In this document: positions 1-50,049 of the stretch, one piece after another
How the letters are laid out: every line of letters starts with the position of its first letter
How positions within the stretch are numbered: the first letter of the stretch is position 1
Assembly: GCA_947479645.1 (NCBI GenBank)
Contig: CANKAJ010000021.1
Location: 1-50,049 of the forward strand
Direction of reading: 5' to 3'
Source of the DNA: Betaproteobacteria bacterium
GTDB taxonomy: Bacteria; Pseudomonadota; Gammaproteobacteria; Burkholderiales; SG8-39
Length of the DNA: 50,049 nucleotides
The notes under the pieces: generated by a model
What the model saw: only the letters and a program-made list of their open reading frames with translations
What the model was told of the DNA's origin: nothing
Databases searched by the model: none
Translations under genes and position numbers: made by a program

Positions 1-497
1 CGGACATGCACCGCCGTGGCCGGCGCACCGCGCTCCTTGACCTTCGCACACAGGCTACGCAGGTCCTCCGGGCCGATCTCGGTCAACAAGCGGTTTCGGA
101 ATGCCGGCAGGATGTCCCGGTCGATTATGCTCTTTCGCATCGACTTGGTGCTCTCCGCCATCCGTGATTCTTCTAACCAGCGGTTGGTGAATTGCTCGAA
201 GGTCTTGGCCTCGGACAGGCGGCGCTTCTCGCGCTGCTTTTCTTGACTGGGGGAAAGCCCCGTGGCGATGGCCTTGCGGGCCTCTGCGCAGCGCTCGCGC
301 GCAAGTAATAGGGAAATTCCGTCCCTGGCACCGAAGCGGCCGATCGTGAGCGTCTCCCGCCGCCCGTTGAGCCGGTAGTCGAGTCGAAAAGTGATCGTGC
401 CCTTGGGTGAGACGGTCACGTACATGCCGTCTCGGTCGGCAACCTTGTATGCGGTGGCCCTGGGTTTCAGGCCCCTCAGCGTTCCATCTGACAGCAT
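1..497 (-). CDS. Tyrosine-type integrase, DUF4102/P4 family, 5' part (runs off the window)
   Basis: Reading the minus strand from the ATG at 495-497 gives an open frame of 165 codons that continues past position 1. The first ~90 residues match the DUF4102 arm-binding domain of P4/CP4-57-type integrases: a VTPKG-like stretch (VTVSPKGTITFRLDY), then ETLTIGRFG, then a basic helix ending RKAIATGLSP. Residues ~105-165 look like the SAM-like core-binding domain (TFEQFTNRWLEE, DILPAF, IGPEDLRSLC). The catalytic R-H-R-Y domain is outside the window. A strong ribosome site (GGAGGAGGG) lies just before the ATG. The gene starts 295 bases from the guaA stop codon and reads away from it, the usual place for the integrase of an element inserted at a gene's 3' end. 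The family call is firm; the element's identity cannot be judged here. Confidence 0.85.
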   Translation of the reverse strand, partial: MLSDGTLRGLKPRATAYKVADRDGMYVTVSPKGTITFRLDYRLNGRRETLTIGRFGARDGISLLLARERCAEARKAIATGLSPSQEKQREKRRLSEAKTFEQFTNRWLEESRMAESTKSMRKSIIDRDILPAFRNRLLTEIGPEDLRSLCAKVKERGAPATAVHV

Positions 498-521
498 CGT
501 TACGCCCTCCTCCGCACGGAT

Positions 522-676
522 TTTACCGTCACGAAAAAATAGGCGCTATAACTTCTTTATATAATTGTTTTTATTGTACTTTTTGTAATATTTTTTACCG
601 TCAGTCTGCTTTTTGAAGTGACGGTAAAGTTTTTTCAGATCCTGATCGAAAATACTTACCGTCAGTTTTACCGTCA
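522..676. repeat. Five copies of TTTACCGTCA, one inverted: candidate integrase arm-type sites
   Basis: Copies lie at 522-531, 594-603, 655-664 (first base C instead of T) and 667-676 on the plus strand, and at 619-628 as TGACGGTAAA. The second and third form an inverted pair with a 15-base spacer. The last two plus-strand copies are 12 bases apart. The first copy sits just upstream of the integrase ribosome site. Repeated decamers beside an integrase gene are typical of arm-type sites bound by the N-terminal domain of tyrosine integrases. The repeats are seen directly; their role is inferred. Confidence 0.6.
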
Positions 677-694
677 GACCGAAACGCACCCCAT

Positions 695-711
695 CGATAC
701 ACCGCGATACA
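695..711. repeat. Direct repeat CGATACA, twice, 10 bases apart
   Basis: CGATACA occurs at 695-701 and again at 705-711, a spacing of 10 bases (about one helical turn). This is the pattern expected of two monomers of a DNA-binding protein on one face of the DNA. It lies between the TTTACCGTCA repeats and the guaA end. It may be a binding site for an excisionase or host factor, but chance is not excluded. Confidence 0.3.
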
Positions 712-792
712 TCTCGACAGACAATTATTATTTATATCAATGTGTTATAGTATGTTTTCGACTGATCCCGATAGACGCTGAAGGACGCCGAA

Positions 793-2433
793 TTATTCCC
801 ACTCGATCGTCGCCGGCGGCTTGCTTGAAATATCGTACACAACCCGATTAATGCCGCGCACTTCATTGATGATGCGATTGGACACGCGTGCCAGCAATTC
901 GTATGGTAGTGGTGCCCAATCTGCCGTCATGAAATCACTGGTCTGCACCGCGCGCAGTGAAACGACGTATTCATATGTACGCCCATCACCCATGACGCCC
1001 ACAGACTTGACTGGTAAAAACACCGCAAAGGCCTGCGCAGTCTTGTCATACCAGCTGACGCCATCACTATCCTTCATGGCCCAAAGTTCATCCATGAAAA
1101 TGGCATCGGCGCGACGCAACAATTCCGCATAATCGCGTTTCACCGCCCCCAGAATTCGCACGCCCAAACCGGGACCAGGAAAAGGATGACGAAAGACCAT
1201 TTCGCGCGGCAAACCGAGCGCAAGGCCAAGTTGACGAACTTCATCCTTGAACAATTCGCGCAGAGGTTCCAACAGTTTGAGATGCAATGTTTCGGGCAGA
1301 CCACCAACATTGTGGTGGGACTTGATCGTGTGCGCCTTTTTGGATTTTGCCCCTGCAGACTCAATCACGTCCGGATAAATGGTGCCTTGAGCGAGCCACA
1401 TTATTTTTGGGAATTTCTTGGCCTCAGCCTGAAAAACCTCAACAAATTCCCTGCCGATTATCTTGCGCTTTTGCTCCGGATCGGTAATGCCCTCAAGTTC
1501 ATTCATAAAGCGTTCGCTGGCATCAACCATGTCTACCTTGACGCCAAGATTGCGGGCAAAGGTATCCATGACCTGCTTGCCTTCATTGAGGCGCAGAAGT
1601 CCATTGTCAACAAAGACGCAGGTCAATTGATCGCCGATGGCCTTGTGTATCAAGGCAGCGGCAACTGCAGAGTCCACTCCACCGGAAAGCCCCAGCAAGA
1701 CTTCCTCTGTACCGACTTGGCTGCGGATTTTCGCGACGGCTTCACTGATGTAATCAGGCATATTCCAATCGCCGCGACAGCCGCAAATTTCTCGCACAAA
1801 GCGAGTAAGTACCGTCTTTCCCTGCAATGTATGAGTGACTTCCGGGTGAAACTGAACAGCGTAAAAGCCTCGGACCTCGTCAGCCATTCCGGCAATTGGG
1901 CATGAGTCGGTGGATGCCATTAATTTGAACCCGGGAGGCAGTTCGGTCACCTTGTCGCCATGACTCATCCAGACCTTGAGGATGCCATGACCCTCGCTTG
2001 TTCTTGAGTCCTCTATGCCATCAAACAACCGTGTATGCCCACGCGCCCTGACTTCCGCATAGCCAAACTCCCGCATCTGCCCCATCTCGACCTTGCCTCC
2101 AAGCTGGGTTGCCATGGTTTGCATTCCGTAGCAAATGCCGAGTACAGGTACTCCTAACTCAAAAACAATCTCCGGTGCACGAGGCGTATCACCTTCATAG
2201 ACCGAGGCGTGACTTCCGGACAATATGATGCCGCGCGGTGCGAAATCCCGGATGAACTGCGGGCTGATGTCGTAGGGGTGAAGCTCAGAATATACGCCGG
2301 CATCACGAACGCGACGTGCAATTAACTGAGTAACCTGTGAACCGAAATCGAGGATCAGGATGCGATCATGGACACTGGAAAGCTGCTCCTTACCATGCCG
2401 AACCTGGGCTGCGGTCGCCTCCTGCTTTGCCAA
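793..2433 (-). CDS. guaA: GMP synthase (glutamine-hydrolysing)
   Basis: GuaA converts XMP to GMP with glutamine and ATP, the last step of guanine nucleotide synthesis. Counted from [13 protein letters not shown] (residue 1, codon at 2373), the amidotransferase domain has nucleophile Cys81 (GICYGMQ) and His176/Glu178 (QFHPE). The ATP-pyrophosphatase loop is SGGVDS at 230-235, and the protein ends with the conserved PPATIEWE. The homologous part is 526 residues, as usual. The start is unclear: relatives begin with Met where this gene has GTC, and no ATG or GTG lies nearby. The start given here is TTG at 2433, which has GGAG nine bases upstream and adds about 20 residues. An ATG at 2484 would overlap guaB by 47 bases and lacks a ribosome site. 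The gene follows guaB closely as an operon, and its 3' end borders the integrase island. Confidence 0.95.
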
Positions 2434-2437
2434 AGTC

Positions 2438-3931
<1,494 letters not shown>

Positions 3932-3933
3932 TT

Positions 3934-3962
3934 ATTATACGCGTTGCGCAAATGCAGGTAAA
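3934..3962 (-). promoter_or_regulatory. Predicted sigma-70 promoter of guaBA
   Basis: On the minus strand a perfect TATAAT (-10, plus-strand 3934-3939) is preceded, after exactly 17 bases, by TTTACC (-35, plus-strand 3957-3962). It lies 24 bases upstream of the guaB start codon, leaving a short leader. No PurR-type operator was recognised. Confidence 0.65.
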
Positions 3963-4083
3963 TTCATGCTAAAAACTCTTTTGCAGTGCCGCTTACGTTG
4001 CCCCATGCATTATAAGTAATTATGTTGTTGAAGCGCTTTCAGTAACACTGGAAAATGCCCCTTTTGATTTGAGGACGTTTTAT

Positions 4084-4587
4084 ATGATCAGGCTCCTCCG
4101 ATATTCGTTGATAGTTACTGCTCTCCCAGTTGCCAGTCTGGTCCAGGCGCAGGTCAATAAATGCGTGGATTCCAACGGCAGGATCGTTTATTCACAGGCC
4201 CCCTGCCCTGCAAACACCAAGACTTCGAGTGTTCGTCAAAACGTACCTGCAAACGCGGCGCCATCTGTAGCCAGCGGTGGGACGGGCACGAATACTACTG
4301 GAACAGCAAAGTCCACTGGCCCAAAAACCCCTGCAGAAATGGAGATGGACTTTCGGAAGCGTCGTGTCGAACAGGAGGATGCCCGAAAGAAGGAGCAGGA
4401 GAAGCTTACCGAAGCGAAAGGACGCGAGGACAATTGTCGCTCATCCCGAGCTCAATTAGCCGGCTTGGAAGCGGGGGGACGGCAGGCCAGGATGGACGAC
4501 AAGGGTGAGCGTTATTATCTGGATGATGCGCAGACAGCCTCCGAAATTGAAAAGGCCCGTAAATCTGTACAGGATTGGTGCAAGTAA
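4084..4587 (+). CDS. DUF4124 domain-containing secreted protein
   Basis: A 167-residue protein with a clear signal peptide (MIRLLRYSLIVTALPVASLVQA, cleaved before QVNKC). The mature N-terminus is typical of DUF4124: KCVDSNGRIVYSQAPCP, two cysteines with a 'G-x-I-x-YSQ-x-PC' spacing. A low-complexity Thr/Gly/Ser segment follows, then a highly charged, probably helical Lys/Glu/Arg-rich C-terminal half with Cys residues near residue 121 and at the end. The start is the ATG at 4084 because GAGGA lies eight bases upstream; an upstream TTG at 4069 is less likely. DUF4124 proteins are common periplasmic proteins of beta- and gammaproteobacteria with no established function. It is transcribed away from guaB and converges with rnfH. 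Confidence 0.8.
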   Translation: MIRLLRYSLIVTALPVASLVQAQVNKCVDSNGRIVYSQAPCPANTKTSSVRQNVPANAAPSVASGGTGTNTTGTAKSTGPKTPAEMEMDFRKRRVEQEDARKKEQEKLTEAKGREDNCRSSRAQLAGLEAGGRQARMDDKGERYYLDDAQTASEIEKARKSVQDWCK

Positions 4588-4632
4588 ATTGCAAGCCGGG
4601 AAAATGGTTCTAGGCTTAATTCAAGCATTTTT

Positions 4633-4977
4633 CTAGTTGCACGGCCCGATTTTTATTACAGCCTGAATCCTGGCTCGACGCCTGCGAGACTCCTTGGGAT
4701 CAGCAGCAAGGGGGCGCAAGATTTCGACGCGATCACCATCATGCAATTGAGTTTTCCATCCAATTAGGTGCCCAAAACAGGATAACTGGCTTACTCCGAC
4801 GCTGATTTCGGGGAAGGAACTCGCCATCCCACTTTTCAGAACCGCATTCTCAGCGGTGCTTCCACTCGGAAGCTTCAGCTTTTCGATTACATATTTAGCC
4901 GGCAAGGCAAAAATGACCTCGATGCTTATCAAGGTGCCTGCTGGCGCATCATTTGTGGGCATAGAATGCGTCGGCAC
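4633..4977 (-). CDS. RnfH/RatB family ubiquitin-like protein
   Basis: A 114-residue member of the RnfH (YfjF/RatB) family: a small beta-grasp protein beginning ISIEVIFALP, with the conserved VGVSQLSCFG and HDGDRVEILRPLAADPKESRR segments. Its role is not settled; family members sit beside ratA in many proteobacteria. The GTG at 4977 is used here. An ATG at 4962 is an equally possible start, and neither has a strong ribosome site. The gene overlaps the end of ratA, which suggests translational coupling. The C-terminal tail is rich in arginine. Confidence 0.8.
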   Translation of the reverse strand: MPTHSMPTNDAPAGTLISIEVIFALPAKYVIEKLKLPSGSTAENAVLKSGMASSFPEISVGVSQLSCFGHLIGWKTQLHDGDRVEILRPLAADPKESRRRRARIQAVIKIGPCN

Positions 4978-5386
4978 GCTTTACAAATGCCTCGACCAGA
5001 CTGTCCGCGATATAGTGGAATACCGGCCCCAGTACTACGTCTAAGACCCGACCTGAGAATTCATACTCCAGATGCAAACTGACTTTGCTGGCCTTGTCAC
5101 CAAGTGCTCGAAAACGCCATTCACCCTCCAGGCTACGGAACGGACCCGATACGAGCTTTATACGAATGGACTCCGCGGCAATTGAGATGTTTTCAGTGGT
5201 GAATTCCTGACGAATGCCACGATAGTCAATTTTTATAGTGGCAACCACACGCCCAGGATACCTGGAGACCACTGTGGTGCCACCGCACCATGGCAAGAAA
5301 CGTGGGTAGGAATCAATATCTTCTACCAGTGCCTGCATTTCAAGAGCACTGTGCTCAACAAGTACGGAACGTTCAACCGCAGCCAT
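4949..5386 (-). CDS. ratA: RatA-like START/SRPBCC protein (coenzyme Q-binding COQ10 type)
   Basis: A 145-residue START-fold protein of the COQ10/RatA group, with VEDIDSYPRFLPWC, the PFRSLEGEWRF core and the C-terminal helix ADSLVEAFVKRA that closes the hydrophobic pocket. In E. coli RatA was described as a toxin that blocks 70S ribosome formation; COQ10 relatives bind ubiquinone. Either role is possible here. The ATG at 5386 is preferred over a TTG nine bases upstream. The ratA-rnfH pair divergent from smpB is a conserved arrangement in proteobacteria. Confidence 0.85.
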   Translation of the reverse strand: MAAVERSVLVEHSALEMQALVEDIDSYPRFLPWCGGTTVVSRYPGRVVATIKIDYRGIRQEFTTENISIAAESIRIKLVSGPFRSLEGEWRFRALGDKASKVSLHLEYEFSGRVLDVVLGPVFHYIADSLVEAFVKRADAFYAHK

Positions 5387-5431
5387 GGGATTCAAACGGT
5401 AAAATGAGACATTCTAACGAAAGGCACCTGC

Positions 5432-5875
5432 GTGAGCATTATTGAAAATCGCAAAGCTTTCCACGATTACTTCATTGAAGAGCGTCTGGAGGCCGGTATT
5501 GCGCTGCAGGGATGGGAAGTCAAGGCCATACGTGCCGGACGCTCTCAGCTAAAGGAAGCCTACGTTGTTGTACGTGATAGCGAAGTGTTTCTGATTGGAG
5601 CGCATATAAGCCCTCTTCAAGCCGCCTCTACACATGTAGTCGCTGATCCGGTACGCTCCCGTCGACTGCTTCTGCATGCAGAGGAAATTCAGAAATTGAT
5701 CGGAAAGGTTGATCGGGCAGGCTACACCCTCGTTCCAATCAATCTGCATTACTCTAAAGGCAATATCAAACTCGAAATCGGCTTGGCCAAGGGCAAGAAA
5801 CAATACGACAAGCGAAACGCAGAGAAAGACAAGGATTGGCAACGTGAGCAGCAGCGCTTGTTACGCGGGCGCTGA
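5432..5875 (+). CDS. smpB: SsrA-binding protein SmpB
   Basis: SmpB binds tmRNA and carries it to stalled ribosomes for trans-translation. The 147-residue protein has the conserved [19 protein letters not shown] start, [21 protein letters not shown], and the basic tail GKKQYDKR...[13 protein letters not shown] that folds into the decoding site. The start is GTG at 5432 with AAAGG about ten bases upstream. It diverges from ratA over a 45-base gap and converges with ppsA. The tmRNA gene itself was not seen in the window. Confidence 0.96.
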
Positions 5876-5903
5876 CAGGCTTGATCCCGATTGAGTTCCG
5901 TAT

Positions 5904-8312
5904 CTAGCCCTGCAGTGCCTGTTGTGGGGTCACCGATCCAGAATCAGCTGCCAATGCGAGCCATGTATCCGTAACCGTGTCTGCATTGAGTGAAATGCTG
6001 CTTATTCCTTCCTGCATCAGCCAGCGGGCAAAATCCGGATAGTCGGAAGGGCCCTGACCACAAATTCCCACATACTTTCCGGATTTTCGGCACGCCTGAA
6101 TAGCCATACGCAATAAAGCCTTCACAGCCGCATTCCGCTCATCAAAGGCATCAGCGACCAGGCCGGAATCACGATCCAGACCCAGCGTGAGTTGAGTCAG
6201 GTCGTTCGAGCCTATAGAAAAGCCGTCGAAATACTCTAAGAATTGCTCGGCAAGCAGCGCGTTCGAGGGCAATTCGCACATCATGATCAGTCGCAATCCG
6301 TCTTTTCCACGCGCCAGACCGTTGGCCGCAAGCAGATCAATCACGCTCTTGCATTCAGCCACCGTTCTCACAAACGGAATCATGATCTCGACGTTAGTCA
6401 ACCCAAGTTGGGACCTCACTTTCCGCATTGCCTCGCATTCCATCTGAAAACAATCCCGAAATGACTCAGCAATATAGCGGGAGGCCCCTCGAAACCCCAG
6501 CATTGGATTTTCCTCTTCCGGTTCATAGCGAATGCCTCCAACCAGCTTTCGATACTCATTCGATTTGAAATCGGATAATCGGACTATCACTGGCTTGGGC
6601 CAGAATGCCGCAGCAATCGTTGCAATCCCTTCAACCATCTTCTCAACGAAAAAAGCGCGTGGGTTGGCGTATCCGTGGGCCGCACGCTCAATATCGCTCT
6701 TTAATTGTGACGGAAGATTGGGATATTCCAACACAGCCTTAGGGTGAATGCCGATCATGTTGTTTATTACAAATTCCAGACGCGCAAGCCCAACACCATC
6801 GTTAGGAAGACTCTGAAATTCAAACGCCAGATTGGGATTGCCAATGTTGACCATGATCTTGACGGGACATACTGGCATCTTTTCCGTCTGTCTTGATGAG
6901 ACTTCAAAATCAAGCAGTCCACGATAGACGTACCCTGTATCTCCCTCTGCACAGGAAACGGTTACAGCTTCGCTCATTTTCAATCGTGTTGTCGCGTCAC
7001 CGCAACCAACAACTGCTGGTATTCCAAGTTCCCGGGCAATAATAGCCGCATGACAGGTTCTTCCACCACGATTGGTCACAATCGCTGCCGCTCGTTTCAT
7101 GACAGGCTCCCAGTTCGGATCGGTCATGTCAGTTACCAGAATGTCACCAGCCAAAACGCTTCCCATTTCGGAGGCGTCCTTTACGACTCTTACCTTCCCA
7201 GAACCGATCTTGTTCCCAATGGCGCGACCTGACACCAGCAGTTCAGACGTCTGTTTTAGGCGGTAACGGGCTTGATCGTTAGCCGATTTCTGCGATTTAA
7301 CTGTTTCCGGACGCGCTTGCAGAATATAAAGCTTTCCGTCAACTCCATCCTTGGCCCACTCAATGTCCATCGGGCGCTGGTAATGATCCTCAATCTTCAC
7401 AGCGAAGCTCGCGAGTTCGAGAACATCCTCATCACTGAGACAGAAGCTGTTTCGCGCCGCTTCCTCGACATCAATTGTTCTGACGGATTGCCCCGCCATC
7501 GACGAGTCTCCATATACCATTTTCAGCGCCTTGGTCCCCAAGGTACGTCGGATGATCGGTAAGTGATCTCCGCCCAGCATCGGCTTGTGCACATAGAACT
7601 CATCGGGATTGACCGCTCCCTGAACCACCATTTCACCAAGCCCCCAGGATGCCGTAATGAATACCACATCCTGAAATCCTGATTCAGTATCCATGCTGAA
7701 CATTACGCCACTTGCCCCGCGATCACTCCTGGCCATGCGCTGAATACCAGCCGATAGTGCAACCTCAGAATGCTCGAACCCCTTGTGGATCCGGTAGGAA
7801 ATCGCTCTGTCGTTATATAGTGAGGCGAAAACGTGTTTTACCGCAGCGAGAACGTTGTCAATGCCACGAATATTCAGGAAGGTTTCCTGCTGCCCCGCAA
7901 ACGACGCATCCGGCAAATCTTCCGCAGTTGCACTGGAACGTACAGCTACTGCGGCATCAGAGCTACTGCCCGCCATCAGCTCGATATATGAATCCGTAAT
8001 TGCCTTTTCAAGCTGCGCAGGGAACGGAATCGTGGCAATCCAGCCGCGAATTTCCGCACCACATTTTGCAAGTGCCTCGACATCTTCTATATTTAGTATA
8101 TTAAGGCTCGCATCGATACGATCCTTTAAACCATCATGGGCAAGAAACTCACGAAAAGCCTCCGCGGTGGTGGCAAATCCACCTGGAACACGAATCCCAG
8201 CTTTGCTAAGCTGACTGATCATTTCCCCAAGAGAAGCATTCTTCCCACCAACATGCTCAACATCGCTCATGCGAAGCGAGTCAAAGTTGACCACGTATTT
8301 TCCCGCTGTCAT
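5904..8312 (-). CDS. ppsA: Phosphoenolpyruvate synthase
   Basis: PpsA makes phosphoenolpyruvate from pyruvate with ATP, giving AMP and phosphate, for gluconeogenesis. The 802-residue protein shows the ATP-grasp N-terminus ([38 protein letters not shown]), the swivelling phosphohistidine domain with catalytic His421 ([14 protein letters not shown]), and the PEP-binding barrel ([28 protein letters not shown] with the catalytic Cys). Length and order are normal. It is divergent from ppsR, whose product controls this enzyme by phosphorylating the threonine next to the catalytic histidine (here Thr419). Confidence 0.97.
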
Positions 8313-8346
8313 TTGAAATCCCCGATATTGATGATTCAGTGGAATG

Positions 8347-8361
8347 CAGGTATTTTACCTG
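8347..8361. promoter_or_regulatory. Inverted repeat CAGGTA-TTT-TACCTG in the ppsA/ppsR intergenic region
   Basis: A perfect 6+6 inverted repeat with a three-base centre lies between the divergent ppsA and ppsR starts (8312 and 8417). A further TACCTG half-site follows at 8365-8370. This could be an operator acting on either gene. No known consensus was recognised, so the function is a guess. Confidence 0.3.
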
Positions 8362-8416
8362 TCGTACCTGTGATGCGCGCACAATTGCGCTTTCTCATTC
8401 AACACACCTTGACCCA

Positions 8417-9247
8417 ATGCCGGAAAAATCACAACGCATCGTTTTCTTTGTCTCGGATGGCACAGGCATCACCGTCGAAATGCTGGGACACAGTCTTCTC
8501 ACCCAATTTGAGGGAATAGAATTCAATCAGATCACAATACCATTTATAGATACTGTGGAAAAAGCCCATGCTTGTGTTGGACGCATTGATGAAGTCCTGC
8601 ATGCCGGAAATGCCAGGCCAGTTGTTTTCACAACCCTAGTCAATGAGGATGTCCGAAATATCATCCACAAGTCAAACGCCTTTGTACTTGATTTTTTCGA
8701 GCGCTTTCTTGTGCCACTGGAATCTGAATTTGGGGTGAAGTCCACTCACACCATTGGCAGGTCTCATAGTGCAATGGACATCAAGGAGTACAAGGACAGA
8801 ATAGAGGCCATCAACTTTTCGCTAGCGCATGATGACGGTGTTTCCGCGCGTGAGTTCAGTAAAGCGGACGTCATCCTGGTCGGAGTATCCCGGAGTGGAA
8901 AAACGCCAACCTGCCTGTACCTTGCGCTCCAATTTGGAATTAAGGCAGCAAACTACCCATTAATTCCGGAAGATCTGGAACGCATGAAACTGCCTGTGCC
9001 AATTCAGGCCTTCCGCTCACGTCTTTATGGCCTGACTATTGCGCCAGAGCGCTTGCGGGAAATTCGACAGGAAAGGCGCCCGGATAGTCAGTACGCCACG
9101 CTCGAGAATTGTCGACACGAGGTAACGCAAGCCGAATTACTGATGCGACGCGAAGGAATTCGCTGGCTTTCGTCGACGACCAAATCGATCGAAGAAATTG
9201 CTACGACGCTGGTGCAGGACATGAAGCTGGAACGGCGCACTTTTTAG
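8417..9247 (+). CDS. ppsR: PEP synthase regulatory protein (kinase/pyrophosphorylase, DUF299)
   Basis: PpsR inactivates PpsA by ADP-dependent phosphorylation of a threonine and reactivates it by phosphate-dependent dephosphorylation. Starting at the ATG at 8417 the protein has 276 residues, as in E. coli (277). Visible motifs are [13 protein letters not shown] at the N-terminus, THTIGRSHS in the middle, and the P-loop GVSRSGKT at 156-163, followed by [10 protein letters not shown] and [11 protein letters not shown]. Earlier in-frame starts would add a 26-residue tail not found in the family. It lies directly opposite ppsA, the partner enzyme. Confidence 0.95.
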
Positions 9248-9280
9248 AAAAATACGAACTCTTGCACACTTCGAATGAGT

Positions 9281-10084
9281 CTATTGAAAATTCACTCCGT
9301 ATTTTTTCACGCTGATCTGACGAAGCTGTTCGAACAAACATACTGCTGCAGCAGCAGTGATATTCATGGACTCTGTGGCGCCGGACATTGGCACGCGTAC
9401 TTTCTCAGTGGACGTTTGTAGCAACTCGCCGGAGAGTCCTGCACCTTCGTTGCCAAATAGCCATGCAACTGGCTCTGATAGATCAGCGGCATAAAGTGTT
9501 TTTTCGGCACGCGGCTGGGTAGCGATGGTTTTTCCTTTAAAACCCCTAGCAATCTCCACCAGATCAGCGCTTTCGTGGATATGTAATAGAAAGTTCGCCC
9601 CCATACCTGCACGTAATACCTTGGGAGCCCAAGCAGAAGCACATCCCTTAGACAGCGCGATATGCTTCACACCTGCAGCCGCTGAAGTTCGCAATAGGGT
9701 CCCCAGATTACCCGGATCCTGAATGTCCTCAAGCAGTAGGCATGTACCTGGATTGTCCGGCCATGATGCAGGTTCAGGTATCCTTACAATGGCAATCAAA
9801 CCAGTCGTGGTCACAACCTGCGAAACCGCTTTTAGCAATTGATCTGTGATCAATAATCGGTTATCGGCGGATACCTCTTCGAATAGCGCCCTTTGTTCGG
9901 ATTCGGCATACGCAGTTTCACTTATGGCCAGGATATGAGCGGTTTGGGCGGTATCTCGATAAGAGACAATCAGTTTCTCCCCGTCCAGAAGAGTCATCTT
10001 ACTTTGTCGACGCTCGCGGCTAGACGTGGCAAGTTTATTGAGCAGTTTATATTGGGGATTGTCACGGGATCGTATTGGGTTCAT
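9281..10084 (-). CDS. SpoU/TrmH-family RNA 2'-O-methyltransferase
   Basis: A 267-residue protein with an N-terminal substrate-binding domain (SRDNPQYKLLNKLATSSRERR...LLDGEKL) and a SPOUT methyltransferase domain. The three SpoU motifs are present: DIQDPGNLGTLLRTS (motif 1), LFGNEGAGLS (motif 2) and ATESMNITAAAAVCLFE (motif 3), which build the knotted SAM site. The family methylates ribose in 23S rRNA or tRNA; the exact target cannot be told. The start codon shares one base with the rnhB stop (TAATG), so it is translationally coupled to rnhB. Confidence 0.88.
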   Translation of the reverse strand: MNPIRSRDNPQYKLLNKLATSSRERRQSKMTLLDGEKLIVSYRDTAQTAHILAISETAYAESEQRALFEEVSADNRLLITDQLLKAVSQVVTTTGLIAIVRIPEPASWPDNPGTCLLLEDIQDPGNLGTLLRTSAAAGVKHIALSKGCASAWAPKVLRAGMGANFLLHIHESADLVEIARGFKGKTIATQPRAEKTLYAADLSEPVAWLFGNEGAGLSGELLQTSTEKVRVPMSGATESMNITAAAAVCLFEQLRQISVKKYGVNFQ

Positions 10085-10674
10085 TATTTTTCCCCGAGAT
10101 CGAGAATACGCTTAACCGGGCCAAAACTACGACGATGGATTGCACATACGCCATGCCGCTCAATCGCCGCCAGATGATCACGAGTCGGATAGCCTTTATG
10201 ACGATCCAGGCCATAGTCTGGATACTGTTTGTGCAGACGGAGCATTTCCGCATCACGCTCCACTTTTGCCAGGATGGATGCAGCAGAAATGGCAGGCACC
10301 GTTGCGTCACCTCTGACAACAGCCTCAACTGGGCAACTTAGTTTGGGGCAGTAAATGCCATCTATAAGCGCTTTATCCGGCTGAACTTTCAGGGCATTGA
10401 CTGCACGCTGCATCGCCAGTAAAGATGCGCGAAGGATATTTATTTCGTCGATTTCGCTGACACTTGCAAAAGCGACAGCGTATGCAATTGCAGACAATCT
10501 GATTTCAATAGACAGCCGTTCTCTTGCCTTGGCAGTGAGCTTCTTGGAGTCTGATAAACCAATAATGGTGTGATTACCCGAGAGTATGACTGCCGCTGCA
10601 TAAACCGGACCTGCAAGAGGTCCCCTACCGGCCTCGTCAACACCGCAGACCAAGTGGTAAGTTAGTTCAGGCAT
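10084..10674 (-). CDS. rnhB: Ribonuclease HII
   Basis: RnhB cuts the RNA strand of RNA-DNA hybrids and starts removal of misincorporated ribonucleotides. The 196-residue protein begins [20 protein letters not shown], with metal-binding Asp13 and Glu14, and carries [11 protein letters not shown] with a further acidic ligand and [12 protein letters not shown]. Its ATG lies inside lpxB (13-base overlap) and its stop overlaps the next start, so it sits in the middle of a coupled operon. Confidence 0.96.
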
Positions 10675-11816
10675 TGAAGTACGGCATCCGCCGCACGTTC
10701 AGCGGTATTCTGCCTCAGTTGCAAGTGAATGGCCTCGAGCCGCTGCGGTAACCTTCCCCTTACAATGGGATCGGTCAAAGAGCTAATCACGGCTTGAGCA
10801 AGGTTTTCCGGCGTTGCTTCATGCTGGAGGAATTCCGGAACCAGAAATTCGCCTGCAATGATATTTGGCAACCCCACCCATGGTTGATAACGCATTCTAG
10901 ACATGATGCGCCAGCTTAGTTCTGCCATTCGATAGGTAATTACCATCGGCTTTTGAAAAAGCCCTGTCTCCAGTGTTGCCGTACCACTGGCCACAAGCAC
11001 AGCATCAGCCGCAGCAATGGCAGAACGGGCGTGACCAAATAAAATCGTCAGAGGTAGGTTTTGCGCTTCTTCAGCATACAAGGCTGTTTCAAAGATTTCT
11101 CGGGTTTGCCTTGTGACGAGCGGAACCAGGAAGTGGTTCCCTGGCCGCAATTGCTCAATTTTCCTGGCTGTACGAATGAACGTGGATGCCATGTAGCGTA
11201 ACTCTGATTGCCGACTACCTGGCAATAAGGCTATGACGTTACCAACGGGTGGCAGCCGTAATTGTTCTCTTGCAGAATACGTTTGATCGCTAACGGGAAT
11301 GATATCGGCGAGCGGGTGCCCAACATAACTAACCGGTATCCCAGCCTTTTTATAAATTTCTTCCTCAAACGGAAAGAGCACAAGCATCCGGTCAATGGCA
11401 CGACCGATAGAGCGAATTCGACTGCCACGCCACGCCCAAATGGACGGACTGACATAGTGCAATGTGCGAATCCCCTTTCGCTTCAGCACTGATTCAAGCG
11501 ACAGATTGAAATCCGGCGCATCGATTCCTATAAAAAGCGCAGGACTTTCCGAAAGCAGACGTTGAGCCAGTTTGCGACGCATTGAAACAATGCTGACGTA
11601 GTGCCGCAGTACTTCCACGTAGCCTCGAACCGCCAGACGTTCCATTGGAAACCAGCTTTGGAATCCAGCGGCCTCCATGTTAGGGCCACCAATACCAGCA
11701 AATCGAATTCCCGGCATTCGCTTACGCAAAGCGGTGATCAGATGTGCCCCGAGGAAATCTCCTGAGGCCTCACCAGCAACCATGCCGATTAACGGGCCAT
11801 TCGAGTCGTGCTTCAC
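10662..11816 (-). CDS. lpxB: Lipid-A-disaccharide synthase
   Basis: LpxB (family GT19) joins UDP-2,3-diacylglucosamine to lipid X to form the lipid A disaccharide at the inner membrane. The 384-residue protein has the [14 protein letters not shown]-terminus, [54 protein letters not shown] and the donor-site segment ASGTATLE. It overlaps lpxA by four bases (ATGA) and rnhB by 13, the classical lpxA-lpxB-rnhB order. Confidence 0.97.
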
Positions 11817-12583
11817 CTGATAATGCCGCGACCAGATCTTTGCAGAAAAGCCACCAGTGGCAACAGTTCAGACGTTGTGGAGGCTTGTGCGGCAAGCGCA
11901 GTTCTCGCCTGCTCAAGCGTCAGCCCCGACTTATAAAGCGTTTTGTAGGCAGCCTTGATGCTCGCCAAGGCATTGGGCGTAAATCCACGTCGCTTCAGAC
12001 CCTCAGAGTTGATTCCAAAAGGACGAGCAGTATTGCCTGCTGCTGTTACATATGGCGGCAGATCCTGGAGCAGGATAGTTCCCATTGCTGAAATTGAATG
12101 CATGCCAATATGCACGAACTGATGAACCACGGTAAAACCGCCCAGAATGGCGTAGTCCCCAACAATGACATGGCCTGCCAATTGGGCATTGTTCGCAAAT
12201 ATGGTGTGGTTTCCGATCTGGCAGTCATGTGCAACATGCACATACGCCATCATCCAGTTGTCATTCCCTACTCGCGTTGAACCTGCATCCTGAACAGTGC
12301 CGCGATTGAACGTACAAAACTCCCGAATGGTATTTCCATCACCAATTTCCAGTGTAGTTGGCTCATTGGCATACTTCTTATCCTGGGGCGCTCCACCGAT
12401 CGATGAATATGGTGAAAAGCGATTATTCCTACCAATACGAGTCGGCCCTTCAATTACCACATGCGAGCCTATGATTGTTTCTTCACCAATTTCGACATTT
12501 GCACCGACTATTGAATAAGCACCGATGCTGACCCCGGTTGCCAATCTTGCGTCCGGACTGACTATCGCAGTTGGATGAATCAT
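11813..12583 (-). CDS. lpxA: UDP-N-acetylglucosamine O-acyltransferase
   Basis: LpxA transfers the first acyl chain from acyl-ACP to UDP-GlcNAc. Starting from the ATG at 12583, whose ATGA overlaps the fabZ stop, the protein has 256 residues. It is a left-handed beta-helix of hexapeptide repeats with His116 and His119 in [12 protein letters not shown] (the catalytic histidine region), then VHQFVHIG and [12 protein letters not shown], and an alpha-helical C-terminal part. A longer reading from 12601 is unlikely because the homologous N-terminus begins MIHPTAIV. Confidence 0.97.
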
Positions 12584-13014
12584 ATGGCCCGTACAGTGCA
12601 CATCAGTTTGGCTTCAGCAGCCAGTGCTTCACCAACCTTTGCCTGTACCAAGAATTTCCATATCCCTCGCACATTTCGCTCGATACGCGCTTCTAACTGG
12701 AGTTGATCTCCTGGGATTACCGGACGTTTGAACCGTGCATCATCTATTCCTACAAAGTAGTAGACCGATTTTTCATCCGGCTTATTCCCCAAGGTCTTGA
12801 ATGACAGAATCGCTGATATTTGGGCCAATGCTTCAATAATCAATACACCAGGCATGACCGGGTGATGAGGAAAATGCCCCTGAAAAAAGGGCTCATTGAT
12901 ACTGACATTCTTGATCCCGACTATATGTTTTCCCGGTTCACATTCCAGAACCCTATCAACCAATAATATCGGGTATCGATGCGGGAGATATTGAAGAATT
13001 TCATGAATATCCAT
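12580..13014 (-). CDS. fabZ: 3-hydroxyacyl-ACP dehydratase
   Basis: FabZ dehydrates 3-hydroxyacyl-ACP in fatty acid elongation and competes with LpxA and LpxD for that substrate. The 144-residue hot-dog-fold protein starts [20 protein letters not shown]. It shows the active-site segment [13 protein letters not shown] with His47 and the catalytic Glu61 in IIEALAQ. It begins three bases after lpxD and overlaps lpxA by four bases. Confidence 0.97.
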
Positions 13015-13017
13015 AAT

Positions 13018-14136
13018 TCAGCCTCTGGTAGATTTGCGCGTACGTTGGCGCTTGATTTTCGTGTCGATGGATTCGGAGATCCGCTTGGGACTGTCAGGCG
13101 TCACCGCTGAAAGTAAGTCCTCGAGTTTTCGAATACGCGCTTCCAAAGCATCCAGGTTTCTGGCAACACTTGCAGAACGTCCCCATTGCCGATGCTCACT
13201 GAAAGGATAGACACCGGTGTACGTTCCCGACTTGAGTATCGATTTCGTAATAACGGTGGCAGCTGAAATATTCACGTGGTCAGCAATTTCAAGATGACCA
13301 AGTACTATCGCACCACCACCAATAGTGCAATGTCGTCCAATACGCGCACTGCCAGCAATTCCGACACAACCAGCAAGCGCGCTGTGAGCACCAATATGAA
13401 CGTTGTGTCCTACTTGAATTTGATTATCAAGTTTTACGCCATCCTCTATTACGGTGTCATCAAGCGCACCGCGATCTATGGTCGAATTCGCGCCAATTTC
13501 AACATCGTCACCGATGATTACTCCACCCGTTTGAGGAATCTTCAGCCAAGCCCCATCTTTCAGCGCCAATCCAAAACCATCCGCCCCAATGACAACACCA
13601 GCGTGAAATATCACTCGATTTCCTATTCTGCAGCCTGGATAAACCGAGACCCCATTATGGAGTTTTGAGTCTGTACCTATGACACTATCATCCCCGATAT
13701 AGCAACCAGGCCCAAGCCAAGTGCCCTCGCCAATATGTACTCGATATCCAACGTACGAATTTGCGTCAATTTGAGCGGTGGCAGCGATATGAGCGTCTGC
13801 TTCAATTACCGCGGAGGGATGCACGCCTGGAATGGGTTTTGGTGCAGGTTCCAAAAATCTTGAAACTTGAGCAAAGTACAAATAGGGATCATCACAAAGA
13901 ATTCTCGGAAGATCTGTTGTATTTCGCTCAGAGTAGGGCAATATTACTGCTGCAGCGCGCGTTGATTTCAGCAGTGGTCTATACCTTGCCTGACTCAAAA
14001 AAGTGATGTCGCCAGGTCCGGCACTTTGCAGCGATGCAATCCGATCTATCACTGTGTCAGGATTGCCAAGAAGTTCGCCGCCAATACATTCCACCAACGC
14101 AGCTAGCTTTGTAGGCTTGGGCGCCATGGTCACCAT
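13018..14136 (-). CDS. lpxD: UDP-3-O-acylglucosamine N-acyltransferase
   Basis: LpxD adds the second, amide-linked acyl chain in lipid A synthesis. The 372-residue protein has the uridine-binding N-terminal domain (to about 100), a long left-handed beta-helix of hexapeptide repeats including DNQIQVGHNVHIGAH with the catalytic His, and an extended C-terminal helix. It ends in a basic tail (KIKRQRTRKSTRG) somewhat longer than in E. coli. The ATG at 14136 is used because AAGGA lies seven bases upstream; a second ATG three codons later has worse spacing. The gene begins ten bases after skp. Confidence 0.96.
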   Translation of the reverse strand: MVTMAPKPTKLAALVECIGGELLGNPDTVIDRIASLQSAGPGDITFLSQARYRPLLKSTRAAAVILPYSERNTTDLPRILCDDPYLYFAQVSRFLEPAPKPIPGVHPSAVIEADAHIAATAQIDANSYVGYRVHIGEGTWLGPGCYIGDDSVIGTDSKLHNGVSVYPGCRIGNRVIFHAGVVIGADGFGLALKDGAWLKIPQTGGVIIGDDVEIGANSTIDRGALDDTVIEDGVKLDNQIQVGHNVHIGAHSALAGCVGIAGSARIGRHCTIGGGAIVLGHLEIADHVNISAATVITKSILKSGTYTGVYPFSEHRQWGRSASVARNLDALEARIRKLEDLLSAVTPDSPKRISESIDTKIKRQRTRKSTRG

Positions 14137-14146
14137 GGCCCGATCC

Positions 14147-14677
14147 TTACTTCGCTGCAGGTTTGCTATCGTCCAGAGCCTTTATGACTTTATCCGTAAT
14201 GTCAATTCGAGGATCCGCCCAGACAGCTTCCTGAAAAACGATATCATATTTCTCAACTTCAGCAATCTGGCGCACTGCCCTATTGGCGCGCTCAAGAATA
14301 CCCGCCAATTCCTCGTTGCGTCGTTGATTAAGATCCTCACGCAATTCCCTTTGCTTGCGTTGGAAGTCACGATCAAGATCGGTCAGTTCACGCTCCTTGT
14401 TGCGTCGTTCAGTCTCGGACATAGTAGGCGCATTTCTCTGCAGATTGTCCTGTACCCGTTTGAGCTGATCGGCCATCTTGGCCAATTCCTGATCTCGTTT
14501 GGAGAACTCCAATTCAATTTTCTTCTGAGCACGCACGGCTGGGGCTGCGTCTCGAAGTATTCGATCCAAATTGACAAAGCCGATACGCCCTTGAGCAACA
14601 GCGCTTCCTACAAATGTAGAATTTGCTATTAGAAAAACAAAACCCAACACTAAGCTACGCTTACTTATCACCTTCAT
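14147..14677 (-). CDS. skp: Periplasmic chaperone Skp/OmpH
   Basis: Skp holds unfolded outer-membrane proteins in the periplasm and delivers them to BamA, whose gene is just upstream. The 176-residue precursor has a signal peptide cleaved after SAVAQ, the GRIGFVNLDRILRDAAPA core start, and a long charged coiled-coil stretch from about residue 50 to 125 that makes the tentacles. IVFQEAVWADPRIDITDKVIKAL returns to the core. Position between bamA and lpxD is conserved in proteobacteria. Confidence 0.93.
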   Translation of the reverse strand: MKVISKRSLVLGFVFLIANSTFVGSAVAQGRIGFVNLDRILRDAAPAVRAQKKIELEFSKRDQELAKMADQLKRVQDNLQRNAPTMSETERRNKERELTDLDRDFQRKQRELREDLNQRRNEELAGILERANRAVRQIAEVEKYDIVFQEAVWADPRIDITDKVIKALDDSKPAAK

Positions 14678-14732
14678 CTCCTAAGGAACGCTGTGGTTCC
14701 CTTACGGTATCACTTTGAATTATACCGTTCGA

Positions 14733-17027
14733 CTAGAACACTTGTCCGAGTTGGAACTGAATACGATCAGTTCTATCCCCTACTTTTTCATTTAAGGCCT
14801 TTGCAATACTAATTTTGATTGGTCCAAAGGGTGAGTTCCAAGCAAATCCGAGTCCGGCACCATAACGCATGTCACCCAAGTCCACTTTTTGGCCGTTCCC
14901 ATAAACTTGGCCAGCATCAAGAAAAACGCTCAGCCGCATGGAACGGTCATTGCCAACGCCCGGCATGGGAAATAACAATTCCGCATTCCCAACAATGCGC
15001 TTATTTCCCCCTAGCCTAGAGCCATCAACATCCGTAGGACCTAATGAATTGGGCGCAAAGGCACGAACTGTATTTGCACCACCAGCATAGTAGTTCTTCC
15101 AGAAGGGTAAAGGTTGGCCTCCAAATCCATTTGCAATGCCAACCTCTCCATTCAACATAAAAGTCAAGGTTCTCGTTAAAGGCTTGTACCATTGATTTTG
15201 ATAATTGGCGCGGTAGTATTTCAGGCTACCCGGTGGAACTGCGAACTCCCCTGTCGCGCGCTGCACATGTCCGCTGGTGGTCCAGATTGCGCTGTCTCGA
15301 GTATCCTGCTGCCACCCAGTAGAACCCAGTAAAGATGAATAGGACGATCCATATTGTGAAGTAAAAGCCAAGATGCGGGGCGGCGAATCAAAGAAGGTAT
15401 CAAGTTTTGTCCGGTCAACACTCAGTCCAAAACTGATGCGATCGACATCGGTGACCGGGTAACCAAACCGCACTCCACCACCTAGAGAGAGGGTTCTATA
15501 ATTTCCGAGCGACAAGGAACTTGGATCACTTCGACGAAGATAAGTATCAAAACCACGACTCACACCATCCACTGTGTAATAGGGATCGGTATAAGACACT
15601 CCTAGGTTGGTGTTGACCTTGCTGGTATTGGCTGCTATTGAAAGCGCTTTCCCACTTCCAAATACATTATTTTGCGAAACTGAGCCTTGGATAACCACTT
15701 TTTCTTGGGTCGAAAATCCAAGTCCTAAAAGCAGAGCCCCGGTTGGCTGTTCTTTGACCTTCACAAGGACATCAACCTGATCCGAAGTACCCGCCACTGG
15801 CGGTGTTTCTATATTGACCTCTGAAAAAAATGAGGTTCTTTCAAGACGTTTCTTCGAGTTTTGAATTTTCTCTGTATCGTAGTAGGCGTTTTCAAGCTGC
15901 CGAAGTTCTCGACGAGCAACCTCGTCTCTGGTACGGCTATTACCCACAACATCGATTCGACGCACATAGACACGCCGCCCGGGGTCAATCATCACCGTGA
16001 ACATGGCGGTACGTTTGTCGCGATCAAGTTCAGGCACTGCATTGGCATTTGCGAAAGCATAACCATCCCTTCCGAGACGATCTGTAATCGCTTTTGTACT
16101 CTCAGTCAGTTTTTCACGACTAAACGCCTCGCCTTCCTTCAGTGTTATCAGTTTTCGAAGCTCTTCTTCCGGAACTAGCAGTTCACCACCCAATTTAACG
16201 CCACTTACCGTGTACTTTTCTCCCTCGGTAATATTTATCGTTAAGTAGATGTCACGCTTCTCAGGAGTGATTGATACTTGCGTTGAATCAATAGTGAAAT
16301 CAAGATAGCCGCGATTAAGATAAAACGAACGTAGCCCATCAAGATCCCCGGCCAGTTTTTGGCGAGAGTACTGATCATTTTTCGTGTACCAGGACATCCA
16401 TCCCGTCGTTTGGGAATTAAATAAATCCAGTAGGTCCTTGTCACGGAATACTTGATTTCCTACGATATTGATCGATTTTATTTTTGCTGCTTCACCTTCA
16501 TCCACTGAAAAATTGATCCCAACCCGGTTTCGTTCCAATGGTGTAACAGTAGTTGTGACCTGAGCTGCATAGTGACCTCGAGACTGATAGTTTCGCTTAA
16601 TCTCCTGTTCAGCCTGTTCAAGCTGGGCTCGATCAAATACACGCCCTTCCTGAAATCCTACGTCACGTAATGACTTCTTGATGTCTTCTGGTTTAAAGGA
16701 TTTCATCCCTACGAAATCAAGCGCTGCGATTGCGGGACGTTCTTCGACGAAAACGATCAATACATCCTTTTCAACTTCCAGTCTCACATCGCGGAAGAAT
16801 CCGGTTCCGAATAATGCACGCAGGGCCTGAGCGGCTTTCTCATCAGTCATCGTCTCGCCGACTTTGACTGGCAGGTAGTTGAATACAGTACCGGCTTCTA
16901 TGCGTTGAATACCCTCGACTCTAATATCGCGAACGATAAAAGGGTCGAATGCACTTGCCAACCCAGGCAAAAGAGCAAGTGCCAGAACAGCCGGATACAT
17001 ATAACGATGCAGCATATTGTTTTTCAT
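14733..17027 (-). CDS. bamA: Outer-membrane protein assembly factor BamA
   Basis: BamA inserts beta-barrel proteins into the outer membrane. The 764-residue precursor has a signal peptide (cleaved after GLASA), five POTRA domains (about 26-420; the first begins FIVRDIRVEGIQRIE) and a C-terminal 16-strand barrel ending in the expected beta-signal, QFQLGQVF, with a terminal Phe. The loop-6 motif, normally VRGF or VRGY, reads VRAF (Ala at residue 656), a change at one of the most conserved positions of the Omp85 family. Everything else looks intact. It sits between rseP and skp. Confidence 0.97.
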   Translation of the reverse strand: MKNNMLHRYMYPAVLALALLPGLASAFDPFIVRDIRVEGIQRIEAGTVFNYLPVKVGETMTDEKAAQALRALFGTGFFRDVRLEVEKDVLIVFVEERPAIAALDFVGMKSFKPEDIKKSLRDVGFQEGRVFDRAQLEQAEQEIKRNYQSRGHYAAQVTTTVTPLERNRVGINFSVDEGEAAKIKSINIVGNQVFRDKDLLDLFNSQTTGWMSWYTKNDQYSRQKLAGDLDGLRSFYLNRGYLDFTIDSTQVSITPEKRDIYLTINITEGEKYTVSGVKLGGELLVPEEELRKLITLKEGEAFSREKLTESTKAITDRLGRDGYAFANANAVPELDRDKRTAMFTVMIDPGRRVYVRRIDVVGNSRTRDEVARRELRQLENAYYDTEKIQNSKKRLERTSFFSEVNIETPPVAGTSDQVDVLVKVKEQPTGALLLGLGFSTQEKVVIQGSVSQNNVFGSGKALSIAANTSKVNTNLGVSYTDPYYTVDGVSRGFDTYLRRSDPSSLSLGNYRTLSLGGGVRFGYPVTDVDRISFGLSVDRTKLDTFFDSPPRILAFTSQYGSSYSSLLGSTGWQQDTRDSAIWTTSGHVQRATGEFAVPPGSLKYYRANYQNQWYKPLTRTLTFMLNGEVGIANGFGGQPLPFWKNYYAGGANTVRAFAPNSLGPTDVDGSRLGGNKRIVGNAELLFPMPGVGNDRSMRLSVFLDAGQVYGNGQKVDLGDMRYGAGLGFAWNSPFGPIKISIAKALNEKVGDRTDRIQFQLGQVF

Positions 17028-17052
17028 AATTCGGCATCTCGCCGCGATGGTG

Positions 17053-17072
17053 AAAATGCCTTTTTACAGGCA
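17053..17072 (-). terminator. Weak hairpin with T-run between rseP and bamA
   Basis: On the minus strand TGCCT and AGGCA form a five-base stem with a six-base loop, followed by TTTT. It lies in the 64-base gap between the rseP stop and the bamA start. The stem is short, so it is at most a partial terminator or an mRNA processing site within the operon. Confidence 0.25.
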
Positions 17073-17091
17073 GAAGTTTTCGAACAGGGCA

Positions 17092-18465
17092 TTAGCTGGA
17101 AAGCGCACGACTGATATCGTTGAAAAAAGCAAAAGCCATTAGTACAAGTAACAACGCGAGGCCGAGACGCTGCCCCATATCCATCATGCGCTCAGAAACC
17201 GGACTTCCCTTGAATAACTCGATCATATAATACATCAAGTGTCCGCCATCCAATAACGGGATGGGAAGCAGATTCAAAACACCCAAACTAATACTGATCA
17301 AAGCGAGAAAAGACAGGTATGGCGCCAATCCGAGTTGCGCCGACTGCCCCGCGTAATCGGCAATCGTAATTGGCCCAGAAAGATTGCGCCACGATACATC
17401 ACCTGTGACCATTTTAACAATCATACGCAAACTGAAAGTAGCCGTATCCCAAGTCCTGATTACAGCCATGCGAAAAGATGTCAGCACACCATGGTGCATG
17501 ACAGTCATCAGGTCTCGCATTGCCTGTTCAGGCAATTCCGGGCCTGCACCAATCCGGCCAATTCGGCCATCACTTTTTTCTGGGCTCTGAACAGACTGCG
17601 GAGTCAGTGAAACAAGCATTCTTTCATTTTGCCGCACAGTTTCAATTGTAATCTGCATCCCGGGATGTTCGCGGATAGCTTGAACTATGTCATCCCACGA
17701 TCCCATTTTTATACCATCGATGGACAACACATGATCCCCCGGACGCAAGCCGGCTATCTCCGCCACATCATTGGGGACCAGTTTTCCGATGACCGGTGGC
17801 GCCACCGGACGAAACAGACGCAATCCAATTCTTTTTAGAGGGTCCCCCTCAAGATCGTCAATCTGAAACCCAGTCAGATCCAGCCTACGCCAGGCCAGTT
17901 CATTTTTGGTGTTGATTACTTCCAACTGTACGGGACGCCTTTCTATCGCGGACTGCAATATCCGCCAGCGTGCATCCTGCCAAGTTGATATGGTTTCCCC
18001 ATCAATCGCTCGGATGGTTTCACCTGACTGCAGCCCACTAAGTGCCGCTATTGACTGCACATCCGGTTTTGCCAATATGGGTTTTGCTTCCTGCACGCCA
18101 TTGAGAAACAGGACCCAGTACACGAATATTGCCAATATGAAATTGGCAATCGGTCCTGCGGAAACAATAGCTATTCTTTTCCAGATTTGCTGTCGATTGA
18201 AGGCGCGCATCAGTTCGCTGTTTGCAACAACGCCCTCCCTTTCATCCAGCATTTTCACATAGCCGCCGATAGGCAGGATCGAAAGCGACCACTGTGTCCC
18301 GTCACGTCCAAAGGGACGTTCCCACAATACTTTGCCAAAGCCCAGTGAGAATCGCAGAACTTTTACGCCACACCATTTCGCAACTAAAAAATGTCCTAAC
18401 TCGTGAATTGCAATCAGCACACCCAATGCCACCAGGAAAGCACCTATCGTGACAAGGACACTCAC
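17092..18465 (-). CDS. rseP: Site-2 protease RseP (sigma-E regulator)
   Basis: RseP is an inner-membrane zinc metalloprotease that cuts anti-sigma factor RseA inside the membrane and releases sigma-E. Taking the GTG at 18465, which overlaps the dxr stop as GTGA, gives 457 residues beginning [20 protein letters not shown]. The zinc motif HELGH is at 21-25, and the third ligand lies in the LLDGGH segment near the C-terminus. Two PDZ domains lie in the periplasmic middle part (the second around [12 protein letters not shown]). About four membrane segments are visible. Longer starts within dxr are not supported. Adjacent bamA fits envelope quality control. Confidence 0.95.
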
Positions 18466-19652
18466 GCCGCATTTACCTTTAGTTCTGAAATCAGGTTCGT
18501 CGCACACTCTCTCGCAATTTTATCCGCGATGAGCACGTCGTCCAAACACCTGATCGTTGCTACGTCAACTAACGAGAGCGTCTCTTCGATGACATCGGTT
18601 ATCCGCAAGAAAGGTAGGCGCAAATTCAAGAATGCGGCTACCGCAATCTCATTGGCGGCATTCATGATCGTCGGCGCAGTTCCGCCGGCTGCCAGCGCCT
18701 CATAGGCAATTCGCAACGAAGGAAATCGATCCATATCTGGCCGCTCGAAAGTGAGTGTGCCGATTGATGCCAGATCGAGGGAATACACCCCTGATTCAAT
18801 TCTGTCGGGATAGGATAAGGCTTGGGCGATTGGCGTTCGCATATCAGGATTACCGAGCTGAGCGATAACAGATGCGTCTGCGTACTCAACCATTGAATGA
18901 ATGACACTCTGTGGATGAATGACCACTTCAATTTGCTCGCTACTCGCGTCAAAGAGCCAGTGCGCCTCGATAATTTCCAGTGCCTTGTTCATCATCGTGG
19001 CCGAATCAACGGAAATTTTTCGTCCCATCACCCAATTGGGATGAGCGCAGGCCTCATCCGGCGTAACTCTGCTCAATTCGTCACGCTGTCGCTGTCGGAA
19101 AGGACCACCAGATGCAGTCAACACGACTTTTCTGACCCCTTTTTGTTGCAAGGTTCGACTATTCTCGTAGGGCAGACACTGGAAAATGGCATTATGTTCA
19201 CTATCGATCGGAAGCAGAATACTCCCACTGGCACGGACAGCATCCATAAAAATCGGACCGGCCATCACAAGTGCCTCTTTGTTTGCCAGAAGAATGCGCT
19301 TCCCCGCATTTGCCGCCGCAAGCGTCGCAGCCAGTCCTGCGGCGCCGACTATCGCCGCTACCACGCAATCCACCTCCGGCTGGATCACGGCTTGAACAAG
19401 GCTGTCAGGACCCGTCAGTATCTCGGTATTCAGCCCGGAATCCTGTATAAGGCGCCGCAACTCAATAGCCGCATTTTCATTCGAAATACAAGCGATCCTT
19501 GGACGAAATTGTCGGCACAGCGCAGCAAGCTCGTCAACAGCGGTATTCGCGGTCAACACATGCACCTTGAACCGATCCGGATGTCGCGCTATGACATCCA
19601 GCGTGCTCTTTCCGATGGACCCGGTGGCTCCTAGTATGGCTACTTGCTGCAT
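18462..19652 (-). CDS. dxr: 1-deoxy-D-xylulose 5-phosphate reductoisomerase
   Basis: Dxr makes 2-C-methyl-D-erythritol 4-phosphate in the non-mevalonate isoprenoid pathway, supplying precursors for UppS two genes downstream. The 396-residue protein has the NADPH motif GATGSIG (8-14), [11 protein letters not shown], the substrate loop TASGGPFR, the metal-binding [12 protein letters not shown] and [17 protein letters not shown] segments. It ends by overlapping rseP and starts six bases after cdsA. Confidence 0.97.
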
Positions 19653-19658
19653 GGCAGT

Positions 19659-20471
19659 TCAACCAAGATAAAAAAGCGCTGCAATCGGCAATATCGGCAA
19701 TAGTGCATCTACCCGATCCAGAATACCGCCGTGACCCGGCAGCAGACCACTACTATCCTTTACGCCGACAATGCGTTTCAAATAGGACTCCAGCAGATCC
19801 CCAACAATACCGGCACTCGCAAGCACCAACCAGAGCATCACTAACAGAGTGGGGAGCATACTATGCTCGGCAAGCCACCCGGGGGTAATCAACGGCTTTA
19901 TGAACAGAGTACTGATGATCGCATAACTCAATACCGCCGCAAGCGCGCCATATACTCCTTCCCAGGTCTTGCCGGGGCTAACATCGGGGGCCAGTTTGTG
20001 GCGACCAAAAGAGCGTCCCGTAAAATAAGCCGCAGAATCAGATACCCAGGCTATGGCCATGATTGCCAATAAGAGCCCTGGCATAATGGTGCGAAGTTCG
20101 ACGAGCGCCAACTGCACGGGTATCAATACCACCGTACCCATGAGGAGCCTGGGGACTATACCTGTAATCCTGGGGCGCCGCCAAAGCAACCAAGGGGCAA
20201 TCAATATCCAGAATAGTAGAGATACACAATAAGCCAGTTTGTGCGTCCAAGACAATTCAGTGTAGGTAATAACAATTGCGACACACACAATGAACAGTGT
20301 ATAGGGAATCCTCTTGAGTGCTGTCAATCCACTCAAACCAGCCCATTCCCATGCACAACCGTAAAGTACACAAAATGTAACTAGAATCCATGCTTCGCGA
20401 GCAAGCAGAAACAAGGCGGGAATAAATAGGACTGCGAGAATAAATGCAGTCAAAATACGCTGACTCAGCAT
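19659..20471 (-). CDS. cdsA: Phosphatidate cytidylyltransferase
   Basis: CdsA makes CDP-diacylglycerol from phosphatidate and CTP, the branch-point step of phospholipid synthesis. The 270-residue protein is strongly hydrophobic with seven or eight membrane segments. It carries the family signature in its second half: SPGKTWEGVYGALAA, GDLLESYLKR and then KDSSGLLPGHGGILDRVDALL. It lies between uppS and dxr, the common order. Confidence 0.95.
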   Translation of the reverse strand: MLSQRILTAFILAVLFIPALFLLAREAWILVTFCVLYGCAWEWAGLSGLTALKRIPYTLFIVCVAIVITYTELSWTHKLAYCVSLLFWILIAPWLLWRRPRITGIVPRLLMGTVVLIPVQLALVELRTIMPGLLLAIMAIAWVSDSAAYFTGRSFGRHKLAPDVSPGKTWEGVYGALAAVLSYAIISTLFIKPLITPGWLAEHSMLPTLLVMLWLVLASAGIVGDLLESYLKRIVGVKDSSGLLPGHGGILDRVDALLPILPIAALFYLG

Positions 20472-20505
20472 ATGAAGCAGGAGATTCCCGGGAGGGTGAA
20501 TGAAT

Positions 20506-21297
20506 TCAGGCTAACTTTGGGCGTCCGGATCTGGCTTTGCTTTCCTGATCTGACTCCAGTTGCTCGCTTGTACGTCCAAAGCGTCGCTCTCTCTGTCGAT
20601 ACCAGAGGATTGCTTCATCGAGAGACGCCGTATTGAAATCCGGCCAAAGGGTGGTAGTGAAATAAAGTTCAGTATATGCAAGTTGCCACAGTAGAAAATT
20701 GCTTATGCGCTGCTCCCCACCAGTCCGTATGAACAGGTCTGGCTCCGGGGCATAGCTCATCGCCAGATGAGGGGCTAACAACTCTTCAGTAAATACAGTA
20801 ACTGGGGCGCTATTTTTTTCAACTGCGCGATTCATCGCCTGCAGAAGATCCCAGCGGCCGCCATAATTGGCGGCAATAGTGAGTGTCAATTTGTGATTTT
20901 CCGCTGTCAGCGCTTCGCCTCTCTGCACCAGCTCACAAATGCGCTCGCCAAAGGGCTCGATATCGCCAATTACCTTGAGCCGAATGCCATATTCATGAAT
21001 TTTCTCAAGCTCATCTTCAAGAACAGCGAGAAACATCTGTCGCAGCACGGACACTTCGGCTGCAGGCCGCCGCCAATTTTCTGAACTGAATGCAAAAACA
21101 GTCAAGAATTCTATTTGTCGCTTGATGCAGGTTTGTATGGTCACCCTCAGCGCTTCCACTCCACGCTGATGGCCTGCGACACGAGGAAGAAATCGACTTT
21201 TAGCCCACCGCCCATTGCCATCCATAATCACTGCTACGTGACGAGGCACATCCCCAGAAATTGGTATCTTTCGCGTCGAACTTTGGAAGATGGCCAT
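20506..21297 (-). CDS. uppS: Undecaprenyl diphosphate synthase
   Basis: UppS condenses eight isopentenyl units on farnesyl diphosphate to give the C55 carrier lipid for peptidoglycan and O-antigen. From the ATG at 21297 the protein has 263 residues. Motifs include VAVIMDGNGRWAK with the essential Asp, GHQRGVEALR, TVFAFSSENWRRP, ANYGGRWDLLQA and DLFIRTGGEQRISNFLLWQ. An upstream ATG at 21381 would overlap frr by 53 bases and adds a tail unlike the family. The basic Arg/Lys-rich C-terminus is slightly longer than in E. coli. Confidence 0.95.
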   Translation of the reverse strand: MAIFQSSTRKIPISGDVPRHVAVIMDGNGRWAKSRFLPRVAGHQRGVEALRVTIQTCIKRQIEFLTVFAFSSENWRRPAAEVSVLRQMFLAVLEDELEKIHEYGIRLKVIGDIEPFGERICELVQRGEALTAENHKLTLTIAANYGGRWDLLQAMNRAVEKNSAPVTVFTEELLAPHLAMSYAPEPDLFIRTGGEQRISNFLLWQLAYTELYFTTTLWPDFNTASLDEAILWYRQRERRFGRTSEQLESDQESKARSGRPKLA

Positions 21298-21328
21298 TTG
21301 CTTGATCGTCGCTGCTCGATTACGAGCA

Positions 21329-21889
21329 CTAAACCGACAGGAGGTCCTTTTCCTTTGCTGCAAGCATCTTGTCGATTTCAACGATGAAGCGATCAGTTAG
21401 CTTTTGGATATCATCTTGTGCGCGTCGCTCCTCGTCCTCAGGGATGGACTTGGCTTTTAGCAGATCTTTCAAAGCTGTATTTGCATCGCGTCGCAAATTA
21501 CGTACCGCCACTTTCCCGTTCTCACCCTCGCCCTTTACCACTTTAATTAGTTCCCGCCGGCGCTCTTCGGTTAGCGGCGGCATCGGAATTCGAATCAACT
21601 CACCCTGGGTGGCCGGATTTAGTCCCAGATCGGAATCACGAATCGCCTTCTCGATGGGGCCGATCAACTTCTTTTCCCAAGGGGTAATGCCAATTGTGCG
21701 CGCATCAATCAAGGAGATATTGGCTAGTTGTGAAATCGGTGTAATCGTACCGTAATAATCAACACTGACATGGTCCAGGATTCCAGTATGTGCACGGCCA
21801 GTCCTTACCTTTCCCAGATCCGCCTTCAGAGCATCCAGGGATTTTTGCATGCGCTGTTCCGCGCTTTTTTTAATTTCGGCGATGTTCAT
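21329..21889 (-). CDS. frr: Ribosome recycling factor
   Basis: Frr splits post-termination ribosomes together with EF-G. The 186-residue protein is full length and shows the typical [21 protein letters not shown] start, [37 protein letters not shown] and [21 protein letters not shown]. It follows pyrH by 44 bases, within the conserved rpsB-tsf-pyrH-frr order. Confidence 0.97.
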
Positions 21890-21933
21890 GATTGATTCCT
21901 TTTCAGATCAGGCCAGCGAGCGCCGGACCATAA

Positions 21934-22650
21934 TTAGACATGAACCAGGGTGCCTTCATCTTCACCCATAACAACACGCTTCATGGCACCCGGTTTAAAG
22001 ATAGAGAATACCGTGAGCGGCAGTTTCTGGTCCCTGCAAAGGGCAAACGCAGTCGCATCCATGATCTTCAAATTCTTGACGATTGCCTCGTCAAACGACA
22101 AGCGATCATACCGAGTTGCTTCTGGATTCGTATTTGGGTCGTCTGTATAGACGCCATCCACTTTGGTCGCTTTCAAGACCATTTCGGCACCAATCTCAGT
22201 GCCTCGTAATGCGGCTGCAGTATCTGTGGTAAAGAACGGATTACCTGTACCTGCCGCGAAAATGACCAGTTTACCTTCCTCGAGATAACGGATAGCTTTG
22301 GGACGAATATAGGGTTCTACAATCTGTTCAATATTGATTGCTGACTGAACGCGCGCGTTAATACCCTTTTGCCGCATGACGTCAGCCAGCGCCAGCGCAT
22401 TCATTATTGTGGCCAGCATTCCCATGTAGTCAGCTGTGGCTCGGTCCATACCGGCTGCACCAAGCGCCACACCACGGAATATATTTCCTCCGCCAATCAC
22501 GACGCCCATCTCGACACCCAGGGCCATGACCTGGGCCACCTCATTGACAATTCGATCGATTGTCTGACGATTTATGCCAAATGGATCGCCTCCCATCAGC
22601 GCTTCGCCTGACAGCTTGAGCAATATTCGCTTATATTTAGGTGCTGTCAT
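21934..22650 (-). CDS. pyrH: Uridylate kinase
   Basis: PyrH phosphorylates UMP to UDP as an amino-acid-kinase-fold hexamer. The 238-residue protein has [15 protein letters not shown] at the N-terminus, the GGGNIFRG phosphate loop, [19 protein letters not shown], and [15 protein letters not shown] with [13 protein letters not shown] in the nucleotide part. It follows tsf by 18 bases. Confidence 0.97.
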
Positions 22651-22668
22651 GTATCCATTCTCACTGCA

Positions 22669-23559
22669 TCAAACACGGGTCGCCATATCGGCTTGCGCTT
22701 TTACCTCTGCCGCAAAATCAGTTACCTTCTTCTCTATGCCCTCTCCCACGACAAAAAGTACAAAACTAGACACAGAGGCTGCTTTCGACTTGAGAAGCGC
22801 TTCAATGGTCAGCTTGTCATTTTTTACATAAATTTGTCCGAGCAATGTGACTTCTTTCAGGAATTTCTGCACACTGCCTTCGACCATTTTCTCAACAATA
22901 TTGGCTGGCTTTCCAGATTCAGCAGCTTTTGCAGCGGCAATATCGCGTTCTTTCTTGATCACGTCGGCGGACACTTCGTCCTTGGACAATGCCACTGGCT
23001 TGGCTGCAGCAATATGCATCGCCAGATCCCGCCCTAGTTCTGCATCGCCTCCGACAATATCCACCACGACGCCGATTTTCGCCCCGCCATGAATGTACTG
23101 CCCAATTTTGCCTTTGGCCGGAACACGGACAAAACGTCGAATGGACAGGTTTTCACCAATCTTTCCAACCAGCCTCTTTCGCTCATCTTCCACCGTAGTA
23201 TCGCCCAGTGACAGCAATGACAAGGTTGCGACGTCACTTGGATTCTTCTCGACAACGATTTGAGCAAGTGTGTTTACAAACGAAATGAAATCCTCGTTCT
23301 TAGCGACAAAATCTGTTTCGCAATTCACTTCGATTATTGCGCCAAGCGCGCCATCCGCTGAAACATGAACGCCAACTATACCTTCTGCGGCCACCCGTGA
23401 GGCCGCCTTGCTGGCCTTGTTACCCAGTTTCACCCGTAGAATTTCTTCAGCTTTAGTCAGATCACCGGCCGCCTCTGTAAGCGCCTTCTTGCATTCCATC
23501 ATTGGCGCGTCGGTTTTCTCGCGCAATTCCTTTACCATACCTGCGGTTATTTCCGCCAT
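22669..23559 (-). CDS. tsf: Elongation factor Ts
   Basis: EF-Ts exchanges GDP for GTP on EF-Tu. From the ATG at 23559, which has GGAG six bases upstream, the protein has 296 residues: UBA-like N-terminus ([20 protein letters not shown]), the core [10 protein letters not shown] segment and the C-terminal module. A start 36 bases earlier is less likely because it lacks such a ribosome site. It lies 90 bases from rpsB, with a terminator-like hairpin in between. Confidence 0.97.
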
Positions 23560-23603
23560 CTTCTGCTCCATTACGTACACGTACCGAAGTACCATCCAGA
23601 TTC

Positions 23604-23628
23604 AAAAAAAGGGGCAGACGCCCCTTTT
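23604..23628 (-). terminator. Intrinsic terminator/attenuator between rpsB and tsf
   Basis: On the minus strand AAAAGGGGC, loop GTCT and GCCCCTTTT form a nine-pair stem followed by an unbroken T-run. It has the full form of an intrinsic terminator yet lies inside the rpsB-tsf gap, so it probably lowers rather than stops readthrough into tsf, as reported for the same interval in E. coli. Confidence 0.75.
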
Positions 23629-23649
23629 GATTTTTGCAAAAATCAGCGC

Positions 23650-24414
23650 TTAAGGTGCCTGGTCAGCTGCTTCTGCGTCTTGCTCTTCCACTTCTACAAA
23701 ATCGTCAGCGCCACCCGATATGATTTCCTGTATCACCTGATTACGACCTTCCAGAATGGAGTCCGCGATCCCCCGTGCATACAAGCGGATAGCGCGACTG
23801 GAGTCATCATTGCCAGGTATTACGTACGAAATGCCCTCAGGTGAATGATTGGTATCTACAACTCCAATCACCGGAATCCCAAGCTTTCCTGCCTCGGCAA
23901 TCGCCCCCTTCTGATAACCCACATCAACAACAAACAGCGCATCAGGCAAGCCTTCCAGATTCTTGATTCCACCCAGACTGCGTTGTAACTTGGCCAACTC
24001 ACGCTGATAGCCGAGCGCTTCCTTCTTCGCCAGCTTCTCCATTGTGCCGTCAGTCACCATCAACTCCATATCCTTAAGACGCTTTATGGACTGACGTACC
24101 GTCTTGAAATTGGTAAGCATGCCGCCCAGCCAGCGATGATCAACGAAGGGCGCTGCACAGCGCTCAGCCTCTTCGTGAATAATTTCACGCGCGGACCGCT
24201 TCGTACCTACAAAAAGAATTGTGCCCTTGTTTGAAGCGAGCTGACGTATAAACTTCGTCGCTTCCTGATACATCACCATCGTCTTCTCGAGGTTGATGAT
24301 GTGAATCTTGTTGCGGTGACCGAAAATGTAAGGTGCCATCTTCGGGTTCCAGTAACGAGTCTGGTGCCCAAAATGGACGCCTGCTTCAAGCATCTGGCGC
24401 ATGGTAGTCGACAT
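23650..24414 (-). CDS. rpsB: 30S ribosomal protein S2
   Basis: S2 is a large protein of the small ribosomal subunit that helps recruit S1. The 254-residue protein is full length with [19 protein letters not shown], the [17 protein letters not shown] segment and [21 protein letters not shown]. The C-terminus is acidic ([12 protein letters not shown]), common in betaproteobacteria. A strong AGGAG precedes the ATG. The leader carries a hairpin that may serve autogenous control. Confidence 0.97.
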
Positions 24415-24432
24415 TCAATCTTCTCCTGGTTA

Positions 24433-24465
24433 GGGTTATTCGGCACTACTCCATCCCAATAACCC
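24433..24465 (-). promoter_or_regulatory. rpsB leader hairpin (candidate S2 autoregulatory element)
   Basis: In the mRNA-sense strand GGGTTATT and AATAACCC form a perfect eight-base stem around a 17-base purine-rich loop (GGGATGGAGTAGTGCCG). The stem ends only a few bases before the AGGAG ribosome site of rpsB. In gammaproteobacteria S2 represses its own mRNA through a conserved leader structure; the position here fits, though homology to that leader cannot be shown. The rest of the roughly 300-base gap between rpsB and map (24415-24717) contains no gene. A promoter for rpsB must lie near 24480-24550 but no good -10/-35 pair was found. Confidence 0.5.
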
Positions 24466-24717
24466 AGCAATATCTTGCAAGGGGCACCCTAACGGGGGAG
24501 TAGCAAAGTTTAGCAGACGTGCAATATGTGATAATTGTTCATCTACAAGCCTTGCAGGATAACATGAAATCCATCCAAGACGCGAGTTTCCTTTTGCAAA
24601 CAGGGTATTAAGTCACTCCCATCGATGAGACTTCACTAAAATCTGCGTATTCGTTTGCGCTCGTACTTGTGTACGCCCCGCACTTCAACGCTTTTTGCTC
24701 GGAAACCGCAGCTCACT

Positions 24718-25515
24718 ATGGCAATAAATATAAAAAACACGGAAGACATCGAACGTATGCGGATTGCCGGACGTCTTGCCGCCGACGTTCTGGATTTCAT
24801 AGCGCCTTACGTCAAACCCGGCGTTACCACGGAAACGCTCGATACACTTTGCCATGACTACATGGTGGACGTCCAAAAGACAGTACCTGCCCCGCTCAAT
24901 TACGCCCCGCCTGGATACAAACCTTTCCCAAAATCGATCTGCACTTCGGTCAACCATCAGGTGTGTCATGGTATTCCCGGCGATCGCGTACTCAAGAATG
25001 GGGATGTCCTTAACATCGATATCACAGTCATCAAAGAAGGCTTCCACGGCGACACCAGCCGCATGTTTTATATCGGAAGCCCTTCCATACAAGCAAAACG
25101 CCTTTGCGAAGCGACCTATGAGTGCCTGTGGCTGGGAATTTCAAAAGTGCGTCCAGGTGCCTCGCTCGGGGATATTGGGGCGGCGATTCAGCAACTCGCG
25201 GAATCACAAGGTTACAGTGTGGTGAAAGAGTTTTGCGGGCACGGCATTGGGCGTCAGTTCCATGAGGAGCCACAAGTTCTTCATTATGGTCGCCCCGGAA
25301 CCGGCATACGGTTGCAGGCGGGAATGATTTTCACAATTGAGCCAATGATCAACGCAGGACGCGCCGCCATTCGCGAATTGGCCGATGGCTGGACCATTGT
25401 TACCAAAGACCACAGTCTGTCGGCGCAATGGGAGCACACCATACTAGTAACCGAAACGGGTCACGAGGTGCTTACCGTATCGCCTGGAATGCCTCCCGCA
25501 ACGCTCGTAACTTAG
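24718..25515 (+). CDS. map: Methionine aminopeptidase, type I
   Basis: Map removes the initiator methionine from new proteins. From the ATG at 24718 it has 265 residues, as in E. coli (264). All five metal ligands are visible: Asp101 and Asp112 (NIDITVIKEGFHGDTSRMF), His175 (CGHGIG), Glu208 (TIEPM) and Glu239 (WEHT). An upstream in-frame ATG at 24655 would add a 21-residue tail without family support. It is divergent from rpsB, a widely conserved arrangement, and is followed by glnD after 15 bases. Confidence 0.96.
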   Translation: MAINIKNTEDIERMRIAGRLAADVLDFIAPYVKPGVTTETLDTLCHDYMVDVQKTVPAPLNYAPPGYKPFPKSICTSVNHQVCHGIPGDRVLKNGDVLNIDITVIKEGFHGDTSRMFYIGSPSIQAKRLCEATYECLWLGISKVRPGASLGDIGAAIQQLAESQGYSVVKEFCGHGIGRQFHEEPQVLHYGRPGTGIRLQAGMIFTIEPMINAGRAAIRELADGWTIVTKDHSLSAQWEHTILVTETGHEVLTVSPGMPPATLVT

Positions 25516-25530
25516 GGCCACCAAACCTAC

Positions 25531-28113
25531 ATGCTTCAAATACAGTCTGAAACCACGCCTGGCAACCGGTTCGGCCTTGTCAAGGAGCAGTTGCGTACGG
25601 AACGCGTTACCTTGCAAGCGCAATTCGAAAGCAACGGTGATGCGCCCAGGCTGCTTCGACTGCAACGTATGCTGGTGGACCGCACACTCAAGGACATATG
25701 GCGCCGATTGGACATGCCATCTGGCTTGGCCTTGCTTGCAGTAGGGGGCTACGGCAGAGGCGAACTCTATCCGCATTCCGACGTTGACATTCTCATCCTT
25801 CTGCCGCACCACCCTGGGGATGCGCTGGCAAGAACTCTCGGTGAAATAGTCGGTTTGTTCTGGGATATCGGCCTCGAAGTCGGTCACAGCATACGCACCA
25901 TCGCCGAATGCGTTGATGAAGCAGCCAAGGATGTCACTGTACAAACCAGTTTGCTGGAGGCACGGCTCTTGATCGGTAGTCGCGTACTGTTCAATCAATT
26001 TCAGGGAGCAACTACTAAGGCATTTGATTCCAAAGCATTCTTCAAGGCCAAGCGACTGGAGCAGGAGCAGCGCTATGCGAAGTACCAGGACAGTCCGTAC
26101 AGCCTTGAACCCAATTTGAAGGAGGCTCCAGGGGGCTTGCGGGATTTGCAGGTCATACTCTGGATTGGCCGTGCCAGCGGCTTGGGGCGAAGCTGGAAGG
26201 AATTGGCCAGGCGCGGCTTTGTCACTGAAATCGAAGCACGGCAGCTCCATGCGTGCGAACGACTGCTGCAGCGATTGCGCGTCCGGCTCCACTATGCGGC
26301 CGGACGACGTGAAGATCGGCTCTTATTTGACTATCAGGGCAGACTGGCAAACGAACTGGGGTATGGAGCTACTGCGCACAGAAGAGCCAGCGAGATTGTC
26401 ATGCAGCGTTATTACCGTACGGCAAAGACGGTGACGCAACTGAACGCGCTGATTCTGCAAAATCTGGCGGCTGCCATCTTTCCCGACAATGACACCGAAG
26501 GTGAGATCATCAATGAGCGCTTTCAGGCGGTGCGCGAACTTCTGGATGCGCGTTCAGCGGACCTCTTTGAGCGACAGCCAGAAGCAATTTTCGAAAGTTT
26601 CCTGCTCTTACAGCAGCATGCCGAACTTAAAGGAATGACCGCCGGAACGCTGCGTGCCTTGTGGCGTGCTCGCAGTCGTATTGACGGGCAATTCCGGCGC
26701 TCCGCGCAAAATCGCGCCCGTTTCATCGAGTTTTTCAAGCAGCCACGTGGCATTGTTCACGAATTGCGGCGCATGAACCAGTATTCAATACTGGGGCGAT
26801 ATATCCCGGCATTCGGAAAAGTGGTCGGGCAAATGCAACACGATCTTTTCCATGTTTACACTGTAGATCAGCATATTCTGACCGTCATACGGAATCTGAG
26901 ACGCTTTACCATGCTGGAATTTGCACACGAGCACCCACTGTGCAGCCGCCTGATTGCCGGTTTTGAGCGTCACTGGCTCCTCTATATTGCCGCCCTCTTC
27001 CACGACATTGCCAAGGGACGCGGCGGAGATCACTCCGAACTCGGGCGTGTAGACGCAAGTCGTTTCTGCAAGCAACACGACATTGTCGGCGAGGATGCAA
27101 CACTCGTGGAGTTCCTGGTGCAGCACCACCTTTCCATGTCGGCGGTTGCGCAAAAGCAGGATCTCTCCGACCCTGACGTCATCGAACGGTTTGCCACCAT
27201 GGTTCAAAATGAACGGCAGCTTACGGCGCTGTATCTGTTGACGGTCGCCGATGTTCGGGGAACCAGTCCCAAAGTTTGGAATGCCTGGAAGGGCAAGTTG
27301 CTTGAGGATTTATATCAGGCCACCCGCCGCCGACTGTCAGGCAAGCCCATCGTCTCTGCAGAGGATATTCAGACCAAGCAGGATGAGGCTCGACGACTGC
27401 TGCGCCTTTACGCGCTTGCCGACGGTGTCGAGACGGAATTGTGGAAGCGCCTGGATGTACCGTACTTTCTAAGACACGATGCCAAAGACATCTCGTGGCA
27501 TGCCCGCCTGCTCAGCAGCAAGGTCGAGACTGGAAAGCCCATTGTCAGGGCACGTTTGTCGCCAGTCGGGGAAGGATTGCAGGTTCTGATCTACACAACG
27601 GATCAACCCTATCTGTTTGCGCGCATCTGCGGCTATTTTGAAACCATTGCCTATAACATCGTTGACGCGAAAATCCATACCACCCGACACGGCTATGCCC
27701 TGGATACATTCCAGGTCATGGGTTCTGGAAAGTCGCACGATTATCGACACATGATCCGGTTGATAGAGCACGAACTCACAGATCGGCTCATCAATCAGTC
27801 GCCGCTACCGGTTCCGGCACGGGGACGCATTTCGCGCCAATCCAGACATTTTCCGATCACGCCCGAAGTGCATATTCGTCCCGATGAAAAAGGCCAATAC
27901 TATTTGTTGTCCATCACGGCGGGTGACCGGCCCGGACTGCTGTTCGCAATTGCGCGCGTCCTGGGCGAATATCAGGTCAATCTGCATACAGCCAAAATAA
28001 CAACGCTTGGGGAGCGAGCTGAAGACGTCTTTCTTGTGTCAGGCGAGACGCTGTCCCATCCACGCACAGTGCTCTTGCTGGAGCAGGACTTGCTCGGCGT
28101 ATTACAGGCTTAA
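25531..28113 (+). CDS. glnD: Bifunctional uridylyltransferase/uridylyl-removing enzyme GlnD
   Basis: GlnD senses glutamine and adds or removes UMP on PII proteins, setting nitrogen control. The 860-residue protein has the nucleotidyltransferase motif GGYGRGELYPHSDVD at 72-86, the Gln-rich GlnD linker helices, the HD-type removing domain (AALFHDIAKGRGGDHSELG), and two C-terminal ACT domains (starting near LQVLIYTTDQPYLFARI and LLSITAGDRPGLLFAI) that bind glutamine. Length and order are normal. Very likely co-transcribed with map. Confidence 0.97.
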   Translation: MLQIQSETTPGNRFGLVKEQLRTERVTLQAQFESNGDAPRLLRLQRMLVDRTLKDIWRRLDMPSGLALLAVGGYGRGELYPHSDVDILILLPHHPGDALARTLGEIVGLFWDIGLEVGHSIRTIAECVDEAAKDVTVQTSLLEARLLIGSRVLFNQFQGATTKAFDSKAFFKAKRLEQEQRYAKYQDSPYSLEPNLKEAPGGLRDLQVILWIGRASGLGRSWKELARRGFVTEIEARQLHACERLLQRLRVRLHYAAGRREDRLLFDYQGRLANELGYGATAHRRASEIVMQRYYRTAKTVTQLNALILQNLAAAIFPDNDTEGEIINERFQAVRELLDARSADLFERQPEAIFESFLLLQQHAELKGMTAGTLRALWRARSRIDGQFRRSAQNRARFIEFFKQPRGIVHELRRMNQYSILGRYIPAFGKVVGQMQHDLFHVYTVDQHILTVIRNLRRFTMLEFAHEHPLCSRLIAGFERHWLLYIAALFHDIAKGRGGDHSELGRVDASRFCKQHDIVGEDATLVEFLVQHHLSMSAVAQKQDLSDPDVIERFATMVQNERQLTALYLLTVADVRGTSPKVWNAWKGKLLEDLYQATRRRLSGKPIVSAEDIQTKQDEARRLLRLYALADGVETELWKRLDVPYFLRHDAKDISWHARLLSSKVETGKPIVRARLSPVGEGLQVLIYTTDQPYLFARICGYFETIAYNIVDAKIHTTRHGYALDTFQVMGSGKSHDYRHMIRLIEHELTDRLINQSPLPVPARGRISRQSRHFPITPEVHIRPDEKGQYYLLSITAGDRPGLLFAIARVLGEYQVNLHTAKITTLGERAEDVFLVSGETLSHPRTVLLLEQDLLGVLQA

Positions 28114-28172
28114 TGTCAAGAACTGACTCCTGCAAAAAAGCCAATCAATATATTATCCAATTAACAATATAT

Positions 28173-28190
28173 TCCATTATCCATAATGGA
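28173..28190. repeat. Perfect palindrome TCCATTAT-CC-ATAATGGA in an AT-rich spacer
   Basis: An eight-base stem with a two-base centre lies in the 139-base gap between the convergent glnD and def genes (28114-28252). The surrounding sequence (about 28130-28220) is very AT-rich, unlike both neighbours. It might be a bidirectional terminator, although no clear T-run follows, or a protein-binding site. Confidence 0.35.
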
Positions 28191-28252
28191 TTACCCTCAT
28201 ATTATTATCATATTTTATGAATTTCACTACGCAGAATCAAGTGCTGTAGCTG

Positions 28253-28786
28253 CTAGTCTTCAGCTGACTCCGTCTGACCTGGAAACAGTGCGTCAATAAA
28301 GCCGAACTGGCGAAAATCGCGGATTCGCATTGGATAAAGAATTCCATCAAGATGGTCGCATTCATGCTGAACTACACGAGCATGAAAATCCGTGGCATCC
28401 CGCGAAATAGGCTTGCCATACTGGTCGAATCCCTTGTAATGGAGTAGCACGAAGCGGGGAACGACTCCTCGCATCCCAGGCACCGACAAGCAGCCTTCCC
28501 AGCCTTCTTCCTGGACCTCATCCAATGGAGTCAGGACAGGATTCACCAGTACCGTATCAGGAACCTCCTCCGCATCGGGATAACGCGGATTGCACTGCAC
28601 ACCAAAAATCACCACGCGCAACGAGACCCCGATTTGTGGTGCAGCCAGGCCTGCTCCATGCAGATGCGCCATCGTGTCGCGCATGTCGGCAATCAGTGCA
28701 TGCAAGTCCGAGGTATCAAAGCGTTCAACCTCTTTGGCAACCTGCAAAAGGCGCGGGTCGCCCATACGCAATACATCACGAATCAT
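28253..28786 (-). CDS. def: Peptide deformylase
   Basis: Def removes the formyl group from nascent proteins before Map acts. The 177-residue protein has all three motifs: GLAAPQIG (46-53), EGCLSVP with metal ligand Cys99, and HECDHLDG with His141, Glu142 and His145. Here it follows mtnP with a four-base ATGA overlap instead of pairing with fmt, so this may be one of several deformylases in the genome. The acidic C-terminal tail is short. Confidence 0.95.
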
Positions 28787-29517
28787 ATCGACACCATTGA
28801 ATCAATGAGAATGACAACCCTGTCCATGCCCTGCCTCAGTACTTCAGTCATCGCATCCATGCTGATTGCATGATGACTGTCACCACGACCCGCCGCATGA
28901 TTGACGACGACGTTGATAGCCGCATACTGCAATCCGATCTCTCTTGCCAGTGCCGCCTCTGGCATGCCGGTCATGCCTACAATGTCGGCGCCATCACGTG
29001 CCAGGCGGTCAATTTCTGCAGCCGTTTCAAGTCGAGGACCCTGCGTTGTCGCATACACTCCCCCATCGACAACGGATTCGCCCAACGCCAAAGCGGCAGA
29101 AAGAATCCGTTGACGTAATGGCTGTGAATAAGGATGTGTGAAATCAATATGCGTGACTGGCGCATCATCCTCAAAATAGGTACCGCCCCTCCCCCAGGTA
29201 TAGTCAATGATCTGATCGGGTATTACCAGGCATCCGGGGCCCAGGTCTGCGCGAATTCCACCCACTGAAGCGACCGAAACGACGTCCGTGACACCAAGGT
29301 CCTTGAGTGCCCACATATTTGCGCGATAGTTGATTCGGTGCGGAGGAATCGTATGCCCTTGCCCGTGGCGTGCCAGAAAAACGACCGCACATCCGCCGAT
29401 GTGGCCGCACACCAGCGGTCCGGAGGGGTCACCGTAGGGTGTAGGCACGACTTTTCCGGACGCGCCACCAAGACTCGAAAACTTCGACAAGCCACTGCCA
29501 CCAATTATTCCAAGCAT
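28783..29517 (-). CDS. mtnP: S-methyl-5'-thioinosine/thioadenosine phosphorylase
   Basis: A 244-residue purine nucleoside phosphorylase-family protein: IGGSGL phosphate loop at the N-terminus, [18 protein letters not shown] (His51, His55), [13 protein letters not shown] and [14 protein letters not shown]. At the purine-selective position it has Asn206 in NHAAGRG, where MTA phosphorylases carry Asp residues. In the Pseudomonas enzyme this kind of change goes with 6-oxopurines, so methylthioinosine is the likelier substrate, releasing hypoxanthine. The next gene, hpt, would salvage that base. The specificity is inferred from the motif, not proven. Confidence 0.85.
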
Positions 29518-29523
29518 GATCTC

Positions 29524-30071
29524 TTACATGCCCTTGACTGCATAAATGGCAGGAAGATTGCGCCAGGCACCGCTGCAGTCCATGCCGCAGCCAAAAACGT
29601 ATCGATTGGGAAGTTTGAGACCCACATACTCGGCACGAATCGGCTTTGCCACGCCGGTATCCTTCTCGGTGAGAACGGCGCATTGAAAGCTTGCAGCGCC
29701 CATGGAGAGGATGCGTTCGCGTATTGCCGCAAGCGTATGACCTCCATCCAGAATGTCATCAAGCACAAGCACGTCACGGCCGCGAACATTCTCGCGCGGC
29801 TCTACGCGCCATGTCAGTTCGCCCCCCGATGTCGCATCGCCATAGCGCGTGGCGTGTATGTAGTCCAGATCCAATGGAAAACGCAATAAAGGCAGCAACT
29901 GCCCGGCAAAACAGATTGCTCCGCCCATGACGGACAGCACCAGCGGATACCGTGTTCCCAGATCCCTGGTGATGTCGGCCGCAATACGATGCAGCGCACC
30001 GGTGACCTCTTCTTCTCCGCAAATCAGATCGGCCGATTGGAGCAGGCTCCAAGCTTTCTCGATGGGAAGCA

Positions 30072-30072
<1 letters not shown>
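29524..30072 (-). CDS. hpt: Hypoxanthine-guanine phosphoribosyltransferase
   Basis: This type I phosphoribosyltransferase turns hypoxanthine or guanine plus PRPP into IMP or GMP. The PRPP motif VLVLDDILDGGHT is at 101-113, with SVMGGAICFAG in the flexible-loop region and IHATRYGD after it. The ATG at 30072 is chosen because AAAGGAG lies eight bases upstream and its codon shares a base with the galU stop (TAATG). An in-frame ATG at 30093 lies inside galU without a ribosome site. The protein has 182 residues. It is six bases upstream of mtnP, a likely salvage pair. Confidence 0.93.
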
Positions 30073-32989
<2,917 letters not shown>

Positions 32990-34147
32990 TCAGGAAAACA
33001 GCCGCAGCGCGCGCGGACTGCCAGCCGGTATCCCCTGATCGGACATGGATGCATATATCGATTCCAGCTGCTTGCCAATTGCCGCAAGGGAAGCAGGGGT
33101 GAGATTGGCACGATTATCGTCAACCAGCCGTCCGCCCAATGTAGATGCAAACTGCCCAGCTATCCGGGCGAGTTGATTGAAGGAATTCACACCGCCAGAG
33201 ACACGCGGAACGTCAAATTCGAACATGAGCGCGGCGGTTTCCATCTCTTGCAGAGCCCCTTGCAGGAATGGCGTATTGCCCGCATTGGACAGCACAAATA
33301 GTTCATCGCCCTGCTCGTTGCGACGACGAAAGCGCCCGTCACTTTCAAGCATGAACCCGGCAGATTCGGCCAGAGCACGAATCTGAGTCCCGGAAAACAA
33401 ACCTTCATCCGGAACCACGTTAAGAGCGATTTGTATGTCAACATCACCGCAGAACTGGTCAAGGAGTTGCGCGCGTCGAGCGACTTCGGCCAAATCGGGC
33501 GCATCAGCGCGGGCACCTGCAAGTACCGCAAGATCATAAACCGCCTTGGCAAACCGATCCATATCCGGTGCAGACAGCACGCCGTGCCTGTCAACCAGTT
33601 GCAGCCCCACACGCAGCAACTGTCGTTGGTGCGCATGACTCAAGGGCGTCCAACCGCCACCCGACTCATCAAAACCCTCCAGATTGACTGGCTTAGTAAA
33701 TCCCGTGAGGCGCTTGACCGCTGCATCAATAACCTGACTTCCTCCCACATCAACGTCGGTCCGAAACTCGATGACATAGTCAATTGCCTCATCAATGATG
33801 GCCTCAGCGGGCTCGACAAGGCCGGGCTTGGCCGGGGCGTCACCGGCTACACCATCAACAGCATCATTAGGCTCATCGGGCTGGTCCGGTGCATCAGCTA
33901 TGACGGAGGGGTCAATAAGCGAGGGCTCTATACGCGAATGCTCCGGATGTCTGGAAACGCCATCTACAGGAACACTCTCTCCGAGTACGGGAGCCTGACC
34001 CGGGCGCAACAGGACGTCCTCATGACCGGATCCAAAGTTTTGCTCGGCAAGACGGCGATAGCGCACCTCCTGCCACTTGTTGTATGCAAGCACCGCCACG
34101 ACAATAATTACGCCGATGGCAAGCAGACCCATTTGCAATTCGCTCAT
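32990..34147 (-). CDS. zipA: Cell division protein ZipA-like
   Basis: A 385-residue protein with an N-terminal membrane anchor (LLAIGVIIVVAVLAY, positions 8-22), a short basic stretch, an acidic Pro/Asp-rich linker to about 130 and a C-terminal domain of about 145 residues resembling the FtsZ-binding fold of ZipA (DVDIQIALNVVPDEGLFSGTQIRALAESAGF; then NTPFLQGALQEMETAALMFEFDVPRV). ZipA ties the FtsZ ring to the membrane. Betaproteobacterial versions diverge strongly from E. coli, so topology and position carry much of the call. It overlaps smc by four bases. Confidence 0.83.
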   Translation of the reverse strand: MSELQMGLLAIGVIIVVAVLAYNKWQEVRYRRLAEQNFGSGHEDVLLRPGQAPVLGESVPVDGVSRHPEHSRIEPSLIDPSVIADAPDQPDEPNDAVDGVAGDAPAKPGLVEPAEAIIDEAIDYVIEFRTDVDVGGSQVIDAAVKRLTGFTKPVNLEGFDESGGGWTPLSHAHQRQLLRVGLQLVDRHGVLSAPDMDRFAKAVYDLAVLAGARADAPDLAEVARRAQLLDQFCGDVDIQIALNVVPDEGLFSGTQIRALAESAGFMLESDGRFRRRNEQGDELFVLSNAGNTPFLQGALQEMETAALMFEFDVPRVSGGVNSFNQLARIAGQFASTLGGRLVDDNRANLTPASLAAIGKQLESIYASMSDQGIPAGSPRALRLFS

Positions 34148-37100
34148 GCGGCGATAGGCTCCCTCAGCTTCAATGCTTCGTCGATATCGACAGCCACGAC
34201 TCGTGATACGCCCTGTTCCTGCATGGTCACCCCAACAAGATGCGTGGCCATCTCCATAGTGAGCTTATTGTGACTGATATAAAGGAACTGCGTCTGCTTG
34301 GACATGCGGGCGACCAAATCGCAGAATCGCCCGGTATTGGCATCATCCAGCGGCGCATCCACTTCGTCCAGCAGGCAAAACGGTGCCGGATTGAGTTGGA
34401 AGAAAGAAAACACCAGCGCAATCGCCGTAAGCGCCTTTTCCCCCCCGGACAGCAGGTGGATAGTGGAGTTTTTCTTGCCTGGCGGTCTGGCGGTAACCAC
34501 AACGCCTGCATCCAGAATTTCCTCTCCGGTCATGGTCAGGCGCGCCTCGCCCCCGCCAAAAAGCGTCGGGAACAATAGTCCAAACTGAGTATTGACGATA
34601 TCAAAGGTCGACTGCAGCAATTGCCGCGTCTCACTGTCAATCTTGCGTATGGCATTTTCCAGCGTCTCGAGCGCCGTTGCCAGATCTTCGGCCTGTGCAT
34701 CAAGAAACGCCTTGCGCTCCTGACTGGTACCCAGTTCTTCCAGGGCCGCCATATTGATCGCGCCCAACTCGTTAATGGCGGCACCCAGACGCGTTATTTC
34801 GCCCTGCAAGGGTCCAGGTCTTTGCCCCTGCTTTATTTCCGCAGAGAGCGTCGCAGTCATGGTGTCGTCCACTCCGGCCTCGGCCAGTTGCCCGGCATAC
34901 TGCTCCATATTGATATGAGCAGCCTGTTCCTTGAGGCGCAAATCCGCTGTGAGGTCTCGAAGCGGCTGCAATTTCTGTTCAGTAGCGGTGCGCGCCTCTT
35001 CTCCATTGCGCAAGGCCGATGTTGTAACTTCCTGCCGCGTTCTGGTATTGGCCAGATCCTGCTCCTTGCCAACACGGATTGTCAGTGCCGCCTGAAGTTG
35101 TTCCGCCAGACCCTCATCATGCAGTCCTGCGATTTCCTGGCTCAGCGCTTCCAGTTGTTGCGTTGTTCTATGCGTTTGTTCGAGCAGCGTAGTCAGTGTT
35201 CTTTCGATTTCCTCAATCTTGCTTGTGCACTCCCGCTCGGCAAACGCAGCCTGCTGAGCATTTCGTTCCGCCTGCGCAATCGAGTCGCGCTGCGCTTCGA
35301 GTTCGGGCGCCGCAATATCGAACTCGGCAGTGATCGACTGCAAGGTTGATCGGACCGAGTCGATGGACTCCTGATGACGGGCCACCGCATCAACGGCCTC
35401 CAAGCGGCTGACCAGTTCCGACTCCTGCTGGACGGCAATTTCCGCCAGTTCGGCGCTGATCTGTTCGGCACGCTCACGATACCGCTGCTGGCTTTGCACC
35501 AGCCGCACATGTTCCAGACGAAAGTCATGCTCACGCTGCTTGAGTTCCACACCGGCCGCGCGCAACCGTATCAGGCCCTGGTCGTGCTCCGCCACAGCGG
35601 TGTCAAGGCGATCAAGGTCCGCCCTGGAAGCGGCAATCACAACCAACCGCTGCTGCAGTTCAGCCTCGAGTCCCTCAATTTCCCGTTGCCGGGCAAGGAT
35701 TCCGGAATCGGAAGGGTCAGGGGCATGAAATGCGACGCCGAAACGACTAAATTGGTGACCATCCCGGGTGACCAGCACCACATTTCCCGGTAACGCCATC
35801 CGAGTAAACAGTCCCGGGGTCCCCTCCACTGCATAAATGTTACTCAACCACGCCGCCAGCAATGGTTGCAGCGCGCCATCCAGCGGCGTAACCATATCAA
35901 GCAGGGGTTTCAGTCCCGGTTCGCCCTGAATGCAGGAGCCTTCACCAAAAGAGAAGGGAGTGACGGCCGTCAGCTTTGCGGGTGGCGGTTCGTCCAACAG
36001 GCGCTTCAGCGCGTCGTCGTCCCCGATCTCCACTGCGTGCAGACGATCACGCAATATCGACTCAACTGCGACATCCCAACCGGGTTCAACGCGAATCTTC
36101 TGCCACAGGCGTGGCTTTCCCGTCAGTTGCTGCCTGCTGGTCCAGTTGTGGATCTTCCCGTTTTCATCCACCTGATTCTGTATTCGCTGCAGCGCCAGGA
36201 GTCTCCCGTCGAGCGCCGCTTTCTCGCGCTCCAACAACTGCACATGCTCCAGCGCGGCATGCCGCTCAGTGGCAGTGCTGCTGCGAACTGACTCCAACTG
36301 TGCAAGCGCCGCCTTTTGGCTTGCAAGATCAGATTCGCACTGGGCAATGTCGCAGATCAGTGACTCCAGCGCATCCTGATCTGGCGCTAGTAGATCAGCC
36401 CGTTCCGTGTCAAGTCGAGACTGGCGTGCTGACAAGCCCTGTAGCACACGGTCCGCATGTGCAATGTGCGTATTCTCCAGTTGCAAAGACTGCTCGGCCT
36501 TGGCCAGCAAACGACGTTCAGCATCCAGTCTTTCCCGAATAGTCCGTAGCGTCTCCTCCATTCCGGGGAGTCGCGCACTTTCGTCTGAGGCCTGCTCACG
36601 CGCCAAAATGGCACGCTCCTCGGCCTCGGACTTGCGCTGCTGCCAGAGAGCAGCGGCTTCCTCCAGTTGGTTCTGCTGACGACTGCCATTCTCCAGTTGC
36701 ATGTTCAACTGGCCAAGCTGTGCCTCGACTCGCTGGCGAGTCTCCGACACGAAACGGATCTCACCTTCCAGACGTGCTACTTCCGTGTTGGCATTGTAAA
36801 GCTCGCCCTGTGCTGTAGACAGCGCATCGCCTGCGGCATAATGCTCCTCACGCGTCTGCTCCAGCTCCATTTCGATCTCGCGCAGCCGCGCCGTCTCAGC
36901 CTCCAGTTCGACGGTCGACTTTTCGATGTCCCGGTGATAGCGCAGCTCATCTGCCTCCGCCTCCTGGCGCCGCAGTAACCAAAGCAGGTTCTGCTTGTGC
37001 TGGCGCTCTGCAGACAGATCGTTAAAGCGACGGGCAATTTCGGCCTGACGCTCAAGTTTTTCAATCTGGGTCCCCAGTTCCTGCCTTATGTCTGCCACCC

Positions 37101-37677
37101 GCGACAGATTCTCGCGGGTATCCGACAGACGATTCTCCGTCTCGCGCCGGCGATCCTTGTATTTTGATACGCCTGCTGCCTCTTCCAGAAAAACCCGTAA
37201 CTCCTCCGGCTTGGCCTCAATGATGCGGGATATCATCCCCTGTTCAATGATCGCGTATGCGCGTGGCCCGAGACCCGTACCCATGAAGATGTCATGGATA
37301 TCGCGCCGGCGGACATGCGTGTTATTGATGAGATACGACGATTCGCCCTCACGCGTCAGCACACGCTTAACTGAAATTTCGGCGTATTGCGACCACTGCC
37401 CGGCAGCCTTGCCAAGGCTGTTATCGAACACCAGCTCAACACTGGCGCGAGAAATGGGCTTGCGCAAGGTTGAGCCATTGAAGATGACATCCTGCATGGA
37501 GTCCCCACGCAGTGCTGAAGCACGTGACTCACCCAGTACCCAGCGCACGGCATCGATAATGTTCGACTTGCCGCACCCGTTGGGACCGACAACACCGACC
37601 AGATCTCCGGGGACATTGACGAGTGTGGGTTCGACAAACGATTTGAAACCGGCCAGCTTGATTTGTGTGAGGCGCAC
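34144..37677 (-). CDS. smc: Chromosome segregation protein SMC
   Basis: SMC forms the condensin ring that organises and separates the chromosome. The 1177-residue protein has Walker A GPNGCGKS (31-38) in the N-terminal head, a coiled coil to about 500, a hinge near 510-650, the return coil, and the C-terminal head with signature LLSGGEKALTAIAL and Walker B CLLDEVDAPLDDANT. Length is normal. It heads the minus-strand series smc-zipA-ligA-galU-hpt-mtnP-def. Partner genes scpA and scpB are not in the window. Confidence 0.97.
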   Translation of the reverse strand: MRLTQIKLAGFKSFVEPTLVNVPGDLVGVVGPNGCGKSNIIDAVRWVLGESRASALRGDSMQDVIFNGSTLRKPISRASVELVFDNSLGKAAGQWSQYAEISVKRVLTREGESSYLINNTHVRRRDIHDIFMGTGLGPRAYAIIEQGMISRIIEAKPEELRVFLEEAAGVSKYKDRRRETENRLSDTRENLSRVADIRQELGTQIEKLERQAEIARRFNDLSAERQHKQNLLWLLRRQEAEADELRYHRDIEKSTVELEAETARLREIEMELEQTREEHYAAGDALSTAQGELYNANTEVARLEGEIRFVSETRQRVEAQLGQLNMQLENGSRQQNQLEEAAALWQQRKSEAEERAILAREQASDESARLPGMEETLRTIRERLDAERRLLAKAEQSLQLENTHIAHADRVLQGLSARQSRLDTERADLLAPDQDALESLICDIAQCESDLASQKAALAQLESVRSSTATERHAALEHVQLLEREKAALDGRLLALQRIQNQVDENGKIHNWTSRQQLTGKPRLWQKIRVEPGWDVAVESILRDRLHAVEIGDDDALKRLLDEPPPAKLTAVTPFSFGEGSCIQGEPGLKPLLDMVTPLDGALQPLLAAWLSNIYAVEGTPGLFTRMALPGNVVLVTRDGHQFSRFGVAFHAPDPSDSGILARQREIEGLEAELQQRLVVIAASRADLDRLDTAVAEHDQGLIRLRAAGVELKQREHDFRLEHVRLVQSQQRYRERAEQISAELAEIAVQQESELVSRLEAVDAVARHQESIDSVRSTLQSITAEFDIAAPELEAQRDSIAQAERNAQQAAFAERECTSKIEEIERTLTTLLEQTHRTTQQLEALSQEIAGLHDEGLAEQLQAALTIRVGKEQDLANTRTRQEVTTSALRNGEEARTATEQKLQPLRDLTADLRLKEQAAHINMEQYAGQLAEAGVDDTMTATLSAEIKQGQRPGPLQGEITRLGAAINELGAINMAALEELGTSQERKAFLDAQAEDLATALETLENAIRKIDSETRQLLQSTFDIVNTQFGLLFPTLFGGGEARLTMTGEEILDAGVVVTARPPGKKNSTIHLLSGGEKALTAIALVFSFFQLNPAPFCLLDEVDAPLDDANTGRFCDLVARMSKQTQFLYISHNKLTMEMATHLVGVTMQEQGVSRVVAVDIDEALKLREPIAA

Positions 37678-37759
37678 GAGTATTTCTGCAAAAAAGGTAA
37701 ATAAACGGCACTAAGCCGGACTAAACATTCAAACGGTATAGTAAATCAGGAGGATTGCC

Positions 37760-37870
37760 ATGCTACGCACAGGAAATATCTGCAGCGAGCTACAGAAATA
37801 TAATACCATTTCCCCTGATTCATCCGGCTGCATCGGCAACCGGAAAACAATATACTTCAGGCACTCCTGA
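37760..37870 (+). CDS. Short upstream ORF (36 codons) before queF, possible leader peptide
   Basis: An ORF of 36 codons starts at an ATG with a perfect AGGAGG six bases upstream (37748-37753), one of the best ribosome sites in the window. It ends nine bases before the queF ATG, which has no clear ribosome site of its own. This suggests that ribosomes ending here could restart at queF. The peptide begins MLRTGNICSELQKY, has two cysteines and no recognised motif. Seven of its codons are of the NAY type read by queuosine tRNAs (AAT, TAT, AAT, GAT, AAC, TAC, CAC), only slightly above chance. A TATAAT at 37799-37804 inside the ORF could be a promoter that bypasses it. It may also be chance. Confidence 0.4.
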   Translation: MLRTGNICSELQKYNTISPDSSGCIGNRKTIYFRHS

Positions 37871-37879
37871 CCCGCATTC

Positions 37880-38296
37880 ATGCCCTCCCAATCCAGCAAA
37901 AAACTGCCTACCTTTCCCAACCCAAACCAGCGTCGGGATTTTCTGATTCGCATGCAGATTCCGGAGTTTACCTGCCTCTGTCCAATGACCGGGCAACCCG
38001 ATTTCGCGACACTGTTCCTAGACTACATCCCGGATCAGAAATGCGTGGAATTAAAAGGTCTCAAACTCTATATCTGGTCGTTTCGGGATACCGGCGCCTT
38101 CCATGAAGCGGTGACAAATGCCATTCTGGATGATCTGGTTTCCGCATTGAAACCCCGCTTCATGCGCCTGACTGCAAAGTTTTTCGTACGCGGAGGCATC
38201 TACACCACGGTGGTTGCCGAACACCGCAAGCGCGGATGGACAACGGATATTGCGCTGCCTCTACCCTCTGCGGATCAGCTCGGCATCACCATGTAA
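37880..38296 (+). CDS. queF: PreQ0 reductase QueF, short (type I) form
   Basis: QueF reduces 7-cyano-7-deazaguanine to preQ1 with NADPH, on the way to queuosine in tRNA. The 138-residue protein is the single-domain YkvM-like form. It has the catalytic Cys34 and Asp41 in CPMTGQPD, then [15 protein letters not shown] with the QueF Glu, and GAFHEAVTN (His75/Glu76), all required residues. Many betaproteobacteria carry the two-domain form of about 270 residues, so the short one is worth noting. It is divergent from smc. No preQ1 riboswitch pattern was recognised upstream; a short ORF with a strong ribosome site lies there instead. Confidence 0.93.
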
Positions 38297-38337
38297 CGCA
38301 ATCGGCGGAATGGCAATCCGCGTTCCACCGATCTGAG

Positions 38338-38367
38338 TTACCCCGCTGTGCACGTACCTCTTATAAT
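38338..38367 (+). promoter_or_regulatory. Possible promoter of dapC
   Basis: A perfect TATAAT lies at 38362-38367, 47 bases before the dapC GTG, with TTACCC (38338-38343) 18 bases upstream as a weak -35. It lies in the 118-base gap after queF, which also holds an imperfect GC-rich inverted repeat just past the queF stop (about 38301-38333). Confidence 0.4.
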
Positions 38368-38414
38368 TGCGCGCTTGCCGCAACAAAGCGGCATTTTCAG
38401 GCAGACAAGATATC

Positions 38415-39614
38415 GTGAATCCAGACCTCGGCCGACTCCAGGCTTACCCCTTCGAAAAACTCAAGGCTTTGTACGCCACGGTCACGCCTGACCCGGCCTA
38501 TTCGCTGATTCCCCTTTATATCGGCGAACCCAAGCATCCGACACCGGAGTTCATCAAGCAGGCGCTGACCGCCAATCTGGCCGGGCTGGCCGGATATCCG
38601 CTGACCCTTGGGCAACCCGAATTGCGTAATGCCATCGCCGTCTGGCTCAAGCGCCGTTACGACCTTCCCTCCATCGACCCGGAAACCCAGATTTTGCCGG
38701 TCATGGGCACGCGCGAAGCCTTGTTTGCCATTGCCCAGGTGGTGGTAGACCGGACCCGGCCAAAGCCAGTTGTTGTTTCTCCCAATCCTTTTTATCAAAT
38801 CTATGAAGGTGCGGCGCTGCTGGCTGGCGCCGATCCGGTTTATCTCAATACACCGGCGAACACGCACATCCCGACCGACTTCAAGGCCATACCCGAAGCC
38901 ATATGGAAGCGTGTCCAGCTGTTTTATACCTGCTCACCCTCCAATCCCGGCGGAAGAGTCATGCCGCTAGCCGAGTGGAAAGAGTTGTTTGAATTGGCCG
39001 ACCGGTACGACTTTTACATCGCCTCGGACGAGTGCTACTCGGAACTGTATTTCGATGAAAGCCAGCCTCCCCTGGGCGGGCTTCAGGCTGCGCACATGCT
39101 GGGACGCACGGACTTCAAGCGCCTGATCATTTTTTCCAGCCTTTCCAAACGATCCAATGTTCCCGGCATGCGTTCCGGTTTTGTCGCGGGCGAAGCAGAG
39201 CTGATGAAGAAGTTCCTGCTCTATCGTACGTACCACGGCAATGCCATGAGTGGCACGATACAGTCAGCCAGCGTCGCCGCCTGGAACGACGAAGTCCACG
39301 TGCGCGAGAATCGAAGGCTTTATGTGGAAAAGTACAAGGCTGTGCTCCCGCTGATCAGCGCACCGCTGCAGACCGCCATGCCCGAAGGCGGCTTTTATCT
39401 CTGGATAAAGACACCCGCTTCAGATGTGGATTTTGCGCGCGAACTGTACCGGCGCTTCAATGTATCAGTGCTGCCTGGCAGCTATCTGGCGCGTGACACC
39501 ACCGGCGGCAACCCCGGCACCAACTACATTCGCATCGCACTGGTAGCCCCGCTGACCGAATGCGTGGAAGCCGCCAGGCGCATCGGTGAGTGTGCCAAAG
39601 CACTCTACTCATAG
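38415..39614 (+). CDS. dapC: Succinyldiaminopimelate aminotransferase
   Basis: DapC carries out the PLP-dependent transamination of the succinylase branch of lysine/diaminopimelate synthesis. From the GTG at 38415 it has 399 residues. Visible are VMGTREALF (cofactor phosphate site), SPSNPGG with Asn177, Asp205 and Tyr208 (ASDECYSEL), and the Schiff-base Lys245 in SSLSKRSN. A longer start at 38367 would overlap the likely -10 element. DapD and DapE downstream act in the steps before and after, supporting this call over other class I aminotransferases. Confidence 0.92.
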   Translation: MNPDLGRLQAYPFEKLKALYATVTPDPAYSLIPLYIGEPKHPTPEFIKQALTANLAGLAGYPLTLGQPELRNAIAVWLKRRYDLPSIDPETQILPVMGTREALFAIAQVVVDRTRPKPVVVSPNPFYQIYEGAALLAGADPVYLNTPANTHIPTDFKAIPEAIWKRVQLFYTCSPSNPGGRVMPLAEWKELFELADRYDFYIASDECYSELYFDESQPPLGGLQAAHMLGRTDFKRLIIFSSLSKRSNVPGMRSGFVAGEAELMKKFLLYRTYHGNAMSGTIQSASVAAWNDEVHVRENRRLYVEKYKAVLPLISAPLQTAMPEGGFYLWIKTPASDVDFARELYRRFNVSVLPGSYLARDTTGGNPGTNYIRIALVAPLTECVEAARRIGECAKALYS

Positions 39615-39706
39615 AAAATGATTTGATAATTATTCTTACCTTAATTCCTATTAAGTAAGCATCTTATTTCCGTATTGATAATAATAATCTAGAACTGAGA
39701 GCCATC
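39615..39706. promoter_or_regulatory. AT-rich dapC-dapD spacer with two GATAAT-based motifs
   Basis: The 92-base spacer is AT-rich. It contains GATAAT-T-ATTCTT (39625-39637) and GATAAT-A-ATAATC (39677-39689), which resemble the 6-1-6 form of the Fur box at 10 and 11 of 12 positions. Given the local AT content this could be chance. The spacer probably also holds a promoter for dapD. Confidence 0.2.
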
Positions 39707-40528
39707 ATGCCCGACTTGCAGACCATCATAGACGCCGCGTGGGAAGACCGCGCATCGATCAACCCCTCCTCCGCTCCTGCGCCATTGCGTGACGCCGTCG
39801 AGCAGGTGATCAGCCAACTGGACGCAGGCACTCTGCGTGTGGCGGAAAAACTCAATGGTGATTGGGTCGTCCATCAATGGGTCAAGAAAGCGGTGTTGCT
39901 GTCTTTCCGGCTGCAGGACAACGCCGTGATGCCCGGCGGCTCTACGCAGTATTACGACAAGGTGGCGACCAAGTTCTCTGGCTACTCGCCCCAGGATTTT
40001 GCCGCGGGCGGTTTTCGTGTGGTCCCGCCGGCCGTTGCGCGGCGTGGCAGCTACCTCGCCAGGAACGTGGTGATGATGCCCTCCTATGTCAACATCGGTG
40101 CCTACGTCGATGAAGGCACCATGGTGGACACCTGGGCCACGGTAGGTTCCTGCGCCCAGATTGGAAAGAATGTGCACCTGTCAGGTGGCGTCGGCATCGG
40201 CGGCGTACTCGAACCGCTGCAGGCCAACCCCACCATTATCGAAGACAACTGCTTCATCGGTGCGCGCTCGGAGGTTGTCGAGGGCGTCATCATCGAGGAA
40301 AACTGCGTGCTTTCCATGGGCGTATTCATCGGCCAAAGCACCAAGATCTACGATCGTGTCAACGACCGCGTCTACTACGGGCGCGTTCCAGCCGGATCGG
40401 TTGTGGTACCGGGGTCAATGCCATCGGCGGATGGCAAGTACAGTCTGTATTGCGTGGTGATCGTCAAGCAGGTAACGCCGCAGACCCGCGCCAAGACGAG
40501 TATCAACGAACTGCTGCGCGGGGACTGA
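39707..40528 (+). CDS. dapD: Tetrahydrodipicolinate N-succinyltransferase
   Basis: DapD succinylates tetrahydrodipicolinate using succinyl-CoA, the step before DapC. The 273-residue protein has the N-terminal helical domain ([17 protein letters not shown]), a left-handed beta-helix of hexapeptide repeats ([35 protein letters not shown]) and the C-terminal segment VVPGSMPS. Full length. It is followed after 34 bases by a pilus ATPase gene. Confidence 0.97.
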
Positions 40529-40562
40529 TCTCCGCACGACCACGCCTGGAAGGAATAGACCC

Positions 40563-42961
<2,399 letters not shown>

Positions 42962-43837
42962 ATGGTCGTTTCCGCCGAAGACTGGATACTCAAGGCTGCC
43001 CGCCGGTTGCGTCGGGCAAAGGTGTATTTCGGGCATGGCGCGCTGGATGCGAATGACGAGGCGGCATGGCTGCTGGCCCACGCCTGCCGCGTCACCCCGA
43101 CACACCTGTTGCAGCAGTTGGATCGCGCACTCAGCGCATCCGAGGAGCGCCGTGCCGATGACTTGGTCGCTGCACGCATCAGAACCCGCAAACCCGCTGC
43201 CTACCTGCTGCACGAGGCCTGGCTGTCCGGTGAACGGTTTTATGTCGATGAGCGTGTTATCGTGCCGCGCTCTTTCATCGCCGAACTGATCGGAGAGCAA
43301 TTTTCACCTTGGATTGAGCGCCCCGGAAAAATCAGCCGGGTTCTGGACATGTGCACAGGGTCGGGCTGCCTCGCCATCCTCGCAGCGAAAGCATTCAGGA
43401 AGTCCCAAGTCGATGCGGTCGATATTTCAGCCGATGCACTGGCTGTCGCCGCAATCAATGTGCGAAAACATCGGATGTCCCGTGTTCGGCTCTTGCAGTC
43501 GGATTTGTTCAGCAAAGTCCCGCGCGGCCGCTACGACCTCATCATCGCCAACCCGCCCTACGTCGATGCCGCCTCCATGCGTGCCCTGCCTGATGAATAC
43601 CGCAGTGAACCGAAACTGGCCCTGGCCGGCGGTGGCAATGGCATCAACCTGGTGAAGCGCATCATGGCCGACTCCGTGAAGTTCCTCGCGCCAAATGGGT
43701 TGCTTGTCATGGAGATAGGCCATAACCGTGCGGTGCTGGAGAAGGCTTGCCCGCGTACCGCCTTCACCTGGCTGGAGACCAGCGCAGGCGATGCCTTTGT
43801 CTTTCTGCTGACGCGCGAGCAGCTTGCGAATAAGTAG
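42962..43837 (+). CDS. prmB: Ribosomal protein L3 N5-glutamine methyltransferase
   Basis: PrmB methylates a glutamine of ribosomal protein L3. The 291-residue protein has the helical N-terminal substrate domain, RVIVPRSFIAELI, the SAM-binding DMCTGSGCLAILAA and the glutamine-binding NPPY motif in IIANPPYVDAASM. The N-terminal domain and RSFIAELI favour PrmB over the release-factor enzyme PrmC. It directly abuts dapE. Just after the stop a long imperfect inverted repeat (outer arms GTCAC/GTGAC, 43837-43884) may end the transcript. Confidence 0.92.
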   Translation: MVVSAEDWILKAARRLRRAKVYFGHGALDANDEAAWLLAHACRVTPTHLLQQLDRALSASEERRADDLVAARIRTRKPAAYLLHEAWLSGERFYVDERVIVPRSFIAELIGEQFSPWIERPGKISRVLDMCTGSGCLAILAAKAFRKSQVDAVDISADALAVAAINVRKHRMSRVRLLQSDLFSKVPRGRYDLIIANPPYVDAASMRALPDEYRSEPKLALAGGGNGINLVKRIMADSVKFLAPNGLLVMEIGHNRAVLEKACPRTAFTWLETSAGDAFVFLLTREQLANK

Positions 43838-43991
43838 TCACGCAGCAAAAAGCCGGCAAAACGCGCCGACGGTTTCGTTGTGACTTCCCAGCCCTGATGG
43901 GGTTGCGGATTGTGCTAGAGTCGTTTGACCATCAAAGCTCTACCATCGCGCTGTTACCGTCCGGATCGACCACACCCAAGAAGGAGGCTTT

Positions 43992-44978
43992 ATGAAACTG
44001 CGATCTCGTGCCGCTTTTCTGCTCATCAGTTTCGCCACTTTCGCAACGTTTTCCGGAACGGCGATAGCACAGGGCACCTATCCTGAGAAACCGATACGGC
44101 TGGTCGTCGGCTATCCTCCGGCGGGAGGAGCCGATTCCGTCGCGCGGGTTGTTGTGGAAGTCATGACCAGGATCATCGGCCAGCCCATTCTGGTGGACAA
44201 CAAGCCTGGAGCAACGACGACCATCGCCGCGGAAATAGTGGCCCGCTCGGCACCGGATGGCTACACCCTGTTCATCGCCCAACCATTCAACTACGGCATC
44301 GACAAGGTGTTCATGAAGAACGTCGGCTATGACGGGGCGCGCGACTTTACACCGGTGACGCAATGGGTCTCAGCACCGCTGGTGCTGGTCGTCAATAATG
44401 CCTTTGAAGCGACCAATGTGGCCCAGTTGATCGAGCGCGTCCGGAAATTTCCGGGCAAGTATTTCTATGGATCTGTCGGCAATGGCGGCGTAACTCATCT
44501 GGCCGGGGTCTACTTTAATGATGTCAACAAAACCAATATCGTGCATGTTCCTTACAAAGGCGGCGCCCAGGGCGCACAAGGACTGATCGCCGGGGATGTC
44601 CAGTTGGCATTCGCATCTGGCCCGACCGTAATGCCCCTGGTCAATGCGGGCCGCCTGCGCGCACTGGCAGTCACTTCGGAAAAGCAGTCCTCAGTTGTGC
44701 CTGGGGTGCCCAGCGTTGCGGAGAGCGGCGTTAAGGGCTTTGAGATCGTCGTGAGCTTCGGACTGGTAGGTCCTGCCGGCCTGCAACCCCAGATCGTGAA
44801 AAAGCTGTTTGATGCAAGCCAGCGTTCCCTGGCCGAAACTTCGGTCATCGACAAGCTTGCAAAACTCGCCATTGAGGCGGCCCCCTCTCCCTCTCCGGAA
44901 CACTACCGCGCTTACCTGATGCGTCAAGGAGAAAAACAGGCGGCGCTGGCCCGGCAATCCGGTGCAACGCTGGATTAG
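43992..44978 (+). CDS. Tripartite tricarboxylate transporter substrate-binding protein (Bug/TctC family), copy 1
   Basis: A 328-residue periplasmic binding protein with a signal peptide (cleaved after TAIAQ) and the family start TYPEKPIRLVVGYPPAGGADSVARV. Further family features are the ILVDNKPGA loop, ARSAPDGYTL, YGSVGNGGVTHLAG and VPYKGGAQG. Bug/TctC proteins capture organic acids or related small molecules with two water-mediated contacts; the ligand cannot be predicted. AGGAGG precedes the ATG. No TctA/TctB membrane gene is near, as is usual for the many orphan copies in Burkholderiales. An alpha/beta hydrolase follows. Confidence 0.92.
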   Translation: MKLRSRAAFLLISFATFATFSGTAIAQGTYPEKPIRLVVGYPPAGGADSVARVVVEVMTRIIGQPILVDNKPGATTTIAAEIVARSAPDGYTLFIAQPFNYGIDKVFMKNVGYDGARDFTPVTQWVSAPLVLVVNNAFEATNVAQLIERVRKFPGKYFYGSVGNGGVTHLAGVYFNDVNKTNIVHVPYKGGAQGAQGLIAGDVQLAFASGPTVMPLVNAGRLRALAVTSEKQSSVVPGVPSVAESGVKGFEIVVSFGLVGPAGLQPQIVKKLFDASQRSLAETSVIDKLAKLAIEAAPSPSPEHYRAYLMRQGEKQAALARQSGATLD

Positions 44979-45032
44979 GACTGATATCAATCCCTACATT
45001 GAGTTCTATGCAATAAAAGGGGATTTACTATT

Positions 45033-45773
45033 ATGATGATATCTATGAACCAGAACAAGACGGCGGGAACCTATGTCCTGGTGCATGGAGCATGGCACGG
45101 TGGGTGGTGCTGGGAACGTGTCGCAATTCGCCTGCGCGCTGGCGGCCATCGGGTATTCACCCCTACCCAGACTGGACTTGGCGAGCGCTCTCATCTCCTG
45201 AGCAGCAGCATCACGATGGAGACCTTCGTTCAGGATCTCGTCAATGTGATTGAATTTGAAGAACTGTCGGACATCGTTCTGGTCGGACACAGCTATGGAG
45301 GGCGCTCGGTCGCTGGCCTGGCCGACAGGATGCCGCAGCGAATTCGCCGGCTCGTCTTTCTGGACGCCGGGCTCCCCGAAGCTGGCAAGAGTTACCTGGA
45401 TGCGCTGCCCTCAAATCGTCGCGAGACGCGCCTGAAACAGGCGAGCGAGTCTCCGGGAGGCCTGAGCATCGCGCCGCCGCCTGATCTGGATTTCGGCGTC
45501 CTTGATCCGGCGGATGCCGCATGGGTGCGGCGACACCTGACGCCGCAACCATTGGGCAGTTACTCAACGCCGGTGCCACTACGAAATCCGATTGGGAACG
45601 GTGTTCCCTGCACCTATATTCGCTGCACGGATCCGCCCTTCCCGACCACCGATCCAAGCGCTCGCTATGCAATCAGTCGCCAGGATTGGGAGTACCTTGA
45701 ACTGGCAACCGGTCATGATGCAATGATCACGGCACCACAAGAACTGAGTGAAATTCTGCTCAGAATGTATTGA
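45033..45773 (+). CDS. Alpha/beta-fold hydrolase (esterase-like)
   Basis: A 246-residue soluble hydrolase. The oxyanion region is VLVHGAWHGGWCW (15-27), the nucleophile Ser87 lies in GHSYGG, and the likely catalytic His228 in ATGHDAMIT; the acid residue is less clear. HGAWHGGWCW and TQTGLGERSHL place it near bacterial relatives of plant salicylate/methyl-ester esterases and hydroxynitrile lyases. The substrate is unknown. It sits between two binding-protein genes, so it may process the ligand they import. Several ATGs lie at the start (45033, 45036, 45045); the first is used. Confidence 0.85.
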   Translation: MMISMNQNKTAGTYVLVHGAWHGGWCWERVAIRLRAGGHRVFTPTQTGLGERSHLLSSSITMETFVQDLVNVIEFEELSDIVLVGHSYGGRSVAGLADRMPQRIRRLVFLDAGLPEAGKSYLDALPSNRRETRLKQASESPGGLSIAPPPDLDFGVLDPADAAWVRRHLTPQPLGSYSTPVPLRNPIGNGVPCTYIRCTDPPFPTTDPSARYAISRQDWEYLELATGHDAMITAPQELSEILLRMY

Positions 45774-45791
45774 TTCCTTAATGGAGGTTCA

Positions 45792-46793
45792 GTGAGCGCA
45801 GGTTCAGTAAGCAAGTTTTGCATTCAATTTGCATCGTTATTGCTGGCTTGCGGATTATCCGCCGGCATGATCAGCGTCGCGACAGCGCAGACTTCATATC
45901 CCGGCAAACCGATCCGGTTCATCACGCCATTTGCAGCGGGCGGCAGTACTTCAGTGCTGGCTCGTATTGTCGGCCAGAAAATGACCGAAACCTGGGGACA
46001 ACAGATACTCGTCGATAATCGGCCCGGCGGTAATACGCTTATCGGAGCTGAGGCGCTGGCGCGTTCCGCGCCCGACGGCTATACCATCATGCTCGCATCC
46101 ATCAACCATGCGATCAATCCATTGCTGATACCGAACTGGCCTTATGATCCGGTCAGGGATTTTGCATCGGTGAGCCTGCTTGGGAGCAGCGAATACATGC
46201 TTGCACTCAACAACGCCGTCCCTGCCGGCAATCTGCAGGAGTTCATCGCCTATGCAAAGGTCCGTCCAGGTCAATTGAATTACGCCTCGCCTGCCAACGG
46301 CGGGCCGGGCCACCTCGCCGGGGAATTGTTCAATATCAGGGCGGGCGTAAAAATGGTTCATATCCCCTACAAGGGCGCCGGCCCTGCCATCACTGATCTT
46401 GTTGGTGGCCAGGTGCAGTTATCCTTTGTTGTGCCATTAAACGTCATCTCCCTGATCAAGGCCGGAAAACTCAAGGCCATCGCCGTCTCCGGCAAGAACC
46501 GCATGTCATCTCTGGCTCAGATGCCGACCTTCACTGAGGCTGGGCTGCCCAATTTCGAACCAACGATCTGGTTTGGCGTTATCGCCCCGGTGGGCACACC
46601 AAAATTGATTATCGACAAGCTCTCAGTTGAAATCGGCAGAATTCTTTCCTTGCCTGATGTGAAGGACAATCTGGACAGTCAGGGCATTGATTCATCGCCT
46701 TCCACCCCTGAGCAGTTTGACGCCAGGATCAGGTCTGACATGATCAAGTTCTCTCAGGTAATCAAGGCTGCCAATATCAAGATCGACAATTGA
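45792..46793 (+). CDS. Tripartite tricarboxylate transporter substrate-binding protein (Bug/TctC family), copy 2
   Basis: A 333-residue precursor starting at GTG 45792 with GGAGG five bases upstream. The signal peptide runs to about ATAQ; the mature part begins TSYPGKPIRFITPFAAGGSTSVLAR. ILVDNRPGG, ARSAPDGYTI, YASPANGGPGHLAGE and IPYKGAGPA follow. Same family as the other two copies but clearly distinct in sequence, so a different ligand is likely. It follows the hydrolase after 18 bases, probably one transcript. Confidence 0.92.
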   Translation: MSAGSVSKFCIQFASLLLACGLSAGMISVATAQTSYPGKPIRFITPFAAGGSTSVLARIVGQKMTETWGQQILVDNRPGGNTLIGAEALARSAPDGYTIMLASINHAINPLLIPNWPYDPVRDFASVSLLGSSEYMLALNNAVPAGNLQEFIAYAKVRPGQLNYASPANGGPGHLAGELFNIRAGVKMVHIPYKGAGPAITDLVGGQVQLSFVVPLNVISLIKAGKLKAIAVSGKNRMSSLAQMPTFTEAGLPNFEPTIWFGVIAPVGTPKLIIDKLSVEIGRILSLPDVKDNLDSQGIDSSPSTPEQFDARIRSDMIKFSQVIKAANIKIDN

Positions 46794-46873
46794 AGAACAC
46801 CTGCACCTGAACGACCCGACCTCAGGTTTGTGTGTTGCTAATTGCAGATCGAAATGCTCTAATTCCCCGGGTA

Positions 46874-46899
46874 GCGCGCCATCGCGGCGCGCGCATTTT
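46874..46899 (+). terminator. GC-rich hairpin with short T-run upstream of the DapA-like gene
   Basis: GCGCGCC (46874-46880) and GGCGCGC (46886-46892) form a seven-base stem around ATCGC, followed by GCATTTT. It lies in the 142-base gap after copy 2 and probably ends that transcript. The T-run is short. Confidence 0.45.
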
Positions 46900-46935
46900 C
46901 AGCTTATTCACCACCAACTCAATTCAAGGACAGCC

Positions 46936-47904
46936 ATGGAAATTCGCGGCTTGATATCTGCCACCGTAACCCCCTTCAATGCCGATGGCTCCATCGATTT
47001 CAAGAATCTGACGGAGCATGTCGCACGGGTAAGCTCGGCCAAAGGCCTTTATGGAATTGCAGTCAACGGCCATGCTGGCGAAATACTGACTCTCAGTTCG
47101 CAAGAGAGCAGCCAGGTCATCGCTGCCGCCAGAAAGGTCATCCCGAAAACGCAGAAACTGGTCGCAGGCATCCATGGCCAATCCATCGCCCACTTGGTGA
47201 AGGAAGGTCTGAATGCCAAGGCAGCGGGTGCCGATATGCTGCTGGTTCTACCACTGTTCGATGTCCGCCCCTATCGACATCTGGCGCACAATCCTGATGC
47301 GGTCTACTCGGTGTTCGAAAGACTGGATCGCGAAGTCGGGCTCCCAATGATTGTTTTCCAGTACCCGGATGCAACTGGCTGCGCCTATTCGGTGGCGGCA
47401 CTTTCACGCATTGCGGATCTGCCCAACGTCGTCGGCATCAAAGCTGCATCCGTGACACCGACCAAGTACGCCGAGCTCCATGATGCCCTTCACGACCGTC
47501 TCGCCGTGCTGGCTGCGTGCGATGCACCGGCCCTGCTGGGCATGCTGATGCATAACGCACCCGGTGCGTTGCTTGGCATCAGCGTTGTGGCGACCGAAAA
47601 ATGGGTTGAACTGGTGTATGAAGCAACGACGGGTTCGGCGCAGAAGGCCAAGGAGTTGCACAATTCCTTCGCAGTGCCACTGATGGATGCCATCTACGAA
47701 TATCAATTGCAGCGTACACCGATCAGCTCCACTGCCTCGAACAAGGAGGCGCTTGTTCAATTGGGTGAATTGCGATCGTCGTGGGTTCGCCCACCGGCAA
47801 TCAGCGCAGACAAGGCCAAGAAGGAAGAAATCCGCCGCGGCCTGATCAGGGCCGGCCTCATTTCCGACGTTGCAAGTGCATTGAAAGTATCGGGCATCCG
47901 TTAA
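46936..47904 (+). CDS. DapA-superfamily aldolase/lyase (dihydrodipicolinate synthase family)
   Basis: A 322-residue class I aldolase-fold protein. It starts at the ATG at 46936 (GGA six bases upstream), the point where homology begins (IRGLISATVTPF). The Schiff-base lysine is Lys169 (VVGIKAASV) and the barrel Tyr143 lies in FQYPD. The loop that reads NGTTGE in dihydrodipicolinate synthase is NGHAGE here, so the threonines used for pyruvate carboxylate binding are lost; a true lysine-pathway enzyme is unlikely. Related enzymes act as lyases or dehydratases on sugar acids or keto acids. The substrate is unknown. The binding-protein neighbours suggest catabolism. Confidence 0.82.
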   Translation: MEIRGLISATVTPFNADGSIDFKNLTEHVARVSSAKGLYGIAVNGHAGEILTLSSQESSQVIAAARKVIPKTQKLVAGIHGQSIAHLVKEGLNAKAAGADMLLVLPLFDVRPYRHLAHNPDAVYSVFERLDREVGLPMIVFQYPDATGCAYSVAALSRIADLPNVVGIKAASVTPTKYAELHDALHDRLAVLAACDAPALLGMLMHNAPGALLGISVVATEKWVELVYEATTGSAQKAKELHNSFAVPLMDAIYEYQLQRTPISSTASNKEALVQLGELRSSWVRPPAISADKAKKEEIRRGLIRAGLISDVASALKVSGIR

Positions 47905-47936
47905 TCGGAAGTCGACGAAGTGAAGCTACTGGCCAT

Positions 47937-47981
47937 CCCGGCAGATTTGCCGGGCCTTGGTCATTACCGACTCTCCGGCAA
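47937..47981. repeat. Overlapping, mutually exclusive hairpins after the DapA-like gene
   Basis: CCCGGCA (47937-47943) can pair with TGCCGGG (47948-47954). The same central segment TTGCCGG (47947-47953) can instead pair with CCGGCAA (47975-47981). This lies in the 198-base gap (47905-48102) between convergent genes, where no gene was seen. It is probably part of the transcript end. Confidence 0.4.
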
Positions 47982-48044
47982 TGACTACCCGGCTAAGCGT
48001 GTGAGCAAACGCCGGGGCCCACAATTCGCGTAGCCAGTCGTTTT

Positions 48045-48073
48045 ATTGCTCAGCTTCCCTTTAGCTGAGCAAT
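48045..48073. terminator. Long perfect hairpin between convergent genes
   Basis: ATTGCTCAGCT and AGCTGAGCAAT form an eleven-base perfect stem with a seven-base loop. It lies 30 bases past the end of copy 3 (minus strand) and serves both convergent transcripts by position. Neither side has a clean T-run (TCAAAA on one side, AAAACG read on the other), so it may be a non-standard terminator or a 3'-end stabiliser. Confidence 0.5.
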
Positions 48074-48102
48074 TCAAAATTCCAAACGCAAGTTTTGGTC
48101 GC

Positions 48103-49074
48103 TCAATTCAGCTTCACGCCACCTTGCTTCACCAGCCTGTCCCACTTCGTAGCCTCCGCACGCATGAGAGCCGAAAATTCTTCCGGCGCTTTACTGTATG
48201 TGGCATCGGCGCCCCAGGATTTCCACATCTCCCGCACTTCAGCAGACTCCATCACTTTGACAATATCCCTGTGCAGGCGGGTGACAATGGCAGGAGGAGT
48301 GCCACCGGGCGACAGTACCCCATACCAGGGCGTTACGTCGTAACCTGGCAAACCGCCCTCGGCCACCGTGGGCAGGTCCGACGCCAATCCGGTTCGCTTT
48401 GCACTGGTTACACCCAGCGCCCGCATCTTGCCGGCTTTTACCAGCGGTAATCCAATCGGGGCACCAGCGAAAGAAAGCTGGACGCGCCCAGCTGAAAGAT
48501 CGATGAGGGCCTCGTTGATGCCTTTATAAGGGACATGAACCATCTGTGCACCCGTCATCTGGACAAAAAGCGCCCCGGCGAGGTGCGTCAGGCTGCCATT
48601 GCCTGAAGATCCAAAATTAAGCTCACCCGGATGTGCCTTCGCATACTCAATGAGCTCACGCACGTTTCGCATGGGCAGCGCATTGCTCGCCACGAGCACC
48701 AGTGGAAAGCTGCCCACCAGTGAAACAGATGCAAAGTCCTTCAAATTTTCCGCGGGCGAGCGCCCGCCAGCGCCCGTGTCCACAAGCATGGAGGACGCGC
48801 CAATCAACATGGTGTAACCGTCAGGCGCAGACCTCGCCACAAATTCAGCCCCGACGCTGAGACCCGCGCCCGGCTTGTTTTCAACCACCACCGGCTGTTG
48901 CCACCCTTGCCCCAGTTTCTGTCCCACAAATCGCCCCAGCAAGTCTGCCGGCCCGCCTGGCGTGTAGGGCACCACCATCTTGACTGCGCGCTCCGGGAAC
49001 TGGGCGAGCACGGACTGTGATAGGACAGCTGCGATTGCGCCTGCTGTCAAAAAAACACTCTTCAAGATACGCAT
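48103..49074 (-). CDS. Tripartite tricarboxylate transporter substrate-binding protein (Bug/TctC family), copy 3
   Basis: A 323-residue precursor with signal peptide (cleaved after SVLAQ) and the family motifs FPERAVKMVVPYTPGGPADLLGR, VVVENKPGAGLS, ARSAPDGYTM, FGSSGNGSLTHLAG and VPYKGINEA. It is transcribed opposite to copies 1 and 2 and follows the racemase-family gene with a 61-base gap, so these two probably form a unit. Ligand unknown. Confidence 0.92.
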   Translation of the reverse strand: MRILKSVFLTAGAIAAVLSQSVLAQFPERAVKMVVPYTPGGPADLLGRFVGQKLGQGWQQPVVVENKPGAGLSVGAEFVARSAPDGYTMLIGASSMLVDTGAGGRSPAENLKDFASVSLVGSFPLVLVASNALPMRNVRELIEYAKAHPGELNFGSSGNGSLTHLAGALFVQMTGAQMVHVPYKGINEALIDLSAGRVQLSFAGAPIGLPLVKAGKMRALGVTSAKRTGLASDLPTVAEGGLPGYDVTPWYGVLSPGGTPPAIVTRLHRDIVKVMESAEVREMWKSWGADATYSKAPEEFSALMRAEATKWDRLVKQGGVKLN

Positions 49075-49135
49075 TGGTTGCTCCTTCGTTTCAATTTAGC
49101 CAGCCTCTGGAAATCAAGTCCGGCTCCGATCGCCT

Positions 49136-49960
49136 TCAGCTTGCCTCAAACAAATTGGTGATCCCGTAAAGCCTCATTAACTCCTTTACACGTTCGCGGG
49201 GAGGCAACGCTTGGTAGTAGCCGCGCGTGCTGCGCGTGATGCCCAACTGGCGCTTGAGGTCCACCATCATTTCCGCCGCCTTCAGCGTAGTAGCAACGCC
49301 ATCCAGAATAGGAACATCGTCCACCCGGTTGATGCCCGCAGTCGCCAGATGAACACTCAATGGCGCTTCCCCGGGAATGATTACATCCGCACCATCGGCA
49401 ATCAGCTGATGCGCACGTTCGTAGAAAATTTCCATGATTTTCGGAGGCAATCCCACATTCGGGATGACCTCTGATGAGGAGAACCCTACATGGCGGATTC
49501 CGGCACAGCGACTCTCCAGGCCATGATTGCGCACATTCATTTCGATTTGCGGAATCATCTCCTTGATAAAAAGCAGCACGCCAAACTTCAATCCCAATTG
49601 GCAGGCGGTGAGCATCACGCTCTCCCCATAGGCAACCACAGGAATTGACACCAGGCTTCGAATTTCCCGCAGCCCTGGCTCAGGCAGCGTTGTGTGTGCA
49701 AATGCATCGAAACCCTGTTCCTCTGCAAGAATGGCGGCATAGGCGAACTGATGTAAATGCAGCGCCTGAAAATAGGCGAACCCCACATCTGTACTGGGGC
49801 CGTCAGTCGGTTTGTGCCCATGCGTGCCGGAGTGGGTTCCGTGCACAACCACTTCTGTATCGGGCCGCACGACTCTGGCAATATGTTTGCGTAGCGCTTC
49901 GTTGTACTCGGGTACACGCGCTAGCGTCGTGAAACTCTGATGCCAAATCCGCATGCTCAT
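49136..49960 (-). CDS. Asp/Glu/hydantoin racemase-family protein lacking the usual cysteines
   Basis: A 274-residue protein with the two-lobed racemase fold by pattern: MRIWHQSFTTL start, DAFAHTTLPEPGLREIRS in the first lobe, VVAYGESVMLTACQLG, and GADVIIPGEAPLS in the second. In Asp/Glu and hydantoin racemases a Cys stands near residue 90 and another after the Gly at 197. Here the positions hold Thr90/Thr91 and Glu198. A two-base proton-transfer racemase is therefore doubtful; a different reaction or a binding role is possible. AAGGAG lies just upstream of the ATG at 49960; the ATG two codons later is an alternative. The partner is the downstream binding-protein gene. Confidence 0.78.
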   Translation of the reverse strand: MSMRIWHQSFTTLARVPEYNEALRKHIARVVRPDTEVVVHGTHSGTHGHKPTDGPSTDVGFAYFQALHLHQFAYAAILAEEQGFDAFAHTTLPEPGLREIRSLVSIPVVAYGESVMLTACQLGLKFGVLLFIKEMIPQIEMNVRNHGLESRCAGIRHVGFSSSEVIPNVGLPPKIMEIFYERAHQLIADGADVIIPGEAPLSVHLATAGINRVDDVPILDGVATTLKAAEMMVDLKRQLGITRSTRGYYQALPPRERVKELMRLYGITNLFEAS

Positions 49961-50049
49961 GGAAGCTCCTTAAGATGTTGAATTCTTGCGCACCGAGACG
50001 AGGTCTCCGCCTGTCATATCAGTGGCCGCTTATGCTGATCGCTCGTCAC

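Follow-up and report, generated by a model that had tools for sequence, protein, structure and literature searches.

In lambda-type intasomes, the core is flanked on either side by sites for an arm-binding integrase, and IHF-like sites lie at fixed positions. Tyrosine integrases carry the catalytic signature R..HxxR..H..Y. Integron arrays are composed of gene-sized cassettes without an integrase gene and are rich in toxin-antitoxin (TA) modules where they form large chromosomal arrays. Among the closest described systems is GIsul2, whose core at the 3′ end of guaA is the same 8 bp, 5′-GAGTGGGA-3′, as found here (PMC9376610). In the KplE1 prophage, attL overlaps the integrase promoter and repression of the integrase gene by its own product was measured; in the available part of that report, no arm-site (P′) mutation on its own was seen to lift the repression (PMC2951348). 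A guaA-flanked defence island has been described in Stenotrophomonas maltophilia (PMC11680222).

The locus described here lies at one end of the window, by which we mean the whole stretch of 50,049 nucleotides that was analysed; it is the complete contig C21 of a 308-contig, 5.74-Mb genome. A cluster of decamers separates the 3′ end of guaA from an integrase gene. We consider it highly probable that the findings as a whole are best explained by the decamers being arm sites of a tyrosine integrase of the P4/GIsul2 type, and by the same ends bounding integrase-less cassettes that the cognate integrase would move.

Five-site layout upstream of guaA integrases

The features of the region are listed by window coordinates; the arm-type and accessory sites are predictions.

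1 to 497, minus strand: tyrosine integrase, N-terminal ~165 codons, with Arm-DNA-bind_3 (PF13356), Phage_int_SAM_3 (PF14659) and Phage_int_M
505 to 513, minus strand: ribosome binding site (RBS) GGAGGAGGG of the integrase gene, from direct sequence reading
522 to 531, minus strand: putative arm-type site 5, TGACGGTAAA, 24 nt upstream of the ATG (close homologues: -33 to -36); probable autorepression site
594 to 603, minus strand: putative arm-type site 4, TGACGGTAAA, a sequence match that is conserved in homologues
619 to 628, plus strand: putative arm-type site 3, the inverted copy, conserved in homologues and found in 16/18 long-spacer ends (see below)
655 to 664, minus strand: putative arm-type site 2, TGACGGTAAG, with one mismatch; the copy at this position is exact in two relatives, G029 and G014
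667 to 676, minus strand: putative arm-type site 1, TGACGGTAAA, first of the pair with 12-bp period; its start lies 132 nt from the core start
735 to 747, plus strand: IHF-like site TATCAATGTGTTA between core and arm sites, matching WATCARNNNNTTR
769 to 774, plus strand: CGATAG hexamer, candidate site of an RDF (AlpA); single copy here, repeated in relatives
791 to 808, minus strand: attachment core GATCGAGTGGGAATAATT at the guaA 3′ end, with the 8-bp GAGTGGGA at 797 to 804
793 to 2484, minus strand: guaA (GMP synthase), the target gene, with Pfam GMP_synt_C and GATase

Written as TTTACCGTCA, the decamer is exact at 522-531 (+), 594-603 (+), 619-628 (-) and 667-676 (+), and the fifth copy at 655-664 (+) reads CTTACCGTCA. 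The preliminary description had counted four direct copies and one inverted copy within 155 bases; five sites do occupy 522-676, but the direct copy at 655-664 carries a mismatch. The inverted pair with 15 bases between its members (594/619) and the pair whose starts are 12 bases apart (655/667) are both present as it had described them. In the 50-kb window, TGACGGTAAA/TTTACCGTCA is the sole 10-mer that occurs four or more times inside 200 bp; dinucleotide shuffling of the window, repeated 100 times, never produced such a 10-mer. Across the 5.74-Mb genome, 20 exact decamers were counted: four here, five on contig C114 and 11 scattered. The concern that the decamer might be equally common elsewhere in the genome is answered by a reversed control pattern, of which there are eight copies genome-wide, so that the 11 copies outside the clusters amount to background. 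On the other side of the cluster, eight sampled proteins past guaA (2438-50049) look chromosomal, namely guaB, PEP synthase-like, BamA-like, GlnD-like, NAD+ DNA ligase, SMC, M20 peptidase and kinase/pyrophosphorylase.

The integrase gene starts with an ATG at 497-495 (-) and is cut by the contig end. Its product matches Arm-DNA-bind_3 with an E-value of 2e-17 (63.5 bits against a Pfam cut-off of 27) and shares 98% identity, over 165 aa, with the integrase of G028 (419 aa). The catalytic part is absent from the window's contig; in the full-length G028 homologue, HDLRR, LAHED and GVYNKAEY were seen by eye. A search for the C-terminal part in the rest of the assembly returned two weak matches, with 36% and 28% identity. 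An integrase at an E-value of 1e-30 or better was found in 5 of 98 family genomes, the window's own included, and in relatives an alpA gene adjoins the integrase gene.

In homologues, the layout is conserved. All 15 non-identical upstream regions whose integrase shares at least 84% identity with the G028 query, several of them from close kin of one another, carry the five decamers, none with more than one mismatch, at about -181, -169, -132 (inverted), -107 and -35 relative to the ATG. The expectation that the decamer would recur near homologous integrases is thereby confirmed, with the same five-site layout. Upstream of integrases with 65-75% identity, mostly four or five sites are retained, some with two mismatches. 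At larger distances the motif changes: TGACGGTATA-like sites were found with an Acinetobacter plasmid and Sphingomonas p5 copy (69%) and with a Klebsiella plasmid copy (46-50%), and CATGGTAT sites with a GIsul2-type copy (54%), which scores equal to copies on a 149-kb plasmid of A. baumannii ATCC 17978, and with the E. coli guaA integrase and island (50-54% range). Exact decamers are still present in some relatives at 53-57%, and none was found in the upstream regions of L214 and L218, whose integrases are 51-52% identical. The suggestion that the motif is specific for an integrase subfamily therefore holds in so far as the motif changes with lineage, but there is no strict relation to integrase distance, as the exact decamers at 53-57% and the TGACGGTATA of the Klebsiella plasmid copy show.

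Several further copies were noted. G029 has a second integrase (L028/L036, G029:C12), 75% identical to that of the window; four of its five site positions are occupied by TGACGGTAGA-like sequences, and its core deviates slightly. The 3,975-bp plasmid p5 of Sphingomonas parapaucimobilis (L183) is annotated with guaA, integrase and alpA only; it may represent a circular form or have arisen as an artefact of assembly. In a SAR324 metagenome-assembled genome (MAG; L061), a decamer pair lies upstream of a very distant integrase (26-30%), with no guaA-core junction by the scan rule given below. Junctions obeying that rule occur in Pasteurellaceae isolates (L106, L099, L121), and in two Pasteurellaceae genomes that were searched an integrase of about 51% identity has a stop in frame.

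Island ends, end classes and accessory sites

The core GAGTGGGA lies at the guaA 3′ end and has a second copy at the far end of the island, and in G029 both are on one contig. There, a complete 74.5-kb island extends from an attL core at C2:559,789 to an attR core at C2:634,262; at one end the guaA core is followed by the five sites, and at the other the core is preceded by a TGACGGTAAA pair. This right-end pair (12 bp apart) starts 79-80 nt before the core start. At integrase-bearing left ends, the cluster starts mostly 131-132 nt after the core start and once 141 nt (window 132 nt). A matching cluster at the far end of the island, as the preliminary description had anticipated, was thus found as pair plus core in G029, and in the window's own genome a correct attR is present on C114; the assignment of this contig to the window's island is uncertain, so that it is only a candidate for the far end. 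The element that ends at this attR (L021:1-17030) holds metal-efflux-like genes (CzcA/CzcB-type and P-type ATPase, from ORFs) and might represent the distal portion of the window's island. A scanner for arm and core together gave no match in 2.78 Mb of reversed sequence (both strands), and the exact attR pattern was present in 16 of 399 genomes of an order sample, the reversed pattern in none of the 399.

In Acidovorax sp. Leaf78, an insert of 6.4 kb can be compared with empty sites. In three relatives, the guaA end and a further ~15-30 nt lead into sequence whose Leaf78 counterpart starts 86-94 nt to the right of the right-core start, and this match position of the flank fixes the insertion point within ~100 nt. 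Two other relatives lack guaA beside the core and have attR-like sequence before it; they are read as filled sites. For the G029 island an empty site was sought among nine relatives, and the right flank matched G029 alone.

An exact decamer-pair scan of 84,980 species genomes, with a chance expectation of ~0.5 estimated by base count, gave at least 119 stretches, some sharing a record, and three loci from viral contigs raise this to at least 122. Among the matches listed, at least 110 pair-core junctions lie in 98 of the 122 loci (97 of the 119 genome loci), and 24 of the 122 have no junction by the scan rule, which is strict and misses some real ones, such as the right end in G290/L091 with GAGTGGGAAAG. 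In these and the following site counts exact duplicates were removed and close relatives retained; many of the genomes are MAGs, in which short contigs may be misbinned. The left ends among the matches listed form two classes, one with a spacer of ~130 nt (short-spacer, L13) and one with a spacer of 183-188 nt (long-spacer, L18). Median spacer identity is 0.52 within the short-spacer class, 0.39 within the long-spacer class and 0.35 between them. Short-spacer ends with at least 1.7 kb downstream are followed by an integrase in 12 of 18 cases (one reversed and one matched over 84 residues only), long-spacer ends in 0 of 14, both among the matches listed.

Accessory sites were found at fixed places. 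An IHF-like motif occurs in 24 of 87 right ends, all at one position (0.5 in letter shuffles), in 10 of 38 short spacers, all at one position and strand, as in the window (0.3), and in 11 of 21 long-spacer ends, ten within 4 nt (0.2); the consensus is found in only a quarter to half of the ends. The hexamer CGATAG is strongly enriched upstream of the right pair (160 copies in 86 stretches versus 6.9 in shuffles) and in short spacers (90 copies in 38 versus 2.1), and nearly absent from long spacers (6 copies in 21). Over the whole window it is near background (22 versus 16.1).

The interpretation of the cluster as an integrase arm-type layout gains support from the conserved five-site arrangement, the two-end symmetry, the guaA core and the fixed IHF-like sites, and judging from these sequence patterns the decamers are very probably docking (arm-type) sites of the DNA-inserting enzyme. 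In such a model, the N-terminal Arm-DNA-bind_3 domain of the integrase would grip TGACGGTAAA, while its catalytic domain would recombine the core GAGTGGGA at the guaA 3′ end. The five decamers would form the arm on the integrase side and the 12-bp-spaced pair the other arm, at the right end. IHF, bound between arms and core, might bend the DNA into the intasome, and the CGATAG repeats are likely candidates for the sites of an AlpA-type directionality factor. The cognate integrase could then move integrase-less cassettes in trans or in cis.

It had also been suggested that the copy next to the ribosome binding site serves self-repression. The decamer cluster overlaps the integrase upstream region by position; a consensus scan recognised no sigma-70-type promoter and no terminator at 470-820. 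Site 5, which is proximal to the RBS, occurs in all 15 of the close integrase-bearing ends and in only 4 of 18 long-spacer ends (at most one mismatch). In the latter, site 3 (inverted) was found in 16 of 18 and site 4 in 6 of 18, whereas the values for site 1 (18 of 18) and site 2 (17 of 18) are no evidence because the scanner selects on both. In effect, the cassettes dissect the arm sites by natural variation: sites retained in the absence of an integrase probably serve recombination, and the one that is usually missing probably serves regulation. Self-repression through site 5 is the most likely role of this copy; the integrase, bound beside the RBS, would repress its own gene as described for KplE1 intS.

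Integrase-less elements, their cargo and their spread

At least 16 core-bounded elements without an integrase were found, 1,354-6,135 bp in size (median 2.4 kb), and such small elements are often stacked in tandem. An element was counted as complete if it is smaller than 8 kb with both ends within the stretch, a definition that favours small elements and excludes one-end elements from the 16. None of the 16 matched any of eight integrase queries (best E-value 0.057). For 14 of them the left ends divide into seven with long spacers (one of 165 nt), six without a recognised left pair and one with a short spacer. Two further short complete elements, outside the 16, carry an integrase: that of Leaf78 (6.4 kb, stop in frame) and that of G290 (2.7 kb). 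The latter, L223 (G290:C7, about 37,607-40,329), has arm/core ends and little beyond the integrase gene (38,760-40,016), and is perhaps a minimal autonomous element.

The strongest alternative is that the integrase-less elements are decayed islands, that is, CIMEs that lost their integrase and have no continuing mobility. CIMEs have been described as decay products (PMC5704250, PMC7563491), and some of the elements here may indeed be decayed islands, as 6 of 18 short-spacer ends (among the matches listed) also lack an integrase. Furthermore, a related integrase (E-value 1e-80) is absent from 25 of 40 distinct junction genomes, and from 6 of 9 entries of better quality (completeness at least 90%, contamination at most 5%). 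Against this, the long-spacer left end has a spacing and a sequence of its own with few CGATAG copies (6 in 21 versus 90 in 38) and was never seen with an integrase (0 of 14 among the matches listed), and distant hosts share cassettes with breakpoints at the core (see below). Decay is a real but unlikely general explanation.

The cargo of the complete integrase-less elements is largely of one kind. TA or abortive-infection genes were found in 13 of the 16 (L136, L162 and L163 by similarity to tested ones), which correspond to about nine distinct cassettes because several recur in two genomes.

HigB/RelE types: L146, L058, L131, L162 second element, L163, L219 first element
PIN toxin with a Phd-like antitoxin below the Pfam cut-off: L107, and L136 by similarity
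AbiEii with or without AbiEi: two in L159, L164 (Ferrovum myxofaciens), L219 second element
HipA with a TOTE primase-helicase: L160
Other three: L165 with a GNAT-family protein of unclear role; L144 and L162 first element with transporters and other genes

The L131 toxin has no Pfam match and was recognised by NCBIfam TIGR02683. Among 146 cargo ORFs, many of them probably spurious, with one-end elements included and without a matched control, the commonest Pfam families were AbiEii (11) and AbiEi_4 (7). The window's own genome has one such cassette left end: on C114, the metal-efflux-like genes are followed by attR and then by an L185 left end, with a frame of 81 residues that shares 90% identity with the AbiEi-like protein of L159. 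Other defence-like genes were noted beside such ends. In L219 (G262:C45, minus-strand 14736-20000), a CBASS cyclase (SMODS) and a patatin phospholipase effector directly follow an arm/core junction. In L167 (G099:C96, 5034-8034), an AbiEii-like protein that shares 93% identity with its L159 counterpart adjoins guaA in an L186 end and is followed by a WYL-domain protein and by possibly Wadjet-like ORFs.

The cassettes appear to have spread between distantly related bacteria, as judged from sequence comparison. Of 801 homologous blocks lying outside guaA, 133 stop on their right side at the core in both loci (0.22 expected) and two do so on their left side; the blocks do not come from independent pairs, and many arise from the arm region that the loci have in common. 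L107/L229 and L136 share a VapC-type cassette at 89% identity, with cores at both ends. In four pairs, cassette and host guaA identities are 87 versus 70.8%, 93 versus 73.9%, 88 versus 70.6% and 93 versus 65.5%. A further pair shows 93 versus 59.7% (guaA over 708 bp only), and a sixth, weaker one 80% over 480 bp versus 74.8%, so that five of the six pairs combine a cassette identity of 87-93% with a host guaA identity of 60-74%. Cassette identity far above that of the host guaA indicates horizontal transfer of the units. A related integrase was not found in the seven genomes searched of the nine in the five strong pairs (G541 and G542 lay outside the search). We infer that an integrase mobilises the cassettes in trans, for which there is an experimental precedent, as the GIsul2 integrase moves the CR2-sul2 unit at the same core (PMC9376610).

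Tandem cassettes might also result from homologous recombination between repeated ends rather than from an integrase. The ends have stretches of up to a few hundred bp in common, which would allow cassettes to recombine through RecA, but the right-end homology of the 133 blocks mostly stops ~3-15 bp from the core, and the spacing of arm, IHF-like site and core is retained although such recombination does not need it, which makes this explanation improbable. The view that the decamers are operators of a separate regulator or of the AlpA directionality factor instead of arm sites is in keeping with their place in the integrase upstream region, and motif variation between lineages cannot separate the two readings as alpA is linked to the integrase, but it is very improbable given that the far-end pair keeps an exact distance from the core, that decamers bound both ends of integrase-less cassettes and that the CGATAG repeat is a better RDF-site candidate.

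With the decamers taken as arm sites, we lean slightly towards a wider reading: guaA integrases may sustain a standing class of non-autonomous, gene-sized, TA- and defence-rich cassettes with a dedicated left end, which would be moved in trans between distant Proteobacteria and stacked in arrays. This would be an integron-like system that works with a phage-type, double-stranded arm/core site, and it would be among the sources of guaA defence islands. That one integrase serves many integrase-less passengers is now a testable idea, and movement in trans, if it occurs, would help to explain why defence and TA modules gather beside guaA. The readable address of arm pair, fixed spacer and guaA core delimits the elements closely even without a recombinase gene, and elements of this kind would be missed by recombinase-first searches.

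Comparison with known systems

In its target at the guaA 3′ end, its GAGTGGGA core and its combination of a tyrosine integrase with alpA, GIsul2 resembles the islands described here, and its CR2-sul2 unit is likewise an att-bounded inner unit without an integrase that is excised and inserted by the GIsul2 integrase (PMC9376610). It differs in its integrase, which is 53.8% identical to that of G029, and in its arm motif CATGGTAT. The main text of the GIsul2 paper, in which no word begins with 'arm', describes a single inner unit with resistance cargo as opposed to the cassette arrays found here (PMC9376610). In the KplE1 prophage with IntS and TorI, attL overlaps the integrase promoter as well, and arm and RDF sites are present. 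On the other hand, its target is a tRNA, TAAA is common to its P′ sites, and repression was measured there, while for the present locus it is predicted (PMC2951348).

The CIMEs of Streptococcus are small integrase-less elements (classical 1.2-13 kb) that keep att sites and lie in tandem with integrase-bearing elements. The cassettes share with them att sites at both ends and, as to eight integrase queries, the lack of an integrase gene. In contrast, CIMEs are described as decay products, the cargo named for them is cadmium resistance and metabolism, and no class-specific left end is described in the available parts of these reports (PMC7563491, PMC5704250). The ssrA islands of Dehalococcoides are also arranged in tandem at one gene end, 15 of them without an integration module, but serine recombinases, the ssrA target and rdhA cargo set them apart (PMC3146451). 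Integron arrays differ by their folded attC site, in place of the double-stranded arm/core ends at guaA. Among the open-access papers listed by literature searches, no title or opening of an abstract describes this guaA cassette class. Integrase-less elements flanked by att sites are already known; a cassette class with a left-end design of its own looks like a new form of them.
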